From: Caldicellulosiruptor saccharolyticus DSM 8903
GTDB taxonomy: Bacteria; Bacillota; Thermoanaerobacteria; Caldicellulosiruptorales; Caldicellulosiruptoraceae
Direction of reading: 5' to 3'
Length of the DNA: 64,000 nt
Assembly (NCBI RefSeq): GCF_000016545.1
Contig: NC_009437.1
Location: forward strand, 1,591,501 to 1,655,500
Shown here: one piece after another, positions 1 to 64,000 of the stretch
Position numbering within the stretch: position 1 is the stretch's first letter
Layout: each line of letters starts with the position of its first letter
The notes under the pieces: model-generated
Databases searched by the model: none
What the model saw: only the letters and a program-made list of their open reading frames with translations
Told to the model about the DNA's origin: nothing
Program-made: the position numbers and the translations under genes

Positions 1-1
1 A

Positions 2-256
2 AAACTCATGCTCGAAAATCCAAAAGCTGTAGGTTGGGCAGTAGCAAAGGACAATGAGCTTAAAAAAGCAGAGTTTAGACTCCCCTACCCTGCAAGAAAG
101 CTGGACGGTAAAATTTACGTGCCTGTCAGGTCGGTATTAAGACTTTTCGGTTATGGAGTGAGATTTGAGAAAAATACAAGGCTTATATACTTTGGCTATG
201 GCTTGAAAGTGGACGACATGTGTCTTGTATTTGAAAGGTTTGTCGACCAGAAGTAA
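2..256 (+). CDS. C-terminal part of a copper-amine-oxidase-N-like (stalk) domain protein, 5' end outside the window
   Basis: The frame is open to the first base of the window, so the start is probably upstream; an ATG at position 8 is only an internal candidate. The visible part carries the DGKIYVPVRSVLRLFGYGV pattern seen in copper amine oxidase N-terminal (stalk) domains of clostridial surface proteins, where it acts as a wall- or carbohydrate-associated module rather than an enzyme. It ends 17 bp before the next gene and so may be part of the Tad-like operon. The domain call is by motif only; the role is not known. Confidence 0.55.
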   Translation, partial: KLMLENPKAVGWAVAKDNELKKAEFRLPYPARKLDGKIYVPVRSVLRLFGYGVRFEKNTRLIYFGYGLKVDDMCLVFERFVDQK

Positions 257-273
257 AGGAAGGACTGAAAAAG

Positions 274-960
274 ATGATATATATAGCAACAGGTTTTGCT
301 GAGTTCGATATAAGGCTTTCTTCAGAAATAGAAAATTCAAAAGTGATATTCTACCGGGACTTTCTAAGACAGACAGATGACTATTCAGTAGTGGTAATTT
401 CGACATTTTTCGACAGGCATACAAATAAGGAAGAAGACCGATCAGAGTTTATAAATCTCTTGTTTTCGTTGCGCGCAAGAGACAAAAGAGTAATTTTGCT
501 CGTTGACGAAGATGACAGAGAAGTTTTAACAAGTGCACTTGCGCTTGGGATATACGATATAGTTATGTATCCTGCTGAAGTTTCAGATGTGGTTTACAGA
601 ATAAAAAATCCAGCAACTTTTTCAAGCGTTAAAAGCCTGTTTGAAATGCTCAAAGTTGTTGAGCATGTAGGTTTTGAAGATGTCCTGAAGGTAAAAGACA
701 CATTCAAAGAGAGGTTTGAAACAAAAGCAGAGCAAGAGTGCGCAAAACAGAGTAACATGGAAGATATAAAAGAAAAAGAAGTAAGTGAAGAGGTAAAAAC
801 TACTGGCAAGGACACTTTCATACAAACAGGCTATGAAGAGGATATAAAAAGGATCTTAGCAGGGGTGCTGAGATTTCTGGGTGTAAAGAAGATACCATCT
901 GATATTTACGAAATGCTTATTTTACTTGAAGACTCAATAGCAGACACGTATAAAAAGTGA
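274..960 (+). CDS. Receiver-like domain protein of the Tad/Flp locus
   Basis: A 228-aa soluble protein. Residues about 1-110 alternate short hydrophobic strands and helices (VVVISTFF, VILLVDEDD, DIVMYP), as in response-regulator-like domains. In CpaE proteins such a domain lies N-terminal to the ATPase; here it is a separate gene directly in front of a CpaE/MinD-type ATPase, 9 bp away. No obvious phospho-acceptor aspartate pattern is complete, so it may be a pseudo-receiver used for polar localisation or protein contacts. The C-terminal 90 residues are charged and helical. The family assignment is inference from fold pattern and position. Confidence 0.5.
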   Translation: MIYIATGFAEFDIRLSSEIENSKVIFYRDFLRQTDDYSVVVISTFFDRHTNKEEDRSEFINLLFSLRARDKRVILLVDEDDREVLTSALALGIYDIVMYPAEVSDVVYRIKNPATFSSVKSLFEMLKVVEHVGFEDVLKVKDTFKERFETKAEQECAKQSNMEDIKEKEVSEEVKTTGKDTFIQTGYEEDIKRILAGVLRFLGVKKIPSDIYEMLILLEDSIADTYKK

Positions 961-969
961 GGTGAGAGT

Positions 970-2469
970 ATGGGGAAAATAATTTCGATATTCAGTCCCA
1001 AAGGTGGTGTGGGGAAGACAACTCTGACACTGGCACTTGCAGAGGTTTTACAAAAAGAAGGTAAAACACTTGTTATAGAGTTTGACTTTTCACCGGGCGA
1101 TTTTGCGACTTTACTTGACGTTGACAAAACCAAAAATATTGAATTAGCAGTAGTATATGGACTGTCGTCAGCAGTTCAAAAACCGGAAGGGAAAGAATAT
1201 TTTGTTGTTGCGGGTGGTTTCCCTGAAACGCACGAAAAAATAAATGCAGAACAGATAAAAAATCTTTTGAGTGAAGCAAGAAATAATTTTGACTTTATAC
1301 TTTTTGATATTCAGCCGGGACTTGTTGAAAGATCAATTGACGTTTTAAATAACAGTGATAAGGTTCTGGTAATAATCGAAAATAACCAATATGTTATTCT
1401 GAGATTTGCAAGGATAATTCGGTATATTTCAACAAGGATAAAAGATTTGTCAAAGGTTTTCATTGTGGTCAACAAAGCAAATCCAAGACAAAAAATTTGT
1501 ATACCAGACGAGATAACAGGGGAAATAATTCCATGGTGCGGTAGACTGCATGAACCTTGGGATAGAAAGATTGTTTTTCATGTTGAAAGACTAAAACAAA
1601 AACTTTTGGAGCACAGGTTTACAGATACTGAGAAGTTAATTGAATTTACAAACGAAATACTTAGAAAGCACAATATTAATGTAAGTACACAGTACGGTGA
1701 GGTGAAAGATGGCATGATATATATAATGACAAATATACAGAGTCTTGATGACCTTCTCAAGAACAGGTTTACAGACTTTGTGACAGACGATATATCAAAA
1801 TCAAGAATACAAGTTCTTATGTGTGAAGATAAACAAAAGATAGATGAAGCAGCAAGAATACAGGGTTTTAAGATAGTTTTGACATCTTATGAGCTTGAAA
1901 GATACGCATACGAAAAAGGGTTTGAATATGTATTTGCAGGTGCAATTGAAATTCCTAAAATTACACATGCAATAGAAGATTTAATTTCGAGAGCGACAGC
2001 AGAACCTGAAAGAAAATTGATTAAAGAATCGAAAAGTGAACAGATAGAAAATCCAGAACAGGTAGTTGAACCAGAACAGATAGAAGAAAAACCCGACGAA
2101 GATTCATTTTCCAACCCAGTAGAAGATTCAGAAGAAGAACTTTTTGCTCAAGATTTGAAACAGGAAGTTAAAAACATAGAAGAAAAAAGTACTGCGACAG
2201 AACAAACAGAAAATATGCAGGATGTAGAAGTTTTTATTTCAAATCTATCTTCTGCCGTCACTCAGCTAATATCTACAGAGGTTAGTATGTTTTTAAAAGA
2301 ACACAGCAAGAACATGGAAGATAATCAAAAGTTAAAACAGGAAATAACAAAGCTACTGGAGGAAAATCAGAAATTAAAAGAAAGAATAGCAGAGCTTGAG
2401 GAAAAACTCAAGAAACTGAACAAGATAAAAGAACTTATAACTAGTTTAGCAGGTGGTCTGGATGAGTAA
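970..2469 (+). CDS. MinD/ParA/CpaE-type ATPase with long C-terminal coiled-coil extension
   Basis: 499 aa. The N-terminus has the deviant Walker A motif SPKGGVGKTT (residues about 9-18), a following EFDFSPGDF switch region and LFDIQPG, the usual signature of SIMIBI ATPases such as CpaE, which position Tad pili. After the ATPase (about residue 240) comes a second alpha/beta domain, then a Glu-rich linker (about 345-410) and a strongly heptad-like coiled coil at 440-490. This tail is unusual for the family and suggests an oligomerisation or partner-binding arm. Its last codons overlap the prepilin peptidase start, so the two are likely translated together. Confidence 0.75.
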   Translation: MGKIISIFSPKGGVGKTTLTLALAEVLQKEGKTLVIEFDFSPGDFATLLDVDKTKNIELAVVYGLSSAVQKPEGKEYFVVAGGFPETHEKINAEQIKNLLSEARNNFDFILFDIQPGLVERSIDVLNNSDKVLVIIENNQYVILRFARIIRYISTRIKDLSKVFIVVNKANPRQKICIPDEITGEIIPWCGRLHEPWDRKIVFHVERLKQKLLEHRFTDTEKLIEFTNEILRKHNINVSTQYGEVKDGMIYIMTNIQSLDDLLKNRFTDFVTDDISKSRIQVLMCEDKQKIDEAARIQGFKIVLTSYELERYAYEKGFEYVFAGAIEIPKITHAIEDLISRATAEPERKLIKESKSEQIENPEQVVEPEQIEEKPDEDSFSNPVEDSEEELFAQDLKQEVKNIEEKSTATEQTENMQDVEVFISNLSSAVTQLISTEVSMFLKEHSKNMEDNQKLKQEITKLLEENQKLKERIAELEEKLKKLNKIKELITSLAGGLDE

Positions 2470-2911
2470 AGTTATACTTTCTGTATCTTTTTTGCTGATA
2501 CTTGTAGTTGCAGCAATATATGATTTTAAGAAACGTGAGATACCAAATTTTACAGTTGTGCTTCTACTTTTTATAGCAGCAGTTAGAGTTATTCTAAACA
2601 AAAGCTACAGCAATGTGATTATATTTGCGATATATACTCTTTTCTTTTTTGCGATATACATTTTTGCGGAAAGAAGAGGCATATACCTGCTGGGAGAAGG
2701 AGATATAAAACTTTTGTCAGTGCTTTCATTATATTTTGGATTTGATTTTATAAAAGTATTGTTTCTTGCATGTACAACAGGATTTGCGATGGGGCTGGCA
2801 ACAGGTATTAAAAAAAAGACCTATTTAAAGACATATGTTCCGCTGGCACCTTTTGTTTTCTTAGCAAGTACGCTTTTTGAGGTGGTAAACTATGCTACTT
2901 TTAATCACTAA
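2462..2911 (+). CDS. Type IV prepilin peptidase (A24 family, TadV/CpaA-like)
   Basis: About 149 aa with five or six hydrophobic segments. It shows the two aspartyl-protease motifs of the A24 family: the first Asp in AIYDFKKREIPN near the N-terminus and GEGDIKLLS in the middle (the GxGD motif). The N-terminal methylase domain of longer PilD enzymes is absent, as is usual for CpaA/TadV. It would cleave the leader of Flp-type prepilins in the membrane. ATG at 2462 is chosen over an earlier GTG at 2453; it overlaps the preceding gene by 8 bp. Confidence 0.8.
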   Translation: MSKVILSVSFLLILVVAAIYDFKKREIPNFTVVLLLFIAAVRVILNKSYSNVIIFAIYTLFFFAIYIFAERRGIYLLGEGDIKLLSVLSLYFGFDFIKVLFLACTTGFAMGLATGIKKKTYLKTYVPLAPFVFLASTLFEVVNYATFNH

Positions 2912-3709
2912 AAACCCGCTTACGGTAGAAATTTTCTCAGAAACAGCAGGTAAAAACTTTGAGGTTGCGATGTCTTTAGAAAGTGCTTTTCTTAGAGTAA
3001 GAAAGAGAAATTACAGTGCAGTGGTGGTAGATGAAAAAGACATAAGCAGTTATATGTTTTTAAGTGAAAAGGTAATGTCTTTAAAAACATTTCTTGCTGA
3101 AAAAGAAGAAAAGCAAAAACACAATATCAAGATAGAAACTCCTAAGACAATTGCAATAACAAGTTGCAAAGGTTCTGCCGGCAAAACTGAACTGATAAAA
3201 AAACTTATAAGTGTCCTGTCTGCGTACAGGATATTGATTTTGGACATGAACTTTTACGATGGGGGAGTGATTTGAGTTTTGAGTTTGAACTGCCTGTTTT
3301 GCCACACCTTGGCTGCTTTTTAAAACAAAAAGGAGATTTGAAAGAAAGGTTTTTTGCATGTGTGTATCACCTTTATGAGAATGTGGATATAATTCAAGCG
3401 CCCCCAAACCTTTCACTTATACAGGATTTGAGAAAAGAGGATTTAGAAAGAATCATTTCTTTTGCAAAAGAGAATTACGATGTTATTATCTTCGAAATTC
3501 CGCCTTTATCTAAAAGAGAAGATTTAGTTCATACTGCTCTTAAAAACTGCGACAAAAAAGTTGTGGTAATTACCGGTCTTAAAGTGGAACTTGAAAGATT
3601 AAAACACATTAACGCAGATATTGTTATATCAAAAAACAGTGTACCGGAATTTTTTAGTGACAGGTTTGAAGTAATCACTTTTAAAAGTTTTTACAAAATA
3701 CTGAAATGA
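2892..3709 (+). pseudogene. CpaE/MinD-type ATPase split by a one-base deletion in a G run
   Basis: Two adjacent reading frames (2892-3275 and 3272-3709) together make one ATPase. The first has a receiver-like N-terminus and the P-loop CKGSAGKTE, and ends at MNFYDGGVI. The second begins with LSFEFELPVLPHLG and contains YDVIIFEIPP, the usual late MinD strand. A run of five G at about 3260-3264 marks the break: with six G the reading becomes DGGSDLSFEF, which fits the family exactly. It may be a real mutation, a slippage site or a sequencing error. It is a second CpaE paralogue between the peptidase and cpaB genes. Confidence 0.65.
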
Positions 3710-3725
3710 AAGGAGAGAGTAAGAT

Positions 3726-4310
3726 ATGAAAAACAGGGTGATAAAACTTGCTGTGATACCTGCTGTGCTTGTTGCACTGCTTTCATATATTTTCATTTCA
3801 AGACAGACAAATATGATTCAAATACCTGTTGCAAAAAACTTTATTCACCAGGGGGAAATAATTGACGACAGTGATATAACTTTTCTAAAACTTCCGTCGT
3901 ATGCGCTACCACAGGGTGTAATTAAAGAAAAAGAAAAGCTTGTTGGCAAACGTGCAGGTGTAACAAGAGTTGCGGGGGATTTTTTCTATGATGATGTAAT
4001 AAAAACCGTATATGTGCAGGTTTATGAAGATGAGACGCTGATTTGTGTAAACATCCCAGAACCGCTTACCCAGTTTATAACAGAAGGAACAAAGCTAATA
4101 ATCGCAACAACATCTACATCAAACTCTGGAGTACCACCATTTGCTGTAGAAGACGCAGAAGTTGTATCGCTTCTGTCAAAGACAACAAACAATATAGTGA
4201 GCGGTTCAAACACAAGATATGCAATCGTAAAAGTGAAAAAAGATCAAGCAGTACAACTGGCGTATGCTTTAAAAGGCGGAGAGTATACTGTGATAATCCA
4301 GAGACAGTAA
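3726..4310 (+). CDS. cpaB: CpaB/RcpC-like pilus assembly protein with SAF domain
   Basis: 194 aa. There is one N-terminal membrane segment (residues about 7-25), then a SAF domain (VAKNFIHQGEIIDDSDI, about 35-95) and a beta-rich C-terminal half. This is the organisation of CpaB/RcpC proteins, periplasmic or extracytoplasmic parts of Tad pilus machines. The ribosome site GGAGAG lies 9 bp upstream of ATG. Its place between two CpaE-type ATPases and before CpaF supports the call. Confidence 0.75.
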   Translation: MKNRVIKLAVIPAVLVALLSYIFISRQTNMIQIPVAKNFIHQGEIIDDSDITFLKLPSYALPQGVIKEKEKLVGKRAGVTRVAGDFFYDDVIKTVYVQVYEDETLICVNIPEPLTQFITEGTKLIIATTSTSNSGVPPFAVEDAEVVSLLSKTTNNIVSGSNTRYAIVKVKKDQAVQLAYALKGGEYTVIIQRQ

Positions 4311-4338
4311 GTGACAGTATAAACAAGAAGGTGAAACA

Positions 4339-5052
4339 ATGATTATATCAGTGTTTAGCCCCAAGGGTGGCGTTGGAAAAACAACCGTAGCGCTTGCGCT
4401 TGCTGAATCTCTTTCAAAAAACCACCGGGTTGTAGCTCTAGAACTTGACTTTTCGCCCGGCGATTTTGTCGGTTTACTTCACGAACTTGACCCTGGTAAA
4501 AATTTGCTTACATGCAAACATGATATTTTATCAGCCGTCCAAAGACCGTCAGGAAAAGAGTTTGATGTTATAATAGGTGGTTATCCGGGCGAACATGAAC
4601 ATGTAAGACGAGAAGATATTAAAAGGTGTATAGAAATTTTAAAGTTCAAGTATGAATATATAATTGTTGACATACAACCCGGCATTGTTGAACTTGTCAT
4701 AGATGTATTAGCTGAGTCTGACAGGGTACTTGTAATAGCTGAAGAAAATTTTATAACACCTATTGCAAGAATAAACGCATTTCTTGACTGGATACAAATA
4801 AATAACCTGAGTGACCTTAAAAATTTTGTTTTTGTAAGAAATAAGGTTACAAACAAAGAGCTTGTCTATATTGATAAGATAAAACATTCACTAAAACTTG
4901 TGCATGACATACCGTTTTATAAAAAACTCAAAGGCTATGACGACAAAAGACTGCAGAAGAACATCAAAAGACTTGCGGGGGTTTTGAGAAATGGGACTGT
5001 TAGAGAGGATAAAAGGTTCTGGTTATTCAGAAGAATTCTCGGCAAACTATGA
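4339..5052 (+). CDS. cpaE: CpaE/MinD-type ATPase
   Basis: 237 aa, a compact ATPase without extra domains. SPKGGVGKTT is at residues 7-16, LELDFSPGDF follows, and YIIVDIQPG is mid-protein. It is clearly paralogous to the N-terminal half of the 970-2469 gene: both have the FSPKGGVGKTT, SAVQ(K/R)P and DIQPG(L/I)VE signatures. Its 3' end overlaps the cpaF-like gene by 62 bp in another frame, a strong sign of coupled expression. It probably localises or energises the pilus/secretion machine with CpaF. Confidence 0.75.
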   Translation: MIISVFSPKGGVGKTTVALALAESLSKNHRVVALELDFSPGDFVGLLHELDPGKNLLTCKHDILSAVQRPSGKEFDVIIGGYPGEHEHVRREDIKRCIEILKFKYEYIIVDIQPGIVELVIDVLAESDRVLVIAEENFITPIARINAFLDWIQINNLSDLKNFVFVRNKVTNKELVYIDKIKHSLKLVHDIPFYKKLKGYDDKRLQKNIKRLAGVLRNGTVREDKRFWLFRRILGKL

Positions 5053-6175
5053 TGAACTTTTAACATATGTCAGGAACAATGTTCTTAACAGCGGTATTTA
5101 CGTGGCAGGAAACCTTGAGCTTTTGAAAGAACTGACAAAACAATACGTGGACAAGTATTATGCAGAAAACTATTTGGGAGTTGCACAGCAACATATTTAC
5201 GATTATGTGTACAATATGCTATTTGGACTTGGACCAATCGAAAAGCTTTTAAAAGCACCAGATGTAACTGAAATTTACGTGATGGGAACAAAGATATACT
5301 ATATAGAAAACGGACTTAGAAAAGAGTTTGAGGAAGAGTACCCAAGTGAGGACGAAACACGGCGTGTTATCGAAAAGATAGCAGCAACAGCCAGACAAAC
5401 AATAAACATTCAAAACCCTGACATTGACTGTGAACTTTATGATGGTTCAAGAGCTCTGCTTGTCGTTCCGCCAGAAAGTGCTCAGCCTTATATTACTATC
5501 AGAAAACACACGTCAAAACTAAAAACTCTTGAAGAGCTCAAAAGCGGTTATATAAACTTTGAAGACTGGATGATAGAGTACTTTAAAAATGCTGTGCGCA
5601 GCAGAAAAAACATAGTGGCAGTGGGTCAGACAAACGCCGGCAAGACTACTTTTTTAAACGCTTTGACATATTACATTCAACCAAATCATGTTGTTGCAGT
5701 GCTGGAAGACACCCATGAGGTTGAACTTCCCTTAAAATATGTCTATTATTTCAAAACCAGAGAAGGAAACGATGAACTCAGACCTATAACATGGAGCGAT
5801 ATACTTTTAAATTGTCTCAGGGCAAATCCGGACAGAATCTTTATAACAGAAATTCGAACCCCAGAAGCAGCGTATGGATTTTTGGACGCACTAAACTCTG
5901 GACACAGAGGAAGTCTTACGACAATACATGCAGGGTCAACGTATCTGGCTTTGCAAAAGCTTGAAATGAAATTAAAAGAGTTCAATCCAAATCTTGATAT
6001 AAGAAACATGAGAGTTTTGATTTCAAGTACCATAGATATATTAGTGTTTTTGGACATTGCAGAAGATGAAACTGGAAATATTCTGGGAAGAACAATTAAA
6101 GAAATTGCAGAGCTGAAAGGGCTTAATGAAGACGGTACTTACAAGCTTGATTATGTATACAAATACAATCGATAG
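4991..6175 (+). CDS. cpaF: CpaF/TadA-type secretion ATPase
   Basis: 394 aa, of the VirB11/GspE superfamily. Walker A VGQTNAGKTT is at about residues 210-219, followed by the Asp box VLEDTHEVELP, a His box region (GSLTTIHAGS) and Walker B-like RIFITEIRTPEA. This hexameric motor powers assembly or secretion at the inner face of the membrane. The start ATG lies inside the end of the preceding cpaE gene (62-bp overlap); ATGGGACTGTTAGAG fits a MGLLERIK start as in other CpaF proteins. TadB and TadC follow in the canonical order. Confidence 0.88.
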   Translation: MGLLERIKGSGYSEEFSANYDELLTYVRNNVLNSGIYVAGNLELLKELTKQYVDKYYAENYLGVAQQHIYDYVYNMLFGLGPIEKLLKAPDVTEIYVMGTKIYYIENGLRKEFEEEYPSEDETRRVIEKIAATARQTINIQNPDIDCELYDGSRALLVVPPESAQPYITIRKHTSKLKTLEELKSGYINFEDWMIEYFKNAVRSRKNIVAVGQTNAGKTTFLNALTYYIQPNHVVAVLEDTHEVELPLKYVYYFKTREGNDELRPITWSDILLNCLRANPDRIFITEIRTPEAAYGFLDALNSGHRGSLTTIHAGSTYLALQKLEMKLKEFNPNLDIRNMRVLISSTIDILVFLDIAEDETGNILGRTIKEIAELKGLNEDGTYKLDYVYKYNR

Positions 6176-6183
6176 GAAAAGAG

Positions 6184-7104
6184 GTGAAGAGTTTGCTGAG
6201 TCTGCTTTTAGGAGTTATAACTTTTTTTGTTCTATTTTTGTTTTTAGCATACTATGAGGAAAAGGTGTACAGAATTCGTCAAAAGCTTTCAAGACAGCTA
6301 ATCAAACCCGATGAGAGTTTACAGAGATATACTTTTTTTGGTTTTCTGGGTGATATATATGAGAAAATAGACAGACAACTTAAAGCAGCTGAGCTCAAAG
6401 TCTCAACAGACGATTTTATAATGTACTACCTATACTTTGCAGTTTTTTGTTTCATTCTCGCAGTTATTTTAAATCAACTCACGTACTTTTTTGTCATAGT
6501 GGTATGTTCAACGATAGGGATAAAAATTATTCTGGACTATATATCCACAAGCAGAAGATTTAAATTTGAATTGAAATTTGGAGAATTTACACAGTCTGTT
6601 GCGATTATGCTCAGAGGAACGCCGAATCTTATGTCAGTGCTGCAGCAGGCAATGAACGAAGAAACTGATTCAAAACTGAAAATGGAGTTAGAAATGATCG
6701 TTCAAGAAGTACAATCAGGTACCACTTTAGAGCAGGCATTGAAGAAATTTAAGGAGAGAAACAACTTTTCAAGCGTGGTAGGTACATGGGTTGACAGCAT
6801 AGTGTTTGCAAACCTGTCTGGTGCTTCACTTTCAGACGTGTGCATGAATGCAGCAAGAAAGATAAACGACAAGCTTTCAAGGGCAAGACTTATAAAAAAG
6901 AAAACAGCAAGACTTAAAAGTGTTATGCTTGCGATAATTGGAATAATTACTTTAACTCTTGTCTTTATTTTATTTTTCTTCCCGGAAGCAAAAGAGTGCT
7001 ACTCAACTACTGGTGGGAAGATAATACTTATGTTCGTGCTTTCAATAGTCATTGGTAGCACATACTACATGCTAAAAACCGCAGATGATGTTGCAAAGAG
7101 GTGA
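6184..7104 (+). CDS. tadB: TadB-like inner-membrane platform protein
   Basis: 306 aa. It has an N-terminal membrane helix, a pair of helices around residues 80-115, a cytoplasmic T2SSF domain (MLRGTPNLMSVLQQAM...QSGTTLEQALKKF) and C-terminal membrane helices. This matches TadB, which forms the membrane platform for the CpaF motor. A GTG start is used, 8 bp after cpaF, and the end overlaps tadC by 4 bp. Confidence 0.82.
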   Translation: MKSLLSLLLGVITFFVLFLFLAYYEEKVYRIRQKLSRQLIKPDESLQRYTFFGFLGDIYEKIDRQLKAAELKVSTDDFIMYYLYFAVFCFILAVILNQLTYFFVIVVCSTIGIKIILDYISTSRRFKFELKFGEFTQSVAIMLRGTPNLMSVLQQAMNEETDSKLKMELEMIVQEVQSGTTLEQALKKFKERNNFSSVVGTWVDSIVFANLSGASLSDVCMNAARKINDKLSRARLIKKKTARLKSVMLAIIGIITLTLVFILFFFPEAKECYSTTGGKIILMFVLSIVIGSTYYMLKTADDVAKR

Positions 7105-7910
7105 GTAAAAAGGTGAAAATCAAGAAAACGCTCAAACCATTGAAAATCAAGAAATACGTAAAAAGGTTTGAGAAAAACCAAAAAGCAAAAGATATTATAG
7201 AAAAACTTGACAGGCAAATAAAAACTGTATTTGGAGTGGACGTTGAAATACAGAGTTTGAGGCGAACACTATTCGGGTTTGTGGTGCAAGACGTTTACGA
7301 TTTCATTTCAGTTGTCTTTACGTTCTTTTTAATTTCTTGTTTGCTTTTTGCATTGTATGCGAAGATAAGTATTTTGTTTGGGCTCATTCTCCTGCCATCA
7401 GTAACGGCAATGCCGATTGCGGTTTTAAATATAAGAACAAAGAAATTTAAAAATCAATTTAAACAGGATTTGCTTGATACAATAGAGACAATGATACAGG
7501 GATTCAAGTGTGGGCTTGTGGTTGAACAGATTCTTGAATACATTGCTGAAGCACAAAACAATTTAGTAACACCGTTCATAAAAGAGATAAATTTAAGAAT
7601 TATGGCCGGACAAAGTTTAAAAGATGCTTGCAGAGAAGTAAGTTATAAAACTTTGAGCAGTGATTTTGAAAAAATGTGCAGAATATTTAGTTTGAGGTCT
7701 GTTACAACATCGCATATAACCGAAGCACTGTCAATACTTGCACAAAACATATACGAAGAACAGAAAACAGAAATAGAAACACTTGCAGATAAGTTCAATG
7801 TCAGGTTCACTTTGATTATGCTTGTAGGTTATGTAATTCCCTTTTTGATACTTGTAACATATCCGCTTGTTATGATGATGACAAAATACAACTTTTTTGG
7901 TGGTGGTTGA
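7101..7910 (+). CDS. tadC: TadC-like inner-membrane platform protein
   Basis: 269 aa. It begins with a Lys-rich cytoplasmic N-terminus, then two membrane helices (about 65-115), a T2SSF domain (TIETMIQGFKCGLVVEQIL...AGQSLKDACREV) and a final membrane helix (LIMLVGYVIPFLILV). It pairs with TadB as the second platform protein. The GTG start overlaps the end of tadB (GTGAG), indicating coupled translation. Confidence 0.82.
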   Translation: MSKKVKIKKTLKPLKIKKYVKRFEKNQKAKDIIEKLDRQIKTVFGVDVEIQSLRRTLFGFVVQDVYDFISVVFTFFLISCLLFALYAKISILFGLILLPSVTAMPIAVLNIRTKKFKNQFKQDLLDTIETMIQGFKCGLVVEQILEYIAEAQNNLVTPFIKEINLRIMAGQSLKDACREVSYKTLSSDFEKMCRIFSLRSVTTSHITEALSILAQNIYEEQKTEIETLADKFNVRFTLIMLVGYVIPFLILVTYPLVMMMTKYNFFGGG

Positions 7911-8419
7911 TGTTGAATTATATATTATATAAACTGCTTGGACTTAATTTTGTACTTGAAGCTATAATTATGCCTCTTTTCAGGTTTATATTCAATTTCA
8001 AAAAGGTAGGAGTGTTTTTTTCGTACTTTCCTCTTTTCAACACAGTTGTTCAAGACATAAAATGGCGGGATTTGAAAGAATTTAAGAGTATCGATTGTAT
8101 TTTCGAAAGAGAAAAATTTAAAGAAAAAGTAAAAGAAGCGATAAAAAATTCACTTGCCAAAATTAAAGAAGCAGGTATTAAAAAAGACAGAGTACTTATA
8201 AAAACAAACAGGTTTGTTTTTGACATAATGGAACAACTTAAAAAAGAGGGGATTTTAGAGTTTGAAAAGGTAAGGGAATATAAAACAAAAAGGCAGGTAT
8301 CAGAAAAACTTCAGCTTGTGTCAACAGCAAAAGTGTATAGATATTTGCTGAGTAAAAAGTTCTGGCAGTGGATACTCAGAAAAGAAGAAATCTGTGTATA
8401 TGAAATTTACTTAAAATGA
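7910..8419 (+). CDS. Hypothetical protein of the Tad locus
   Basis: 169 aa, unrecognised. A hydrophobic N-terminal stretch (residues about 1-28) could anchor it in the membrane; the rest is Lys-rich and probably cytoplasmic, with FEREKFKEKVKEAIKNSLA forming a likely helix. The ATG overlaps the stop of tadC, so it is translated with the Tad genes and may be a locus-specific accessory factor. No catalytic motif is visible. Confidence 0.6.
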   Translation: MLNYILYKLLGLNFVLEAIIMPLFRFIFNFKKVGVFFSYFPLFNTVVQDIKWRDLKEFKSIDCIFEREKFKEKVKEAIKNSLAKIKEAGIKKDRVLIKTNRFVFDIMEQLKKEGILEFEKVREYKTKRQVSEKLQLVSTAKVYRYLLSKKFWQWILRKEEICVYEIYLK

Positions 8420-8431
8420 GGGGTTATAAAA

Positions 8432-8875
8432 ATGTGGAAGTTTATAAAAGCCCAGAAAGGAGATGCAACCCTTATTTTTATGATATCAATGATGTTTCTT
8501 TCTGTAATGCTTGTTGCGGTTGCTTTTTTTGTAATACTTTTGAGTAGTGAAACACATCACATAAACGACATATGTCAACTTGCAATTGAAAAGACAGCAT
8601 ATATACTTGCAACACAGGGAGGTGATACATCATCAGACAATGAAAATGTTTTAGGTGACAATCTCATAGTTGAAGAAAGATTAAGGGAGGAATTATCTAA
8701 CCTGCTTTCTTCACACAATATGAGTTTGACAGCAGCAGACATAAGTTTTAACGGGAAAGAAGTAACAATTACAGGGACAGTAAATGTTCAGACAAAAAGT
8801 CCTTTTGGAACTTCCTCAGAGAAGACTATAAACTTTAAATACAAAGGACGATTCAATAAAAACTATGGTATGTAG
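8432..8875 (+). CDS. TadE-like single-pass pseudopilin-type protein
   Basis: 147 aa. A short basic N-terminus (MWKFIKAQKGD) precedes one long hydrophobic helix (about residues 13-38), followed by an extracytoplasmic domain. This is the pattern of TadE/TadG minor pilins and of the AQKGD-type processing region (a Gly just before the helix). It would be the only pilin-like subunit in the visible locus. The helix is followed by residues (HINDICQLAIEKTAYILA) typical of TadE-like beta-poor linkers. No Flp major pilin is seen nearby. Confidence 0.5.
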   Translation: MWKFIKAQKGDATLIFMISMMFLSVMLVAVAFFVILLSSETHHINDICQLAIEKTAYILATQGGDTSSDNENVLGDNLIVEERLREELSNLLSSHNMSLTAADISFNGKEVTITGTVNVQTKSPFGTSSEKTINFKYKGRFNKNYGM

Positions 8876-8895
8876 TAGAAAGGAGAGATTTTAAG

Positions 8896-9366
8896 ATGAA
8901 CGAATGTACATTTTTCGGCAGACTCACAAAAGACCCTGAAGTTTTCACAACTCAGAACGGTAACAAACTTGTCAGAATAACAATTGCCATGGACAGAACA
9001 GTTAAAGGAGAGAAAAAGACTCAATTCATTCCGTGCATAGCATTCGGGAAAAACGCTGAACTGATTGAACAACACTATAACAAGGGACGTGAAATTTTAG
9101 TTGAGGCAAGAACTGAAAATGCCAGAGGAAAAACAAAAGACGGTGTGGAATATCCCACTTTTAGATTTGTGATTGAACGTTTCTGGTTTGCAGGTTCTAA
9201 ACTTAAGCAGCAGCATGAACAGACTGCAGTAGCAGAAACAGTAGAATCCGAAATTTCTGAGGATGAACTGGAAAAGGAACTGGAAGAGTTCTTTGAAGAA
9301 GACCAAAACTTTGAACCACCAGTAGAAAACGGTGTTATCACAGCAGAAGAAGATCTGCCATTCTAA
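8896..9366 (+). CDS. ssb: Single-stranded DNA-binding protein
   Basis: 156 aa with an N-terminal OB fold (residues 1-100; NECTFFGRLTKDPEV, FIPCIAFGKNAELI, and YPTFRFVIERFWF) and an acidic tail ending in EEDLPF, the partner-binding tip of bacterial SSB. It is probably an accessory SSB of the mobile region rather than the housekeeping copy, since rpsF and rpsR, the usual neighbours, are absent. AAAGGAGAG lies 9 bp before the ATG. A strong terminator follows directly. Confidence 0.9.
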   Translation: MNECTFFGRLTKDPEVFTTQNGNKLVRITIAMDRTVKGEKKTQFIPCIAFGKNAELIEQHYNKGREILVEARTENARGKTKDGVEYPTFRFVIERFWFAGSKLKQQHEQTAVAETVESEISEDELEKELEEFFEEDQNFEPPVENGVITAEEDLPF

Positions 9367-9393
9367 GCAGGGTTTTTAACCCTGCTTTTTTTG
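9365..9393 (+). terminator. Rho-independent terminator after ssb
   Basis: AAGCAGGG, a short loop, CCCTGCTT and a T run. The stem starts in the stop codon of ssb and closes the Tad-ssb transcription unit. Confidence 0.85.
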
Positions 9394-9427
9394 TTGTCAA
9401 CTTTTTTGAAGGGAGTGCAAAAAGAAT

Positions 9428-9956
9428 ATGCAGAAAACATTGAGTCTAATTCTTCAAAACATGAGCGAGAAAAACGCAACACTGCTAACGCATTCATTGA
9501 ATGTAGCGAAACTATGTATGGTCATAGCCAGGAATATGGGAATGGATGAAGAGTTTTATTATACTGCAGGACTGTTGCATGATGTTGGAAAGTTGCTTGT
9601 TCCCAACGCACTTCTGGATAAATCCATTACAATAGGAAAAGAGGAATTAGAAATTCTCAAGAACCACAGCAAATGGGGGGGCAGAAATCCTGAAACTGCT
9701 GGGGCTTGAACAGTTCTCAACAATAGCACTGCTTCATCATCAGGACACTGCGGATTTGCCACTGTCTGTACAGATTGTATCGGTTGCGGATAAGTTTGAA
9801 GCTATGACTTCTTTGTGGCGACAGTATAAAAAACCTGTAACAGCAAAAGAAGCAATTGATGAACTGTGGAGAATGCAAATATTTCATCCAACAGTCATAG
9901 AAGCTATTGCTCTTGCTGTTGCTCAAACAGAATTAATACCAGAGAAGAAAAGCTAA
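9428..9956 (+). pseudogene. HD-domain phosphohydrolase-like protein, split by a G-run frameshift
   Basis: The first frame (9428-9709) shows the HD pattern: a His in LTHSLNVAKL and LLHDVGK, then N-HSKW. A run of seven G at about 9675-9681 shifts it to an early stop. With six G the reading continues as KWGAEILKLLG...LLHHQDTADLPLSVQIVSVADKFEAMTSLW to 9956, giving the full metal-binding HD set (H, HD, H, HH, D). HD proteins of this size hydrolyse nucleotides or cyclic dinucleotides. The near-perfect remaining frame suggests a very recent mutation, slippage or a sequence error. Confidence 0.65.
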
Positions 9957-10010
9957 ATCTACTGGGAGATGAGAAAGCTGCAATCTCCACCTTTCAAGGG
10001 GGTATATGAT

Positions 10011-12194
10011 GTGGAGTACTATAGGAGAAAAAATAATCGAAAAAGCAAACTAAAAACCCTACTTAAATCCCCGGTTGCTATAGCCCTTCTTGGCTTTTTT
10101 CTCATAATAATCACCTTCCTTGCCGTAATATACTCTTTTGCTGAAGAGAAAAGTATTTCAGAAAAACTAACAAAAGAGCAAAATGAGAGACTACTTCGCG
10201 AAGTTACCGAAGAGGTACGAAAACTAAACGGAAACCTTTATGATTATAACGGAATTGATGAAGATTTAATTCTTACCTATCCCTGGGTGATTGCATATTA
10301 CAAATACCTCGTCCTTTCAAGTAACATGGGGCTACTGGAGAAAAAGGACTTGGAGGAAGTTATGAAAGAAGCTGCAAAGAGAGGTATTAAAAATGTTACA
10401 GAAGATGTAGTGAGAAAGCTCCTGCCAGAAGTTTATTATCAAAAATGCAAAAATGAACTTTTGAGTATAGCAAGAAGAATGCAGCCACGATTCTTTTATA
10501 TCAAGCACAATATTACAACAGAAACTACAAAACAGGTTACAAAGGAAAAGACAAGAACATATACGTATACGGTTGAAAATGAAGTATACGACCCTCAAAC
10601 TGGTCAAACCGAAAAAGTAAGTTCTGTTAAAACTCAAACTGTTAAAATAACATGGACAGAAAAGGTAAAAATGACAGAAACACAGCCCATTTACCTTTTA
10701 ATTTGTGCTGATACAATCAAAAACCGTTTTACCGTTTCATACAAACTTCAAAAAACCACAACCACATACCAAAACAACCTGCCAGTATCAGCCAGTGTCT
10801 ATGACACTGGCGAACTTGCACTTGATTTTGACCCAAAGAAAATAATTGAACAAAAAGAAGCAAAAAAGGCAAAGGATTTAGACATCAAAACAAAATATGA
10901 AATTGTCAGCAATCTTGATAATGCAGAAAAGGTTGAAAAAACTGCAAAAACAGATGTACTTGACCCGGGCAACCAAAATCCTTCTGTCTCACTTCCACAA
11001 GAAGCTAAAAATGTTTCATATACTGATTCTCAAGAGGTAGTCTTAAAAGAGAAAACGCTGCAAAAAGTCCAGACTATGCCTGTGATTGACAGTACGTACA
11101 ATGTTGATGCAGAATACAAAAGACTTGAAGAAATGATTCTTGAAGACAACAAAAACGACGATGTTGAATTTTCTAAAAAACTTATCATATACACAGCAAT
11201 GACTTATGAAAGAGGTGACAAAGACTTTGGATGGCTGTTTGAAGATGTAAAAGAAAACATTTTTGGCAGACCAGAAGTTGTATCAGCAAGCTCACTTATT
11301 CAGTATGTACCTGATGAATATGAAAAATACTTCGAAGAAGCTGAAAAGATACTTGGCATTCCTTCATGGTTTTTAGCAGCGATAGCAGCAAGAGAAAGCT
11401 CATTTAACCCGAAGGCAAAAGCCAAAAACAAAGATGGTTATGCCTGCGGACTTATGCAAGTGCAGCAAATCTACTGGGACGACCATGTAAAAGACTTCAA
11501 AGCACGCTACCCCAACATCGACATTACAGGTGATATCAATAACCCACGTGACCAGATTCTGATAGGTTCATTTGTTTTTAAAAGCTATCTTGGTGACGCA
11601 CAAATTGACTGGGCGGGAAGCGGATGGCAGGAAGGTGTAATACCAGCATTGGCAAGCTACTGGCTTGGGCCTGAAGGCTGTAAATCAGACGCACCAGATT
11701 ACGAAAAGACACGCAAACAATATGCACAAAAGCTCATTGGCCAGGCAAGACTTTTCAAGTTCAGAAGCTTTGAAAAAAGGCATCCAGAGTACATGCCAGT
11801 AGATAGCAAATACATGATAATAACAAGCCTTTATGGACTGAGAATTCACCCAATCACAGGCAGAGAAAAAATGCATACTGGTGTTGATATTGGAGCTCCA
11901 ATGAACACTGATGTGAAAAGTATAATAAACGGTACAGTTGTGTTTGCCTCAGCTATGCAGGGTTATGGCAATACTGTTATTGTAAAGGGTACTCTTTCAG
12001 GACAAGAAATAGAGGTATTGTATGCACACTTAAATTCAATTGTGGTTGAGAAAGGACAAGCTGTTACACAGGGAAGTGTAATTGGCGGTGTAGGTTCAAC
12101 AGGATACAGCACAGGTCCACATCTTCATTTTGAAATAAGAGTTGCAGGACAGCCTGTTGACCCGTTTGAAATTTTACAGCAGCTTGTAAAGTAA
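10011..12194 (+). CDS. Bifunctional muralytic enzyme: lytic transglycosylase plus M23 peptidase, VirB1/CwlT-like
   Basis: 727 aa from the GTG at 10011, which has AAGGGGG 8 bp upstream; an ATG at 9969 (741 aa) has a poorly placed ribosome site. There is a basic N-terminus and one membrane helix (about residues 21-43), then a long spacer with a Thr/Lys-rich stretch. An SLT transglycosylase domain follows, with the catalytic Glu in AARESSFNP near 461 and GLMQV. A C-terminal M23/LytM peptidase has HTGVDIG near 622 and the HLHFE metal motif near 703. Such two-domain enzymes open the wall for conjugation or pilus machines, which fits its position after the Tad genes. Confidence 0.85.
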   Translation: MEYYRRKNNRKSKLKTLLKSPVAIALLGFFLIIITFLAVIYSFAEEKSISEKLTKEQNERLLREVTEEVRKLNGNLYDYNGIDEDLILTYPWVIAYYKYLVLSSNMGLLEKKDLEEVMKEAAKRGIKNVTEDVVRKLLPEVYYQKCKNELLSIARRMQPRFFYIKHNITTETTKQVTKEKTRTYTYTVENEVYDPQTGQTEKVSSVKTQTVKITWTEKVKMTETQPIYLLICADTIKNRFTVSYKLQKTTTTYQNNLPVSASVYDTGELALDFDPKKIIEQKEAKKAKDLDIKTKYEIVSNLDNAEKVEKTAKTDVLDPGNQNPSVSLPQEAKNVSYTDSQEVVLKEKTLQKVQTMPVIDSTYNVDAEYKRLEEMILEDNKNDDVEFSKKLIIYTAMTYERGDKDFGWLFEDVKENIFGRPEVVSASSLIQYVPDEYEKYFEEAEKILGIPSWFLAAIAARESSFNPKAKAKNKDGYACGLMQVQQIYWDDHVKDFKARYPNIDITGDINNPRDQILIGSFVFKSYLGDAQIDWAGSGWQEGVIPALASYWLGPEGCKSDAPDYEKTRKQYAQKLIGQARLFKFRSFEKRHPEYMPVDSKYMIITSLYGLRIHPITGREKMHTGVDIGAPMNTDVKSIINGTVVFASAMQGYGNTVIVKGTLSGQEIEVLYAHLNSIVVEKGQAVTQGSVIGGVGSTGYSTGPHLHFEIRVAGQPVDPFEILQQLVK

Positions 12195-12209
12195 TAGGGG
12201 GTGCTTTCT

Positions 12210-12473
12210 ATGGGTCTTCAAAAGCTTTCAGAAGACCCTGAAACAATTGCATTGAGAAGAATATTTGCAGAGGTTCTAAGACTTACCAAAGAGGATCTCC
12301 AAAACCCAGTGCCAAGAGGCTGTTATGATGGCAGAAGTGAACCCTGGCGAGTTAAGATGGAAGCTCTGGCTTTTGTTAAAAGCGAGTATTGCCAGCTTAT
12401 TTGCGACTTTCTCGGGATTGATTATGAGCGTTATAAAAAAGTAGTCTTAAAAAAGTTCAGACCAGCACTATGA
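12210..12473 (+). CDS. Small hypothetical protein
   Basis: 87 aa from the ATG at 12210 (GGGGG 9 bp upstream); a GTG at 12201 is less likely. Helical and charged, with SEPWRVKMEALAFVKSEYCQLICDFLGIDYERY. The pattern of a small protein carrying a helix-turn-like segment resembles phage or plasmid accessory proteins. Its function is not recognised. It is co-directional with its neighbours, 15 bp after the muralytic enzyme. Confidence 0.65.
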   Translation: MGLQKLSEDPETIALRRIFAEVLRLTKEDLQNPVPRGCYDGRSEPWRVKMEALAFVKSEYCQLICDFLGIDYERYKKVVLKKFRPAL

Positions 12474-12494
12474 GGTAGCAAAGGGGGACGAAAA

Positions 12495-12695
12495 ATGCTG
12501 AGCGAAAGACAGATGCACATACTCTCTTATATAAAAAGCTTTCATGAAGACAAAAAGTATGGCCCAACCATAAAGGAAATTGCAGACGGGACAGGCTATA
12601 GCACAACCACTGTTCGCAATGAACTAATCAGCCTTGAAAAGAGAGGATTCATAACAAGGGAAAGAGGAAAATACAGAACGATTGTAATCAATTAG
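12495..12695 (+). CDS. LexA-like winged-helix DNA-binding protein
   Basis: 66 aa, corresponding to the N-terminal domain of LexA only: ERQMHILSYIKSFHEDKKYGPTIKEIA with a TTTVRNELISLEKRGFI recognition helix and wing. The autoproteolytic Ser/Lys domain of LexA is missing, so it cannot be induced by RecA-stimulated cleavage. It is a candidate regulator of this island. GGGGGAC lies 6 bp before ATG. Confidence 0.75.
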   Translation: MLSERQMHILSYIKSFHEDKKYGPTIKEIADGTGYSTTTVRNELISLEKRGFITRERGKYRTIVIN

Positions 12696-12710
12696 AAAGG
12701 AGAAAGTAAA

Positions 12711-13379
12711 ATGTTATGCCCAAAATGCAAAAATGGACTTGTTGTAGAAGACAAAAACTACAAATGTCCTTCTTGCCAAATTTCCCTGCCAGTAGTTTTT
12801 TATGCTTATAGGCTAAAGCAAGAGGATATAGACAAGCTTGTATTAGAAGGTGTGAGCGATGAAATTGAGTTTTTCTCAAAAACAAAAAAGAAAAAGTTCA
12901 AGGCAAAACTTGTGTATAAAAATGGCAAAGTAGATTTTGAATTTTGTTCAAACAAAGAAAATGAGGGGAAAATAGAAGAAGAAAGAGAAAAAGAAAATGA
13001 TACAATTTGCATTTTTCTAAATTCCCTCTCAAGCGGGGTTGTAAGAGTATTTAAAATGGATGGGGATAAAAAGGAAGAGAAGATTTATGATTTTGGCACA
13101 AAGGCAACAAGATATTCTCATGCTCTTTCATTAATTGCGATTTTGCCTTTAGTTCCGAACGATAAAAAATTAAGAATAATCTCTGATGATATTGCTTTTG
13201 TAAAGTACGCTCTTGGTGAAGCAACACCAAGAGATAGAGATATTAGAACTGGAATTTATGTGCTCTTGCAGGAGCTTAAAAACTACACATGGAGTTTGGA
13301 GCTCAGTATGAAAAAACTAAAGCTAAAAGGAGGGAACAGCAAAAAGCTTTCTAAAACCTTTTTCCGTACGTTAGTGTGA
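12711..13379 (+). CDS. Zinc-ribbon protein with a possible RNase H-like domain
   Basis: 222 aa. Residues 1-30 form a zinc ribbon (CPKC and CPSC pairs). Residues 30-75 resemble the short C-terminal repeats of type IA topoisomerases (YKNGKVDFEF). Residues about 100-190 have the strand order of an RNase H fold: ICIFLNSLSSGVVRVF, then YSHALSLIAIL and KLRIISDDIAFVKYAL, resembling the IitDs-yvi segment. The first catalytic Asp of RNase H is not obvious, so it may be inactive or misassigned. It overlaps the next gene by 4 bp. Confidence 0.5.
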   Translation: MLCPKCKNGLVVEDKNYKCPSCQISLPVVFYAYRLKQEDIDKLVLEGVSDEIEFFSKTKKKKFKAKLVYKNGKVDFEFCSNKENEGKIEEEREKENDTICIFLNSLSSGVVRVFKMDGDKKEEKIYDFGTKATRYSHALSLIAILPLVPNDKKLRIISDDIAFVKYALGEATPRDRDIRTGIYVLLQELKNYTWSLELSMKKLKLKGGNSKKLSKTFFRTLV

Positions 13380-13555
13380 AAAAGACAGAGGAAGAAGAAA
13401 GGATAATAGTAGAGATAGAAAACTGCAATCTGGCAGTTGAGGAACACTTTTTAGAGTATATGCAAAAAGCGGTAAAATTAAAGCTTGGCAAGTACATTGT
13501 ACCAAAAGCACTGAATGAAAAATTGAATATATGGCAAGAGGCTGCAAAAAACTAA
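13376..13555 (+). CDS. Small hypothetical protein (59 aa)
   Basis: A GTG start overlaps the TGA stop of the previous gene (GTGTGA), indicating coupled translation. The product is acidic-basic and helical (EEEERIIVEIENCNLAVEEH, VKLKLGKYIVPKALNEKL). No family is recognised. The open frame, the overlap and the absence of any competing frame support it as real. Confidence 0.5.
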   Translation: MKKTEEEERIIVEIENCNLAVEEHFLEYMQKAVKLKLGKYIVPKALNEKLNIWQEAAKN

Positions 13556-13618
13556 ACTTTTGTTCTTCACCAGAATATGATAAAATTAAGATGAAAGTAA
13601 AAGCAGCTGCCCCCTCTT

Positions 13619-13649
13619 AAGTAAAACTAACAAGAAGGGGGAGTTAAAA
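13619..13649 (+). promoter_or_regulatory. Paired GAGTNNNAC-type leader, coiled-coil gene
   Basis: AAGTAAAAC at 13619 and GAGTTAAAA at 13641, 22 bp apart, the second directly before the ATG at 13650 and joined to the ribosome site AAGGGGGAG. First member of the leader family described in the findings. Confidence 0.45.
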
Positions 13650-14366
13650 ATGGAGATGAGTCAAATGGAAAATGAAAGGGAAAGAAGAAAAGAAAAAGTT
13701 AGAGTTTACATCAGTCCCACCAGTATTGACCTTTTGAGGATTGAATTTAACTCTCATCTTCAGGATCTCAAGCGTGAAATCTCAGAAGTCAGGACAGAAT
13801 TTGATACAAAACTGAAAACTTTGGAAGTCAACATCAAAAGTGAATTTAACCAGAAAATTAGTGAACTTTCAAATCAAGTTGCAAACCTGCAAAAAGAAAC
13901 TGTTTATCAAATCACATGTTTTAGAAGCGATACAACAACAGAACTGAGTAATATCAAACAAGAAAATACAAAAGAGTTTTCAGGTGTCAGAAAAGAGATA
14001 GCTGACATAAAAAATGAATTTGCAGATTTCAAGCAGGAAGCCGCAAAAGAGTTTGCAAATGTCAGAAAAGAGGTAGCTGACCTGAGGAATGAGTTCATGC
14101 AGTTCAAGGAAGAAACAGCAAGAGAATTTTCAAATGTGAGAAAAGAGATAACCGACTTGAGGAATGAGTTTATACAGTTCAAAGAGGAAACAGCAAAGGA
14201 GTTTGCAAATGTAAGAAGGGAAATAACAGACCTGAGAAATGAAGTTGTGAATATCAGAAATGAAATTGCAGACATAAAAAATACCTTTAGATGGAACACT
14301 ATAGGCATCATTGCAGCACTTCTAACAGGATTTGCGGGAATTATCACAGCAATTGTTTTAAAGTAG
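13650..14366 (+). CDS. Coiled-coil protein with C-terminal membrane anchor
   Basis: 238 aa. After a short basic N-terminus the protein is almost entirely heptad coiled coil, built from four or five similar blocks of about 25-28 residues (each with EFANVRKEITDLRNEF-type sequence and FKEETAKEF linkers). One membrane helix at the C-terminus (about 214-236, IGIIAALLTGFAGIITAIVL) anchors it, leaving the coil in the cytoplasm. The layout resembles DUF1640/CCDC90-type and other tail-anchored bacterial coiled coils. It could be a scaffold, but the sequence does not show its partner. Confidence 0.8.
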   Translation: MEMSQMENERERRKEKVRVYISPTSIDLLRIEFNSHLQDLKREISEVRTEFDTKLKTLEVNIKSEFNQKISELSNQVANLQKETVYQITCFRSDTTTELSNIKQENTKEFSGVRKEIADIKNEFADFKQEAAKEFANVRKEVADLRNEFMQFKEETAREFSNVRKEITDLRNEFIQFKEETAKEFANVRREITDLRNEVVNIRNEIADIKNTFRWNTIGIIAALLTGFAGIITAIVLK

Positions 14367-14392
14367 AAGGTGGGCTTGAGCCCACCTTTTTT
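14367..14392 (+). terminator. Rho-independent terminator
   Basis: AAGGTGGGC, loop TTGA, GCCCACCTT and a T run directly after the stop codon of the coiled-coil gene. Confidence 0.85.
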
Positions 14393-14445
14393 GTTCTATG
14401 AACGGCAATGTTACAAATAATTTATACTCATAAGTATACATTATG

Positions 14446-14474
14446 TTGCAAAAATCAATGTTTTGTGGTACAAT
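14446..14474 (+). promoter_or_regulatory. SigA-type promoter for the integrase unit
   Basis: TTGCAA, 17 bp, TACAAT. It lies about 80 bp upstream of the small gene at 14556 and just after the preceding terminator. A short dyad TATACT-CATA-AGTATA overlaps upstream sequence near 14421. Confidence 0.55.
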
Positions 14475-14555
14475 AATATTAGAAAAACTGTCAAATAAGA
14501 CGCAAAAATTTTTCAACATAATGTTTTTAGAGCAAAATAAAAGGGGGCAATTGTC

Positions 14556-14765
14556 ATGTTCAGGAAAGTGAAAAATCCAGCCAAACCTGAGGAAATGCTT
14601 CTTCAGCTTAAAAAAGAACTTCACAGATTGAGAAGACTCTATAACGAAGCTTTTGCTTACTTTTACAGAACTAATGACTACGAATTTGTAAAAAAAGTCG
14701 ATGAGAAGTACTACGAAATTCTTAAAGCATACACTATGTACAAAGATTATCTGTCTCAAAAGTGA
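14556..14765 (+). CDS. Small helical protein co-transcribed with the tyrosine recombinase
   Basis: 69 aa, basic and helical (LLQLKKELHRLRRLYNEAFAYFY). GGGGGC lies 8 bp before the ATG. Its TGA overlaps the GTG of the recombinase (GTGA), so the two are translationally coupled. The position suggests a recombination accessory or regulatory factor, but no excisionase-type motif is evident. Confidence 0.65.
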   Translation: MFRKVKNPAKPEEMLLQLKKELHRLRRLYNEAFAYFYRTNDYEFVKKVDEKYYEILKAYTMYKDYLSQK

Positions 14766-15640
14766 GGCTTGATGATAAAATGCTAAAAGAGTTTGAAGAA
14801 TACCTGAAAACTCAGGATTTTACAGAAAACACAATAAAAAGCTACACAAAAGACGTTGAACTTTTCATGCGCTGGTATATTGATACTACTGGTCAGGAGT
14901 TTTTACCAGAGAATTTAACAGAGTTTGACCTTGTTGAATACAAATCATACCTTTTGCGTCAAAACCTAAGACCAAGTACAGTAAATCGAAGTATTATATC
15001 TCTAAGAAAATTTGTGCATTTTCTACTGGACAGAGGGTTACTCAAAAAAGACATATCAACAAGACTAAAGCAGGTAAAAGACACAACAAGGAATCTCTCC
15101 CCAGTAGTTTTAGACAAAAAAGATATATACAAATTCCGTCGCACCGTACATCAGTTTGGAAAGGCAAGAGATATTGCTTTTGTTGAACTTTTACTCAACA
15201 CAGGAATGAGAATATCAGAAGCTATAAACCTTAAACTTGAAGATATTGAGATATCAGAAAGGAAAGGCAAAGTGAAAATCTGGGGCAAAGGCAGAAGTTA
15301 CAGAGAAGTGCCTTTAAACTCGGATGCAAGAAAATACCTATCGGAATACCTGAAAAAGCGACCCTACTCAGAAACAAACTATCTTTTTGTTACTTCAACA
15401 GGCAAACCATTGACACGCAATACAGCATATAAAATTATACTCAAGTATGCCAAGCTTGCTTCAGTTGATTTGCATCCACACATGCTCAGACATTTCTTTG
15501 CACAGACGCTAATTGATAAAGGACTGAATTTATACGATGTACAACAACTGCTGGGACATCAGAGGATAGAAACAACTTTGAGATACAAAAAACCCAATGT
15601 TCAGCTTCAGGAAGAAATGGTAGAAAACCTATTAGAATAG
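14762..15640 (+). CDS. Tyrosine recombinase (XerC/XerD-like integrase)
   Basis: 292 aa. The N-terminal SAM-like core-binding domain (FTENTIKSYTKDVELFMRWY) is followed by the catalytic domain. All active-site residues are visible: Arg in NTGMRISEA, Lys in IWGKGRSYREVPL, HMLRHFF (HxxR), LGHQRIETTLRY (His and the nucleophilic Tyr). The short, Xer-like size differs from large ICE integrases. The GTG start at 14762 is chosen for its overlap with the preceding stop; an ATG at 14780 is possible. It may act on this island or resolve dimers of it. A recombination site was not identified. Confidence 0.85.
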   Translation: MRLDDKMLKEFEEYLKTQDFTENTIKSYTKDVELFMRWYIDTTGQEFLPENLTEFDLVEYKSYLLRQNLRPSTVNRSIISLRKFVHFLLDRGLLKKDISTRLKQVKDTTRNLSPVVLDKKDIYKFRRTVHQFGKARDIAFVELLLNTGMRISEAINLKLEDIEISERKGKVKIWGKGRSYREVPLNSDARKYLSEYLKKRPYSETNYLFVTSTGKPLTRNTAYKIILKYAKLASVDLHPHMLRHFFAQTLIDKGLNLYDVQQLLGHQRIETTLRYKKPNVQLQEEMVENLLE

Positions 15641-15657
15641 AAAGGCGATGATAGAAG

Positions 15658-16422
15658 ATGTTAAAAATAGAGCGTAAAACCTTGCTGTACAAAACAGGTG
15701 TTGAATATGGTGACTATACTATTAACCATGTACTTGGCTGTTCTCATGGTTGTATGTACCCATGCTATGCTTTCCTGATGAATAAAAAATTTGGCAAGGT
15801 GAAAGATTACAAAGACTGGATAACACCTAAGATTGTTTCAAATGCTGTAGATCTTCTCGAAAAAGAAATTCCAAAGTTAAGATACAAAATTAAACACGTT
15901 AACATGTGTTTTTCAACTGACCCTTTTATGTACAGACAGGAAGAAGTATCAAAACTTTCTCTGCAGATTATAGATATTCTCAATAGCAATGGTATTCCTG
16001 TCGAGGTGTTAACTAAGGGAGTTTATCCAGTTGAACTAGTTGGAATATCGAAAAACGACGACAACTACTTTGGAATCTCTCTGGTTTCATATTCTGAAAA
16101 ATTCAGAGAACGGTTTGAGCCAGGTGCTGCTCCAGTAGAAAAAAGATTAAAGTCGTTGGAATTTTTACATAGACAGGGTTTTAAGACGTGGGTTAGCATA
16201 GAACCTTACCCTACTCCTAATATTATTCAACAGGACATAAGAGAGCTTTTATCAAAGATAAGCTTTGTTGAAAAAATCGTATTTGGAAGATGGAATTACA
16301 ACAGTTTTGTAAATTTCAACTTTGATTCGAAAGAGTATTACAGAAGAATTGCTGATGAGGTTATGAACTTTGGATTGAAAAAGAACATAAAAGTAATAAT
16401 AAAAAGAGAAGTTTTGTTATAA
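15658..16422 (+). CDS. Three-Cys-motif (radical SAM-like) protein, partner of TcmP
   Basis: 254 aa. Near the N-terminus is CSHGCMYPCYAF (C-x3-C-x3-C), a three-cysteine motif related to those of radical SAM and Gp37/Gp68-type proteins. The rest follows a TIM-barrel-like strand pattern (VNMCFSTDPFMY, GIPVEVLTKGV, GISLVSYSEKFRERFEPGA, TWVSIEPYP), as in SPL-type radical SAM proteins. Three-Cys-motif proteins of this kind are known to occur beside TcmP genes, and here a TcmP gene lies convergently next to it. The biochemical role of the pair is unknown to me; a nucleic-acid or defence role is only a guess. Confidence 0.65.
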   Translation: MLKIERKTLLYKTGVEYGDYTINHVLGCSHGCMYPCYAFLMNKKFGKVKDYKDWITPKIVSNAVDLLEKEIPKLRYKIKHVNMCFSTDPFMYRQEEVSKLSLQIIDILNSNGIPVEVLTKGVYPVELVGISKNDDNYFGISLVSYSEKFRERFEPGAAPVEKRLKSLEFLHRQGFKTWVSIEPYPTPNIIQQDIRELLSKISFVEKIVFGRWNYNSFVNFNFDSKEYYRRIADEVMNFGLKKNIKVIIKREVLL

Positions 16423-16714
16423 TCACAAATATAAGAGGAGAAGGGTCATACTTTCCCTACTCCTCAAATTTTACTATTCCATAATTATAGAGGTTTTCAT
16501 ATGAATGTTTTCTCTCTTTACCTGTCTTAGTCTTGGGATAAATTACTCTAACTTTTCCTTCCATGATTAGCTCATCGATAATTTGAAAGTATTGTTTGAC
16601 TGTATACGGTGTAAAGTAACCTTCTTGAGCATACAACTCCTTAAATTTTAACTCCATTCCTTTGTATTTTTTATATAATCTCTCTTTGATGTTGTCTTTT
16701 TCACTGTCAAATGT

Positions 16715-16729
16715 ATCGTAGGTCAAAAA
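16715..16729. repeat. 15-bp target-site duplication, left copy
   Basis: ATCGTAGGTCAAAAA, identical to 17988-18002. Coding sequence of tcmP on the minus strand (residues FLTYD). Confidence 0.85.
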
Positions 16730-17987
16730 CTCGAATAGGTGTAGAGATATTTACCACAGCGAAAGAATGTACGAAGAAGAAAATTTCATAAAAAGAGTTG
16801 AGGCTGCCTCCCTCCTGTTTGATATAATTAAAAAGTGTAATCTAATATTCAAAAGAAAAATAGAAAAACTACCAGGATGGGAGGACAGCCTACTATGAAT
16901 ATTATATCATACCACGAACTAAGAAAAATATCCCCTCAAAAAGCTAGAGAATTAGTTCGAAAAGTCTTTGAATCAAATAACAAAAACGTATCAAAAACTG
17001 CTAAAATATTAGGTGTATCAAGACATACCGTAAGAAGAGCTGTCTACGGTCCTCTTGAAGATAAATCAAAAAAACCTAAATCTTCTCCCAAAAAGCTTTC
17101 TTCTGAACTCGAAAATTTTATTGTCGAAGAGTCTAAAAAAACTGGTTTTAGATATAGACGTTTGTCTTTTTATCTTCTCAGAAAATATGGTATCAAAATA
17201 AGTGAAAACACAATAAAGTCAATTCTTAGAAGAAACTCTGTAGCTCGAAAAACAAAAAGAACAAAAAAAGGTGAAAGAAGTCTATACGATTATGAAACTC
17301 TTATCCCATTTTCTGAATTTCAGCTTGATACAAAACATCTTTTAGACAAAGAAAGTCTTCCCAAGGAGGTATATGAACATATGAAAAGATACAATTTGCC
17401 TTGCTATGAGTGGAACATAATAGATGTTGCAACAAGAACAAGATTTACAGCCTATTCTTACGAACTTTCATCCGCTTTTGGATTTATGTTCATATCCTTA
17501 GTTGCATTATGGTTAAGAACTCATAATGTAAGAAATATAATAAAGATCCGATTAGACAATGGAGCAGAATTTTGTGGAGGAAGCGAAAGAAAGTTAAAGC
17601 AGTGGAATGAGATGCTGTCATTTTTGGGTGTAGAACTAAATCCTATTCCACCAAAAGCAAAGCATTTAATGGGTATAATTGAAAATTCACATAGAGCTGA
17701 TGATGAGTATTTTTTAATGATTCATGCTGAAAGATGTAAAACAAAAGATGAATTTATTCAAAGAGCCCAGAAATGGCAAGATACATGGAACTTTTTCAGA
17801 CCTCATAATGGTAAAGGAATGAACGGGAGGACACCATTCGAAAAATTCATAGCTTCAAAATCTCTGGTCTCCTCCCATATATTTCAATTTCCTACATTAC
17901 TTCTTGAGGATATTATGAAAAAAGTAGGCACCTTCTATTCTCTGTTCTGTAATAAATTTGGTGGTAAATATGTCTTCACCACGTACC
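16730..17987 (+). mobile_element. IS element, IS1202/ISNCY-like, 1258 bp
   Basis: It is bounded by identical 15-bp flanks (ATCGTAGGTCAAAAA at 16715-16729 and 17988-18002). Near-terminal inverted repeats of 20 bp with two mismatches lie at 16738-16757 and 17961-17980 (left GGTGTAGAGATATTTACCAC). It encodes one DDE transposase. From memory, long target duplications of 15-18 bp are reported for the ISTde1 branch of the IS1202 family, which would fit; this needs an ISfinder comparison. Confidence 0.8.
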
Positions 17988-18034
17988 ATCGTAGGTCAAA
18001 AATGAAAGCTGGGGACTTGATGGTATATAGGTAA
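16895..18034 (+). CDS. DDE transposase of the IS1202-like element
   Basis: 379 aa from the ATG at 16895 (GGGAGG 10 bp upstream; the ATG at 16877 overlaps that ribosome site). An N-terminal helix-turn-helix (NVSKTAKILGVSRHTVRRA) precedes an integrase-type core with the first Asp in FQLDTKHLL (about 147), the second in RLDNGAEFCGG (about 220) and Glu in MGIIENSHRADDEYF (about 262). The reading frame runs through the right IS end and 47 bp into tcmP before stopping, so the last 15 or so residues come from the target. Confidence 0.85.
   Translation: MNIISYHELRKISPQKARELVRKVFESNNKNVSKTAKILGVSRHTVRRAVYGPLEDKSKKPKSSPKKLSSELENFIVEESKKTGFRYRRLSFYLLRKYGIKISENTIKSILRRNSVARKTKRTKKGERSLYDYETLIPFSEFQLDTKHLLDKESLPKEVYEHMKRYNLPCYEWNIIDVATRTRFTAYSYELSSAFGFMFISLVALWLRTHNVRNIIKIRLDNGAEFCGGSERKLKQWNEMLSFLGVELNPIPPKAKHLMGIIENSHRADDEYFLMIHAERCKTKDEFIQRAQKWQDTWNFFRPHNGKGMNGRTPFEKFIASKSLVSSHIFQFPTLLLEDIMKKVGTFYSLFCNKFGGKYVFTTYHRRSKMKAGDLMVYR
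17988..18002. repeat. 15-bp target-site duplication, right copy
   Basis: Identical to 16715-16729; it marks the right border of the IS. Confidence 0.85.
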
Positions 18035-18994
18035 AATATCCTCCAGTTATATTGTTATTGCTTTCTTGAGCCATGATACTTTTCATAATCTTTTGTCCCA
18101 GTGGATGTTTTGTTACAAAAACAATATAATGACTTGTCTGATTATTTTCTTTTTTAAAACAAAATGGAACTACATAACGGGTATAATTATTTGAAAAATA
18201 CTTTACAAACTCATCTAAAATTATCATTTCTTTATCATGACTATATATATTCGAATTTTGCAGCCTTTTTCTTAAATTGTTCAAATTTTCTTCTCCAAAT
18301 ATTTCTGAAACAGTTTCAACTACCTTATTATTAAAGATAGCAGCTTGAATACGGTTGTAATTAAAGAAGAAAATACATTCTGACATCTTTTTATCGACAA
18401 TCATATCCACAAGGCTTTTTGAGATTCCACTGTAGCCCCAAGGATCCAGGAAGACAAACATAGGTCCATCTATTTGTTTTATAACATCTTCAATTTCTTT
18501 GCTGGGCATTTCATAGTTTGTAATGTAAATTTGAAATGGACTGTTAAGGTTTTTTAACTCTCGTTGGATATTTTCAAACTTCCTCTCAATGTTTTTATAA
18601 AGCTTCTCTACAAAATCTTTGTTTTTATCGTTAAACCAAAGAACTAATTTGTTTTTTACCTTATCTAACAGTTTTTCATTTTTCAAGGTGTTCTCTAAAA
18701 TAGTGAGAGGCGTAGAAATATTACCATCTTCGTAACAACCTGGTCCACAAAACAAATCAATGTAAAAAATTTTACCATTCCAGTAATGAGAGATAATATT
18801 CAGCCATGCTATAAAATAGTCTGTAACAAGTTTAATCTTTATTTTCGACAAATCTGTTTGTTCATTATAAAATTCGTTATCCACTGTTATTTTTACCTCC
18901 TTAACTTTTTATTTTTTTGGTAAAATTATATCAAATTTTAAGGATTATTAAAATCTAATTTATACTGTTTTATACTGTGAAAGGAGCTGATACA

Positions 18995-19486
18995 ATGCCT
19001 GTTTATAAGCACAAAGCTGACAGAGAGGTTGAAAAATTTGTGTATGATTGGGGAGCTGCCACATTGAGGCATCTTTCAGAGCTTGTACATCCATATCCAG
19101 AACAAAAACTTAAAAGGTTAATAAAGGGCTTAAGAGTTGAGGAAAGGGATGGTGTCTACTATGTTCCGTTTAGAAGGCTAAAACCTGATGTAGAAAGAAG
19201 AAGACTTGCTTTTCTTGACTTTATGGTTGATTTTCTACAAGACAGGGTAACACTTTATTACCCGGCAGATTTTCCTTTTGTTTCACTTGTTAAGACAACA
19301 AAAGGCAAACTTGCATATGTTTCGGTGATATTCCCTGGCGAAGAGGAACTTGTGTCAGAGCTAATTAACATGAACCCGCCAGAAAGTGTAATCTGTGTTC
19401 TACAGGACAAACAGCAAAAAGACAAAATAAAGCTTAAATCGAAAATCGTAAAGTTCTACTTGAAAAATGGTGAAGAAGTTGTATAA
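18995..19486 (+). CDS. Small protein with N-terminal helix-turn-helix-like region
   Basis: 163 aa from the ATG at 18995 (AAAGGAG 8 bp upstream). The N-terminal half, with FVYDWGAATLRHLSELV, resembles a winged-helix reading head as in DUF5697-type proteins of clostridial mobile elements. The C-terminal half (LAYVSVIFPGEEELVSELI, SVICVLQDKQQ, KIVKFYL) alternates strand and helix, like a degenerate nuclease-type or Rossmann fold. The family name is a guess from pattern; mobile-element association is supported by context. Confidence 0.55.
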   Translation: MPVYKHKADREVEKFVYDWGAATLRHLSELVHPYPEQKLKRLIKGLRVEERDGVYYVPFRRLKPDVERRRLAFLDFMVDFLQDRVTLYYPADFPFVSLVKTTKGKLAYVSVIFPGEEELVSELINMNPPESVICVLQDKQQKDKIKLKSKIVKFYLKNGEEVV

Positions 19487-19506
19487 TATTGTTATAGAAA
19501 AAGTGT

Positions 19507-19534
19507 TTGCAGAAGTCAAAAAATTGGGTATAAT
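19507..19534 (+). promoter_or_regulatory. SigA-type promoter
   Basis: TTGCAG, 16 bp, TATAAT, followed by a second ATATAAT. It points into the hairpin and leader array at 19.55-19.69 kb. Confidence 0.55.
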
Positions 19535-19554
19535 ATAATCAGGAACATATTTCA

Positions 19555-19583
19555 GAGTCCTACCTTATCAGGGAGAGTAAAGC
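19555..19583 (+). promoter_or_regulatory. Paired GAGTNNNAC-type leader without a following gene
   Basis: GAGTCCTAC at 19555 and GAGTAAAGC at 19575, 20 bp apart, just downstream of a promoter and running into a strong hairpin. No start codon follows, so it may be the leader of a lost gene or part of an RNA. Confidence 0.4.
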
Positions 19584-19635
19584 CACAGAGAGTTTGCAGT
19601 TTAACTTGCAAATTATCTCTGTGGCTTTCTTATTT
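19581..19635 (+). terminator. Strong hairpin, terminator or attenuator
   Basis: AGCCACAGAGA (19581-19591) pairs with TCTCTGTGGCT (19616-19626), with an inner TTTGCA/TGCAAA stem, then a T-rich stretch. It sits between the 19507 promoter and the gene at 19694, so it could attenuate transcription or end a small RNA of about 90 nt. Confidence 0.6.
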
Positions 19636-19665
19636 TTCAAAGAGCTTTTCTAAGAGCTTTTCTCG

Positions 19666-19693
19666 GAGTCCCACCAAAAGGAGTGAGTTCACA
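19666..19693 (+). promoter_or_regulatory. Paired GAGTNNNAC-type leader
   Basis: GAGTCCCAC at 19666 and GAGTTCACA at 19685, 19 bp apart, the second directly before the TTG start at 19694. Confidence 0.45.
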
Positions 19694-19915
19694 TTGAAAA
19701 GACTTATTGGGAGTTTGCTGCTTAGAAACTACCAATTAATGGAGTCCCACAAAATTATTGAGTTTGCTGATACAAACTGTATAGCAGTCAAGTACATTTT
19801 CAGGGTCAAAGATGAGTCAAACCGTAGTATGCTGCTCAGTACAACACAGTATTTCAGACTTGGACAACGACTACCATCCTGTAGTGAGGTATGGAAAGCT
19901 CTCGGTGGAAAATAA
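19694..19915 (+). CDS. Small hypothetical protein (73 aa)
   Basis: A TTG start placed exactly as in the other leader-controlled genes of this island. Basic protein with a mid-region of strands (IIEFADTNCIAVKYIFRV) and LLSTTQYFRLGQRLPSCSEVW. It is followed at once by a GGTGGGG/TCTCCACC hairpin and the next paired leader, the same punctuation as its neighbours. Family not recognised. A second frame overlaps (19812-19997) but lacks the leader pattern. Confidence 0.45.
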   Translation: MKRLIGSLLLRNYQLMESHKIIEFADTNCIAVKYIFRVKDESNRSMLLSTTQYFRLGQRLPSCSEVWKALGGK

Positions 19916-19942
19916 CGGTGGGGTTCTCCTCTCCACCTTCTG

Positions 19943-19971
19943 GAGTTATACCAAACAGGAGGGAGTCAAAC
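19943..19971 (+). promoter_or_regulatory. Paired GAGTNNNAC-type leader
   Basis: GAGTTATAC at 19943 and GAGTCAAAC at 19963, 20 bp apart, the second abutting the ATG at 19972. A GGTGGGG...CTCCACC hairpin lies just upstream at 19916-19937. Confidence 0.5.
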
Positions 19972-20249
19972 ATGATGAGTTCAACAATCAAACTTAGACT
20001 CGGTCAGGTATTTTTTTGACAAGAGAGGTTGCAAACAAAGTACCAGAACATGAAATTCTCTGGTTCCTTGGCAGACATCAGGAAGGCGATTAGGGAGATA
20101 TGCCAGAGGAAGATAAAAAAATCAACGACTGGGCAGTGGAAAGAGGAGAAAGAGTCATCTCAAAATATCGCACAGAAGCAGGCGATATATACATCATCAC
20201 CGAACCTGACCGCTCCTACACTACAGTCTTATTTGTGTGGGAATATTGA
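19972..20249 (+). pseudogene. GDWGD-type plasmid/mobile-element small protein, with a frameshift and an amber codon
   Basis: The reading is MMSSTIKLRLGQVFF, then a TGA caused by a seven-T run (20011-20017). One extra T gives TREVANKVPEHEILWFLGRHQEGD, an in-frame TAG at 20091, then GDMPEEDKKINDWAVERGER and EAGDIYIITEPDRSYTTVLFV to 20249. Known plasmid-related small proteins have GDWGDL-EED, so the TAG stands where Trp (TGG) is expected. It is a decayed copy, unless the last 49 codons (from ATG 20100, with GGGAG upstream) are expressed alone. Confidence 0.55.
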
Positions 20250-20295
20250 TGCAAGGGCTGTTGCCCTTGCTTTTGGAGTAATACTCTTCAAAAGC

Positions 20296-20327
20296 GAGTC
20301 AACAACGCAGGCAAGTCACCCCCTTTT
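20296..20327. repeat. Dispersed repeat, copy 1
   Basis: GAGTC followed by AACAACGCAGGCAAGTC and CCCCCTT, almost identical to 22030-22060. It contains one GAGTNNNAC-like box but does not precede a start codon. Confidence 0.6.
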
Positions 20328-20379
20328 TTAAACATGGGTGTGTTGGGGAGAACGACAGAAAAGAAAGGGGGTGATATGT

Positions 20380-20526
20380 TTGGGTAGTGAATTTCTACTC
20401 TTTGCATTAAAAGCCGGAACAATCATAGTAGTTACATTTTTAGTAGTTATTTCAAAAGCTAATGTTGAAATAGAAATTAGACTTAATCCGCTAAAGGTCA
20501 AAATAAAAAAGAAAGTAGTTAGGTAA
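20380..20526 (+). CDS. Small membrane protein (48 aa)
   Basis: The TTG start is favoured because GAAAGGGGG lies about 8 bp upstream. One hydrophobic helix (LLFALKAGTIIVVTFLVVI) is followed by a short basic-amphipathic tail (EIEIRLNPLKVKIKKKVVR). The stop codon lies inside a 13-bp perfect hairpin. It has no recognised family and is one of three tiny single-pass proteins in this island. Confidence 0.5.
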   Translation: MGSEFLLFALKAGTIIVVTFLVVISKANVEIEIRLNPLKVKIKKKVVR

Positions 20527-20544
20527 TTCCATACCTAACTACTT
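20513..20544 (+). terminator. 13-bp perfect hairpin over the stop codon
   Basis: AAGTAGTTAGGTA, loop ATTCCA, TACCTAACTACTT. There is no T run after it, so it may be an RNA-stabilising or attenuating hairpin rather than a classical terminator. Confidence 0.5.
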
Positions 20545-20675
20545 CCCCACTACCTAAACACCTGCGTTTTCATAAATCTTAAATTCAAAAACTCCCCAAC
20601 ACACCCTACCTTCATATTATACCACATTTTATTAGTTTGAGATACAACAAATATTTTGAAAGAAGGTGTTGCTAA

Positions 20676-20870
20676 ATGTCAATCATTTTATTTATCCTAA
20701 ACAACCTTTTTGCTCTTTTGCTACTGGGCTTTAGCTTGCTTGTAGTTTTCTGTGCAGTATTTAAGCGTAACATCAAGTGGCAGTTTAAAAGCTTTTCGAT
20801 TGAAATCACCACAACAAAAGACGAAAACATAGACAACGACATTCAGGAACAACACTATCCAGCCCAGTAG
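20676..20870 (+). CDS. Small membrane protein (64 aa)
   Basis: One long hydrophobic segment (LFILNNLFALLLLGFSLLVV) and then a cytoplasmic or external tail (KWQFKSFSIEITTTKDEN). GAAGGTG lies 10 bp before the ATG. Similar in layout to the 48-aa protein upstream: TM helix followed by a short strand-like tail. Function not recognised. Confidence 0.55.
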   Translation: MSIILFILNNLFALLLLGFSLLVVFCAVFKRNIKWQFKSFSIEITTTKDENIDNDIQEQHYPAQ

Positions 20871-20913
20871 TAAATAGCCTTTTGGCAGGGTTTTCTCTCT
20901 TTCCCCTGCCTGT

Positions 20914-20947
20914 GAGTAAAACTAATACAAAAAAGGGGGAGTTTAAC
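20914..20947 (+). promoter_or_regulatory. Paired GAGTNNNAC-type leader, recT
   Basis: GAGTAAAAC at 20914 and GAGTTTAAC at 20939, 25 bp apart, 1 bp before the ATG at 20949. A GGCAGGG...CCCCTGCC hairpin lies just upstream. Confidence 0.5.
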
Positions 20948-20948
20948 A

Positions 20949-21983
20949 ATGAAGAGTATTGTAAGAAAGGAAGCAGACAACATTATTGAAAGCGTAGTTT
21001 ACACTTCAGAAGACGGAAAAGAAATTAAACTTACGTTTGACACAGTTAAACGCTTTTTAGTCAGTGGGGATTCTTCAAAAGTATCCGACGAGGAAGTTGT
21101 ATTATTTATGAAACTGTGTGAAGCCCAGAAGTTAAACCCATTTAGAAGAGATGTTTATTTAATCAAATTTGGTGACGAACCAGCGAGCTTAGTCGTCAGC
21201 AAGGACGTTTTCATTCGTAGAGCCCAGAAAAGTGGACTTTGCAACGGCTGGAGGGCAGGCGTCATTATACAGCATGACGACGGAAGTGTTGAAGAGAGAC
21301 AAGGCACACTTGTTTTGCCAGATGAAAAACTTGTAGGCGGCTGGGCAGAAGTTTTTCGAAAAGACTGGCAGGTACCTTTAAAAATTACAGTGACTCTTTC
21401 AGAATATCTCAGGAGAAGAAAAGACGGACAGCCCATGAGAAGCTGGCAGCAAATGCCGGCTACCATGATTCGAAAAGTAGCTTTGGAACAAGCTTTGAGG
21501 GAAGCGTTCATGGAAGAACTGCAGGGGCTCTACGGCGCAGAGGAGATGGGAGCAGAACTGGATGAAACTCCAATGGTACAGCCAGCAGTAGTGTCTGAAC
21601 TCAAAGAAGTTGAAAACAAACCTGCTGTGATTGCCCAGCCAGTAGAAGTTGAACAGCCAGAAGAAGTTCAAACCTCTCAAGAAGAAGTCAAACCTTCAGA
21701 AGAGTCAAAACAAACCATTCAAGTATCAATTCAGGATAATCAAAGCGATGAGTATCAAACACTGTATATCAGAGAAGTGAACATCATTAAATCCAAAAGC
21801 GGCAAAGATTATCTCAAAATTATTGCTTACACAGACGATGCTGAAAAGAAAATTCTGTATGCTGAAGCAAACGAAAAAACCACCCAGCTTGAGAAAAACG
21901 CAGTTATTAAAGCTAAAGTTTCAAAAGAGAGTAATTACCACATGCTTATTGATTTCAGCAAAGTAGAAGTTGCAAGTGTATAA
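20949..21983 (+). CDS. recT: RecT/Bet-family single-strand annealing recombinase
   Basis: 344 aa. The N-terminal 190 residues match the Bet/RecT core: VVLFMKLCEAQKLNPFRRD, YLIKFGDEPASLVVSKDVFI, then VPLKITVTLSEYLRR and WQQMPATMIRKVALEQALRE. It anneals complementary strands in phage-type recombination. The C-terminal 150 residues add an unusual Glu/Pro-rich linker and a strand-rich domain (LKIIAYTDDAEKKILYAEA), longer than typical Bet (about 260 aa). Together with the exonuclease two genes downstream and SSB upstream it makes a recombineering-type module. Confidence 0.85.
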   Translation: MKSIVRKEADNIIESVVYTSEDGKEIKLTFDTVKRFLVSGDSSKVSDEEVVLFMKLCEAQKLNPFRRDVYLIKFGDEPASLVVSKDVFIRRAQKSGLCNGWRAGVIIQHDDGSVEERQGTLVLPDEKLVGGWAEVFRKDWQVPLKITVTLSEYLRRRKDGQPMRSWQQMPATMIRKVALEQALREAFMEELQGLYGAEEMGAELDETPMVQPAVVSELKEVENKPAVIAQPVEVEQPEEVQTSQEEVKPSEESKQTIQVSIQDNQSDEYQTLYIREVNIIKSKSGKDYLKIIAYTDDAEKKILYAEANEKTTQLEKNAVIKAKVSKESNYHMLIDFSKVEVASV

Positions 21984-22012
21984 AAATGGGAGAGGTTCTC
22001 CCTCTCCCTCTG

Positions 22013-22037
22013 AGTTAAACCAATTAATGAGTCCAAC
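22013..22037 (+). promoter_or_regulatory. Paired GAGTNNNAC-type leader without start codon
   Basis: GAGTTAAAC at 22013 and GAGTCCAAC at 22029, 16 bp apart, after a GGGAGAGG/CCTCTCCC hairpin that follows recT. Leads into the 22030-22060 dispersed repeat, not into a gene. Confidence 0.4.
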
Positions 22038-22060
22038 AACGCAGGCAAGTCGCCCCCTTT
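22030..22060. repeat. Dispersed repeat, copy 2
   Basis: AACAACGCAGGCAAGTC and CCCCCTTT, matching 20296-20327. Confidence 0.6.
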
Positions 22061-22099
22061 CAGAGTATTTCAACAACAAACTTTCTGGCAAATGCCTCA

Positions 22100-22131
22100 G
22101 AGTTATACCAATTAAGAAAGGAGAGTTAAAC
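22100..22131 (+). promoter_or_regulatory. Paired GAGTNNNAC-type leader
   Basis: GAGTTATAC at 22100 and GAGTTAAAC at 22123, 23 bp apart, 1 bp before the ATG at 22133; GAAAGGAG sits between. Confidence 0.5.
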
Positions 22132-22132
22132 C

Positions 22133-22363
22133 ATGCTAAGAGTTGTCAACAATGGGGAAGTTGTACTTATAACATTTGTTAACGGCAAGATTAGACTAAC
22201 TGTAAAGAAAAACGGAGCTGTGATTAAGGTAGTTGACGATCAACTGGTAAAAAACGCACTAAAACAAGTACGGGAATTTGTCGATGAAGGCACTTTTATT
22301 ATGGTAACAGACGTGTTAAGAGCGGTCTTAAGAGAAAAGAAAAAAGAAAATGTACCAGCGTAG
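22133..22363 (+). CDS. Small hypothetical protein (76 aa)
   Basis: Basic protein starting with three short strands (LRVVNNGEVVLITFVNGKIRL) and ending with helices (ALKQVREFVDEGTFIMVTDVLRAVLREKKKE). No family recognised. It sits between recT and the exonuclease with the same hairpin-plus-leader punctuation, so it may be a regulator or inhibitor within the recombination module. Confidence 0.6.
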   Translation: MLRVVNNGEVVLITFVNGKIRLTVKKNGAVIKVVDDQLVKNALKQVREFVDEGTFIMVTDVLRAVLREKKKENVPA

Positions 22364-22394
22364 CTTTTTGGCAGGGACTTGTCCCCTGCCTCAG

Positions 22395-22425
22395 AAGTTA
22401 AACAATTAAGAAAGGGGAGTTGAAC
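22395..22425 (+). promoter_or_regulatory. Paired GAGTNNNAC-type leader, exonuclease
   Basis: AAGTTAAAC at 22395 and GAGTTGAAC at 22417, 22 bp apart, just before the ATG at 22427, after a GGCAGGGAC...TCCCCTGCC hairpin. Confidence 0.5.
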
Positions 22426-22426
22426 A

Positions 22427-23392
22427 ATGGTTGAGCTTGATGTAATGAAAGGGAGTTATTCAAAACTTCAGCTTTTCGAAAGGTGTCAAAGAGCTTTTTA
22501 TTTCAAGTATGTCAAAAACATGGAGTATACAACGCCTGCAATGGAGTTTGGCAAAATTATTCATGAAGAACTGGCAAAATTTTTGACTACTGGTGCAGAA
22601 GGCAAAAACGTTAAACAGTTCATTACCCCAAAAGTCAGACGTTATGTTGGTGTTAATCCTGAATATGTTGAGTTGGAACTCAAATTTAATTTACCATCTG
22701 GAACAGAATACACCGCTGTGATTGACCTTTTCGAAAATAATACGGCTAAAGTGTTAGACTGGAAAACAGGCTGGCAGAAAGAAGCAGACATCAGGCAGCT
22801 TTACATCTACGCATATGCTCTCAAGAAAAATGGAGTAAAACCTGAAAAATTGTCATTCTTCTATTTGAGGTTTGACAAAGAAGATGAGTTTGCTATGAGT
22901 ACCGATAAACTTAATGAGACAATTGACTGGATGGACAGAATTGAAGATTCTATGAATGAGAAGCTGTTTCTGTACTCTTCTGAAGGTGAAGAAGAATTTG
23001 AGAAGAACTACTCATCATGCAAAGGTTGCCCTTATGCAAAGTTATGTTTAGGCGAAGACATTGCAAGCAAAGAGAAAGCAATTGAAATAGCTATGTATAT
23101 TGATGAACTTGAAGCGAAACTAAACGCAGCTCGGGAAGCACTAAAAATCTATTTAGAACAAACAGGAGAAGAACTCATAACAGATTCAGGAGTGTGGCGC
23201 TTGACTCCAGTAAATAGTTTTAGCTTTGACACTCGTAAAGTTTGGAAATATATTAAAAGTCTTGGAAAGGATCCAATTGAATTTGCAAACTTCACTTTAA
23301 CATCACTTAAAAAACTTAAGATTTCTGAAGATATCTTAGAACAACTTGGTGAGAGAAATGTAACTTATCAACTCAGAAAGACCAAAGAGTAA
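22427..23392 (+). CDS. PD-(D/E)XK exonuclease with Fe-S cysteines (Cas4/AddB-like)
   Basis: 321 aa. It opens with YSKLQLFERCQRAFYFKYV and GKIIHEEL, the usual start of RecB/Cas4-type nucleases. The catalytic Asp and Lys are in AKVLDWKTGW, with DIRQLYIYAYAL as the QxxxY motif. One Cys at about residue 19 plus CKGCPYAKLC near 200 give the four-cysteine pattern of an iron-sulphur cluster seen in Cas4 and AddB. It is the likely 5'-3' exonuclease partner of the RecT recombinase. Confidence 0.8.
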   Translation: MVELDVMKGSYSKLQLFERCQRAFYFKYVKNMEYTTPAMEFGKIIHEELAKFLTTGAEGKNVKQFITPKVRRYVGVNPEYVELELKFNLPSGTEYTAVIDLFENNTAKVLDWKTGWQKEADIRQLYIYAYALKKNGVKPEKLSFFYLRFDKEDEFAMSTDKLNETIDWMDRIEDSMNEKLFLYSSEGEEEFEKNYSSCKGCPYAKLCLGEDIASKEKAIEIAMYIDELEAKLNAAREALKIYLEQTGEELITDSGVWRLTPVNSFSFDTRKVWKYIKSLGKDPIEFANFTLTSLKKLKISEDILEQLGERNVTYQLRKTKE

Positions 23393-23438
23393 AAAAACGG
23401 GGTTGAGAAGGCTATCCCTTCTCTTCCCTCTCCTTTCG

Positions 23439-23465
23439 GAGTAAAACCGAAAGGGGGAGTAGAAC
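23439..23465 (+). promoter_or_regulatory. Paired GAGTNNNAC-type leader, radC
   Basis: GAGTAAAAC at 23439 and GAGTAGAAC at 23457, 18 bp apart, abutting the GTG at 23466, after a GAGAAGG/CCCTTCTC hairpin. Confidence 0.5.
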
Positions 23466-23948
23466 GTGAAAAACCTTAGTTTTTTCGATGAAAAGAAGTC
23501 TGAACCAAGGTGTGTTGCACAAAAATATAAGTTGTTACTTGTCAAAGAACAATCATACTTGTACAACAATCAACTAAAAAACGTTAACTCTGCAGTAGAA
23601 TTTCTAAAAAAACATCTTTTGTTACACTGCGAACCTGAAGAAGTTTTCACTGTTATATGTCTTGACCTCCAGTTAAACGTAACAGCGGTATTTGAAGTAG
23701 CAAGAGGTACAATTAATACTGCACTTGTAAGTACACATGAAATTTTCAAAAGAGTACTATTAACAAATTGCAACAGCATAATCATTGCACATAACCATCC
23801 TGGCGGTTCTGAAAGACCATCAATGGATGATATCAACACAACAAAGAGAATTAAAGAAGCTGCGCAACTACTGGACATAAAGCTAAACGACCACATAATC
23901 ATAACTGAGAACGCTTATTTTTCCTTTGCAGAGGCAGGAATATTATAG
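23466..23948 (+). CDS. radC: RadC-like JAB/MPN-domain protein
   Basis: 160 aa, the C-terminal MPN part of RadC without its helix-hairpin-helix N-terminal domain. HNHPGGSERPSMDD is the JAMM metal motif (H-x-H...D), with a conserved VSTHEIFKRVLL before it and LDIKLNDHIIIT after it. Short RadC proteins of this kind are frequent on plasmids and phage. Its biochemical role is still unclear in general. Confidence 0.85.
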   Translation: MKNLSFFDEKKSEPRCVAQKYKLLLVKEQSYLYNNQLKNVNSAVEFLKKHLLLHCEPEEVFTVICLDLQLNVTAVFEVARGTINTALVSTHEIFKRVLLTNCNSIIIAHNHPGGSERPSMDDINTTKRIKEAAQLLDIKLNDHIIITENAYFSFAEAGIL

Positions 23949-23975
23949 GAGAGGTGCTCCCTCTCCCACTTGTCG

Positions 23976-24044
23976 GAGTTTTACTCATAATGTGAATGTG
24001 AGTAAACAAAAAACCAGAGTAAATAAGAAGGGAGAGGGAGTGCC
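23976..24044 (+). promoter_or_regulatory. Extended GAGTNNNAC-type leader, primase (four boxes)
   Basis: GAGTTTTAC 23976, GAGTAAACA 24000, GAGTAAATA 24017 and GAGTGCCAT 24038, spaced 24, 17 and 21 bp. The last overlaps the ATG at 24045. A GGAGAGG/CCTCTCC hairpin precedes. Confidence 0.45.
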
Positions 24045-25163
24045 ATGATGAAAAATGAACTTATTGACATCAGGATGGATGATGTGCTTTGCTTGTTGAG
24101 ACTTAACATTGTAAAACGAAACGGTAATGAGTTGAACCTTTATTGCCCTAAGTGTGATGTACACAAGATGAAGGGAGAAGGACACCTGTATATCAACGTC
24201 CACAAAAACACGTTTTTCTGCCACAGATGTGGTATTGGCGGCAATGCTCTTCAACTCTATGCGTGGTTGAACAATATAGATACGAAAGAGGCTTACAAAG
24301 AACTGGTACAGATACTTACAAAAGGCACAAAAAGAGCCCGAAAAGCTGTTGCAGAACCTACCGCAACATATGACGTTAATGCTACTCAGACCGAAAATCT
24401 TGCACCAGTAGAACAAAGAGATTTAGTTTACCATGAATTCTTGAAACTGTTGGACCTTGATGAAAAGTACAGGGAACACTTACTTTCTCGTGGTGTCACC
24501 GACACATTTATTAAATTTAAAGGCTACAGAAGTTTAAACGTGAAAGATGAGAGGAAGAGAAAAGAAATTTGTAAGACTTTAATTGAAAAGGGTTTAACAC
24601 TTGAAGCAGTTCCCGGGTTCTTCAAGCACTCTAACGGTGAGTGGGACTTTGTTCCATACAACGGTTTCTGTATACCTGTCGTTAGTTTAGAAGGCATGAT
24701 ACAGGGATTGCAGGTTAGAATTGTAGGCGATACAAATAGTGGCAAATACAGGTGGTTCTCATCAGGCAATATTTCTACTGGGACAAGCGCTAAAAACTTT
24801 GTACATGTTGTAGGTACATTTAACGAAGAGAAATACAAAAGAGTATTCATAATTGAGGGTGCTCTCAAAGCTGATATATGTTCCTATTTGATGGATGGAG
24901 AACTTTTCGTTGCTCTGCCGGGTGTAAACAGCTCACACGACGAAGCTGTACAGATTGTAAAAAAGCTTGGATTGAAAAATGAAGTTTTCATAGTCTTTGA
25001 TAACGACATAATTGAAAAGAAAGAAGTTCAAGAAGCATATGAAAGACTAAAAAGAAAGTTTAAAAACGAAGGTATAACTGCAACAAGGCTGGCGTTTAAT
25101 CTCAACTACAAGGGATATGACGATTATCTTATCGCTTCTAAAATAAGAGGAGAGTGTGCCTAA
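24045..25163 (+). CDS. Primase-like protein: CHC2 zinc finger plus TOPRIM
   Basis: 372 aa. The N-terminus has a zinc-binding domain (YCPKCDVHK, FFCHRCGIGGNALQL), as in DnaG and phage primases. The C-terminal third is a TOPRIM-like domain with Glu in VFIIEGALKAD and the Asp pair in VFIVFDNDI. It lacks a helicase part. It would prime replication of the element. ATGATG offers two starts; the first is listed. Confidence 0.75.
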   Translation: MMKNELIDIRMDDVLCLLRLNIVKRNGNELNLYCPKCDVHKMKGEGHLYINVHKNTFFCHRCGIGGNALQLYAWLNNIDTKEAYKELVQILTKGTKRARKAVAEPTATYDVNATQTENLAPVEQRDLVYHEFLKLLDLDEKYREHLLSRGVTDTFIKFKGYRSLNVKDERKRKEICKTLIEKGLTLEAVPGFFKHSNGEWDFVPYNGFCIPVVSLEGMIQGLQVRIVGDTNSGKYRWFSSGNISTGTSAKNFVHVVGTFNEEKYKRVFIIEGALKADICSYLMDGELFVALPGVNSSHDEAVQIVKKLGLKNEVFIVFDNDIIEKKEVQEAYERLKRKFKNEGITATRLAFNLNYKGYDDYLIASKIRGECA

Positions 25164-25188
25164 AAAATACTCTCCTCTTACTTTTTTT
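25144..25188 (+). terminator. Rho-independent terminator after the primase gene
   Basis: TAAGAGGAGAGT and ACTCTCCTCTTA form a 12-bp stem, followed shortly by a run of seven T. It ends the leader-controlled gene series. Confidence 0.85.
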
Positions 25189-25189
25189 G

Positions 25190-25218
25190 TTGCAATTGAA
25201 AAAAGCATAGGTTAAAAT
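25190..25218 (+). promoter_or_regulatory. SigA-type promoter
   Basis: TTGCAA, 17 bp, TAAAAT, about 55 bp upstream of the gene at 25275. Confidence 0.55.
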
Positions 25219-25274
25219 TGCCTTATTAAAACTCTTCGAAATAATTTTCGTGTAACCGAAAGGGGCGGAGACCA

Positions 25275-25679
25275 ATGAACAATAATTTTTCTCAAGATGA
25301 AAATGCAATTTTCAGACTTATCTTTTCGGACTCCAAAGAGATACTCTTCTTACTGAAAAATGTGGCAAAATTTAGTTGGGTCGACAGGATACAAAAAGAT
25401 TCCATTGAAGTTATTTTAGTAGACTACGATAACGAAAATGTTCTTAAATATAAGCCTGACGTAATAGCTAAAGTAACAATAGAAAACAACACAGCATATA
25501 TTTTCGTCTTTTTTGTAAGTAAAGTTCCAGAATGCGGTATGAGAAACATAATATTAAATAACATGCTGCTTTTCTGGGAGAAAAAGATAAAGGAAGGAAC
25601 AGACAAAATTCCACCAATAATACCCCTTGTATTGTACAATGGCAAAGAAATATGGACTGAACCGAGAGAGATATATTAA
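25275..25679 (+). pseudogene. Truncated Rpn/PD-(D/E)XK-type transposase-like nuclease
   Basis: 134 aa. It contains FRLIFSDSKEILFLLKNVA, YKPDVIAKVTIENNTAYIFVFF and IPLVLYNGKEIWTEP, the N-terminal pattern of the recombination-promoting nuclease (Rpn, PDDEXK) family. Those proteins usually have about 300 residues, so the C-terminal half is missing. After the stop another frame continues briefly (ILKAFESAIEIKQK) into the promoter array, suggesting decay by frameshift and deletion. Confidence 0.55.
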
Positions 25680-25697
25680 AAGCTTTTGAAAGCGCTA

Positions 25698-25790
25698 TTG
25701 AAATAAAACAAAAAATACGATACAATATATTTAAATTCTTTGCCAGAAATACACTTTTTAGGTGTTTATAAAGAATGTCAAATTTTTTTT
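25698..25790 (+). repeat. Promoter plus conserved leader unit 1
   Basis: TTGAAA-17 bp-TACAAT (25698-25726), then TTTGCCA and the conserved block TAGGTGTTTATAAAGAAT, GTCAAA and a T run (25759-25790). Unit 2 begins directly after it. Confidence 0.6.
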
Positions 25791-25791
25791 G

Positions 25792-25885
25792 TTGCAGTTT
25801 TAAAACTGTAGTGGTATAATATACTCAAGAGAATGATTGCCATAAGTGTATGAAATAGGTGTTTATATAGAATGTCAAATTTTTT
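25792..25885 (+). repeat. Promoter plus conserved leader unit 2
   Basis: TTGCAG-17 bp-TATAAT (25792-25820), TTGCCA, then TAGGTGTTTATATAGAAT, GTCAAA and a T run (25856-25882). A hairpin and a 34-aa gene follow. Confidence 0.65.
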
Positions 25886-25900
25886 ACAAAAGTAAAACAA

Positions 25901-25925
25901 AAGGCAGGTAACAACCTGCCCTTTT
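25901..25925 (+). terminator. Hairpin with T-rich tail before the microprotein gene
   Basis: AAGGCAGGT, loop AACA, ACCTGCCCTTTT. It sits between leader unit 2 and the 34-aa gene and may terminate or attenuate. Confidence 0.6.
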
Positions 25926-25949
25926 CTGTAAAAAAGGAGAGTTTGAACA

Positions 25950-26054
25950 ATGCTTGCACATCCACTGGTTGTTGTGTTTCTCATATGGTATATTCCTCTA
26001 ATACTGCTCAAAATATTAGCAGTTTTAAAGGGTGAAGATGATTCGGAATTTTAG
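25950..26054 (+). CDS. Membrane microprotein (34 aa)
   Basis: An ATG preceded by AAAGGAGAGTTTGAACA, the same ribosome-site/box sequence used by the leader-controlled genes upstream. The product is a basic-free hydrophobic helix (PLVVVFLIWYIPLILLKIL) and an acidic tail GEDDSEF. Too short for family recognition. The shared leader and the promoter 130 bp upstream support expression. Confidence 0.45.
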   Translation: MLAHPLVVVFLIWYIPLILLKILAVLKGEDDSEF

Positions 26055-26065
26055 TTAATACCCAG

Positions 26066-26157
26066 TTGATACATTTGTTTGGTTATGATAAAATATAGTC
26101 AAATGGTTGGCAAAACTATACTTTTTAGGTGTTTATACAAAATGTCAAATTTTTTTT
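26066..26157 (+). repeat. Promoter plus conserved leader unit 3
   Basis: TTGATA-17 bp-TAAAAT (26066-26094), TTGGCA, then TAGGTGTTTATACAAAAT, GTCAAA and a T run (26126-26157). Confidence 0.65.
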
Positions 26158-26204
26158 GAAGGGGGTATCTAAAAAGAAGTAAAGGGCACAGCGAAAATGT
26201 GTTT

Positions 26205-26262
26205 GGTTTGTGGGGTATTTGAAAGGGAGAAAGGTAAATACCTTTCTCCCTCCCCACAAACC
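26205..26262. repeat. Long inverted repeat near the island edge
   Basis: Outer arms GGTTTGTGGGG/CCCCACAAACC (11 bp) and inner arms GGGAGAAAGGTA/TACCTTTCTCCC (12 bp) with only 2 nt at the tip. There is no T run, so it is more likely a DNA or RNA structure element than a terminator. Confidence 0.75.
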
Positions 26263-26320
26263 TTCCAGCTGAACAACTCTCATAAGGGGGTGTAACTCCC
26301 GACCATATAGAGATTATATC

Positions 26321-26350
26321 ACAAGTCCATTGCCCGCACAATGGACTTGT
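26321..26350. repeat. 12-bp perfect inverted repeat next to tRNA-Arg
   Basis: ACAAGTCCATTG, CCCGCA, CAATGGACTTGT. It lies 14 bp past the tRNA 3' end, in the position of a tRNA terminator (minus strand) or of an attachment-site arm; no T run follows. Confidence 0.65.
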
Positions 26351-26364
26351 AGCCTAAACCAAAA

Positions 26365-26441
26365 TGGTGCGCCCGAGAGGACTCGAACCTCCGGCACATG
26401 GTTTAGGAAACCATTGCTCTATCCTGCTGAGCTACGGGCGC
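26365..26441 (-). tRNA. tRNA-Arg (anticodon CCU)
   Basis: On the minus strand: acceptor GCGCCCG pairs with CGGGCGC, D arm GCTC...GAGC, anticodon arm ATGGT-TTCCTAA-ACCAT (anticodon CCT), T arm GGAGG-TTCGAGT-CCTCT. CCA is encoded. The 3' end faces the accessory region at lower coordinates, the usual geometry of an integration target. No second copy of the tRNA 3' end was found in the window. Confidence 0.95.
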
Positions 26442-26465
26442 ATCTATTTGGATTTTGCAAATAAT

Positions 26466-26494
26466 ATAATACAACATTTCTTAGGGTTTGTAAA
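26466..26494 (-). promoter_or_regulatory. Promoter of tRNA-Arg
   Basis: On the minus strand TTTACA, 17 bp, TATTAT, 25 bp upstream of the tRNA. Confidence 0.6.
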
Positions 26495-26571
26495 GTAGCA
26501 GCTTTTTGTGATAAAATATTTACAAGCTCTGAAAACACTGATAAGATTTAAACTACAGAATAACTTTATAA

Positions 26572-27879
<1,308 letters not shown>

Positions 27880-27887
27880 AAAAAGCA

Positions 27888-27929
27888 AAAAAAGGTAGCA
27901 GACTTTTAATAGACTGCTACCTTTTTTTA
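27888..27929. terminator. Bidirectional terminator between serS and the TVP38-like gene
   Basis: AAAAAAAGGTAGCAG and CTGCTACCTTTTTTT with a 12-nt loop; A and T runs on both sides serve the two convergent genes. Confidence 0.9.
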
Positions 27930-28630
27930 TGAACAAGAGAAGATATCATTTTCAAAATTTTTTCATGGTAAACAAGACCAATTATGAAAAGAACAATTGC
28001 CACAACTGCAACTGCGATTGCTACTTCATAATTTTTCTTTTCTAAATTGCTTCCAAAATAAGATGAAAAGAAAATCCCGGGAAATCTTGCAATAGCTGTT
28101 ATTATGAAGAAATTAAGAGGTTTAATTGGAGATAGTCCAGCAATGTACACCAGTATATCTTTTGGGATTCCGGGAATTAAAAATAGAAGAAATATCACTG
28201 TCTCAATTTTTGGCGAATTTATCACAAAGTAAAATTTTTCTAAACTTTTTTCTGATACAACTTTTTTAATTAGGTTATATCCTAAAAGCCGGGAAAGATA
28301 AAAGACAATTACTGAACCGATCATTATTCCAGTGAGTGAGTAAAAAGTGCCTGCGAAAGTGCCATAGATGTATCCACCAGAGACCTGAACAGCTTCACCT
28401 GGAATAACTGACACTACAACTTGTAGAACCTGGAAAAGTATAAAAACCAGTACGCCCCACTTTCCATAAGAAAGTACCCAATCTCTGAATTTGCTTGGGC
28501 TTGATGTGAGTGCTATTATTTGTTTTGAATACTTTGCTCCAACTAAGGCAATTGCAATTAAAAAAAGTAATATTGCAATAATGTTTAACACAATTTTAGC
28601 ATTTTTGCCCTTCACTTTCTCCCTCCACAA
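27917..28630 (-). CDS. TVP38/TMEM64 (SNARE-associated/DedA-like) membrane protein
   Basis: 237 aa with about five or six membrane helices. The family signature is seen as VVSVIPGEAVQVSGGYIYG and GTFAGTFYSLTGIMIGSVIVFYLSRLLG in the centre, with LFLIPGIPKDILVYIAGLSP later. These proteins belong to the VTT/DedA superfamily linked to lipid scrambling or transport. Transcribed opposite to its neighbours. Confidence 0.85.
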   Translation of the reverse strand: MWREKVKGKNAKIVLNIIAILLFLIAIALVGAKYSKQIIALTSSPSKFRDWVLSYGKWGVLVFILFQVLQVVVSVIPGEAVQVSGGYIYGTFAGTFYSLTGIMIGSVIVFYLSRLLGYNLIKKVVSEKSLEKFYFVINSPKIETVIFLLFLIPGIPKDILVYIAGLSPIKPLNFFIITAIARFPGIFFSSYFGSNLEKKNYEVAIAVAVVAIVLFIIGLVYHEKILKMISSLVHKKR

Positions 28631-28733
28631 GTTTCTTTTAAAAATTTTTCATCGAAAATAACTATACCCTAAATAAAAAAACAAATCAAGCCATATAACA
28701 AATAATTACAATTATGGTGTATTCAAAAATATG

Positions 28734-28762
28734 TTGATTTTTTAACATTCAAAATATATAAT
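28734..28762 (+). promoter_or_regulatory. SigA-type promoter of the por operon
   Basis: TTGATT, 17 bp, TATAAT; 80 bp upstream of the first por gene. Confidence 0.6.
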
Positions 28763-28842
28763 AAAAAGGTAGTGTTAAATATTGATTCTCTTTAATAGTT
28801 CAAATAAAAGACTGTAACGTTTTTGAAAAAGGAGGTACAAAC

Positions 28843-29418
28843 ATGGGCAAGATGATTGAAATAAGATGGCACGGCCGAGGCGGCCAGGGTGCAAAAACAG
28901 CTTCACTTCTTTTAGCTGAAGCTGCTTTCAACACAGGCAAATACGTTCAAGGTTTTCCTGAATATGGTCCTGAGCGAATGGGTGCTCCTATCACAGCTTA
29001 CAACAGAATAAGCGATGAGAGAATTACAATCCATAGCAACATCTATGAACCAGACTATGTTGTGGTTGTTGATGAGACACTCATTGGCAGTGTCGATGTT
29101 ACAAAAGGGCTTAAAAAAGATGGTGCAATCATTGTAAACACTTCAAAATCTCCAGAGGAAATCAAGAAGCTTTTAGGCAATTTTGATGGAAAGGTATACA
29201 CAATTGACGCAAGAAAGATTTCTATGGAATGCTTGGGTAAGTATTTCCCCAATGTTCCAGTGTTGGGTGCTGTAATTAAGGTAACAGGCATTATTCCTGA
29301 AAATGAAGCTATTAAGGACATGGAGGAGTCACTCAAGCACAAGTTTGCGACAAAGCCAGATGTCATAGAAGGTAACCTAAAGGCGTTTGTTAGAGGAATG
29401 CAGGAGGTGCAAGGATAA
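28843..29418 (+). CDS. porC: 2-oxoacid (pyruvate):ferredoxin oxidoreductase, gamma subunit
   Basis: 191 aa. It starts with EIRWHGRGGQGAKTASLLLAEAA and contains FPEYGPERMGAPI and DYVVVVD, hallmarks of the gamma subunit of POR/VOR enzymes. The four-subunit enzyme makes acetyl-CoA, CO2 and reduced ferredoxin from pyruvate and is the main fermentation enzyme of clostridia. The next gene starts at its stop (TAATG overlap). AAAGGAGG is 7 bp before ATG. The first of four genes in the order gamma-delta-alpha-beta. Confidence 0.93.
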   Translation: MGKMIEIRWHGRGGQGAKTASLLLAEAAFNTGKYVQGFPEYGPERMGAPITAYNRISDERITIHSNIYEPDYVVVVDETLIGSVDVTKGLKKDGAIIVNTSKSPEEIKKLLGNFDGKVYTIDARKISMECLGKYFPNVPVLGAVIKVTGIIPENEAIKDMEESLKHKFATKPDVIEGNLKAFVRGMQEVQG

Positions 29419-29717
29419 TGAGAAAAATGAGGGTAACAGAGGAATCAACATGGAAGGAATTGACACCTGCGGGTATAATAATTGATGCAGGAAATGCAGA
29501 GGATTTCAAAACAGGCGACTGGAGAACAATGAGACCTGTTTGGCATGAAGATAAATGCAAGCAGTGCCTATTTTGCTTCTATGTATGTCCAGATTCATCT
29601 ATAAAGATTGAAAATGGCAAGATGGTTGGCGTTGATTATGACCATTGCAAAGGTTGTGGTGTTTGCACAGAAGTTTGTCCATTTAAGGCTTTTGACTTTG
29701 TAGAAGAACAGAAGTAA
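29418..29717 (+). CDS. porD: 2-oxoacid:ferredoxin oxidoreductase, delta (ferredoxin-like) subunit
   Basis: 99 aa with two [4Fe-4S] motifs, CKQCLFCFYVCPD and CKGCGVCTEVCPF, in the C-terminal half. The N-terminal 40 residues (WKELTPAGIII) match the delta subunit. It transfers electrons from the beta subunit to ferredoxin. Its ATG overlaps the stop of the gamma gene. Confidence 0.95.
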   Translation: MRKMRVTEESTWKELTPAGIIIDAGNAEDFKTGDWRTMRPVWHEDKCKQCLFCFYVCPDSSIKIENGKMVGVDYDHCKGCGVCTEVCPFKAFDFVEEQK

Positions 29718-29744
29718 GAATTTTACAGAGGAGGGAATAGAATA

Positions 29745-30926
29745 ATGGCAATTCGTGATAGACTTAGCGGTAACGAGGCAATAGCGTATGCTATGAGACA
29801 GATAAATCCTGATGTTGTTGCCGCGTTTCCAATAACACCTTCAACTGAGGTACCACAGTATTTTTCTCAATTTGTTGCAAATGGTGAGGTTGACACTGAG
29901 TTTATTGCTGTTGAATCTGAACACAGTGCGATGAGTGCCTGCATTGGTGCTTCAGCAGCAGGTGCTCGAACAATGACAGCTACATCCTCACAAGGTTTAG
30001 CTCTGATGTGGGAGATGTTATATATTGCTGCTTCAATGAGACTTCCAATAGTAATGGCAGTTATAAATAGAGCACTTTCTGGGCCTATTAACATTCACAA
30101 CGACCATTCAGACTCAATGGGTGCAAGAGACAGTGGATGGATTCAGATTTATTGCGAAAACAATCAAGAGGCATATGACTCTTTGATTCAGGCAATCAGG
30201 ATTGCAGAGCACAAGGATGTAAGACTTCCTGTTATGGTATGTTATGATGGATTTATCACAAGCCATGCTGTTGAGAATATAGAACTTTTAGAGGATGAGG
30301 TTGTCAGAAACTTCATCGGTGAGTACAATCCTGAATATTACCTTTTGAATGAACAAAATCCAATTTCAATGGGTCCGTTAGACTTGCCACCGTACTACTT
30401 TGAACACAAAAGACAACAAGCAGAGGCTATGAGAAATGCAAAGAAGGTAGTTTTAGAGGTAGCTGATGAGTTTGCAAAGATAAGTGGAAGAAAGTATGGA
30501 CTTTTTGAGACGTACAAGCTTGATGATGCAGAGGTTGCAATTGTTGTTATGAACTCAACAGCAGGAACGGCTAAAGCTGTGGTTGACGAGTACAGAAGCA
30601 AAGGATACAAGGTAGGACTTCTAAAACCAAGACTATTCAGACCATTCCCAGTTGAGGAAATTGTAAATGCACTAAAGCACCTAAAAGCAATTGCTGTAAT
30701 GGACAAGACAGACAGCTTTAACGCTGCAGGTGGTCCTCTATTTACAGAGGTTACAAGTGCTCTTTATGGTAGAGCAGATGGCATCAAAGTTATCAACTAC
30801 ATTTATGGTCTTGGTGGAAGAGATGTTAAAACCGATGACATTGCTAAGATATATGACAGACTTCTTGACATTGTCAAAACAGGCAATGTTGGAGAAGTTT
30901 ACAACTACATTGGCGTGAGAGAATAA
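29745..30926 (+). CDS. porA: 2-oxoacid:ferredoxin oxidoreductase, alpha subunit
   Basis: 393 aa. The N-terminus (LSGNEAIAYAMRQINPDVVAAFPITPSTEVPQ) and ESEHSAMSACIGASAAGARTMTATSSQGLALM are typical of the alpha subunit of pyruvate:ferredoxin oxidoreductase, with the PITPST motif near residue 27. It contributes to the substrate/CoA site. GGAGGG is 10 bp before ATG, and 16 bp separate its stop from the beta gene. Confidence 0.94.
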   Translation: MAIRDRLSGNEAIAYAMRQINPDVVAAFPITPSTEVPQYFSQFVANGEVDTEFIAVESEHSAMSACIGASAAGARTMTATSSQGLALMWEMLYIAASMRLPIVMAVINRALSGPINIHNDHSDSMGARDSGWIQIYCENNQEAYDSLIQAIRIAEHKDVRLPVMVCYDGFITSHAVENIELLEDEVVRNFIGEYNPEYYLLNEQNPISMGPLDLPPYYFEHKRQQAEAMRNAKKVVLEVADEFAKISGRKYGLFETYKLDDAEVAIVVMNSTAGTAKAVVDEYRSKGYKVGLLKPRLFRPFPVEEIVNALKHLKAIAVMDKTDSFNAAGGPLFTEVTSALYGRADGIKVINYIYGLGGRDVKTDDIAKIYDRLLDIVKTGNVGEVYNYIGVRE

Positions 30927-30942
30927 GGAGGTGCGCTTTAAA

Positions 30943-31881
30943 ATGGCATACAATATAAAAGAGCTTGCTGCAAGACCTGAAAGATTTACAGGCGGGCACA
31001 GAATGTGCGCAGGCTGCGGTGCGCCCGTTGCTGTAAGAGCAATTTTAAGAGCTTTAAAGCCAGAAGACAGAGCAGTTGTTGGTGTTGCAACAGGTTGTTT
31101 GGAGGTTTCAAGCTGTATTTATCCGTACACAGCATGGAAGGATTCATTTATCCACAGTGCATTTGAAAACGCTGCTGCAACAATTGCAGGTGCTGAGGCA
31201 GCGTACAGGGTTTTGAAGAAAAAAGGAAAAGTTCAAGGTGAATTTAAATTCATCGCATTCGGTGGCGATGGTGGAACATACGATATAGGTCTTCAGTCGC
31301 TTTCCGGTGCAATGGAAAGAGGTCACAACATGGTATATGTTTGCTATGACAACGGTGCTTATATGAACACAGGTATCCAGAGATCTTCTGCTACACCACT
31401 TTATGCTGATACAACAACATCTCCACAGGGTAAAGTACTTCCAGGTAAGATGCAGTGGAGAAAGGATTTAACTGAAATCATGGTTGCACATGGAATTCCA
31501 TATGTTGCACAGACAGCTTTCATTACACCCAACCTCAAAGACTTGATTGAAAAGGCTGAAAAGGCTCTTTACACCGATGGACCAGCATTTTTAAATGTTT
31601 TGGCTCCATGTCCAAGAGGTTGGAGATATGAAACATCAAAGCTAATTGAAATTTCAAAACTTGCAGTTGATACATGCTTCTGGCCACTTTACGAGGTTGT
31701 AAATGGGCAGTATCGTCTCACATACAAGCCAAAAGAAAAGCTTCCTGTTGTTGAGTTCTTAAAGACACAGGGGAGATTCAGACACCTATTCAAGAAAGGA
31801 AATGAGCATCTAATTGAGCAGATTCAGCAGGAAGTTGATAGAAGATGGGAGAGACTTTTAGAGCTTTGTGGTGAAAAGTAA
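30943..31881 (+). CDS. porB: 2-oxoacid:ferredoxin oxidoreductase, beta (TPP) subunit
   Basis: 312 aa from the ATG at 30943 (GGAGG 12 bp upstream); an in-frame alternative at 30931 is less likely. It binds thiamine diphosphate: GGDGGTYDIGLQSLSGAMERG and YDNGAYMNTGIQRS form the TPP/Mg site. Cysteines in MCAGCGAPV and CLEVSSCIYP, plus a later CPRG, bind the proximal 4Fe-4S cluster. It is the last gene of the operon. Confidence 0.95.
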   Translation: MAYNIKELAARPERFTGGHRMCAGCGAPVAVRAILRALKPEDRAVVGVATGCLEVSSCIYPYTAWKDSFIHSAFENAAATIAGAEAAYRVLKKKGKVQGEFKFIAFGGDGGTYDIGLQSLSGAMERGHNMVYVCYDNGAYMNTGIQRSSATPLYADTTTSPQGKVLPGKMQWRKDLTEIMVAHGIPYVAQTAFITPNLKDLIEKAEKALYTDGPAFLNVLAPCPRGWRYETSKLIEISKLAVDTCFWPLYEVVNGQYRLTYKPKEKLPVVEFLKTQGRFRHLFKKGNEHLIEQIQQEVDRRWERLLELCGEK

Positions 31882-31910
31882 AGTTTTTATAATATAAATG
31901 GGCTTTCCAA

Positions 31911-31954
31911 AAGGGTTCTTTGGCCGCAAGTTTACTGGTCAAAGGACCTTTTTT
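31911..31954 (+). terminator. Rho-independent terminator after porB
   Basis: AAGGGTTCTTTGGCC pairs (with G-U pairs) with GGTCAAAGGACCTT, then a T run. Confidence 0.85.
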
Positions 31955-32031
31955 GTTTAACTTTATTTTGAGCCTTTAATACTTATAAAATCAATGTTAA
32001 AATATATAAAAAGCAGATTTGAGGTGAAAAG

Positions 32032-32850
32032 GTGAAGGTTGCCTATTTAGGTCCCATTGGTTCGTATTCTTATGAAGCTGCAAAAAGATTTATAAAAGAT
32101 GAAAATATAGACCTCCTACCTTGTGATACAATAGATGATGTATTTGAGGTTGTAGATGAGGATGAAAAAACCTATGGTGTTGTACCTGTTGAGAATTCCA
32201 TTGAAGGAAGCGTATCAACAACACTTGACAATCTTTTGAGAGCAGATGTTTATATCATAAGAGAAATAGTTTTAAAGGTTGAGCATTACCTCTGTAGCAG
32301 AGAGAATACAAAGAAGATAAGGTCGATTGCTTCACATCCGCAGGCATTCTCACAATGTCATGACTATCTAAGACAAAATTACAAGGGCGCAGAGCTAATA
32401 CAGGTAAACAGTACATCGTATGCGGCAAGGATGTGCGCAGAGGGTAAGGTTGATGCCGCCATCTGTTCGCTCTTTGCAGCAAAGCAAAATAACCTGCAGA
32501 TTATAGATGGACCAATAAATCATGACAATAACTTTACAAGGTTTTTTGTTTTGAATAAGATTCCTAATTTTGAAAGAGGAGAAAAGAACAAGACATCAAT
32601 AATATTCTCAACATATGACAAACCTGGAAGTTTATATAAGATTTTAGCCATATTTAATCTATATGATTTAAATTTAACTAAAATAGAATCAAGACCGGCA
32701 AAGACAAGTCTTGGCGAGTATGTTTTTTTTGTTGATATTGATGGGTTTATAGATGAAGAGGATGTGAGTGATGCTCTAAAAGTTGTGCAGAGAAAGTCTG
32801 CATTTTATAAGCTTCTTGGGTCTTATTCGGTAATTACAGAAGTAAACTAA
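32032..32850 (+). CDS. pheA: Prephenate dehydratase
   Basis: 272 aa: the PDT domain (VAYLGPIGSYSYEAAKRF at the start, GVVPVENSIEGSVSTTLDNL, NNFTRFFVL with the catalytic TRF) and a C-terminal ACT domain (about 195-272) with the Phe-binding ESRPAKTSLGEYVFF. It makes phenylpyruvate for phenylalanine synthesis and should be inhibited by phenylalanine through the ACT domain. It is monofunctional: no chorismate mutase. GTG start after GAGGTGAAAAG. Confidence 0.93.
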   Translation: MKVAYLGPIGSYSYEAAKRFIKDENIDLLPCDTIDDVFEVVDEDEKTYGVVPVENSIEGSVSTTLDNLLRADVYIIREIVLKVEHYLCSRENTKKIRSIASHPQAFSQCHDYLRQNYKGAELIQVNSTSYAARMCAEGKVDAAICSLFAAKQNNLQIIDGPINHDNNFTRFFVLNKIPNFERGEKNKTSIIFSTYDKPGSLYKILAIFNLYDLNLTKIESRPAKTSLGEYVFFVDIDGFIDEEDVSDALKVVQRKSAFYKLLGSYSVITEVN

Positions 32851-32853
32851 AAA

Positions 32854-33780
32854 ATGAGGATGGATGAGAAGAGTATGAAGAAGTTGGCAAAAGAATTTTT
32901 ATTTATTAGTGTTTTTGCTCTGCTTCAATTTGTATTATTTTTATCACAGTTTAATCCTCTGCTGCTACTTTTATTTGTTCCTTTATATACTTTATTTTCT
33001 AAAGAAAATTTTATCCCAAGGATTATAATCTCATATATCATTGCAAGTATTGGACTTATGTTGATGAGTAAAGTTCCAATAGCATTTGTGTATCTTTTGA
33101 TTATCTACATTGTACCGGTTACAGTTTATATTGTTTTAAAATACGTAAAAAGCTATATATTGGATATTTTAACTCTGGCAGTTGGGTTTTTGATACATCT
33201 GGTTTTTACAATAAAGGCAATCAAAAGTTTGTATAGGATTGACGTTATAAATGAAATGATTTTGTTTTTAAAGAAAATTCTTGAGGGATATTTTAAAGCT
33301 TTAAACGAAGATGTTTTGCTTGACAAGTTTGCTGAATTTTTAAAACTCATGGTACCAAGTTTTGTCATAGTAGTAGCAATTACACTTGGTTTTATTGCCT
33401 ACTATATTCTAAAATGGACTGCAAAAAGGTTAAAAATTGAAAGGGATTTTCTGAGCTTTGAAAATCTATTTATGCCAAAAGAAGTTACAATAGGTGTTAT
33501 TATATTTTATATACTTTCCTTCTTCCTGACACAGGTGAGTCTATTGTACATTGTTGTCAGCAACATGATAATAATTCTCTTATGGCTTCTTTTTATCCAA
33601 TCCCTTTCTTTAATATATGCAATTATTACTGAGAAGATTTCTTCGCCATTTTTTAGAGGCTGGATGATGATTGTTATTATAATTTTTAGTTTTCAAATTT
33701 TACCGATAATGTTTTTAATCGGCTTTTTAGATTTGGTATTTGATTTTAAGAAAAGAGGACCAAAGAAGGTGAAATTGTGA
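32854..33780 (+). CDS. yybS: DUF2232 (YybS-like) multipass membrane protein
   Basis: 308 aa with about seven or eight membrane helices. Position and hydrophobic pattern match YybS of Bacilli, which lies upstream of gdpP, rplI and dnaB. Its function is unknown, though some family members resemble ECF-type membrane components. It starts 3 bp after pheA and overlaps the gdpP start by 4 bp (GTGA). Confidence 0.82.
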   Translation: MRMDEKSMKKLAKEFLFISVFALLQFVLFLSQFNPLLLLLFVPLYTLFSKENFIPRIIISYIIASIGLMLMSKVPIAFVYLLIIYIVPVTVYIVLKYVKSYILDILTLAVGFLIHLVFTIKAIKSLYRIDVINEMILFLKKILEGYFKALNEDVLLDKFAEFLKLMVPSFVIVVAITLGFIAYYILKWTAKRLKIERDFLSFENLFMPKEVTIGVIIFYILSFFLTQVSLLYIVVSNMIIILLWLLFIQSLSLIYAIITEKISSPFFRGWMMIVIIIFSFQILPIMFLIGFLDLVFDFKKRGPKKVKL

Positions 33781-35780
33781 AAGATAAAAAAGCCCATTTT
33801 AAATTTGATTTTTCTGTTTCTCAAGCAGGTTTTGTACTTTCTCTTGTTTTTAATTTGGTAATTTTATACTATAACCTTCAAATTGGCATCATCTGCTTTT
33901 CGCTTATAATCTTACTTGCAGCATACAATATTACGATAAACAGAAAGAAAAATAGACAGTTATTAGAATTTATCGAGACATTGACACTAAACATTGATAC
34001 AGCGTCAAAAGACACACTTTTAAAATTCCCTTTGCCTATACTTATAACAGAGTACAACGGAGACATTATATGGCATAACCAGAAGTTTCTGGAAATATCA
34101 AAAAACAAGAGGCTAATTGGCAAAAATCTAAAAGATGAACTTCCAGAGCTTTATCAGGCAATTTTAGATAACAAGCCAAGGCTGGATAGTTTTGAGTATC
34201 AGAGCTATTTTTTCAATGTCTTTATTACTCTTGTTGAGGTAGAGGGAGAGAAAAACGACAAAAGGTATTTGAGGCTTTTTTACTTTATCGACATAACTGA
34301 TTATGTTACACTTCAGAAGACGTTTGAACTTCAAAATGTGGTTTTTGGATATCTTATGATTGACAACTACGATGATGTTCTAAATTCTGCACCAGAGGTT
34401 TCAAAGTCAAACATTGCATCTGAGATTGAAAGGCGGGTCATGGACTGGTTTTATAACCAGATAAGGTCTGATGTGTTTTTGATGAAATATGAAAGAGACA
34501 AGTACCTTTTCATCTGTAATACAGAAGCGTTTTACAAAATGCAAGAAAGAAGATTTAATATACTTGATCAGATAAAAGAGGTAAACTTGTATAATCGAAT
34601 AATTCCTACAATAAGCTGTGGTATTGGAATAAGAGATGACTCTATATTCCAAGCTCAAAAAGATGCAAAAACAGCGCTGGACATGGCACTTTCACGTGGT
34701 GGCGACCAGCTTGTGGTTTTCTACAATGGAAAGTTTGAATTTTATGGCGGGAAGACAAAAGAGCATGAAAAACGCTCAAAAGTCCGCTCACGTGTCATGG
34801 CACAGACTATAAAAGAAATTATAAAGCACTCTGAAAAGGTTTTTATCATGGGCCATCAGTATTTTGACTTGGACTGTTTAGGTGCCTCAGTTGGTCTTGC
34901 TAAACTTTGCTTAAATTTAAACAAGGAAACGTATATTGTTATAAACTCTTTTAACCCAACTATAAAGGATTTCGTTGAAATCCTAAAATCAGATTCTCAA
35001 TATGAAAACATGATAATTGACGAGCAAAAGGCGCTCAAGATGAAAACAAAAAATTCGCTTTTGTTTGTTGTTGACACTCAAAGAATGAGTTATGTTGATA
35101 TACCAAATATGATTCTAAATTTTGAGAAGATAATTGTAATTGACCATCACAGAAGAGCAGCTGACTGGATTGAACAAGCTCTCATTTGCTATTCAGAGAC
35201 ATATGCATCTTCTGTATCAGAGCTCGTTGCTGAGCTTTTGAGTTATGAAGGAATAAAGCTCAAAAAAGTTGAAGCAGAAATTATGCTTGCTGGTATTATG
35301 ATTGACACGCGAGGGTTTACCAAAAATGTAGGTGTTAGGACATTTGAGGTTGCAACATACCTTAGAGAAAACGAAGCATTGCCTGAGAGTATAAAAGAAT
35401 ATCTAAAAGAGGACTTGGAAGACTACATTTTAAAGCACCAGCTTATATCAAATGCACAGGTACTTTATGGAAATATTGCAGTTGTTATTGATTATTCACA
35501 AACTTGCAGGAATAATGTTATAATAGCAAAGGTAGCAGATGAGCTTTTGAATATAAAAGGGATTGATGCATCTTTTGTAGTCTGCAAAATAGACAACGCA
35601 GTATTAATTAGTGCCCGGTCAAACGGCAAGATAAATGTCCAGCTAATTTTAGAAAAAATAGGTGGTGGCGGACACTTGGAGACAGCAGGTAGCAAGCTTG
35701 AAAATGTAACATTGGATGAGGCAAAAGATATACTTTTCAAAGCAATTGATGAATACATTGTGGAAAATCAAAAAACTTGA
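33777..35780 (+). CDS. gdpP: Cyclic-di-AMP phosphodiesterase GdpP
   Basis: 667 aa. Two N-terminal membrane helices (about 14-55), a PAS-like domain (about 70-170), a degenerate GGDEF domain (YLMIDNYDD, ISCGIGI) and a C-terminal DHH/DHHA1 part: MGHQYFDLDCLGASVGLAK, DHHRRAADW and GGGGHLETAGS. DHH-DHHA1 domains of this family hydrolyse c-di-AMP to pApA; the altered GGDEF points to a non-synthetic role. GTG start overlapping the previous stop. Confidence 0.94.
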   Translation: MKDKKAHFKFDFSVSQAGFVLSLVFNLVILYYNLQIGIICFSLIILLAAYNITINRKKNRQLLEFIETLTLNIDTASKDTLLKFPLPILITEYNGDIIWHNQKFLEISKNKRLIGKNLKDELPELYQAILDNKPRLDSFEYQSYFFNVFITLVEVEGEKNDKRYLRLFYFIDITDYVTLQKTFELQNVVFGYLMIDNYDDVLNSAPEVSKSNIASEIERRVMDWFYNQIRSDVFLMKYERDKYLFICNTEAFYKMQERRFNILDQIKEVNLYNRIIPTISCGIGIRDDSIFQAQKDAKTALDMALSRGGDQLVVFYNGKFEFYGGKTKEHEKRSKVRSRVMAQTIKEIIKHSEKVFIMGHQYFDLDCLGASVGLAKLCLNLNKETYIVINSFNPTIKDFVEILKSDSQYENMIIDEQKALKMKTKNSLLFVVDTQRMSYVDIPNMILNFEKIIVIDHHRRAADWIEQALICYSETYASSVSELVAELLSYEGIKLKKVEAEIMLAGIMIDTRGFTKNVGVRTFEVATYLRENEALPESIKEYLKEDLEDYILKHQLISNAQVLYGNIAVVIDYSQTCRNNVIIAKVADELLNIKGIDASFVVCKIDNAVLISARSNGKINVQLILEKIGGGGHLETAGSKLENVTLDEAKDILFKAIDEYIVENQKT

Positions 35781-35807
35781 AAATAAAAAAGGGGAGTAGG
35801 TTTTGCT

Positions 35808-36254
35808 ATGAAAGTTGTGCTTCTTCAGGATGTCAAGGGCTTGGGTAAAAAAGACTCAATTGTTGAAGTAAATGATGGGTATGCAAGAAATTACTTAATT
35901 CCAAGAAAGCTTGCAGCACCTTTAACAGAGGGATTAGAAAAGCACATAAAAGAAAAAAAAGAGGCTGAGCAGAAGAAAAAAGAAAAAGAGCTTATGCTTG
36001 CCAAAGACCTTGCAGACAAGCTTGAGAAAAGTCAGGTAATAATAAAAGCGAAAGCAGGTGAAAACGGAAAACTCTTTGGGTCTATTACAAACAAAGAAAT
36101 AGCTGATGAGATAAAAAGACAGCTTGGAATTGACATGGACAAGAAAAAGATTGAGCTTGAAGACCCAATAAAGCAAATTGGAAGTTATGAGGTTTCAATT
36201 AGACTTTATCAAGGTATTGTGGCAAAACTGAAAGTCCATGTGACCTCAAGCTAA
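35808..36254 (+). CDS. rplI: 50S ribosomal protein L9
   Basis: 148 aa. MKVVLLQDVKGLGKKDSIVE and NDGYARNYLIPRKLA are the L9 signature; a long central Lys/Glu helix (residues 45-75) links it to the C-terminal domain. GGGGAG lies about 10 bp before ATG. In the conserved gdpP-rplI-dnaB order. Confidence 0.97.
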   Translation: MKVVLLQDVKGLGKKDSIVEVNDGYARNYLIPRKLAAPLTEGLEKHIKEKKEAEQKKKEKELMLAKDLADKLEKSQVIIKAKAGENGKLFGSITNKEIADEIKRQLGIDMDKKKIELEDPIKQIGSYEVSIRLYQGIVAKLKVHVTSS

Positions 36255-36266
36255 AGAGGAAGTGAT

Positions 36267-37619
36267 TTGACCATGGAACCTGATATTCTCCAAAGCCACA
36301 GTGAAATGCCAGAAAGCCGCGAGGCAGAAGAGGCTGTTGTTGGGGCGATGCTTCTTGACAAAGAGGTAATTTCTGACATCACAGAGATTTTGACAGAAGA
36401 TGATTTTGCAACCCCACAGCTAAAAGAAGTTTTTGCAGCTATCATGGACCTTTTTGAAGAGGGCAAGCCCATAGATGTTATAACAGTTTCAGAACGTCTA
36501 AGAGAAAGAGGAAGTTTTGAGGCGGTTGGTGGAAGTGAATATTTGACAAATCTTGTTATAAACACGCCAACATCTGCAAATGCTACATATTATGCAAGGA
36601 TTGTTGAGGAAAAGTCGCTACTTAGAAAGCTTATAAACTCATCAATGAAGATAATAGAAAAGTGTAAAAGCCAGACAGAAAGAGTTGAAGATATAGTTGA
36701 TTTTGCTGAAAAGACTATCTTCAATGTGATTTCTCACAAAAGCTCAAGAGATTTTTCTCATTTAAAAGAAATATTAATTGAAACATACAATAAGATAGAG
36801 GAACTGTATCTCAGAAAATCACATATCATAGGTGTGCCAACAGGATTTGCTGAATTTGACAGAATGACAGCAGGGCTTCAGCCATCAGATCTGATTTTGA
36901 TTGCTGCAAGGCCTGCAATGGGCAAGACAAGCTTTGCACTTAACATTGTCCAGCATGCAGCCTTAAGGGCAGGTGTTCCTGTTGCTATATTTTCGCTTGA
37001 GATGTCAAAAGAACAGCTTGTAACCCGTATGATTTGCTCAGAAGCAATGATAGACAGTCACAAACTTCGTACTGGCAACTTAGAGGATGAAGAGTGGAAA
37101 AAGTTTGCAAAGGCTTTGGCACTTTTGTCAAATGCTCCAATTTATATTGACGACACACCTGCCATAACAGTTTCTGAGATGAGGGCAAAGTGTAGAAGGC
37201 TCAAACTCAAAGAAAAAGGTCTTGGTCTTGTGATGGTTGACTATTTGCAGCTTATGACAGCTCGTGGCAGATTTGAAAGCAAACAACAAGAAATTGCTGA
37301 GATTTCAAGGTCATTAAAAGCTTTGGCAAGAGAGCTAAATGTCCCTGTGCTTGCTCTTTCACAGCTATCCCGTGCACCTGAAACAAGGGCTGACCACAGA
37401 CCGATACTCTCTGACCTTCGTGAAAGTGGTGCAATTGAGCAAGATGCGGATATTGTTGCGTTTTTGTACAGGGACGAGTATTACAATCCTGACACTGACA
37501 AAAAACACATAGCAGAACTTATAATTGCAAAGCACAGAAATGGTCCGACTGGAACAATTGAGCTTTTGTTCTTGGACAAGCATACAAAGTTCAAGGACTT
37601 AGAGAAAAACAGAGTATAA
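36267..37619 (+). CDS. dnaB: Replicative DNA helicase DnaB
   Basis: 450 aa, without an intein. The N-terminal helical domain (residues about 10-120) is followed by the RecA-like helicase: Walker A ARPAMGKTSFAL (about 207-218), Walker B GLVMVDYLQLM and SRSLKALARELNVPVLALSQLSR. It unwinds DNA at the replication fork. TTG at 36267 has GAGGA 9 bp upstream; ATG at 36273 is an alternative. Confidence 0.96.
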   Translation: MTMEPDILQSHSEMPESREAEEAVVGAMLLDKEVISDITEILTEDDFATPQLKEVFAAIMDLFEEGKPIDVITVSERLRERGSFEAVGGSEYLTNLVINTPTSANATYYARIVEEKSLLRKLINSSMKIIEKCKSQTERVEDIVDFAEKTIFNVISHKSSRDFSHLKEILIETYNKIEELYLRKSHIIGVPTGFAEFDRMTAGLQPSDLILIAARPAMGKTSFALNIVQHAALRAGVPVAIFSLEMSKEQLVTRMICSEAMIDSHKLRTGNLEDEEWKKFAKALALLSNAPIYIDDTPAITVSEMRAKCRRLKLKEKGLGLVMVDYLQLMTARGRFESKQQEIAEISRSLKALARELNVPVLALSQLSRAPETRADHRPILSDLRESGAIEQDADIVAFLYRDEYYNPDTDKKHIAELIIAKHRNGPTGTIELLFLDKHTKFKDLEKNRV

Positions 37620-37636
37620 ATAAACCAAAAAAGGAT

Positions 37637-38890
37637 GTGGTGTTGTTGGCAATCATAAAAGACTATTGTCTATGGGAAGAAGGGCTGAGGAAGATTCTGT
37701 GGGCAAAGAGGTTTATGCCTATACTCGAACAGATAAGAAAAGATTATATTAATGAAAAACCTTTAAACGGTATAAATGTGGCAATCTCGGTTCATCTTGA
37801 GGCAAAGACGGCAAATTTGGCACTGCTTTTGAAAGACCTTGGAGCAAATGTGTATGTGACAGGCTCAAACCCTTTGTCAACACAAGACGATATTGCAGCA
37901 GCGCTTGTACATGAGGATATTGAAGTCTTTGCAATAAGAGGCGCAACTGAAGAAGAATACTTTTACCATCTTGAAAAGACGCTTGAAAATGATATTAGGC
38001 TGATAATAGACGACGGTGGTGATTTGACATACCTTCTTCACACAAAACTTGAAAACCTCTCTGATAAGATAATGGGCGGATGTGAGGAAACTACAACAGG
38101 TATAATAAGATTAAAAGCATTAGAAAAGGATGGAAAGCTTAAATTCCCTATGATTGCAGTCAATAATGCATACTGCAAACACCTTTTTGACAACAGGTAC
38201 GGTACAGGTCAGTCAACATGGGATGGAATAATGAGGACAACCAATATCACAGTTGCAGGGAAGCATGTTGTTGTTGCAGGCTATGGTTTTTGTGGCAAGG
38301 GCATTGCAAAAAGAGCTCAAGGTCTTGGTGCGAAGGTAATAGTGACAGAGGTTGACCCTATAAAGGCTTTAGAGGCATATATGGACGGGTTTGAGGTAAT
38401 GAAGATGGAAGATGCTGCTAAGATAGGTGATATATTTGTCACCGCAACGGGGTGCAAAGATGTTGTAAGATATGAACACATTTTGGAGATGAAAGATGGA
38501 GCAATTTTGTGTAATAGCGGGCATTTTAACGTTGAAATTGACATAGAAACGCTTGAGAAAAAAGCTATAAAAATTTATGAAGCAAGGAAGAATATCACAG
38601 GTTACAAGCTTGAAAATGGCAAAGATGTATTTGTACTTGCAGAAGGCAGGCTTGTCAACCTTGCAGCAGCAGATGGCCATCCAATAGAGATTATGGATAT
38701 GTCATTTGCCATTCAGGCACTTTGTACCATTTATGTTGCGCAAAATTACAAGAATTTGGATAAAAAAGTCTATCAGGTGCCAAGCGAAATAGATTCTTAT
38801 GTAGCGATGGCTAAACTTAAATCGCTTGGAATTGAAATAGATAGGCTCACAAATGAGCAGAAAAAATATCTTAATAGTTGGGAAGTGTAG
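37637..38890 (+). CDS. ahcY: Adenosylhomocysteinase
   Basis: 417 aa. N-terminal substrate part (INVAISVHLEAKTANLALLLKDLGANV, GCEETTTGIIRLKALEKDGKL) and the NAD-binding motif VVVAGYGFCGKGIAKRAQGLGAKV, with the GHFNVEID segment later. It splits S-adenosylhomocysteine into adenosine and homocysteine. It is shorter than many bacterial AhcY proteins, as in Thermotoga-like short types. The GTG/GTG/TTG/TTG codons leave the start somewhat open. The next gene, a SAH/MTA deaminase type, shares the metabolite. Confidence 0.93.
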   Translation: MVLLAIIKDYCLWEEGLRKILWAKRFMPILEQIRKDYINEKPLNGINVAISVHLEAKTANLALLLKDLGANVYVTGSNPLSTQDDIAAALVHEDIEVFAIRGATEEEYFYHLEKTLENDIRLIIDDGGDLTYLLHTKLENLSDKIMGGCEETTTGIIRLKALEKDGKLKFPMIAVNNAYCKHLFDNRYGTGQSTWDGIMRTTNITVAGKHVVVAGYGFCGKGIAKRAQGLGAKVIVTEVDPIKALEAYMDGFEVMKMEDAAKIGDIFVTATGCKDVVRYEHILEMKDGAILCNSGHFNVEIDIETLEKKAIKIYEARKNITGYKLENGKDVFVLAEGRLVNLAAADGHPIEIMDMSFAIQALCTIYVAQNYKNLDKKVYQVPSEIDSYVAMAKLKSLGIEIDRLTNEQKKYLNSWEV

Positions 38891-38893
38891 ATA

Positions 38894-40183
38894 ATGGACT
38901 TATTAATAAAAGGTGCAACTATAATAACTCTTGATGGAGAGAATGAAGTTTTAAAAGGAGATATCTTGATTGAGAATGGCAAGATTTCAGAGATTTCACA
39001 AAGTATAGAACTATCAAAAGAGAAGATGTTTGCTACCAAGGTTATAAATGCAGAAAATCTCATTGCTCTGCCTGGATTTATAAATGCACATACTCACTGT
39101 GGTCAAACCATTTTGAGGTCGTATGCAGACGACCTTCCTCTTTATGAGTGGCTTTTTGAAAAGATTTTTCCTGCTGAGGAGAAATTAACAAAAGAGATAG
39201 TTTACTATTCCTCTTTGCTTGGTATTGCTGAGATGCTAAAATGTGGAACAACAATGTTTTTTGACATGTACTTTCATGAAGATATGACAGCAAAAGCAGC
39301 TCTTGAAACTGGAATCAAGGCTGTTTTGTCAAGAGGACTTCAAACAGATGAAAGACAGCAGCAGCGACTTGATGAGACAAAAGAATTGATTTATAATTAT
39401 TCAAGCGACAAGATAAAGGTTTTCTTTGGACCTCATTCTGTGTATACCTGCTCATATGAGCTGCTTGAAAAAGTTGCTGAGCTATCAGAAGAATTTAACA
39501 CTGGGATAATGATACACTTAAGCGAATCTGAAGATGAGGTAAACCAGTGTTATGAAAAATACGATATGTCGCCTGTGAAGCTATGCCAAAAAGCTGGGCT
39601 TTTTACAAGACCATGTATTGCAGCACACTGTGTGTATGTTGATGACGAGGACATTGAGATTTTAGCTGAAAATGGTGTCACAGCTGTTTACAATCCAACT
39701 AGCAATCTAAAGCTTGGCAATGGATTTGCTCCAGTTTTTAATTTGATTAAATCAGGTGTTAATGTTGCAATTGGCACAGATTCTGCAGCAAGCAACAACA
39801 ACCTCAACATCTTAGAAGAGATTCACATTGCAGCACTTTTGGAAAAGGGAATGTACAGGCTTCCTGAAATATTGAAAGCACAAGAGGTTTTGAAAATGGC
39901 AACTGTAAATGCTGCGATGGCAGCAGATATTCACAACACAGGCAGACTAAAAAAGGGTTTTAGTGCTGATATTGTATTGATAAAAGCAAATGATTTAAAT
40001 ATGCTTCCTTGCTACAATACTATTTCAAACATTGTTTATAGTAGCAATCCTTCAAATGTTTATGCTACAATTGTTGATGGTGAAATTTTATACATGGATG
40101 GGAGACTTTTGACAATTGACGAAGAGGCGTTAATTAAAGAGATTAAGAGTATTGAAAAGATTTTAGAAGAAAGCATAGAGTAA
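38894..40183 (+). CDS. mtaD: 5-methylthioadenosine/S-adenosylhomocysteine deaminase-like amidohydrolase
   Basis: 429 aa amidohydrolase of the metal-dependent TIM-barrel type. Metal ligands: HTHCG (INAHTHCG, about residue 67), His in IMIHLSESEDE, His in IAAHCVYVDD, and Asp in GTDSAASNNNLN. This pattern fits MTA/SAH deaminase or related chlorohydrolase-like enzymes. It follows ahcY by 3 bp, so the pair probably handles SAH and adenosine products. The exact substrate is inferred from context. Confidence 0.8.
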   Translation: MDLLIKGATIITLDGENEVLKGDILIENGKISEISQSIELSKEKMFATKVINAENLIALPGFINAHTHCGQTILRSYADDLPLYEWLFEKIFPAEEKLTKEIVYYSSLLGIAEMLKCGTTMFFDMYFHEDMTAKAALETGIKAVLSRGLQTDERQQQRLDETKELIYNYSSDKIKVFFGPHSVYTCSYELLEKVAELSEEFNTGIMIHLSESEDEVNQCYEKYDMSPVKLCQKAGLFTRPCIAAHCVYVDDEDIEILAENGVTAVYNPTSNLKLGNGFAPVFNLIKSGVNVAIGTDSAASNNNLNILEEIHIAALLEKGMYRLPEILKAQEVLKMATVNAAMAADIHNTGRLKKGFSADIVLIKANDLNMLPCYNTISNIVYSSNPSNVYATIVDGEILYMDGRLLTIDEEALIKEIKSIEKILEESIE

Positions 40184-40216
40184 AACCTTTTTGAATATGA
40201 AAGGAAGGAACATAAA

Positions 40217-41773
40217 TTGCAGTTCAAGAAAGCAACAAAAATAGCGTTGCAACTTTTTGCTGTAACAGTCTTTACAAAGCTAATAGGATTTATTAGAGAG
40301 GTAGCATTTGGTGCAAGGTTTGGCACCAGTATAAAAGCAGATGCTTTTCCTTTGGCCTTGCAGCTTCCGAATATACTCTTTGCTTCTGTATTTGCTGCAT
40401 TTTCAACTTCTTTTATTCCTTTTTACACTGAGATTAGAGAGAAAAAAGGTGGAGATGAAGGAGTAAGGTTTACAAACAGCGTAATAAATACGTTACTTCT
40501 TGCATCGAGCGTTGTAGCAATTTTAGGTTTTATCTTTTCAAAACAGCTCATTTTACTTCAAGTACATGCAAGTAAAAGTGAGCAGATATTTTATGCTTCA
40601 AGGTTACTTAAAATAACCATATTCATGATACTGTTTACAAGTTCTGCAAACATTTTGCAAGGATTTCTTCAGGCAAATGGCAATTTTATAAAACCAGTTT
40701 TGTCAAGCATTCCGTTTAATCTTGCAATTTTTGTTGCTATATTTTTATCATATTTTGGATATTTTAAGAAGATAGATATATACATTGTTGCAGTTGGTTT
40801 TGTCTTTGGGTATTTTTTGAGCCTTGTCTATCAGCTATACAATGCCAAAAAATATGGATTTAAATTCTATCCTGTGGTTGGATTGAAGGATAGAAATATT
40901 ATAAACATGATAAAATTCTCTTTTCCTGTTTTTATAAGCAGCAGCATGGCACAGGTTTACACGTTTATTGATAGGTATCTTTTGACAGGGACGAGTAGTG
41001 GTGCTGTTGCTGCGGTTGCATATGCTGGGAAGCTCAATGACATGGTAGTTGGTGTTTTTTCTTCATCTATTTCAGTTTTGGCATTTTCAACACTTTCAAA
41101 CCTTCAAGCAAAGGGCGATAAAGAAAATTTCAGAAAATTTTTTGTGTCTTCAGTAAACTCAATTATTCTTCTTATGATGCCATTTGCAGTAGGTGGCATG
41201 ATACTCTCAAAAGAGATAACAAGGCTAATTTACCAGAGAGGAAATTTTACAGTTTATTCTACTATGCTTACAGCATCACCACTCATGTTTTACTCTTTGG
41301 GGTTTGTGGGTTTAGGTTTGAGAGATATTTTGAACAGAACATTGTATGTTCTAAAAGATTCAAAAACAGCAGTAAAAAATGGTGTTATTGCAATAGTTTG
41401 TAATATCATTCTTGACATAGTTTTTATACATAAATTCAAGCACACAGGTGCGGCAATGGCCTTTGCGTCTGCAAACTATATAGCAACAGTGCTTTTGTTT
41501 ATCTCTCTTCGCAAAAAGCTTGGATCAATTGGTTGGAAGAGGATTGCAAGTGTGCTTGTAAAATCGCTCATTGCAAGTTTAATAATGGGCATTTTTGTGT
41601 ATCTTTTTAAGCAAAGGTTTATAAACTTAAATATGCACTTTGCTCCTTTTTCTCTTTACACTTTAATAGCTATTGTATTTGGTATGGCAATTTATGCAGG
41701 ATTGATTTATCTTTTTAAAGTTGAAGAAGCATATTGGCTTGTAAAGATGGTAAAAGAAAGACTTGGAATATAA
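40217..41773 (+). CDS. murJ: Lipid II flippase MurJ (MviN family)
   Basis: 518 aa with about 14 membrane helices. Near the N-terminus KLIGFIREVAFGARFGTSIKAD matches the MviN/MurJ pattern, followed by LPNILFASVFAAFSTSFIPF. MurJ flips lipid II across the membrane for peptidoglycan synthesis. TTG start with AAGGAAGGAAC upstream. It is 18 bp before tyrS. Confidence 0.93.
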   Translation: MQFKKATKIALQLFAVTVFTKLIGFIREVAFGARFGTSIKADAFPLALQLPNILFASVFAAFSTSFIPFYTEIREKKGGDEGVRFTNSVINTLLLASSVVAILGFIFSKQLILLQVHASKSEQIFYASRLLKITIFMILFTSSANILQGFLQANGNFIKPVLSSIPFNLAIFVAIFLSYFGYFKKIDIYIVAVGFVFGYFLSLVYQLYNAKKYGFKFYPVVGLKDRNIINMIKFSFPVFISSSMAQVYTFIDRYLLTGTSSGAVAAVAYAGKLNDMVVGVFSSSISVLAFSTLSNLQAKGDKENFRKFFVSSVNSIILLMMPFAVGGMILSKEITRLIYQRGNFTVYSTMLTASPLMFYSLGFVGLGLRDILNRTLYVLKDSKTAVKNGVIAIVCNIILDIVFIHKFKHTGAAMAFASANYIATVLLFISLRKKLGSIGWKRIASVLVKSLIASLIMGIFVYLFKQRFINLNMHFAPFSLYTLIAIVFGMAIYAGLIYLFKVEEAYWLVKMVKERLGI

Positions 41774-41791
41774 AAATATAGAAAGGGGAAG

Positions 41792-42991
41792 ATGTCGCAG
41801 ATGGACATAGAACACCAGCTCAAAGTTTTTAAAAAAGGCGCGGCTGAGATAATTACTGAAGAAGAGCTCATTGAAAAGCTAAAGCAGGACAGACCCTTAA
41901 ACATAAAACTTGGTCTTGACCCGAACGTGCCAGATGTTCATCTTGGGCATGCTGTTGTTTTAAGGAAACTAAAACAGCTTCAGGATTTGGGGCATAACAT
42001 AATTTTGATAATTGGTGATTTTACAGCAATGATTGGTGACCCGACAGGAAAGTCTGAGACAAGAAAGCAGCTTACGAAAGAAGAGGTTCAGAAAAATGCT
42101 GAGCCGTTCAAAGAGCAAGTTTTGAAGATTCTTGACCCTCAAAAGACTACAATTAGATACAACAGCGAATGGCTTGAGCCTATGAACTTTTTGGATGTTA
42201 TAAACTTGGCGTCAAAATACACAGTTGCAAGAATGCTTGAACGAGAAACTTTCCGCCAGCGAATGGAGAAGAACTTGCCACTTTCTATACATGAGTTCTT
42301 CTACCCACTTATGCAGGGGTATGACTCTGTTGTGATTGAAGCTGACGTTGAGCTTGGCGCAACAGAACAGAAATTTAATATTCTTATGGGAAGGACGCTG
42401 CAAAAGGAGTATGGAAGCAAAACAATCCAGGTTGCTCTTTTGATGCCAATTTTGGTTGGCACAGATGGTGTTAACAAGATGAGCAAGAGCCTTGGAAACT
42501 ATATTGGAATAAATGAACCGCCAAATATAATGTATGGAAAGGTAATGTCAATCCCTGATGAGATTATGATTTCGTACTATGAACTAACAACCGATTTAGA
42601 GCCTGAAGAGATTGAAGAGATGAAAAGAAAGCTTGAAGAAGGGACTTTGCATCCAAGAGATGCAAAGATGAGACTTGCAAGAGAGATAGTAAAGCTATAC
42701 CATGGCGAAGAGGCAGCTAAAAAGGCCGAAGAGGAGTTCATAAGAGTGTTTCAGAAAAAAGATGTTCCAGATGATATTCCAGAAGTTGAGCTTGCAAATG
42801 CTAAGGTTTATCTTCCAAGGTTCATGGTAGAAAATAAACTTTGCTCCTCTACAAGTGAGGGAATGAGGCTTATAAAAAGCGGTGCTGTTAAACTCAACGG
42901 TGAGAAGGTAAATGAACTTGACATTGAACTTCAAAACGGCGATGTTTTGCAGGTAGGCAAGCTAAAATTTGTAAAAGTAAAGCTTTTGTAA
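41792..42991 (+). CDS. tyrS: Tyrosyl-tRNA synthetase
   Basis: 399 aa, the longer clostridial TyrS type. The class I HIGH motif is DVHLGHAVVL (about residue 48), KMSKS is KMSKSLGN (about 231), and the C-terminal S4 domain (about 335-399) ends in LQNGDVLQVGKLKFVKVKLL. It charges tRNA-Tyr. ATG at 41801 is another possible start. Its last 24 codons and terminator are duplicated twice downstream. Confidence 0.96.
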   Translation: MSQMDIEHQLKVFKKGAAEIITEEELIEKLKQDRPLNIKLGLDPNVPDVHLGHAVVLRKLKQLQDLGHNIILIIGDFTAMIGDPTGKSETRKQLTKEEVQKNAEPFKEQVLKILDPQKTTIRYNSEWLEPMNFLDVINLASKYTVARMLERETFRQRMEKNLPLSIHEFFYPLMQGYDSVVIEADVELGATEQKFNILMGRTLQKEYGSKTIQVALLMPILVGTDGVNKMSKSLGNYIGINEPPNIMYGKVMSIPDEIMISYYELTTDLEPEEIEEMKRKLEEGTLHPRDAKMRLAREIVKLYHGEEAAKKAEEEFIRVFQKKDVPDDIPEVELANAKVYLPRFMVENKLCSSTSEGMRLIKSGAVKLNGEKVNELDIELQNGDVLQVGKLKFVKVKLL

Positions 42992-43020
42992 AGGTTTTTC
43001 CTTTGCAAAAGCTTTTTTAT
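42979..43020 (+). terminator. Rho-independent terminator of tyrS
   Basis: AAAGCTTTTGTAAAGG, TTTT, CCTTTGCAAAAGCTTTTTT. The stem begins within the last codons of tyrS. Similar hairpins recur at about 44588 and 46187. Confidence 0.9.
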
Positions 43021-43321
43021 TTTGCATAAAACAATGGTTGTATTTTTGTTGCAATATTACAAGCACTCTAAATAAAAATTTGGGCAGTTTGCATATTGTT
43101 ATTGTTATTGTTGTTGTCATATAGTAAAAGTAAATAAATAGTTAAAGAGGTGACATTGTTATAAAAAGTTTTAATTTGAACTAAAGAAAAAGTGTTGCCT
43201 GTGGTAATTAAAATTATTATTTTTGCCCTTTGTAGCCTATAGAAGTTATAAGGATTTTGTTATTGGTTAGGTAGGTAGAGAAGAAATTATAATGTAAAAA
43301 ATAGAAAGGAGATTTGGGGAT
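43021..43321. other. Gene-free stretch between tyrS and the toxin-like gene
   Basis: No coding frame. It holds an ATTGTT triplet-like run near 43097-43118 and a possible promoter (TTGGTT, 19 bp, TATAAT) at about 43265-43295. Confidence 0.5.
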
Positions 43322-44122
43322 ATGAGAAAAGGCATCTTAAGACTTACAAGTATGATAGCTGTAATACTTGTATTAGTAGGAGTTTTTTGTACAGGAACTT
43401 TAGCAAATGTAGCAGATGATTTAAGAGCACAACAAGTTACTAATATTACCCAGAACTATGGCAATGAAATTTTAGGTAGTTCAGATAGCAGTTCTGAAAT
43501 TAGAGAAATTCAAACTAATAAAGGCGAAGAGAAAATATTAGGAAACACATTACCAAATTATGTTATATTAAATTGGGTTGCAACTGAAGATTCAATTATT
43601 TTCGATATAACAAATTTAGGAATAGATTCAGTAGACTTGGTATATGGTACTATAGATACTGGGAACATGAAGAAAAGCTTTCAATTTTCTAATGTTGGGA
43701 TTGGGAAGAACAAATACACTGTAAGTGGAGTTCCGCTTTTAACTTGTGAAGAAAGAATTAAAATAACATGGTATGCTAAAGATGGGGGAGAAACTTTTGG
43801 AAGTGCCACATCAACAGGAAGTCGTCAAATTCCCCAGAGTTTACTTAATCTATGGGGACCAGGAAGTTTTGGTTCAAGAGCTGAGTGTTTAAATTATCAT
43901 TTCAAAACACACGGTAAAGAAGTAGCAGCATCAAATATATGTGAGTATGTAAGAAAGGCTGATGAATTTAGGAAAAGAGTTATTGAATTGAAATTAACGC
44001 CACAAAAACTTGTTGATGGTAAAACTCCTAATGTGTACAGATTCAGATACAATGGGTATTATTTAGATGCAGTATGCGTGAACTTAGTTCCAACCGGGGA
44101 TTTAATTAGTTTTGGTAAATAA
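43322..44122 (+). CDS. Secreted protein with polymorphic-toxin-like C-terminus
   Basis: 266 aa. A signal peptide (about 1-28, ending near GTLA-NVA) and an Ig-like middle domain (NYVILNWVATEDSIIF to ERIKITWYAKDGG) precede a C-terminal part with GSFGSRAECLNYHFKTHGKE, VRKADEFRKRV and a final NVYRFRYNGYYLDAV and GDLISFGK. The YHFxxHGKEV...YVRKAxEF pattern is familiar from small bacterial toxin domains at the ends of secreted proteins. The next gene looks like an immunity protein. Strong site AAAGGAG before ATG. The toxin call is inference; no activity can be assigned. Confidence 0.55.
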   Translation: MRKGILRLTSMIAVILVLVGVFCTGTLANVADDLRAQQVTNITQNYGNEILGSSDSSSEIREIQTNKGEEKILGNTLPNYVILNWVATEDSIIFDITNLGIDSVDLVYGTIDTGNMKKSFQFSNVGIGKNKYTVSGVPLLTCEERIKITWYAKDGGETFGSATSTGSRQIPQSLLNLWGPGSFGSRAECLNYHFKTHGKEVAASNICEYVRKADEFRKRVIELKLTPQKLVDGKTPNVYRFRYNGYYLDAVCVNLVPTGDLISFGK

Positions 44123-44165
44123 TAAAGTTGTGTTAATTTATTACATTATGGAGGTGTTTTTATAA

Positions 44166-44525
44166 ATGTACAAAGGTACAATGTGTGAATTTGGTATTAT
44201 TGACGAGATAGATAGAAACAAATATTATGGTGAGTATGAGCCTGAAAAGTATGATTGTATATATGTGGATAGTGATATTGTATTGGACTGGTGGGAGATG
44301 GGGCTGAGGAGAGTAAAAACCTATGTTGGAGGAGGTTTTGATAAAGAGTTTTATGGTATAGACGTAAATGGAGTCACATTGATACCGCCCGAGTCTCTTC
44401 CTGAATTAGAGAAAGTAGTAGAAAGTGACCCGAGGACAAAAGAAGACCAAAGTCTTAAGGAACTTTTGAAGAAGATTAAAAAAGCAAAAGAGGAGAATAA
44501 ATATATGATTTGTTATGGAGTGTAA
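44166..44525 (+). CDS. Probable immunity protein for the upstream toxin-like gene
   Basis: 119 aa, acidic, without signal peptide or membrane helix, thus cytoplasmic. It begins MCEFGIIDEIDRNKYYGEYE and has a central strand-rich region (YDCIYVDSDIVLDWWEMGL). Size, acidity and position directly downstream of a secreted toxin-like protein, with GGAGGT 9 bp before ATG, are typical for immunity proteins. No family name can be given from sequence alone. Confidence 0.5.
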   Translation: MYKGTMCEFGIIDEIDRNKYYGEYEPEKYDCIYVDSDIVLDWWEMGLRRVKTYVGGGFDKEFYGIDVNGVTLIPPESLPELEKVVESDPRTKEDQSLKELLKKIKKAKEENKYMICYGV

Positions 44526-44572
44526 GTTTTGAAATTGACATTTAAAAGCTTTGATGCCATACAGCTAAAAGA

Positions 44573-44633
44573 TAAAATTGGTAAAACTAAAGCTTTTGTG
44601 AAGGAAAAATCTTCGCAAAAGCTTTTTTGATTT
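44573..44633 (+). repeat. Degenerate copy of the tyrS 3' end and terminator
   Basis: About 60 bp matching the tyrS end (AAATTGGTAAAACTAAAGC then TTTTG, a loop and CGCAAAAGCTTTTTT). It directly follows the immunity gene and can act as its terminator. Confidence 0.65.
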
Positions 44634-45088
44634 TCATATTAAGAAACATTACGATTTTACAAACGCAGGAATTTGAGTTTAGTAGGTTGTCTGTTGTTGT
44701 GCCAGATAAAAAGCAAATAAATTATTTAAGAAGTAATATTATTATGTAAAGCTTGATTTTATATCAGAATTATATCAGTAAAAATTTTAACTGTACTAAT
44801 ATCAAATTAAATTGCCAAAAAATAATGGCAACATTTATTGGCAAATAAAGTTTTTAAAGTATTTTTTAGGTTTAATAGTATTTTCAATTGTTTTTTTGAT
44901 AATATTTTGGTATACTAAAACTAACAGAGCATATGGTACAAGCTTGGAATATATTATATAAATGTGAATCAAAATATAAGTTACAGTATGTTTCTATACA
45001 GTCCTTCTCAAACTCTGGTGGCATCAGCTGCTAATTATTGTATGTATAAACGACAGGTGTTAAATGTAATGAGAAAGGAGCTATGGAA
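44634..45088. other. Gene-free stretch
   Basis: Very AT-rich, with no coding frame of note. It may contain the promoter of the lipoprotein gene (several TATAAT/TATTAT-like boxes); none is decisive. Confidence 0.4.
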
Positions 45089-45748
45089 ATGAGAAGGAGA
45101 ATTATAATAATTGGTATAATATGCATGTTTATCTTGACAGGCTGTGGATTGTTGTGTTGGTTTTTTTATGGAGGAAAGACAGAATCGAAGGGGGACACAG
45201 TCAAAGCAGGGGAGAAGGTAGTTTTGGCATCTGAGCTAAATAATAGAGCAGAAAATACTGAAGAAGTGGTAAGTGGAAAGCAGGAAGATAGCAACCAGAG
45301 TCAGACCACATGCGATGCTGTTTATACTAATCTTGCAACTGAAATAAATGATCCAATTGCAAGAAAAGTTTTTGATTTAATTTTAATTAATCATTCAGTT
45401 ATAGCTGATAGGTATCAAGACACAAACAATATAGATAGTAATTATATGCAAAAATCTTCTTTAGCAGAAGACAGAGATGATGAATTTTATTCAATCAGGA
45501 AGAAGAAAAAAGAACTTGATAAAGAGGCAATGGCTTATTATGAAAGTTTAATGGATGAACTTAAAAGAAATCCACAGAATTGGAAGAGTGTATGGAAGAG
45601 ATATAAAGACTATGCTATTGAATATTATGCTAAGGTAAGAAATTTTGATTATGATCTAGAAGTTAAAAAGATAACATATTTAAAGACAGAAGAAGGTAAG
45701 GAGTTAGCAGAGCAAGGTGGAATAACCGAAAAAGTCATTGAACAATAG
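45089..45748 (+). CDS. Lipoprotein of unknown function, possibly ended early by an amber codon
   Basis: 219 aa from the ATG at 45089 (AAAGGAG 9 bp upstream; the ATG at 45083 is too close). An N-terminal helix ends in the lipobox LTGC, so it is attached outside the membrane. A polar, Glu/Gln-rich linker follows, then a helical, charged domain (YYESLMDELKRNPQNWKSV). The TAG at 45746 is followed in frame by 30 more well-behaved codons (QKRYEEVKEYTREEVRKQ...) to TAA at 45839, suggesting a Gln-to-stop change. Function unknown. Confidence 0.65.
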   Translation: MRRRIIIIGIICMFILTGCGLLCWFFYGGKTESKGDTVKAGEKVVLASELNNRAENTEEVVSGKQEDSNQSQTTCDAVYTNLATEINDPIARKVFDLILINHSVIADRYQDTNNIDSNYMQKSSLAEDRDDEFYSIRKKKKELDKEAMAYYESLMDELKRNPQNWKSVWKRYKDYAIEYYAKVRNFDYDLEVKKITYLKTEEGKELAEQGGITEKVIEQ

Positions 45749-46120
45749 CAGAAGAGGTATGAAGAGGTGAAAGAATACACAAGAGAGGAAGTCAGAAAAC
45801 AACTTGAGGAATCTGCCAAAGAGGCAGGTATACCAGAATAAGTAATGTATAACAACAATTTGAAAAGGGCTTACGGCAAAATTTGCAGGCCCTTTTATTA
45901 ATTAAAAACTTTTGCTTTATTCAATTGTGGTGTTGAGACAAAATAAGAAAGTTTTTGAAAAAGCAGAAGTTTGGGCTGTTATATAAAGGATTTTATAATA
46001 GTCAATTGTAATACTGATAAGAATGTAGTATAATGATATCAAAAGTTATTCCAAATTTTCATAACCTAAGATTAGGTTGTACTAATTTTAGTTAACAGAG
46101 CGATGATAGGGTTTTTATTA

Positions 46121-46225
46121 ACATTGAACTTCAAAATGGAGATGTCTTGCAAGTTGGAAAACTCAAATTTGTGAAGATAAAGCTTTTGTAAAGGGTATAT
46201 TCCTTTGCAAAAGCTAATTTTTTAA
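46121..46225 (+). repeat. Copy of the last 24 codons of tyrS with terminator
   Basis: It encodes NIELQNGDVLQVGKLKFVKI KLL and stop, differing from tyrS mostly at third positions, followed by the same hairpin. No tyrS body precedes it. Confidence 0.85.
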
Positions 46226-46233
46226 TTTTTAAA

Positions 46234-46277
46234 TTGACTTTTAGTCATTGACGTTTGGTCAGTGCATATGTTAAAAT
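46234..46277 (+). promoter_or_regulatory. Promoter with tandem TGAC/GTCA operators for the MMPL gene
   Basis: TTGACG (46248-46253), 18 bp, TAAAAT (46272-46277). Two similar dyads, TGACttttaGTCA (46235-46247) and TTGACgtttgGTCA (46248-46261), cover and precede the -35 box. Such sites are typical of TetR-type repression of exporters. No regulator gene is adjacent. Confidence 0.6.
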
Positions 46278-46310
46278 AGGCTGTGTAATATTTTAAAAGA
46301 GGTGAGGTGT

Positions 46311-49300
46311 GTGAGAGTAATTTTAAAACGTCCGTGGCTAGGCACTATTATATGGGCAATTTTAACAGTTATATTTGTAGTTACTATGCCAGATATAAAT
46401 AAAATAGTTCGACTCAAAGGTGAACCTAAAATTAGTCAGGAATATCCATCTCAAGTTGCAGCAGCGTTAGAAAAAGAGTATCAGGGAGTGCCAAAGGATA
46501 AAAAGCTTTCAACAGTAGCAATTGTATTTTATGACAAAAATGGTCTTTCGAATAAAGACATTGAAGCAATCAAGAAAATAATTTATGGACTTGACAATAG
46601 CAAAGAAAGATACAACATTGAAAATATTTCAACTCATTTTAAGAATCCAGAGTTAAAGAACTACTACGTATCAAGCAACAACAAGGTTGTCCTTGCAAGC
46701 ATTCAAGCAGACAAGTCAAGAAGAGAAATTATTGAAATAAGAAATGATATTTATAAGTTTATAGAATCTGTTCAAAAACCAAAGAATTTAGAGGTGTATC
46801 TTACAGGTGGAGATTTAATTACTCAAGACTTTGTAAAAGCTTCAGAAGATGGTGTTAAAAAGACCGATGTAATCACAATTATATTTATTATAATTGTGTT
46901 AGTTCTTGTTTTCCGCTCTCCTGTCACACCAATTGTTTCACTTTTAACAGTTGGTGTTTCGTTTTTAATTTCACTTAGCATAGTTGGACATTTGGCAGAT
47001 AAGTTTAATTTTCCAATCAATACTTTTACAAGAACATTTATAGTTGTGTCACTGTTTGGCATAGGAACTGACTACAACCTGTTGATAATTTCAAGGTTCA
47101 GAGAAGAGCTTGCAAATGGTAAAAATGTTGATGATGCAATTTTGACAACTTACAAAACAGCAGGGAAAACGGTTATATTTAGCTGTCTTACAGTGTTTGC
47201 AGGCTTTTCAGCTTTTGCAGCAGCATCTTTTAACTTTTTCAGGGCAATGACAGCAATTGCAATAAGCGTGCTGGTGCTCTTGCTTGTGCTTTTAACCTTG
47301 GTTCCAACTGTGCTTAAAATTTTTGGTAAAAATCTTCTCTGGCCATTTAATAAAGAAATACACCACACCCACAGCAAACTCTGGGAAACTGCTGCAAGAC
47401 TTTCGACTAAATATCCTTATGTGGTGTTGACAACAGTGATATTAATCTTAATACCTTTTCTCTTATCAGTCAGAGGCGATTTGTCATTCAACACACTAAA
47501 CGAGCTTTCTGAAAAGTACAAATCCGTAAAAGGATTTAACATAATTTCAAAAAACTTTAGCAGTGGGAAAACATTTCCTGTTACAATTTATTTAAAATCT
47601 AATAAGAACTTGGCAACTTCAGATGCTCTGTCTGACATTGAAAAAATAACTGAGATATTGAGTAAGCAAAAAGGTATAAAAGATGTGTATTCAGTCACAA
47701 GACCTGAAGGGGAGATTATAAAACAATTTACTTTGTCAAACCAAGCAGATACTGTTATAAAAGGTATTGATAGTTTGAGAGATGGTCTTTTGAAAGTTAA
47801 CAATGCAATTGAGACTATAAATAAAAATTTAAATATGTCAACAAAAGAATTTGATGTTCAAAAACTTGTAACTGGCATTTCACAGCTTGAGAATGGTGTA
47901 TATGAATTGAAAATTTCTTTAGAAAAACTAAACAGTGGATTTGAACAGGGGTTAAATGGTTCTAAGAAGATATATGATGGTCTTAATAAGCTTTCAATTG
48001 GAAGCAGCAAGCTGTCTGAAGGCTTTAAAGAATTCTATTTTGAGTATACAAGGTCAATAAATAAGGTAAAAAGTGAATTACAGGGATTTGATGTAAATCA
48101 AATTGAACTTTTATTGACAGGTATTAATACTGCTAATAACAATTTAAAAGCACTTTCAAATAAGTATCCGGAAATCTCAAGGGATATCAATTATATTATG
48201 GCATCTGAGATTTTATCAAAAATTGAAACTGAAGCAAATAAGTTTGCTCCAAAGCTAAAAGAGTTTTCTTCTGAATATGAAAAGATTTCAGCCCAGATAA
48301 ATGAAGCTGACAAAGCTCTGAAGCTTATTTCAAATTCTATTAATAGCATAACTTCAGCTTCAAAACAGCTTGCTGATGCTCAAGGGAAGGTTCTAAGTGG
48401 CTACTATCAAATTGACAAAGGTCAAAAGCAAATAATCTCAGGTGTAAACCTTATGTATTCAAAACTTCAGGAATTTGACAAACAAAAAGAACAGATTCTA
48501 AAAAAAGTTGATGAACTTCAGACAGGGTTTACAAGCTTAAAATCAGCTCTTTTACAGATTTCTGATGCACTTAACAAGATGGCAAATTCTATGCAGAGTA
48601 TGAAGGGTTATTTTGAAGGATACAAAACAACAAACATCTTTTATGTCCCACCAGAGGCTATAAAAAGCAGTAGCTTCAAAAAGGCTTTAGATTCATATAT
48701 GAACAAAGATAGAACAATAACAAAGATAATCTTGATTCTTGACACAAATCCGTATACAAACAAGGCAATTGATATTGTTGATAATGTGGAAAAGGTTTTA
48801 AATAACTCTTTAGAGTTTATAAACACAAAGTTTGTGTCGGTAGGAGTTGGTGGGATATCATCTTCAAACCATGATTTGAAGAGCATTTATTTTAAAGATT
48901 TTAAGACTTTGAGACTAATAATGATAATAAGCATCTTTATTCTCATGTTCATTATTTCAAGGTCAATCTTTAATGCTGCAATAATGGTAGTGATAGTTTT
49001 TGTCGACTACTACCTTGCACTCTCTATAACAGAGATGATTTTCAAAGGAATATTCGAGTACGAAGCACTCAACTGGGCAGTGCCATTTTTCACCTTTGTT
49101 GTGTTCTTAGCTCTGGGTATAGACTACAGTGTATTTTTGCTGATAAGGTTTTACGAATATAGAAATTTAGAACTTTCAGAAGCACTAAAGCTTACCTCAG
49201 CAAACATTGGGCATGTTGTAACATCAGCGGTGATAATTTTAGCTGGCACATTTGCGGCAATGCTGCCATCAGGGATTTTGACATTAATGCAGGTTTCCAT

Positions 49301-49391
49301 CTGCGTTGTGATAGGCCTTGTTTTGCTTGCGTTTTTCCTTCTGCCGTTTTTGTATAATAGTTTGATGAGGATAAAAAGGGATGTAATCTAA
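46311..49391 (+). CDS. MMPL/RND-family exporter
   Basis: 1026 aa from the GTG at 46311 (an in-frame GTG at 46302 also exists). Two RND-type halves: N-terminal membrane helix, an extracytoplasmic domain, helices at about 185-330 (FGIGTDYNLLIISRFREEL) and again at about 850-1020 (ALGIDYSVFLLIRFYEY). Between them lies a long extracytoplasmic region with coiled-coil segments (about 490-800), as in YdgH/YdfJ-type transporters. Probably exports lipids or drugs. Its 3' end is duplicated at 63.15-63.49 kb. Confidence 0.88.
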   Translation: MRVILKRPWLGTIIWAILTVIFVVTMPDINKIVRLKGEPKISQEYPSQVAAALEKEYQGVPKDKKLSTVAIVFYDKNGLSNKDIEAIKKIIYGLDNSKERYNIENISTHFKNPELKNYYVSSNNKVVLASIQADKSRREIIEIRNDIYKFIESVQKPKNLEVYLTGGDLITQDFVKASEDGVKKTDVITIIFIIIVLVLVFRSPVTPIVSLLTVGVSFLISLSIVGHLADKFNFPINTFTRTFIVVSLFGIGTDYNLLIISRFREELANGKNVDDAILTTYKTAGKTVIFSCLTVFAGFSAFAAASFNFFRAMTAIAISVLVLLLVLLTLVPTVLKIFGKNLLWPFNKEIHHTHSKLWETAARLSTKYPYVVLTTVILILIPFLLSVRGDLSFNTLNELSEKYKSVKGFNIISKNFSSGKTFPVTIYLKSNKNLATSDALSDIEKITEILSKQKGIKDVYSVTRPEGEIIKQFTLSNQADTVIKGIDSLRDGLLKVNNAIETINKNLNMSTKEFDVQKLVTGISQLENGVYELKISLEKLNSGFEQGLNGSKKIYDGLNKLSIGSSKLSEGFKEFYFEYTRSINKVKSELQGFDVNQIELLLTGINTANNNLKALSNKYPEISRDINYIMASEILSKIETEANKFAPKLKEFSSEYEKISAQINEADKALKLISNSINSITSASKQLADAQGKVLSGYYQIDKGQKQIISGVNLMYSKLQEFDKQKEQILKKVDELQTGFTSLKSALLQISDALNKMANSMQSMKGYFEGYKTTNIFYVPPEAIKSSSFKKALDSYMNKDRTITKIILILDTNPYTNKAIDIVDNVEKVLNNSLEFINTKFVSVGVGGISSSNHDLKSIYFKDFKTLRLIMIISIFILMFIISRSIFNAAIMVVIVFVDYYLALSITEMIFKGIFEYEALNWAVPFFTFVVFLALGIDYSVFLLIRFYEYRNLELSEALKLTSANIGHVVTSAVIILAGTFAAMLPSGILTLMQVSICVVIGLVLLAFFLLPFLYNSLMRIKRDVI

Positions 49392-49413
49392 GAAGCATCT
49401 TTGAAAAAATTAG

Positions 49414-49449
49414 GAAGCTGCTTCCAGGAAAGGGGGCAGCTTTTTTTAT
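49414..49449 (+). terminator. Rho-independent terminator after the MMPL gene
   Basis: GAAGCTGC(TTCC)...GGGGGCAGC and a T run. Similar hairpins stand at 52424-52452 and 63514-63548. Confidence 0.85.
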
Positions 49450-49548
49450 TGTGAGGCAATGAAAGAAAATTAGAGAAATTTAAAGATATATGAAGAAAGA
49501 GATGGTTTTATAGGTAAAAATGGCTGATAATAAGCTAAAAAAACGGGT

Positions 49549-49577
49549 TTGACATAATGAAAATATTGTAATAAAAT
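49549..49577 (+). promoter_or_regulatory. Strong SigA-type promoter
   Basis: TTGACA, 17 bp, TAAAAT. It has a counterpart at 63656-63684. It now points into a radical SAM remnant. Confidence 0.65.
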
Positions 49578-49741
49578 TCAAGCAAAATATTACAAATAAG
49601 CAATATAGCAATTTATTTACGAATTAATAATAATTACAATTAAAGAAAAGAAATTGAACAAGCTAATTAGGATATATTACCAGTTTATAAAAATATATGC
49701 CAATTAACTATTATGTATGCTAATATACAGCATCAACCTCT

Positions 49742-50246
49742 TTGTGTCCGAAAATTGGGGTTAACGCATTTTCATATAGTCCAATACTTCCTTTTGGAAA
49801 AGCATGTGATTATATTTGGCAATATGAAGATATAGTAAGACTTTCTGAAGAAGATAAATATGTTAAAGAAAAATATGGACATATTATTCCATATATTCAA
49901 CTTAAGGAATTTAATAGAGAATATATTAATAGAAATTGTGGAGCAGGTTGGAAATATATTGTTATAGATCCTCAATTTTACGTGCATCCATGTGTAATGG
50001 CTGATCCTAAAAAGATATTATGGTAAAATAGAACCATATTCACCCTTATTATTTTTTGAATTTTGGAAAGAAAAATTAAGCAAGTGGGCAAATCTTAATA
50101 GTGCTCAAAAAAAGATTTGCAATGAATGCAGCTTTCTAAATTTTTGTATTCCTTGTCCATTGCGTGTTAGAAAGCTTTTTGAGAAAGGTTTTATAAATAA
50201 AGTGAAATGTGCCTGGTATAGTACTAATGATAGTAACATTTTTTAA
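49742..50246 (+). pseudogene. C-terminal remnant of a radical SAM/SPASM peptide maturase
   Basis: Two frames make one C-terminal region. The first (49742-50026) has VNAFSYSPILPFGKACDY and FYVHPCVMADP; after a frameshift near 50015 the reading goes on as YGKIEPYSPLLFFEFW, then CNECSFLNFCIPCPL and VKCAW, a cysteine pattern of a SPASM auxiliary Fe-S domain. The CxxxCxxC radical SAM half is absent. It is the remains of a RiPP-type or related maturation enzyme. Confidence 0.6.
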
Positions 50247-50267
50247 TTTTTTTTGAATGATTACAAT

Positions 50268-50320
50268 CAATAATAACAGTAACAGAAACGAAATTGTTTA
50301 TTTCAATAGCAAAATTTAGA
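50268..50320. repeat. Diverged 53-bp repeat, copy 1
   Basis: CAATAATAACAGTAACAG... and AAATTGTTTATTTCAATAGC; matches 61131-61184 without gaps at roughly four of five positions. Confidence 0.55.
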
Positions 50321-50361
50321 TGGATTGAGAAATTATACAAAAATGTATATCGAAAGGGAAG

Positions 50362-50825
50362 ATGAAAATGATGAAATATTATATATACATATACTTTATT
50401 TTAGGTTTTTATGGTTATTTAAGATTTGCTTACATGATTTTGAGAGGAAAAAGCATCATAAAAAAACTTTTTATTACACAGATTCAAACAGAGATAAGTT
50501 ATGGATTGTTGATATAATAATAGGGGTTTCAGCACTGTTAATATCTTTTACTTATATAGCTCATAAAAATTTTAATAAATATCTGTTAACAATAGGTATG
50601 TTATATGGTTTAGTGTTAATAATAAGAGGTTTAAAATCTCTTTTCATAAGAAATCCTAATAATTTTATTTTGAGAAAGCTTTCTAACTATGTGGCAAATT
50701 CCTATATAATATTTTCTATCTGGCTTTTATCTGCTGTGATCGAGATGAATGGGATAGAAGGTGGTACAATAGTAATAATAGGTTTATATTTTGCAACTTA
50801 TTATGTTTTATGGAAGATAATATAA
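50362..50825 (+). pseudogene. Multipass membrane protein, probably frameshifted
   Basis: From the ATG at 50362 (AAAGGGAAG upstream) the frame gives MKMMKYYIYIYFILGFYGYL, a good membrane helix, and ends near 50515. A second frame then continues with DIIIGVSALLISFTYIAH and further helices to 50825. A shift near 50508 would join them into one protein of about 155 aa with four or five helices. A single frame starting at 50325 (166 aa) is also open but has a less convincing N-terminus. It precedes an ABC transporter and may belong to it. Confidence 0.45.
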
Positions 50826-50905
50826 TTTGCATATATTGCAACAATAAACAAAATAATAGCAAAAATAAAGAAAAAATAAGAAATTGGGGGGTAACAAAAT
50901 TTAAA

Positions 50906-51721
50906 ATGAAAGCAATAGAGATTAAAAAATTAAAAAAGAGCATCAATGGTAAGTTGATTCTCAAAGAAATAAACCTAAACATTTATGAAGGAGAAATTTA
51001 TAGTTTATTGGGGCCAAATGGAGCTGGTAAAACTACTACAATTTATACTTTGTTAGGGCTACTTAAAAAGGATGATGGAGAGATAAAAATTTTTGGTGAA
51101 GAACTTTCGAAAAAACATTTTAAAGAAATAGGGGTTATGTTTGAAATAGAAACTTATAATTTAGAGTGGTCCGTTATAGATAATTTGAAGCATATGTGTT
51201 ATTTGTTTGGAGTAGATGAACATAGAATATATGATTATGTTGAAATATTAGACTTAAAAAGGGAAGATTTTCGTAAAAAATTCAAGCAACTTTCAAAAGG
51301 AACAAAGAGAAAAATTTCTTTAATTGGTGCTTTAATGCATGATCCTAAAATACTTATTCTGGATGAACCTACATCTGGGTTAGATCCGGAAATTCAAGTA
51401 GTTTTTAAAAAGCTGTTGCTTGATTTAAAAAAGAGAGGTAAAACTGTACTTTTTGTTTCTCACAATTTATATGAGGTACAGGAAATTAGTGATAGAATTG
51501 GATTTATAAAAAGCGGTGAAACGATTTTCGAAATACCTGTTTCAGAAAAGTTTTATTTGGTAGAAGGAGATTATCCTGAGTTTCAAACCTATAGAGTGAA
51601 AAATAGCAAATTATATGTTTTTGATGAGAAAATGTTTCTAAAGATTAAACCAAAGAATTATCAGATGATAGAAAAATTAGAAGATTTATATGTAAAATTT
51701 ATAGAAGGGAGGGTTAGTTAA
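50906..51721 (+). CDS. ABC transporter ATP-binding protein (BcrA/CcmA type)
   Basis: 271 aa from the ATG at 50906. Walker A LGPNGAGKTTTI, signature QLSKGTKRKISLIGAL (LSKGT in place of LSGGQ), Walker B KILILDEPTSGLD and the switch His in VLFVSHNL. The C-terminal 60 residues are a regulatory-type extension. Such ATPases pair with small permeases to export or confer resistance to peptides and antibiotics. The permease gene follows by 1 bp. Confidence 0.85.
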   Translation: MKAIEIKKLKKSINGKLILKEINLNIYEGEIYSLLGPNGAGKTTTIYTLLGLLKKDDGEIKIFGEELSKKHFKEIGVMFEIETYNLEWSVIDNLKHMCYLFGVDEHRIYDYVEILDLKREDFRKKFKQLSKGTKRKISLIGALMHDPKILILDEPTSGLDPEIQVVFKKLLLDLKKRGKTVLFVSHNLYEVQEISDRIGFIKSGETIFEIPVSEKFYLVEGDYPEFQTYRVKNSKLYVFDEKMFLKIKPKNYQMIEKLEDLYVKFIEGRVS

Positions 51722-51722
51722 A

Positions 51723-52379
51723 ATGTTTTTTAAAATAATAAAATTAGAAGTCAAAAATTACATTAAAAATGCAATTATATTATTACTAATTTTAAACATT
51801 GCGGTGTGGTATGCGCTTAAGAATTTTGAACAATTTTTAAATTATTTAAAAGATAAACCTTCGATAAGCTTATTTTATACATTGTGTGTTGTAATAACTA
51901 TTTCATATTCAATTGTATTTATAACAACCATTAATTTCGATAAGGACAAGAGTAGTTATGTTTATCATAGATATTTTACATCACCTTTAAGTAATACATT
52001 GATATTTTTATCAAAAGTTATTCCAGTTTTAATTACAAGCTCAATAATTGTTTTCATATGGGTTACCTTTATTTTATTAAAAAGTCATTTGAATAACATT
52101 TATTTATTTCTTTTTGTTATTCTCACTGTTTTTGTGTTTTCATTAGGATGTATATTCATAATTTATTCGGTCAGTCTCACTACGAAAAACAGCGTATTGA
52201 TAAGTGGAGTAAAATTTTCACTTGTTTTCTTATTTTCATATATTCCTAAATTGGCATTTTCGAGTAATATATCAATTCAAGTTTTAAAAGCTGGACTTAT
52301 ATTGTTATGTTGGGGTGTATTTATTGTTGGTTTAGTGATACTTAAAAGGATAAATGTAGAAAAGATAATAACAAGTTAA
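51723..52379 (+). CDS. ABC transporter permease (ABC-2-like)
   Basis: 218 aa with six hydrophobic segments and a short cytoplasmic start, the pattern of ABC-2 permeases. It directly follows its ATPase gene. Together they may export or give immunity to a modified peptide made by the neighbouring, now degraded, cluster. The substrate is not evident. Confidence 0.75.
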   Translation: MFFKIIKLEVKNYIKNAIILLLILNIAVWYALKNFEQFLNYLKDKPSISLFYTLCVVITISYSIVFITTINFDKDKSSYVYHRYFTSPLSNTLIFLSKVIPVLITSSIIVFIWVTFILLKSHLNNIYLFLFVILTVFVFSLGCIFIIYSVSLTTKNSVLISGVKFSLVFLFSYIPKLAFSSNISIQVLKAGLILLCWGVFIVGLVILKRINVEKIITS

Positions 52380-52423
52380 TTCAAACGTTTGGAAGAAGCT
52401 AATAAATCCGATAATAGCAAGTA

Positions 52424-52452
52424 TCTGCTTCCAAAAATGAGGTAGCTTTTTT
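52424..52452 (+). terminator. Hairpin terminator after the ABC permease gene
   Basis: GCTTCC...GAGGTAGC and a T run, followed by a spacer resembling that after the MMPL terminator (GAAATTTGAAGATATTTG). Confidence 0.6.
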
Positions 52453-52627
52453 ATTGTGAGAAAGCGAAAAAAATTGAAGAAATTTGAAGATATTTGGAGT
52501 AAAAGTGCTAATGATAAAATAAAATCATCAGAAATGACACAAAAAATTCTCCACCTGGCAATTCCAAAAATACCTTCTGTAGTGTAGAATAGGGTATATA
52601 AAAACTACAGAAGAAGAAAACGAAGGG

Positions 52628-52972
52628 ATGCTGACAATAGCAATGCATATTACAATTCATACATTATACAAACAGGAATGCAACAAAAGCCAGATAGCCA
52701 GAATGTTGGGCATTGATAGAAAAACTGTGAGGAAAGTAATCAAAGATATTGAATAGAAGAGAATGTGGGCATCAATAGGGCTACCTGGAACAGGAAAGAC
52801 TCATCTTGCAATAGCGTTAGAATTAAAAGCTGTGTCATTGGTCTATAGGGTACTGGTTACAAAAGTAAATAGGATGCTTAAAGATTTATACATTTCAAGA
52901 GCAGGTAATTCATATCAGCAGAAACTAAAAAAATACGTCAATGTGGACTTGTTGATTTTAGATAAATTGTGA
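52628..52972 (+). pseudogene. IS21-family remnant (IstA start joined to IstB piece)
   Basis: 52628-52756 encodes the IstA start with its helix-turn-helix (CNKSQIARMLGIDRKTVRKV) and then a stop. It is followed at once by an IstB-like ATPase fragment with GLPGTGKTHLAIALELKAV and VDLLILDKL. All of the IstA catalytic core is missing. A large internal deletion has fused the two genes. Confidence 0.75.
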
Positions 52973-53045
52973 CTGAGGAAACTAAATCAAGGAGTCGTTA
53001 GAGGTTCAGTAGTAATGGGTGGTCACAAAGTTTAGATATTTAGTG

Positions 53046-53068
53046 GCAAGTCACTATTTAGTGACTTA
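53046..53068 (+). promoter_or_regulatory. Short dyad upstream of the MFS gene
   Basis: AAGTCACT, ATTT, AGTGACTT, 28 bp before the MFS start; an operator or a hairpin in the leader. Confidence 0.4.
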
Positions 53069-53096
53069 CTAACTACAAAAAAGGTGGGGAATTTTT

Positions 53097-54281
53097 ATGT
53101 TAGCTTATTTTATTACTGTTTTAATTAAAGGGACTGCAAAAGGTTTATTTTTTCCTATTTGGATTTTACATATGTCAAATTTAAAAGTTTCATTATTTGC
53201 TATCGGAATACTGGGTAGTGTCTTAGAAACAATTAGGTTTGTTACAGAAATTCCTTTTGGGGCATTTGCAGATAGATATGGTAGAAAAGTTTCATTGTTT
53301 TTATCAGCTCTTTTAAATTTTATTGCTTTTTTCTTATTTTCATTAGGAAATACATTTTGTATGTTCCTATTTTCTGTATTAATAATGGGATTAGCAGATT
53401 CCTTTGAATCTGGAGCATTAGAAGCATGGTTAGCTGATTATTTAATTCTGAAAGGGAAAAGCGATAAATTTGAGATTGAGATTAGAAAAATGTACATTGT
53501 TTTTATTACTGGAAGTATTATTGGAGCAGTTTTTATAACCTTTATGTACAAAATAAATGCCATCCTACCATTTATAGTATCGGCAATATTATATATTATT
53601 GCAGCTTTGATAACTTATTTTTTTGTACCTGAATCGTTACAAGAATCTTATAATTCAAATAGCAACGAGTCAATGATAAATAAGATTAAATTATCTATTT
53701 GTTATATTATTTCAACTAAAAGTTTATTTTTATTGTCATTAGCAGTATTTTTATTCGCAATAGGATTAGATGGCATAGAAAGATTTTATCAAACATTTCT
53801 TAAATTTAAAAAATTTAATATTTTCTTGATAAGTAATATATATATAATCAGTGCTATTTTTAGTCTTATGTTTATGCTTTTACAAAACAAATTGGATAGT
53901 CCTAAAAAGAATGAGTTGTTAATAATTGGTTGTCTAAAAATTTCAATGTTTATGATAGTAACTATTGCTGTCTTTGTAAAGTTAAATATTATTTCATATT
54001 TATGTTTAATACTTTTTTTTATACTAGAAGTTCTTCTTAGGCCTTATCTTCAAAGTTATCTAAATAGATATATAAATTCTGAAATAAGGGCTACTGCATT
54101 ATCATTTTTTCAATTTGCAGAGGCTAGTGGCGAAATTTTAGCAGGTATTGGAATTGGTTACTTTATAAAGGTTTTAGGTATTTCATATGGCTTGTTTGTA
54201 AGTGCTGCATTTATTTTAATTTCGGGTTTAGCAGTTTTTGTTTTGTTATTTTTTGAAAGAATATATAGAAATGTAGATTAA
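53097..54281 (+). CDS. Major facilitator superfamily transporter
   Basis: 394 aa with about 12 membrane helices. The family motif A is seen as GAFADRYGRKVSLFLSALL after helix 2. Drug- or peptide-efflux MFS proteins have this size. AAGGTGGGG lies 10 bp before ATG. Inside a degraded peptide-modification cluster it may export the product or serve as self-protection. Confidence 0.85.
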   Translation: MLAYFITVLIKGTAKGLFFPIWILHMSNLKVSLFAIGILGSVLETIRFVTEIPFGAFADRYGRKVSLFLSALLNFIAFFLFSLGNTFCMFLFSVLIMGLADSFESGALEAWLADYLILKGKSDKFEIEIRKMYIVFITGSIIGAVFITFMYKINAILPFIVSAILYIIAALITYFFVPESLQESYNSNSNESMINKIKLSICYIISTKSLFLLSLAVFLFAIGLDGIERFYQTFLKFKKFNIFLISNIYIISAIFSLMFMLLQNKLDSPKKNELLIIGCLKISMFMIVTIAVFVKLNIISYLCLILFFILEVLLRPYLQSYLNRYINSEIRATALSFFQFAEASGEILAGIGIGYFIKVLGISYGLFVSAAFILISGLAVFVLLFFERIYRNVD

Positions 54282-54297
54282 GATGGGGAATGTTTAG

Positions 54298-55402
54298 ATG
54301 CCTATTTATAAGCAAATAAATATGGACTACAGAGTGTTTAAAATGGATATTTATTTAGTAATAGGATTGCTTTAAATAAAACAACTATTGAAATATGGGA
54401 CTATTGGAATTAAAGAGTTATTAGGTGATATACCTATACTTGCAGCTTCAATAAGGGTGACTAAACGATGCAATGCATTATGCAAACACTGCTATGGCAA
54501 CTCAGGCGAACCATTTTATAATGAGTTGACTACTCGGGAAAATTAAAAAGCTAATAGATGTTTATAGTGATGAATTTTGGTAAAGAAAATCTTTTTCACA
54601 GGTGGAGAACCGTTTGCAAGAGAAGATATAGTAGAGATATTACAATATGCATACTACAAAATATGGAAATATTAATCAGTACTAATGGTTTTTTACTCAC
54701 AAAGGATATATTAAAAGGAAATACAAAATATAGATTTTTCTGTATTTCAAATTAGTATTGATGGTCCTAAAGAAATTCATAATAAGATTAGAGGTGATGG
54801 ATTTTTTGAAAAAGCAATAAATGCTTTAAAGTCCTTAAAAGAGTTGAACTTTAAAAATGTGACAATAGCTACTTGTCTTATGAGAGAAAATTATGATCAA
54901 ATTGTCATTAAACGATATGAATTGCCAGTAGTAGATTTAATTGTAAGGTGTGATTATGTTAATTCAATTAATAGACTTTGATAAATTTACAAAACTATAA
55001 AGATGTAATGCAAAATAATGTGAGAACTTTCTTAATAGATATAAAAACAAATTTTAAAATACAAAATAATTACAATTAATTCGTTTCAAAATTAAAGAAT
55101 TACAATAAAACTTTGAATGTTGCATATATACCGGAACTATATCATTTCGAAAACAATAAATTTAGAATAATAATGCAAAAAGAAAAGGAGTTAATTCTTT
55201 CTTGCTTAGTATATAATTATAAAAATCTATATTTAAAAGTATTTTTAGATCAAAACAATACTACCTCAATTACTTGTTATAAATCAATAAATGCACCTAT
55301 TACAGATTACTTTTGCCAGATTGAAAATTAGAAGAAAAAGTGATTGATTCAAAAGTAACATGTAATTGGTTATTAGATAATTTATATAACAATACAGAGT
55401 AG
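54298..55402 (+). pseudogene. Radical SAM peptide maturase, multiply frameshifted
   Basis: The N-terminal part (MPIYKQINMDYRVFKMD and, in another frame, SNRIALNKTTIEIWDYWN) resembles a PqqD-like peptide-recognition domain. Then VTKRCNALCKHCYGNSGEPF supplies the CxxxCxxC cluster motif, followed after shifts by FFTGGEPFAREDIVEILQYA, ISTNGFLLTKDIL and ISIDGPKEIHNKIRGDGFFE. At least four frameshifts are needed, so the gene is dead. The last 300 bp (to 55402) encode an unrecognised region. Confidence 0.7.
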
Positions 55403-55701
55403 AATTATTGAATAAGCTTATATTTATTGGGGAAGGGTGCAAAAGGATGAATTTTAAATACTATGTAAAAATAGTATTGTTATTACCTACTATTTTCATT
55501 GTTTTTATAAATTTAATTGAGGGTATCATAAACATATATATTTCTAATACCTTTGCTAAATTATTTTCATTAGCTATCCAAAAAGATATGGAGGTTTTTA
55601 TATGTAATGTAGTTACCTTTCTTTTAATTTATCTTATTATTATTTCTGGCAAATTATTTTTTTCATTGTTAATTGAATTTTTTAAAGAGAATAGAATCAA
55701 G

Positions 55702-56810
55702 TTGTTGAATAAATAATTATACCATTAATGTTACTATATAGAACTATAAATTATTCCACGTGTATTTAAAAGAAAATTTACAGTTTTCAATTTTTTGAAT
55801 ATAGACCTCTATCAAATAAGTAATCATAATCCAGTCTACATGCTTCTTATATGTTCTAAAACCTCTTAACCTTACTTGTTCTAAATTGTATTCTCCTTTT
55901 AACTTACCAAATAATCTTTCTATTTTTGTCCTCTGCTTATATAACTTTTGTCCTTCTTCGCTTCTTAAAAATTCCATATTTTTTATCCTCAAAATATTTT
56001 TTACATTACTGAAATCCTTACTATTTCTCTTATTTACCGCCGCTACAAACTTCATCCCAAGTCTATCTGACACCTCAAACCATTTCGCACAATCATAACC
56101 TGCATCTGCCAATATCACTTCAGGTCCAAATATCTTAGCTTCATACAAAAGTTCTACTACTTTACTGTCATGGATATTTGCACATGTCAACCACCATACT
56201 ATAGGTATAACCTCGCTTTCAACTGTTGCTAACACATGTAATTTATACCCATTGTAAAAACCTAAACTAACACATACTCCTACTTCTGCCTCTTTGTCAC
56301 CCCTCGAGCTTCTCAAAGGTGTAGAATCTATAGCACAAACTTTTGTCTGCGGATCTATTTCTCTCACTAAAATTCTTGCTATCCCTTCTATATATTCTTC
56401 TTCAATTACTTTTGCCCATTTCGAAAAATATGTATGATCGGGGCTCTTTTCTATCCCTATAGCCTTTTTAAATTCTTCATCTTCATTTATCTTGTATTCT
56501 AATTCCCTGAAACTGTTTATCTTGTTTTTGACTTTGTAAACAAAACAAGCTATTATATGGCTTAGCTTAAATTTCTTCGGTCTTCCTCTCCTGCTACTTT
56601 TTATCTTTAATCCCAAGGCTTTTATTACTTTCTCAATTGTCATAAGTATCTTTAAAAATTTTTGTTTTTGTGTTTTAATAAAATTAGTCATTGCCATCCT
56701 CCTTAGTTACGTGTTTTTAGTCTTCTCTTGCTATAATTTTACCTTAAGGAGGATGGCTTTTTATATATATCTATTTATTGTCTTTTCTGTTAATCTGTTT
56801 TATTCAACAA
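55702..56810 (-). mobile_element. IS4/IS5-superfamily insertion sequence, about 1.1 kb
   Basis: Ends carry the 12-bp inverted repeat TTGTTGAATAAA (55702-55713) and TTTATTCAACAA (56799-56810). It contains one transposase gene on the minus strand. A target duplication could not be settled by eye. Confidence 0.65.
55744..56697 (-). CDS. DDE transposase (DDE_Tnp_1 type)
   Basis: 317 aa. Asp in VCAIDSTPLRSSRGDKEAEV, Asp in PEVILADAGYDCAKWF, and Glu in KQRTKIERLFGKLKGEYNLE form the DDE triad with the Y-(2)R-(3)E-(6)K-like region of IS4/IS5-type enzymes. Apparently intact. Confidence 0.85.
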   Translation of the reverse strand: MAMTNFIKTQKQKFLKILMTIEKVIKALGLKIKSSRRGRPKKFKLSHIIACFVYKVKNKINSFRELEYKINEDEEFKKAIGIEKSPDHTYFSKWAKVIEEEYIEGIARILVREIDPQTKVCAIDSTPLRSSRGDKEAEVGVCVSLGFYNGYKLHVLATVESEVIPIVWWLTCANIHDSKVVELLYEAKIFGPEVILADAGYDCAKWFEVSDRLGMKFVAAVNKRNSKDFSNVKNILRIKNMEFLRSEEGQKLYKQRTKIERLFGKLKGEYNLEQVRLRGFRTYKKHVDWIMITYLIEVYIQKIENCKFSFKYTWNNL

Positions 56811-57981
56811 GCTAAAATATTCATTAATAGAAAAATATGGACAAGGTGAGATTTTAAATAGATTAGAGCAGGACTTTAATGATATAGTAAAGTGTTTTTA
56901 TGTTCATTATTCTTCAGTTTTTTCAGCCTTAATATGTTTAGCAGGTTATTTTATTTTTTTGGGTCTAAAAAATTTTTCTCTTTCAGTTATTTTTTTTGGT
57001 CTTTGGATTTTACCTATATTTCCACTGTTTTTTACAATAAAATATATGAATAAAATAGTTGAGGAAAGTCATCGTGCAGATGATGAGTTAACAGGTTTTA
57101 TTAAACAGTCTTTTGAAGGAATTGAAGTAATAAAAGCATATAATCTTTATGAATGGGCCTCTTTAAGATTTCTTTCCTTGGAAGAAGTCAGTAAAAAATG
57201 TGCAAATGAAATGGAAAAAGTAGGAACAATTGAAGATATACTTTACAACTTATGCAACAATATAGCAAAATTTGGTACATATATCATGTTAGGTTTATTT
57301 TTATATAAAAAATTAATAACTCCTGATTTGGTTGTAGTGTTTATATCACTTTTTCCTATTGTAATTGATAATTTTAAAGTAGCAGCAAAAGGTTTTCAAA
57401 ATTTGAGGGTTGAAAAAAGTTCTTTTGAAAGAATTAGTGAAATACTAAATTTTGATATAGAAAATCAATATGGGAATATGATACAAATAAATGAAATTGA
57501 AAATATTGTGTTTAAAAATGTTTCGTTTTCCTATGAAAATTCTAAGAGTATCTTCAACAAAATAAATTTTCGTATCAACAAAGGAGATAAGATATTGATT
57601 ATGGGTTCTAATGGAAGTGGAAAAACTACTCTTTTGAAGCTTATAATGGGGCTTTATGAATCTTTTAAAGGTGATATTCTTATTAATGGTGTACCACTTT
57701 CAAAAGTAGATTTTAAGAGTTTCAGTAAACACATTTCATTTATTCCCCAAAATTTTACTTTCTTTACACAGGATATAGATAATAACCTTAATATGGTGAT
57801 TCAAGACAATTTGGAAGATAGAAAAAGAAGTTTACTGCACTTGTTTGGTTTGGATGATATTTTATCAAAAAAAATTAATCAACTTTCAGATGGGCAAAAA
57901 CAGAAAATATCAATAATAAGAGCATTCCTGTAATGAACGAAAATGAGTGAAAATGAAGAGAAATGAGATTTGAAGAGATAA

Positions 57982-58049
57982 GGTACCTCCTGGTAAAATA
58001 CAGAATGTAAGTTGTACAACTTACGACAAAACACAACAAAGGAGGTACC
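57982..58049 (+). promoter_or_regulatory. Structured leader masking the ribosome site of the IS110 transposase
   Basis: GGTACCTCC (57982-57990) is complementary to GGAGGTACC (58041-58049), which holds the ribosome-binding site. Between them is a perfect 18-bp palindrome GTAAGTTGTACAACTTAC (58007-58024). Read-through RNA would hide the start site. Confidence 0.6.
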
Positions 58050-58335
58050 CTCTTTGAAGTATACACAAAATGAAAAGATATTACAAGTAACAGAGAGAAC
58101 TTTAGTTGTAGGAGTAGATATAGCAAAGGAAAGGCATGTAGGCAGAGCATTTGATTTTAGAGGAGTGGAGCTTGGCAAGAGAATAGAGTTTGAGAATAGG
58201 AAAGAAGGTATGGAGAAATTTTTGGATTGGGCAAATAAGATAATGAAAGCAAATGGCAAAGACAACATGATAGTAGGGATAGAGCCTACAGGGCATTACT
58301 GGCTGTGCTTTGAGCAGTATCTGAGAGAGAATGGC

Positions 58336-59644
58336 GAGACTTGTCAAGAATTTTGTGTTTCCATTTCATAGCGTATATTGTAGAGCTGTAATATATTGTA
58401 ACTACATTTTTTAAGAATAGGTACTCCGTTTTTCCACTTGCCCCGACGCAAGTTTTCTCTTTGTAAATATATGTTTATCTCTAAAACTTCTACAGATTGA
58501 AAATAACCACCGGAGTTTATTCTTATCTTTTCAATCATACTGTTTACGCTTTCTACAGCATTAGTAGTATAAATGTACTTTCTTAAATCTTCAGGATACC
58601 TCATATGTGCAAGATAGAACTCTGCTTTTTCGCAAATACCTTTTATGAATCGAGGATATTTTGAGGAGTATTGCTCACAAAGAAGTTTGAACTTTGAAAT
58701 AGCTTCGTCAAAATCAGCAGAGGAAGTTCTTAGTTTATCAAGCTCTTTGTTGAAAACGGAAGCATCATCTTTTGCCATATGTTTTCTGACATTGCGTTGA
58801 AGGTGAACAAAACATAGTTGATGGTCGGCAAGGGGATAAGCGAGTCTAACAGCATCGATAATGCCTGGAAAATCATCGCTTACAACTATTAAGACTTTTT
58901 TAAGACCTCTTGTAATTAAGTCGTCAAAGACTCTCATCCAATCGGCTTTGTTTTCTTTGCCGAAGAAAGTGTAGATACCGAAGATATCTTTTTTGCCTTC
59001 TAAATCAATGCCAAGCACGACATAGCAAGTAGCTTGTTTAACTTTTGAGTTATCTTTAATTTCGCAATGGTAACCGTCAATGATAAGAGCAAAAGCACTT
59101 TCAGGAAGTTCTCTTTGTTTGAAAAGTTGAAGCTCGTTTTTAAGATCGTTTTTGATTTTTTCGATTTCGTCTTCAGAATAAGGCAGATTCATGCTTTTAA
59201 GAGTTTGGACAAGAGAACTTTCTGAGTAACCATTGGCGACTAAAGACATGAGCAGGTCAGTGTATGAGCTGTCAACCCTTTTGTAGCGGTCAGGGAGAAT
59301 GGAAGGTCGAAAGTTACCAGAGCGTGTGCGAGGAACAGAAATTTCAAGGCTGCCAACAGGTGTTGCAAGTTTTCTGCCGTAAAAACCATTGCCTTTATCG
59401 TTTTCGTTTTTAGCAAGGTAAACAGTTCTTTCTGATAACATAAAGCAATCGAGCAAGTTTTCCAAAAGCTGTTTTAAAGCTGGGCGAGTAGGATCATCTT
59501 TGGAGCAATACATATTTAATACTTGCTCGATAGCCATATTTTTAGCGGTTTCAAAAATTTCATTTTTCTCCATAATCGTGAGCCCCCCTTTGGTGATTAT
59601 TTCAACACTAATTATACAGTGGACACAATTTTATTTTAACTCCC
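58336..59644 (-). mobile_element. IS256-family insertion sequence, 1309 bp
   Basis: Flanked by the 8-bp direct repeat AGAATGGC (58328-58335 and 59645-59652). Terminal repeats are imperfect (GAGACTTGTCAAGAATTTTG against the reverse complement GGGAGTTAAAATAAAATTG). One transposase gene. Confidence 0.88.
58344..59573 (-). CDS. IS256/Mutator-type transposase
   Basis: 409 aa, apparently intact. First Asp in FALIIDGYHCEIKD, second in LIVVSDDFPGIIDAVRLAYP with DHQLCFVHLQRNVRKHM after it, and Glu in YTTNAVESVNSMIEKIR. This is the DDE triad and C/D(2)H signature of the Mutator family. Ribosome site GGGGGGCT near the start. Confidence 0.93.
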   Translation of the reverse strand: MEKNEIFETAKNMAIEQVLNMYCSKDDPTRPALKQLLENLLDCFMLSERTVYLAKNENDKGNGFYGRKLATPVGSLEISVPRTRSGNFRPSILPDRYKRVDSSYTDLLMSLVANGYSESSLVQTLKSMNLPYSEDEIEKIKNDLKNELQLFKQRELPESAFALIIDGYHCEIKDNSKVKQATCYVVLGIDLEGKKDIFGIYTFFGKENKADWMRVFDDLITRGLKKVLIVVSDDFPGIIDAVRLAYPLADHQLCFVHLQRNVRKHMAKDDASVFNKELDKLRTSSADFDEAISKFKLLCEQYSSKYPRFIKGICEKAEFYLAHMRYPEDLRKYIYTTNAVESVNSMIEKIRINSGGYFQSVEVLEINIYLQRENLRRGKWKNGVPILKKCSYNILQLYNIRYEMETQNS

Positions 59645-60657
59645 AGAATGGCATAAAAGTGGTTTTAGTGAATCCTTTTCACGTGAAGAGGAGCAAGGAG
59701 CTTGATGATAATACGCAAACTAAGAGCGATATAAAGGATCCGAAGACGATAGCGATGCTTGTGAAGGATGGAAGATATACAGAGCCAAATATACCCGAGG
59801 GTATATATGCTGAGATGAGAGTAGCGATGAACATATATGAAAGGCTACAAAAACAGCTGAACGTTTTAAAAAATCAAATAATCAACTGGCTCGATATGTA
59901 TTTTCCAGAATTTTTAGAGGTATTTTCTGATTGGGAAGGCAAGGTAGCGCTATTGACCCTAAAAGAGATGCCATTGCCTTGTGATGTAGTGGAAAATGAA
60001 GTGGAAGGGATTATAGAGTACTGGCGTGACAAAGTAGATAGGCGAGCGGTTAGTCGCAGGAGGGCGATGGATTTAGTAGAGGCTGCCAAAAGGAGTATAG
60101 GTAAAAAAGAAGGGAGAAAGCTGGCAAGACAAGAGATAAAATATTTGCTGAGTCAATATGAGCTTTTAAAGAAGCAGATAGAAGAGATAGAAGCCGAGAT
60201 GGCAGAGCTTTTGAGAGAGGTGCCGAATGGAGAGGAACTGCTTAAAATAAAAGGTGTTGGTGTAAAAACGGCAGTTGGCTTTATTTCTGAGGTTGGAGAT
60301 ATAAAGAGGTATGAGGATGCGAGACAGATACAGAAATTGGCGGGACTCAATATAGTTGAGAATAGTTCTGGTAAGTACAAGGGTCAGACGTGTATAAGTA
60401 AAAGAGGGCGAGGGAGGCTCAGAAGTAGCTTGTTCAAGGCCATGATTACAATAGTAGCAAAGAATGAAGAATTTAAGCAGCTGCACAGGTATTACACCAC
60501 GCGAGAGAACAATCCCTTGAAGAAGAAGCAATCATTAATAGCACTGTGTTGTAAATTGATAAGGGTATTTTATGCGATTTTGAAAAAAGGCGTAAAGTAT
60601 GATGGGAACAAGATGTTGAGCGATATAAAGAGAGAGGCTTTAGCAAGGACAGCGTGA

Positions 60658-61233
60658 AGTGAAGTGAGAAAAATTGCTTGAACATTCTTAATTTAAAGCA
60701 GGAGAAATAGTTTGAGTGATTCACATCTTGAGGGGGTAAAGAAATTCTTAGCTTTGCGAGGAGATTAAGTCATGTCGAGTAGCAAAGCGCCCCTTTTGGT
60801 AGGAGTTCACATCTTAAACAATGTATAGAGAGTAACAAGTGAAGAAAGAAGGATAAAATGATTCTTTATAAAAAGTAAGTAGATTGGAAAATGTGAGCGG
60901 GTGGTCAGAGTACATCCCCATACGGGCGAAGACCCTGCATACGAGCATAACTGACGTCCACGCCATGGTAGATGGGACGAGGGAATTGAGGGCAAGTGAG
61001 AAAAGACCCTGAGAGACATGAGAGGGTAAACGCCATGGTTATTGTGGATAAATACCCGCCGTAATATGGTAGAATAACAAGATAAATACAAGATGGAGGC
61101 CAATTCTAAGTTGGGCATGGTAGAATAAAGCAATAATAACAATATCAAGAACAAAATTGTTTGTTTCGATAACGAAATTTAAAGAAACCGTGAGATATTT
61201 TGAGAAAATCAAAGGTATATTGAGAGAGGGTTG
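60658..61233 (+). ncRNA. Structured non-coding tail of the IS110-like element, candidate guide (bridge) RNA region
   Basis: No coding frame. The part at about 60890-61060 is more GC-rich than its surroundings and has internal repeats: AGACCCTG at two places, CGCCATGG twice, and ATGGTAGAATAA at 61064 and 61117. IS110 elements encode a non-coding RNA that pairs with target and donor DNA; in the IS1111 branch it lies downstream of the transposase. The assignment is inference from position and composition. Confidence 0.35.
61131..61184. repeat. Diverged 53-bp repeat, copy 2
   Basis: Matches 50268-50320. Confidence 0.55.
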
Positions 61234-61451
61234 TTGAAAAAGTCTTCAATCTTAATAATTGATGAACCGACTAATTATCTTGATACTAAAAGTATAGAAA
61301 TTTTGAAAGATATTCTTTGTAAAAGTGAAAAAACAATAATAATTGTTTCACATAATATTGAATTGGCAAGTTGTGTAAATAAAATTTGGAGAATCGAAAA
61401 CCAATCAGTAAACGAAATTGCTGAAATTTATTAACAGTGAGGTAGTATTTT

Positions 61452-63056
61452 ATGGTGATTAAAGAAAAAAATAAATTAGTTAAAGATTTTTTGGTTAAAT
61501 ATTGGTATGTATTGTTGTGTGATATAATTATTTTCTCTCTACAAAATATTGTAGACATATATTTGGTATCAAAATTAGGAGTTTATATGGATGCAGCATT
61601 AAAAAGAGATTTTTATTTATTGAAAAACAACATAATTAATCTTCTATTTATTCTGTGTATTGTTATTTTTGTTTTGCCGTGCATATCTTCTATATATAGA
61701 GCTTTATTGTTTGGGAAGGTAGTAGTCCTACACGATACTAATATCTACAAAAAATTTTTGTGTCAAAAGCTTTTGAAATTAAGTAAATTGACAGTTGGTG
61801 AAGTGCTGACAAGATTTAATGATGATATAAGATTATTTAGATTTGCAATTTTGGATGTTGTTGAAATTTTATTTTCTTGTATATTCATACTTTACGTACT
61901 ATATGTAATGATAAAAATAGAAATTTTTTATTCAATATTATCTTTTATATTAGTTTTACTTCCTATAATAGTTCCTCTAATCACAAAAAAACAAAACCAG
62001 AGAATTACAAAATATGGTCAGGTGAGGAAAGATGAATTAAGAGAATTAGAAAATCAAGTTGTTCAAAGTTTTATGTATATCAAAGTTCATTCATTAGAAA
62101 AGGAAATAGAGGAAATGATAAAAAAGTGCTACCAAGACTTTATTGAAAAGTATGTAAAAGAGAAGATCAAAACTTCAGTTATTTTAAAGACAATGGATGA
62201 TACTTTCTCTCAGATTTCAATGCTATTTATGTATATCTTGGGCAGTTATTTTATGTTAAGAAATAAAATTTCCTTGGGAGATTTTATAAAAATAGCTGGA
62301 TATTCAATTTTGATAAAGGGAATGATAAATTACATCATTAATACGATTAACCAGTTTTATAAACTTAAAATATTCTCAAAGAGGATATTAGATTTAATAA
62401 ACTCTCCAGAAAGATATGGAGGAAAAGTACTAACAAAGGATATAGAAATTGTAGAGATAAAAAATATAGGATATAGGTTTGATAAAGATTATATTTTCAA
62501 GAATATTTCTCTTGACATAAAAAAAGGAGATAAAGTAGTAATAATAGGTGAAAATGGGTCTGGAAAGACTACTTTTTTAAAAATTCTTTTGGGTTTCTAT
62601 GAGGACTATGAAGGTGAAATTTACATTAATGGGATTGAACTCAAGGAAATAAATTTAGAGAGTTTAAGAGAAAGTATTGGGTATTGTTCTCAACAGCCAT
62701 TTATATTTAACTTTTCAGTGGAAGATAATATCAAGATGGTGAAATTCAACAAAGAAATAAATACTTTAGAGAGCGTTATGAAAAAACTAATGTTGGAAGA
62801 AATAAAAGACAAACGTGCGGGTGATAATGGAATTTATTTATCAGGTGGGCAAAAACAACGAATTTCTCTTAGAAGAGCAATGCTCAAAGGGAGGCAATTT
62901 TATTTGTTTGATGAAGTAACTGCAAATTTAGATGAAGAGGGGAAAAAAGTTATTTCCAGTTTACTAGAAGATCCAAACACTACTATTATTATGGTTACTC
63001 ATGAAAGGGACTTATTGAGATATTTTAATAAAATTTATCAAATTGATTTCAATTAA
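61452..63056 (+). CDS. ABC exporter with fused membrane and ATPase domains
   Basis: 534 aa. Six membrane helices in the first 310 residues, then the ATPase: Walker A IGENGSGKTTFLKILLG, signature YLSGGQKQRISLRRAML, Walker B QFYLFDEVTANLDEEG and the His of VTHERDLL. It starts 17 bp after the broken ABC exporter gene and was probably its partner in a heterodimer. It looks intact, though its partner is dead. GAGGT is 10 bp before ATG. Confidence 0.88.
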   Translation: MVIKEKNKLVKDFLVKYWYVLLCDIIIFSLQNIVDIYLVSKLGVYMDAALKRDFYLLKNNIINLLFILCIVIFVLPCISSIYRALLFGKVVVLHDTNIYKKFLCQKLLKLSKLTVGEVLTRFNDDIRLFRFAILDVVEILFSCIFILYVLYVMIKIEIFYSILSFILVLLPIIVPLITKKQNQRITKYGQVRKDELRELENQVVQSFMYIKVHSLEKEIEEMIKKCYQDFIEKYVKEKIKTSVILKTMDDTFSQISMLFMYILGSYFMLRNKISLGDFIKIAGYSILIKGMINYIINTINQFYKLKIFSKRILDLINSPERYGGKVLTKDIEIVEIKNIGYRFDKDYIFKNISLDIKKGDKVVIIGENGSGKTTFLKILLGFYEDYEGEIYINGIELKEINLESLRESIGYCSQQPFIFNFSVEDNIKMVKFNKEINTLESVMKKLMLEEIKDKRAGDNGIYLSGGQKQRISLRRAMLKGRQFYLFDEVTANLDEEGKKVISSLLEDPNTTIIMVTHERDLLRYFNKIYQIDFN

Positions 63057-63085
63057 ATTTTATTTTAGGAATATAATGTCATATA

Positions 63086-63493
63086 ATGAAAGTATATGAG
63101 GTTTTATATAATTACTTGATAAATTATATAAAAGATGAGAGTCTTCTATGGTATTTTCAAATACGAAGCACTCAACTGGGCAGTGCCATTTTTCACTTTG
63201 TTGTGTTCTTAGCTTTGGGTATAGAGTACAGTGTATTTTTGCTGATAAGGTTTTATGAATATAAAGACTTAGAGATAAACGAGGCGCTCAGGCTTACCTC
63301 GGCAAATATAGGGCATGTTGTAACCTCAGCTGCTATAATCTTAGCCGGCACATTTGCGGCAATGCTGCCATCTGGGATTTTGACATTAATGCAGGTTTCA
63401 ATCTGTGTTGTGATAGGTCTTGTTCTGCTTGCATTTTTCCTTTTGCCGTTTTTGTTCAATAGTTTGATGAGGGTAAAAAGGGATATAGTTTAA
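63086..63493 (+). pseudogene. C-terminal fragment of an MMPL exporter (duplicate of the gene at 46.3-49.4 kb)
   Basis: From about 63190 it encodes FVVFLALGIEYSVFLLIRFYEY to SLMRVKRDIV, nearly identical to the last 105 residues of the exporter upstream. A missing C (CACTTTG against CACCTTTG) shifts the frame just before, so 63150-63190 reads in another frame (YEALNWAVPFFT-equivalent). The first 35 codons of the open frame are chance. Confidence 0.85.
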
Positions 63494-63680
63494 AAGTGAC
63501 CTAAAGATAATTAGAAAGCTGCTACCGGAAAGGTGGCAGCTTTTTATTTACATGGAAATGTAAGAAAATTCAAGGGATTTAAAGATATTTGAAAAAAGAG
63601 AGAGCTTACAGCTGAAAAATGCTAAAAAATTGATTAAAAAAAGTAAAAAACGCGTTTGACAAAATAAAATTACCAATGTA
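63150..63680. repeat. Right copy of the 0.5-kb direct repeat
   Basis: Counterpart of 49050-49580; together they bracket 14 kb. Confidence 0.8.
63514..63548 (+). terminator. Rho-independent terminator
   Basis: AAAGCTGCTACC, GGAA, AGGTGGCAGCTTTTT; equivalent to the hairpin at 49414. Confidence 0.85.
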
Positions 63681-63684
63681 GAAT
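63656..63684 (+). promoter_or_regulatory. SigA-type promoter for the last gene
   Basis: TTGACA, 17 bp, TAGAAT, equivalent to 49549-49577; about 220 bp upstream of the start at 63906. The stretch between holds no gene. Confidence 0.6.
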
Positions 63685-63905
63685 TTAGGCAAAGATAGTA
63701 AGGTGGATATTAATAGATATAACAATTTATACAATGTCTTATCAAAATAATATAGTTTATATACCACCAGGTTGATTTGCTATTTGGTATTAGACCTGTA
63801 TATGATTAAAATTATTTCTTGAGAGGTTATAGTTTACAATGGCATCAACCTCTCATGGGTGCTCATGAAGGGATGCAAAATAAAATAGGTAGGAGGAATA
63901 AGAAT

Positions 63906-64000
63906 ATGAAAAACCGTAAAAAGAAGGTAGCTTTTTTAAGTATTATGACGAGTTTTGTATTTATATTTAATGTATTTAACTTCTCTTTGTCATATGCTGA
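63906..64000 (+). CDS. N-terminus of a secreted protein (runs off the window)
   Basis: ATG preceded by GTAGGAGGAATAAG. The visible 31 residues are a signal peptide: MKNRKKKVAFL, a hydrophobic core, and SLSYA as a likely cleavage region. The mature part is outside the window. Confidence 0.7.
   Translation, partial: MKNRKKKVAFLSIMTSFVFIFNVFNFSLSYA

What the first reader, a model, noticed from the sequence alone, without database searches (positions are those of the whole stretch)
19916..25920. Each leader is preceded by a small hairpin after the previous gene, making uniform gene punctuation
Hairpins such as GGTGGGG/CTCCACC (19916), GGCAGGG/CCCCTGCC (20884), GGGAGAGG/CCTCTCCC (21990), GGCAGGGAC (22369), GAGAAGG/CCTTCTC (23404), GGAGAGG/CCTCTCC (23948) and GGCAGGT/ACCTGCC (25903) sit between a stop codon and the next paired box. 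Most lack a T run. The order gene, hairpin, box, box, gene repeats, as if genes were assembled as interchangeable cassettes or processed into single-gene RNAs.
Basis: partly seen in the sequence, partly recalled or inferred. Interest (0 to 1): 0.55.

Follow-up and report, generated by a model that had tools for sequence, protein, structure and literature searches.

The report
Paired RNA leader boxes, mobile element
A family of self-transferring DNA elements in heat-loving bacteria puts the same short paired signal before nearly every gene of one operon and a hairpin after it, and in sister elements the same signal is built into transcription stop signals, which suggests that one unknown factor switches the whole operon through RNA.

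Summary
The hairpins and paired boxes are real. In recT operons of nine related elements the box pair occurs 127 times on the coding strand, 0 on the other, about 0.05 per shuffled region. Of 61 leaders behind a called gene, 57 have a GC-rich stem at the previous stop codon (13% of control windows); none has a T tract. The hairpin evolves with the gene before it, the boxes with the gene after it, and gene neighbours change. RNA processing was not testable.

The boxes matter more than the hairpins. They come in two codes: AGTNNNAC in this window's element type, AGTTWGC in the sister type, not mixed above background. In the sister type, box 2 forms the base of an intrinsic terminator stem in 22 leaders, in one register, while the rest of the stem covaries. 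The window has the same arrangement at 19555-19637. I read this as an RNA regulon of an integrative conjugative element: most likely antitermination plus translation control by an element-encoded factor. The factor is unidentified; direction (activation or repression) is inferred. Rfam has no match.

The parts
19506..19534 (+). promoter-like site TTTGCA-17-TATAAT before the operon
   Evidence: consensus scan, 10 of 12; read back
19555..19584 (+). attenuator box pair: box 1 GAGTCCTACC 19555-19564, box 2 GAGTAAAGCC 19575-19584
   Evidence: same arrangement in L035, L036, L037
19582..19637 (+). intrinsic terminator; its 5' arm begins with GCC, the last letters of box 2; stem to 19625, T-rich tail to 19637
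19666..19692 (+). box pair before the 73-aa gene (start TTG 19694), no hairpin in front
19694..19915 (+). 73-aa protein, candidate regulator (not shown); orthologue in all nine elements
19917..19937 (+). hairpin GGTGGGG/CTCCACC
19943..19971 (+). box pair before a gene that is frameshifted in this copy
20276..20303 (+). box pair before the small-ORF cassette
20884..20910 (+). hairpin GGCAGGG/CCCTGCC
20914..20947 (+). box pair with SD, before recT
20949..21983 (+). recT (single-strand annealing protein)
   Evidence: Pfam RecT 5.2e-44, TIGR01913
21988..22008 (+). hairpin GGGAGAGG/CCTCTCCC
22012..22037 (+). box pair followed by a remnant of the small-ORF cassette
22100..22131 (+). box pair with SD before the 76-aa gene (22133-22363), no hairpin in front
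22370..22390 (+). hairpin GGCAGGG/CCCTGCC
22395..22425 (+). box pair with SD before the exonuclease gene
22427..23392 (+). PD-(D/E)XK / Cas4-like nuclease
   Evidence: Pfam 3.6e-18
23405..23423 (+). hairpin GAGAAGG/CCTTCTC
23439..23465 (+). box pair with SD before radC; the SD can pair with CTCCTTTCGG upstream of box 1
23466..23948 (+). RadC-like JAB protein
   Evidence: Pfam 2.1e-37
23948..23966 (+). hairpin GGAGAGG/CCTCTCC, overlapping the radC stop codon
23976..24007 (+). box pair in the primase leader (start 24045)
24045..25163 (+). CHC2 zinc finger / DUF3854 primase-like protein
   Evidence: Pfam
25144..25190 (+). intrinsic terminator with T run at the operon end, overlapping the primase stop codon
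   Evidence: 14-bp stem, read back
25903..25920 (+). hairpin GGCAGGT/ACCTGCC before a 34-codon frame (25950-26054); no box 1, so an incomplete unit outside the operon

Best explanation
The window holds the replication/recombination operon (73-aa protein, RecT, exonuclease, RadC, primase) of an integrative conjugative element. Shown: the operon starts with a promoter-like site, a box pair and an intrinsic terminator whose first stem letters are the end of box 2; further genes then carry their own box pair, with box 2 at the SD or start codon, and their own hairpin at the stop. Inferred: an element-encoded factor, probably a small RNA-binding protein acting as a dimer on the two boxes, binds the leader RNA. 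At the head it takes box 2 away from the terminator and lets polymerase through (antitermination); at each gene it changes access to the SD or start. The hairpins belong to the 3' end of the preceding gene. They lack a T tract, so they are not expected to terminate; most likely they end and insulate each reading frame (stop of ribosomes, block of reinitiation, protection or trimming point of a 3' end), so that each gene depends on its own boxes. Because units share boxes, they can recombine there and be gained or lost as box-box-gene-hairpin.
For: Box pairs 127 on +, 0 on -, shuffles about 0.05. Type B: 22 of the 25 terminator-like stems that a register-free scan found next to box 2 begin exactly at box position 5 (AGCC); the other three are weak 6-bp stems. 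Pairs 5-9 of those 22 stems show several pair types each (pairs 1-4 are fixed there by the selection pattern). Window type: box 2 GAGTAAAGCC overlaps GCCACAGAGA..TCTCTGTGGC plus T tail, same in three sister copies. Type B spacing is exactly 14 nt in 56 of 88 pairs, at terminators (16 of 22) and elsewhere (40 of 66) alike. Two codes: type A pair pattern only in G000, G007, G008; type B pattern only in G001, G002, G005 (in a CRISPR array), G006, G012 of 13 family genomes. G004 has no strict type B pair match but 48 AGTTWGC on the coding strand against 3. Hairpin 57 of 61 vs 13%. Hairpin follows the upstream gene, boxes the downstream gene. Element: T4SS coupling protein, TraG/VirB4-like ATPase, M23/SLT, actin-like protein, tyrosine integrase.
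Against: No binding factor is identified; the 73-aa candidate has no family and no clear fold match, and its co-occurrence with the boxes is shared by other genes of the element. Direction is inferred: AGTT is unpaired beside the terminator stem, so a factor that reads AGTT plus paired GCC could stabilise termination. SD sequestration by the stretch before box 1 is not general: type A 28 leaders, cognate no better than non-cognate (p 0.44); type B 44 leaders, better (p 0.015). In type A only one attenuator per element was seen and box spacing is loose (17-25 nt). 19 of 57 hairpins have an A run in front, i.e. could end antisense transcripts.
Confidence: 0.6

Rival explanations
1. Same boxes and factor, opposite sign: the factor is a repressor that keeps the operon silent in the integrated state by holding the terminator and blocking SD/start, like a translational repressor bridging two sites.
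For: Box 2 or a third box lies next to SD or start; a quiescent element gains from silence; AGTT is unpaired and GCC paired both in the box 1 mini-hairpin GGC-AGTTW-GCC of type B and beside the terminator stem.
Against: Letters of box 2 are in the terminator stem, which usually means that binding and termination exclude each other (as in ANTAR targets, PMC3369931, passages).
Confidence: 0.25
2. Boxes are DNA sites (operators, or recombination anchors used by RecT and the exonuclease) and have no role in RNA; leaders look alike because of gene conversion.
For: RecT and exonuclease are in the operon; neighbours change at leaders; shared boundary sequences as recombination sites were proposed for lambdoid phages (PMC3029335, passages).
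Against: 0 of 127 pairs on the other strand, fixed register with terminator stems, stem covariation, two codes with the same architecture.
Confidence: 0.08
3. The hairpins are processing sites: an RNase cuts at each, giving single-gene RNAs with a hairpin 3' end and a box leader 5' end.
For: Each gene has its own 5' boxes and 3' hairpin and they evolve with it; no T tract in 57 of 57. Compatible with the best explanation as an added step.
Against: No RNA data; no conserved sequence or loop in the hairpins (41 distinct 5' arms in 57).
Confidence: 0.25
4. The hairpins act on the boxes: their pyrimidine 3' arm is an anti-SD that switches between the hairpin and the downstream SD as the upstream gene is translated.
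For: Strong pairing in some leaders, e.g. B_G002 72773 and B_G006 12420 at -26.2 kcal/mol, radC leader in ICE1/ICE4 at -17.3.
Against: Not general: p 0.44 in type A, 0.015 in type B; in several of the strongest cases the anti-SD is outside the hairpin.
Confidence: 0.1

Closest known systems
[quoted passage not shown] PMC12699233, passages)
   Same: Short asymmetric repeat just before many start codons, one orientation, mainly non-structural genes, overlapping the SD; an extra element upstream whose consensus differs between subclusters; function unknown.
   Different: Different sequence; there the inverted repeats did not look like RNA hairpins; no terminator-embedded copies were described in the passages seen; phage, not conjugative element.
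ANTAR two-hairpin antiterminator targets, EutV (PMC3369931, passages)
   Same: Two small RNA sites in tandem with constrained spacing ahead of an intrinsic terminator, reused at several genes.
   Different: ANTAR needs hexaloops with A1 and G4; boxes here are AGTTWGC or AGTNNNAC. ANTAR proteins lie outside the elements and occur in all 13 family genomes, with or without boxes.
Antitermination in conjugative elements: Tn916 canT (PMC11658703) and pLS20 conAn (PMC8955417), passages
   Same: Terminators inside conjugative elements overcome by an element-encoded system near the operon start.
   Different: Those are processive systems loaded near the promoter. Here the site is repeated before nearly every gene and is part of the terminator itself.
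Short conserved boundary sequences of lambdoid phages (cited in PMC3029335, passages; HK620 paper itself not read)
   Same: Repeated sequences between genes at which modules may recombine.
   Different: Here the repeats also have regulatory anatomy and two codes.

Membership tests
Integrative conjugative element | conjugation genes (coupling protein, T4SS ATPase) | tested here: met
   T4SS-DNA_transf 3.9e-70 and P-loop_TraG 1.5e-17 in L064
Integrative conjugative element | site-specific integrase | tested here: met
   Phage_integrase 7.5e-40 at 14762-15640
Integrative conjugative element | att repeats at both ends | tested here: inconclusive
   tRNA-Arg at 26365-26441, but no second copy of its 14-30 nt end in 1551501-1655500
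Start-associated sequences (SAS) | conserved short repeat within a few nt of start codons, one orientation | tested here: met
Start-associated sequences (SAS) | 13-bp consensus GGGATAGGAGCCC | tested here: not met
   box sequences differ throughout; consensus
ANTAR-controlled leader | paired hexaloops with A1 and G4 | tested here: not met
   boxes AGTTWGC and AGTNNNAC with other loops
ANTAR-controlled leader | ANTAR protein that varies with the leaders | tested here: not met
   13 of 13 family genomes carry it, none within the fetched element spans
BglG/LicT-type antitermination | CAT RNA-binding domain protein | tested here: not met
   PF03123 in 0 of 13 family genomes; positive in 4 of 14 controls
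Known Rfam RNA family | covariance model match at gathering score | tested here: not met
   only a tRNA in the window; in five sister loci tRNAs and one HEARO at L042 15478-15711, none of them the leaders
Integron gene cassettes | IntI integrase and attC sites | not tested
   considered only because gene plus hairpin recalls a cassette; the integrase at 14762 hit general phage integrase models
conAn/canT processive antitermination | polymerase modified once and resistant to later terminators | not testable with these tools
   needs expression assays

The most novel reading that the evidence does not exclude
These elements encode a new family of sequence-specific RNA-binding regulator that reads a two-box RNA code at every gene and terminator of its operon. 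The code has switched (AGTTWGC versus AGTNNNAC) between sister element families, so that two elements could live in one cell without cross-talk: an RNA-level analogue of phage immunity types. The 73-aa protein is the first candidate.
Probability: 0.4. Interest if true: 0.8.

Novelty: new variant of a known kind. Interest (0 to 1): 0.62.

Why it matters
If right, a conjugative element controls its replication and recombination genes almost entirely after transcription starts, with one reiterated RNA site that serves both as antitermination and as translation switch. That gives a natural set of more than 100 variants of one RNA code, in two specificities, to find the binding factor and its rules. 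It also shows how per-gene regulatory leaders and 3' hairpins turn genes into exchangeable units, and offers a test case for the unexplained SAS elements of mycobacteriophages.

Tried and rejected
Close relatives by peptide patterns in genome contigs: 30 stretches matched, none confirmed; whole-genome search was used instead. A consensus leader with 3 mismatches found only one copy in 13 family genomes, too strict. RecT and exonuclease in phages and plasmids: only distant matches, all below 60% identity; no leaders were examined there.

Spread of the codes: type B pattern in 398 phylum genomes, 3 with matches, all of this genus, one of them the CRISPR array; in genome contigs 92 stretches, 80 listed, with single matches except L177; in viral contigs 11 stretches, single matches; type A in viral contigs 43, single matches. 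None of these listed loci but L177 was box-rich. A RecT locus in another family of the class (L117) has plain SDs and no boxes.

SD sequestration as a general rule: rejected for type A, partial for type B. Trans-acting complementary RNA: GGCWAACT occurs 1 to 5 times per type B region and box position 5 varies, so a single antisense RNA is unlikely but not excluded. CsrA, T-box and riboswitch ideas were dropped from recall, without a dedicated test beyond Rfam. Fold of the 73-aa protein (AlphaFold2, pLDDT 90.8, helix, three strands, helix): no Foldseek match at E 0.001 or better in PDB or viral models; VIA-align best Z 5.1 and weak RAD52-like rows at Z 3.8, not enough to name a fold.

Cautions on my own numbers: 8 of the 127 regex leaders lie inside called frames of 100 aa or more; one (21685 in recT) is plainly false, the others mostly reflect over-long mechanical starts or a broken gene. 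The 61 leaders and are chosen by different rules. Pairs are not independent and no p-value was computed. One search selects AGTTAGCC and GGCTTT, so only its pairs 5 and beyond are informative; one search is the scan free of that choice, and one more attenuator (B_G006 7272) was missed by it. In one search, three of 28 terminator calls are type A, of which two are weak 6-bp stems.
Full report
WHERE IT IS. The window is bases 1591501-1655500 of a single-contig genome of 2,970,275 bases; by recall that size is Caldicellulosiruptor saccharolyticus DSM 8903, no call names it. The stretch 18977-25163 encodes DUF5697, a 73-aa protein, RecT, a 76-aa protein, a PD-(D/E)XK/Cas4-like nuclease, RadC and a CHC2/DUF3854 primase-like protein. 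Upstream lie a tyrosine integrase, an M23/SLT protein, a secretion ATPase, an actin-like protein, a conjugative coupling protein and a TraG-like ATPase. It is an integrative conjugative element; I could not fix its ends.

RELATIVES. A second, 73% identical RecT sits in the same genome, and others in G008 (92%), G007 (62%), G001, G004, G006, G002 and G012. I fetched these regions and compared nine recT operons: four of the window's kind (type A: ICE1 = window, ICE2 = second copy, ICE3 = G007, ICE4 = G008) and five sister ones (type B: G001, G002, G004, G006, G012).

THE OBSERVATION. The box pair is the stronger signal: 127 pairs on the coding strand and 0 on the other in the nine operons, against a shuffle mean of about 0.05 per region. 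At least one of the 127 is false (21685, inside recT). Hairpins: 57 of 61 leaders with a called upstream gene, 13% in 1220 control windows, 0 of 57 with a T tract, the 5' arm starting at a median of -1 relative to the end of the stop codon. The arms are purine-rich (84%) but their sequences differ, 41 distinct 5' arms in 57.

TWO CODES. Type A: GAGTNNNAC, then GAGTNNAAC at the start codon. Type B: AGTTWGC twice, often within GGC-AGTTW-GCC. In 18-kb type B loci AGTTWGC occurs 41-48 times on the coding strand and 3-5 on the other; in type A loci 2-7 and 2-4. The type A box occurs 10-20 against 1-3 in type A loci and 0-3 against 0-4 in type B loci. Pair patterns: type A in 3 of 13 family genomes, 20 places; type B in 5 of 13, 27 places, controls 0. 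The single place in G005 is in a CRISPR array. Type B spacing is exactly 14 nt in 56 of 88 pairs. Outside the family nothing comparable appeared except a 4.2-kb contig filed under a Bathyarchaeota MAG (L177) that carries the same RecT operon, 19 boxes on one strand and 0 on the other; I suspect misbinning.

TERMINATORS. A scan for stems starting anywhere in the first 14 nt of box 2 gave 28 terminator-like calls in 128 leaders. Of 25 in type B, 22 start exactly at box position 5, so that AGCC of AGTTAGCC pairs with GGCT before the T run; the other three are weak. In those 22 the pairs 5-9 occur as two to five different pair types each, e.g. the attenuator behind the DUF5697 gene reads AGCCCCGAT/GTCGGGGCT, AGCCATGTAAAAG/CTTTTACATGGCT and AGCCTTGATGGGT/ACTCATCAAGGCT in three elements. 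A -10-like hexamer lies within 110 nt upstream in 17 of 22 (a loose test). In the window one such unit exists: promoter-like 19506-19534, boxes 19555-19584, terminator 19582-19637, and the same in the three other type A elements. This ties the boxes to RNA.

GENES. Most remaining pairs precede genes: 88 of 128 have a start of a frame of 40 aa or more within 60 nt of box 2, 12 fell in neither class. In type B a further box sits directly before the start codon at 17 places, one of which lies inside a gene. Pairing of the stretch before box 1 with the SD is strong in some leaders but not a rule: type A n = 28, p = 0.44; type B n = 44, p = 0.015.

UNITS. Comparing leaders by neighbour gene, the hairpin part is alike when the upstream gene is the same (0.59) and not when only the downstream gene is (0.31, background 0.29); for the box part it is the reverse (0.39, 0.60, background 0.46); 17, 29 and 650 pairs. 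Pairs are not independent. So the heritable unit is box-box-gene-hairpin, and neighbours change at leaders in several places (for the 0, 1 or 2 extra units before the exonuclease gene). RecT and a nuclease in the same operon could drive such exchanges; that is inference.

MECHANISM. Shown: sequence anatomy, strand bias, two codes, register with terminators, stem covariation, unit behaviour. Inferred: a trans-acting factor, its dimeric reading of two boxes, antitermination and translation control, and the insulating role of the hairpins. The 73-aa protein is conserved in all nine elements and, in 37 genomes of the class, was found in the eight box-bearing genomes plus one borderline hit (G014, E 0.009), but other genes of the element co-occur too. 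No fold or family names it.

KNOWN OR NEW. Rfam has no match for the leaders. Searches of the open library listed no paper that, by title and abstract start, describes such leaders in Caldicellulosiruptor; subscription papers and preprints are not held. The nearest descriptions are SAS/ESAS of mycobacteriophages, ANTAR leaders and canT/conAn; each differs in a tested or visible feature. I therefore call it a new variant of a known kind.

Noticed in passing
window 20300-20640; L037 10544-10830 and 11481-11780 and similar in other elements: A small-ORF cassette (62-65 aa, apparently one membrane segment, C-terminus ..KIKKKVVR) with complementary ends, a hairpin at the stop and, on the other strand, a 17-bp stem with T tail at 20548-20509; it looks like a type I toxin-antitoxin pair with a 3' antisense RNA, function not tested. 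A deleted remnant is at 22034-22061.
   Followed up: partly
L103 (G005:C1:2410000-2425000): A CRISPR array with 214 repeats in a genome without the element; 11 of 211 spacers align to these elements over at least 30 nt at 91% or more, four of them perfectly over the full spacer. One (sp114) targets the recT leader itself.
   Followed up: partly
window 19972-20250: The 90-aa gene intact in ICE2-4 is frameshifted in the window copy.
   Followed up: no
ICE2 70560-71789 (minus strand; G000 second copy): The exonuclease gene of the second copy is interrupted by what looks like a mutator-type transposase gene, judged from its sequence only.
   Followed up: no
window 25740-26158: Three copies of a 52-nt repeat (AGGTGTTTATA.AATGTCAAATTTTTT) between the operon and tRNA-Arg.
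   Followed up: no
window 13618-13650: A box-like leader (TAAGTAAAACTAAC..GGGGGAGTTAAAA-ATG) also precedes the coiled-coil gene at 13650, outside the recT operon.
   Followed up: no
L177, 4200 bases: Contig filed under a Bathyarchaeota MAG with a type B recT operon; probably misbinned.
   Followed up: partly
L042 15478-15711 (-): HEARO RNA inside a type B element region.
   Followed up: no

Follow-up and report, generated by a model that had tools for sequence, protein, structure and literature searches.

Results

Gene content and architecture of the locus

The window analysed here is a 64-kb stretch of the Caldicellulosiruptor saccharolyticus genome (positions 1591501–1655500 of 2,970,275 bases). 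Its positions 1–25200 are occupied by a large mobile element with genes for ParA-like and T2SS/pilus-type ATPases, membrane proteins and a transglycosylase/M23 peptidase, and this element ends at tRNA-Arg. Upstream of the units described below, the window encodes an integrase, RecT, a Cas4-like nuclease, RadC and a DUF3854 protein with a primase-type zinc finger; this gene content gives the locus the appearance of an integrated mobile element's end on the tRNA side. No attachment-site repeat of the tRNA 3′ end of at least 14 nt was found within the window, and the other end may lie outside it. A short YhgA-like (Rpn) gene (25275–25679), encoding 134 aa compared with ~320 aa elsewhere, is located immediately 5′ of the first unit described below, and the same short form recurs in loci L046 and L048.

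Three units, each composed of a promoter and a conserved leader core, are located between the Rpn gene and the tRNA (Table 1). The sequence-only reading had described three near-consensus promoters with 17-bp spacers, each followed by the block TAGGTGTTTATAnAnAATGTCAAATTTTTT, and the positions, the spacers and the exact repetition of the block were all confirmed: the three copies at 25759–25788, 25856–25885 and 26126–26155 (+) carry 0 mismatches. A search of the 64 kb allowing 3 mismatches returned just these three matches, compared with 0 in 100 shuffles and 0 expected. The gap between the -10 element and the block is 32 nt in unit 1, 35 nt in unit 2 and 31 nt in unit 3, and TTGCCA/TTGGCA was found in all three units, as had also been claimed. 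The description "near-consensus" is appropriate for units 1 and 3 but generous for unit 2, in which the -35 scores 3/6 only and the -10 is perfect and extended (TGGTATAAT).

Table 1. Features of the three-unit locus (window coordinates)
Feature	Position	Strand	Details
Unit 1 promoter	25698..25726	+	TTGAAA-17-TACAAT, 10/12 match
Unit 1 conserved leader core	25740..25790	+	TTTGCCAGAAATACACTTTTTAGGTGTTTATAAAGAATGTCAAAT and T run
Unit 2 promoter	25792..25820	+	TTGCAG-17-TATAAT, extended -10 TGG; conserved in paralogues
Unit 2 conserved leader core	25838..25886	+	
Intrinsic-terminator-like hairpin after unit 2	25899..25928	+	GGCAGGT-AACA-ACCTGCC and T-rich tail; GGCAGGTAACAACCTGCC and CTTTTCTG at 25903–25928
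34-aa hydrophobic microprotein	25950..26054	+	MLAHPLVVVFLIWYIPLILLKILAVLKGEDDSEF; RBS right after terminator, no promoter between
Unit 3 promoter	26066..26094	+	TTGATA-17-TAAAAT, 10/12 match
Unit 3 conserved leader core	26107..26157	+	
Long hairpin 3′ of unit 3	26204..26264	+	GTTTGTGGGG..GGGAGAAAGG..CCTTTCTCCCTCCCCACAAAC; no T run after; region z -6.3
Near-invariant 64-nt segment, unit 3 to tRNA	26286..26349	+	ends CAAGTCCATTG..CAATGGACTTG
tRNA-Arg(CCT)	26365..26441	-	flanking gene, outside cassette

The 34-aa ORF that unit 2 had been said to precede proved to be real: it is kept in 4 loci, and each of the six pairwise comparisons gives a pN lower than pS, on small counts. Because its RBS lies directly 3′ of the terminator, expression of the microprotein should depend on read-through, which makes the window pair an exception to the stand-alone pattern of the family described below. 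The whole arrangement, from the two-unit array through the terminator and the 34-aa ORF to the third unit, is found again beside tRNA-Trp at L041, in this genome, and at L046 and L048, and unit 3 with the end segment recurs at L050. Both sides of the stem region of the unit 3 hairpin are shortened in genome G008. The 64-nt segment accompanies units next to tRNA-Trp at another site of this genome and in three further genomes, and it is probably the end of the element. The association with the tRNA gene, which had been part of the original description, turned out to be incidental. The majority of copies do not adjoin a tRNA, and the window copy does so because it is located at the tRNA-side end of the integrated element.

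The units belong to a genus-specific family

The window units are members of a sharply bounded, genus-specific family of real cassette copies, termed F1. The sequence-only reading had staked its case on copies in relatives, and a profile built from 51 copies detected 52 full-length copies at 50–71 bits in 10 of the 12 genomes of the genus, below which came two truncated copies (31–33 bits) and practically no further match. This genome has 12 occurrences of the core at up to 3 mismatches. Outside the genus the profile found no copy among 37 genomes of the class, whose other 7 genera gave none, and none was found in plasmids or phages. An exact core match was likewise absent from viral contigs and from genome_contigs, a collection from which the genus itself is seemingly left out. 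Rfam covariance models at or above the gathering threshold matched the tRNA alone in the window and in 15 related loci, a permissive Rfam search gave sub-threshold noise only, and no description of such RNA genes in this genus was found in the literature.

A promoter scoring at least 9/12 at fixed spacing (31–35 nt from -10 to block) was present in 49 of the 54 distinct copies, compared with 2.7% of random sites, and the spacing holds even between copies with dissimilar promoter sequences. Column statistics over 53 copies showed a conserved -10 and a weakly conserved, nearly free promoter spacer. Strong conservation begins at TTGCCA and lasts through the T run (TTGCCAnAARTRYAnYTTTTAGGTGTTTATAnAGARTGTCAAATTTTT), and its variable positions for the most part exchange A with G or C with T. 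This concentration of conservation on the -10 and the core, with a nearly free spacer, speaks for a function rather than for a recent passive duplication. Moreover, every F1 copy has the same orientation and place with respect to the promoter, and none lies upstream of a promoter or inverted to it; the fixed distance and single orientation favour a role as RNA or as initially transcribed region. Many copies form pairs 95 bp apart, and the upstream member of a pair can be told from the downstream one by consistent sequence differences across genomes, indicating that the pairing is old. The copies cluster among mobile and defence islands.

Terminators and tails downstream of the units

An intrinsic terminator was found within 200 nt downstream of 27 of the 41 array-ending units, compared with 35 of 300 random sites (12%). 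The remaining 14, including window unit 3, lack one within that distance, which we counted against a short-RNA cassette. The terminator stems are wholly different among copies (GGCAGGT/ACCTGCC, CCACGGCAA/TTGCCGTGG, CCACGATTGG/CCAGTCGTGG), suggesting that termination is kept and sequence is not. Furthermore, a separate extended -10 precedes the next ORF after 17 of 27 terminated units (background 4.5%). Together, the terminators and the separate -10 of the next gene indicate that the units are best read as self-contained short-RNA cassettes and not as simple leaders. Where a small membrane ORF follows, as in the window and for the 44-aa ORF after units of the F2 family (below), no promoter follows the terminator; this resembles an attenuated leader and was also counted against the cassette.

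The tails are of four types. Type A carries a terminator, CCACGG..CCGTGG or CCACGATTGG..CCAGTCGTGG, at 103–145 nt, followed by surface-protein or HTH-ImmA/IrrE-PIN genes. Type B, found in the window, carries the terminator GGCAGGTnnnnACCTGCC at ~60–66 nt, followed by the 34-aa microprotein; the terminator is kept with an altered loop in L005/L041, L017/L046 and L018/L048. Type C, that of window unit 3, consists of the long hairpin and the conserved end segment before the tRNA, and type D of a ~300-nt conserved element followed by an F2 unit. An operon encoding an XRE-type HTH regulator, an IrrE/ImmA-type peptidase and a PIN-like protein (L040:3831–5489) recurs after F1 pairs in several genomes. 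In L085, L009 and L028, genes after some F2 or F1 units carry CCCCTT..AAGGGG-type repeats that would sequester the RBS, which suggests that translational control may operate as well.

RNA length and folding

The units had been proposed to give RNAs of 55–60 nt with 3′ ends at the T run adjoining the block. This run is conserved, but no hairpin precedes it and so no intrinsic terminator lies there, the core folds near shuffle level (z -1.3 to +1.3), and the run is interrupted in some copies (CAAAAATTT, CAAAGTTTTT); we regard such RNAs as extremely improbable. The ends are predicted instead at hairpins 60–145 nt past the block, giving RNAs of ~100–250 nt, and the hairpin after unit 2 is the predicted 3′ end of both the unit 1 and the unit 2 RNA. 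The suggested pairing of TTGCCA with TGTCAAA was not borne out, since RNAalifold gave 0 consensus pairs over 51 copies and no covariation in the F1 core. The same absence of consensus pairs in the conserved region speaks against a riboswitch-like structured leader, which was rejected. Duplex energies between the unit RNA and the neighbouring microprotein mRNA were no better than those of shuffles, and no RNA target of the F1 units was found.

A second family, F2, and neighbouring features

A second family of units, F2, has a promoter, a core (GTCTACARAAATGTAAAAATA) and a terminator, with ~50 copies in the genus (e.g. L007:1217, L014, L084 and L085). F2 has its architecture and its islands in common with F1 and is present in genomes G001 and G003, both of which lack F1. 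Profile alignment did not establish homology between the F1 and F2 cores (p 0.03, rising to 0.08 when blocks were shuffled, in a different register). The genes downstream of F2 units include toxin-antitoxin genes, YhgA-like (Rpn) genes and a 44-aa membrane ORF, the last abutting an F1 pair. This 44-aa peptide family (MPKRPxRFCIxKELQ..LLLPEVILF..; L007:1300–1434, L014, L019, L024 and L036) is encoded between the F2 terminator and the F1 pair, with pN 0.14 vs pS 0.29. No Pfam match was obtained for either the 34-aa or the 44-aa peptide.

A conserved, structured-looking intergenic element of ~300 nt (AGCTCGAAAGCC..GGCTTTCGAGC..TTTGTAAACGATT) is located 5′ of F2 in L036, L004, L019, L022, L084, L085 and L087, and has no Rfam match; in L087 it lies directly 3′ of a transposon-type zinc-finger ORF. 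In addition, L045:4752–6188 encodes one protein in which RnlA (RNase LS) toxin domains are found together with an RNase H domain and an RNase H1 N-terminal domain. RnlA is known to have RNase HI as its partner.

Discussion

As the sequence-only reading had it, each unit joins a promoter to a leader and would be either a short-RNA gene or a regulatory leader. By sequence, the units comprise a promoter, a conserved core, terminators, separate downstream promoters and genus-wide copies in mobile and defence islands. We infer that RNAs are made, that they end as predicted, and that the conserved single-stranded 5′ region may be the functional part, binding a target or a protein. With a probability of about 0.5, each F1 unit would be a self-contained short-RNA transcription cassette, usually with an intrinsic terminator. 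Transcription would start at a sigma-A-type promoter, the ~50-nt conserved unstructured 5′ region would begin 10–15 nt after the start site, and an intrinsic terminator, usually 60–145 nt past the block, would yield a discrete RNA of ~100–180 nt, or of ~195–250 nt when the upstream promoter of a tandem pair is used. For the window, nested 3′-coterminal RNAs of ~195 and ~100 nt ending at ~25927 are predicted from units 1 and 2; some transcripts would read through the terminator and allow expression of the 34-aa membrane microprotein, and the unit 3 RNA would run on into the long hairpin near the end of the element.

Multicopy sRNA families are known in bacteria, such as the streptococcal csRNAs, Listeria LhrC and Vibrio Qrr. 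F1 resembles these families in having several near-identical predicted intergenic RNA genes with a promoter, a single-stranded region and an intrinsic terminator, some in tandem, and the combination expected of multicopy trans-acting sRNAs, an own promoter (49/54) with an intrinsic terminator (27/41 vs 12% at random), is present. It differs from them in lacking an Rfam sequence match, in its restriction to a single genus and in its location in mobile and defence islands. As in type I toxin-antitoxin systems, the short-RNA cassettes adjoin a small hydrophobic peptide gene, and the 34-aa candidate appears to be under selection (pN < pS, small counts); however, RNA and peptide gene lie on the same strand with no antisense overlap. 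Antisense pairing with the peptide mRNA was rejected on these grounds and because duplex energies fell within the shuffle range. Repeated RNA units followed by a terminator and a small gene also recall type III (ToxIN-like) systems, from which F1 differs in having an own promoter per repeat, a 95-bp period and a downstream 34-aa hydrophobic peptide in place of a ToxN-type RNase. A ToxN/CptN/TenpN endoribonuclease was rejected, as neither the 34-aa nor the 44-aa peptide has a Pfam match. The order of promoter, short leader with a possible tiny ORF, terminator and gene is that of transcription attenuators and leader-peptide leaders, but the gene after most F1 copies has a promoter of its own, and support for the switch pairing is weak.

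A rival reading is a cis-acting attenuator, in which promoter, leader and terminator would set read-through into the next gene, the microprotein gene in the window; leader UUGCC could pair with GGCA of the terminator 5′ arm as antiterminator, possibly switched by a ribosome at a tiny ORF (A/GTG TCA AAT TTT). At each of the four window-type loci, the RBS of the microprotein comes after the terminator and no promoter separates the two, and the 44-aa membrane ORFs after F2 units are arranged likewise. In 19 of 26 modules the leader 4-mer has a Watson-Crick partner further downstream, and the pair takes the variant forms TACC-GGTA and TCCC-GGGA in some of them (permutation p 0.02–0.09; 0.03, or 0.09 with duplicates collapsed), but this pairing is a post hoc observation, and a general pairing test showed no covariation (p 0.6). 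An SD AGGTG with an A/GTG start is present in 51 of 52 copies, and the tiny ORF encodes a heptapeptide in 22 of them (e.g. MSNFLQK/VSNFLDE), with TTA/CTA/CTG and TAA/TAG changes, some synonymous-looking; against this, its length ranges from 5 to 50 codons among copies and the SD-start spacing is long. Taking into account also the own -10 at 17 of 27 downstream genes, we consider attenuation rather unlikely.

The core could also be a DNA operator that binds a regulator just 3′ of the promoter, by roadblock or repression, for example the XRE repressor of a mobile element with its ImmA/IrrE protease. Such a site would fit the fixed distance and the length of the conserved block, which has no gaps, the three RTGT-like steps spaced 13 bp apart within F1 and the presence of some units before HTH-ImmA/IrrE-PIN operons, but the invariant orientation and position of every copy, none upstream of or inverted to the promoter, and the absence of the RTGT-like step from F2 make it quite unlikely. 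The XRE version was rejected, as the HTH operon has its own promoter region and GTTAAC-type repeats unrelated to the core. A reading in which the leader has no role and promoter-bearing intergenic DNA is passively copied when islands recombine would account for the clustering in islands, the frequent 95-bp pairs and the long flanks common within subtypes; it is very unlikely, given that the same core at the same spacing occurs among different, unalignable promoter spacers and tails and is far more conserved than its surroundings. A broader proposal, which we hold to be unlikely, is that F1 and F2 are genus-specific RNA cassettes bracketing and controlling the same-strand 34-aa and 44-aa peptide genes and the neighbouring toxin-antitoxin genes by a new mechanism, either as RNA-controlled peptide toxins without antisense overlap or through a processive antitermination signal.

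As far as the literature consulted shows, the F1 cassettes are undescribed, ordinary in kind and unusual in their copy number and in their link to mobile and defence islands and to tiny membrane peptides. Two conserved tiny membrane peptides, probably unannotated there, are added to these genomes. If the RNAs are made, genomes of this thermophilic genus would each carry as many as about a dozen short-RNA genes of nearly identical sequence, and a similar second set besides; the link of all of them to mobile, toxin-antitoxin and surface-protein islands would offer a handle on the joint silencing or switching of these islands.
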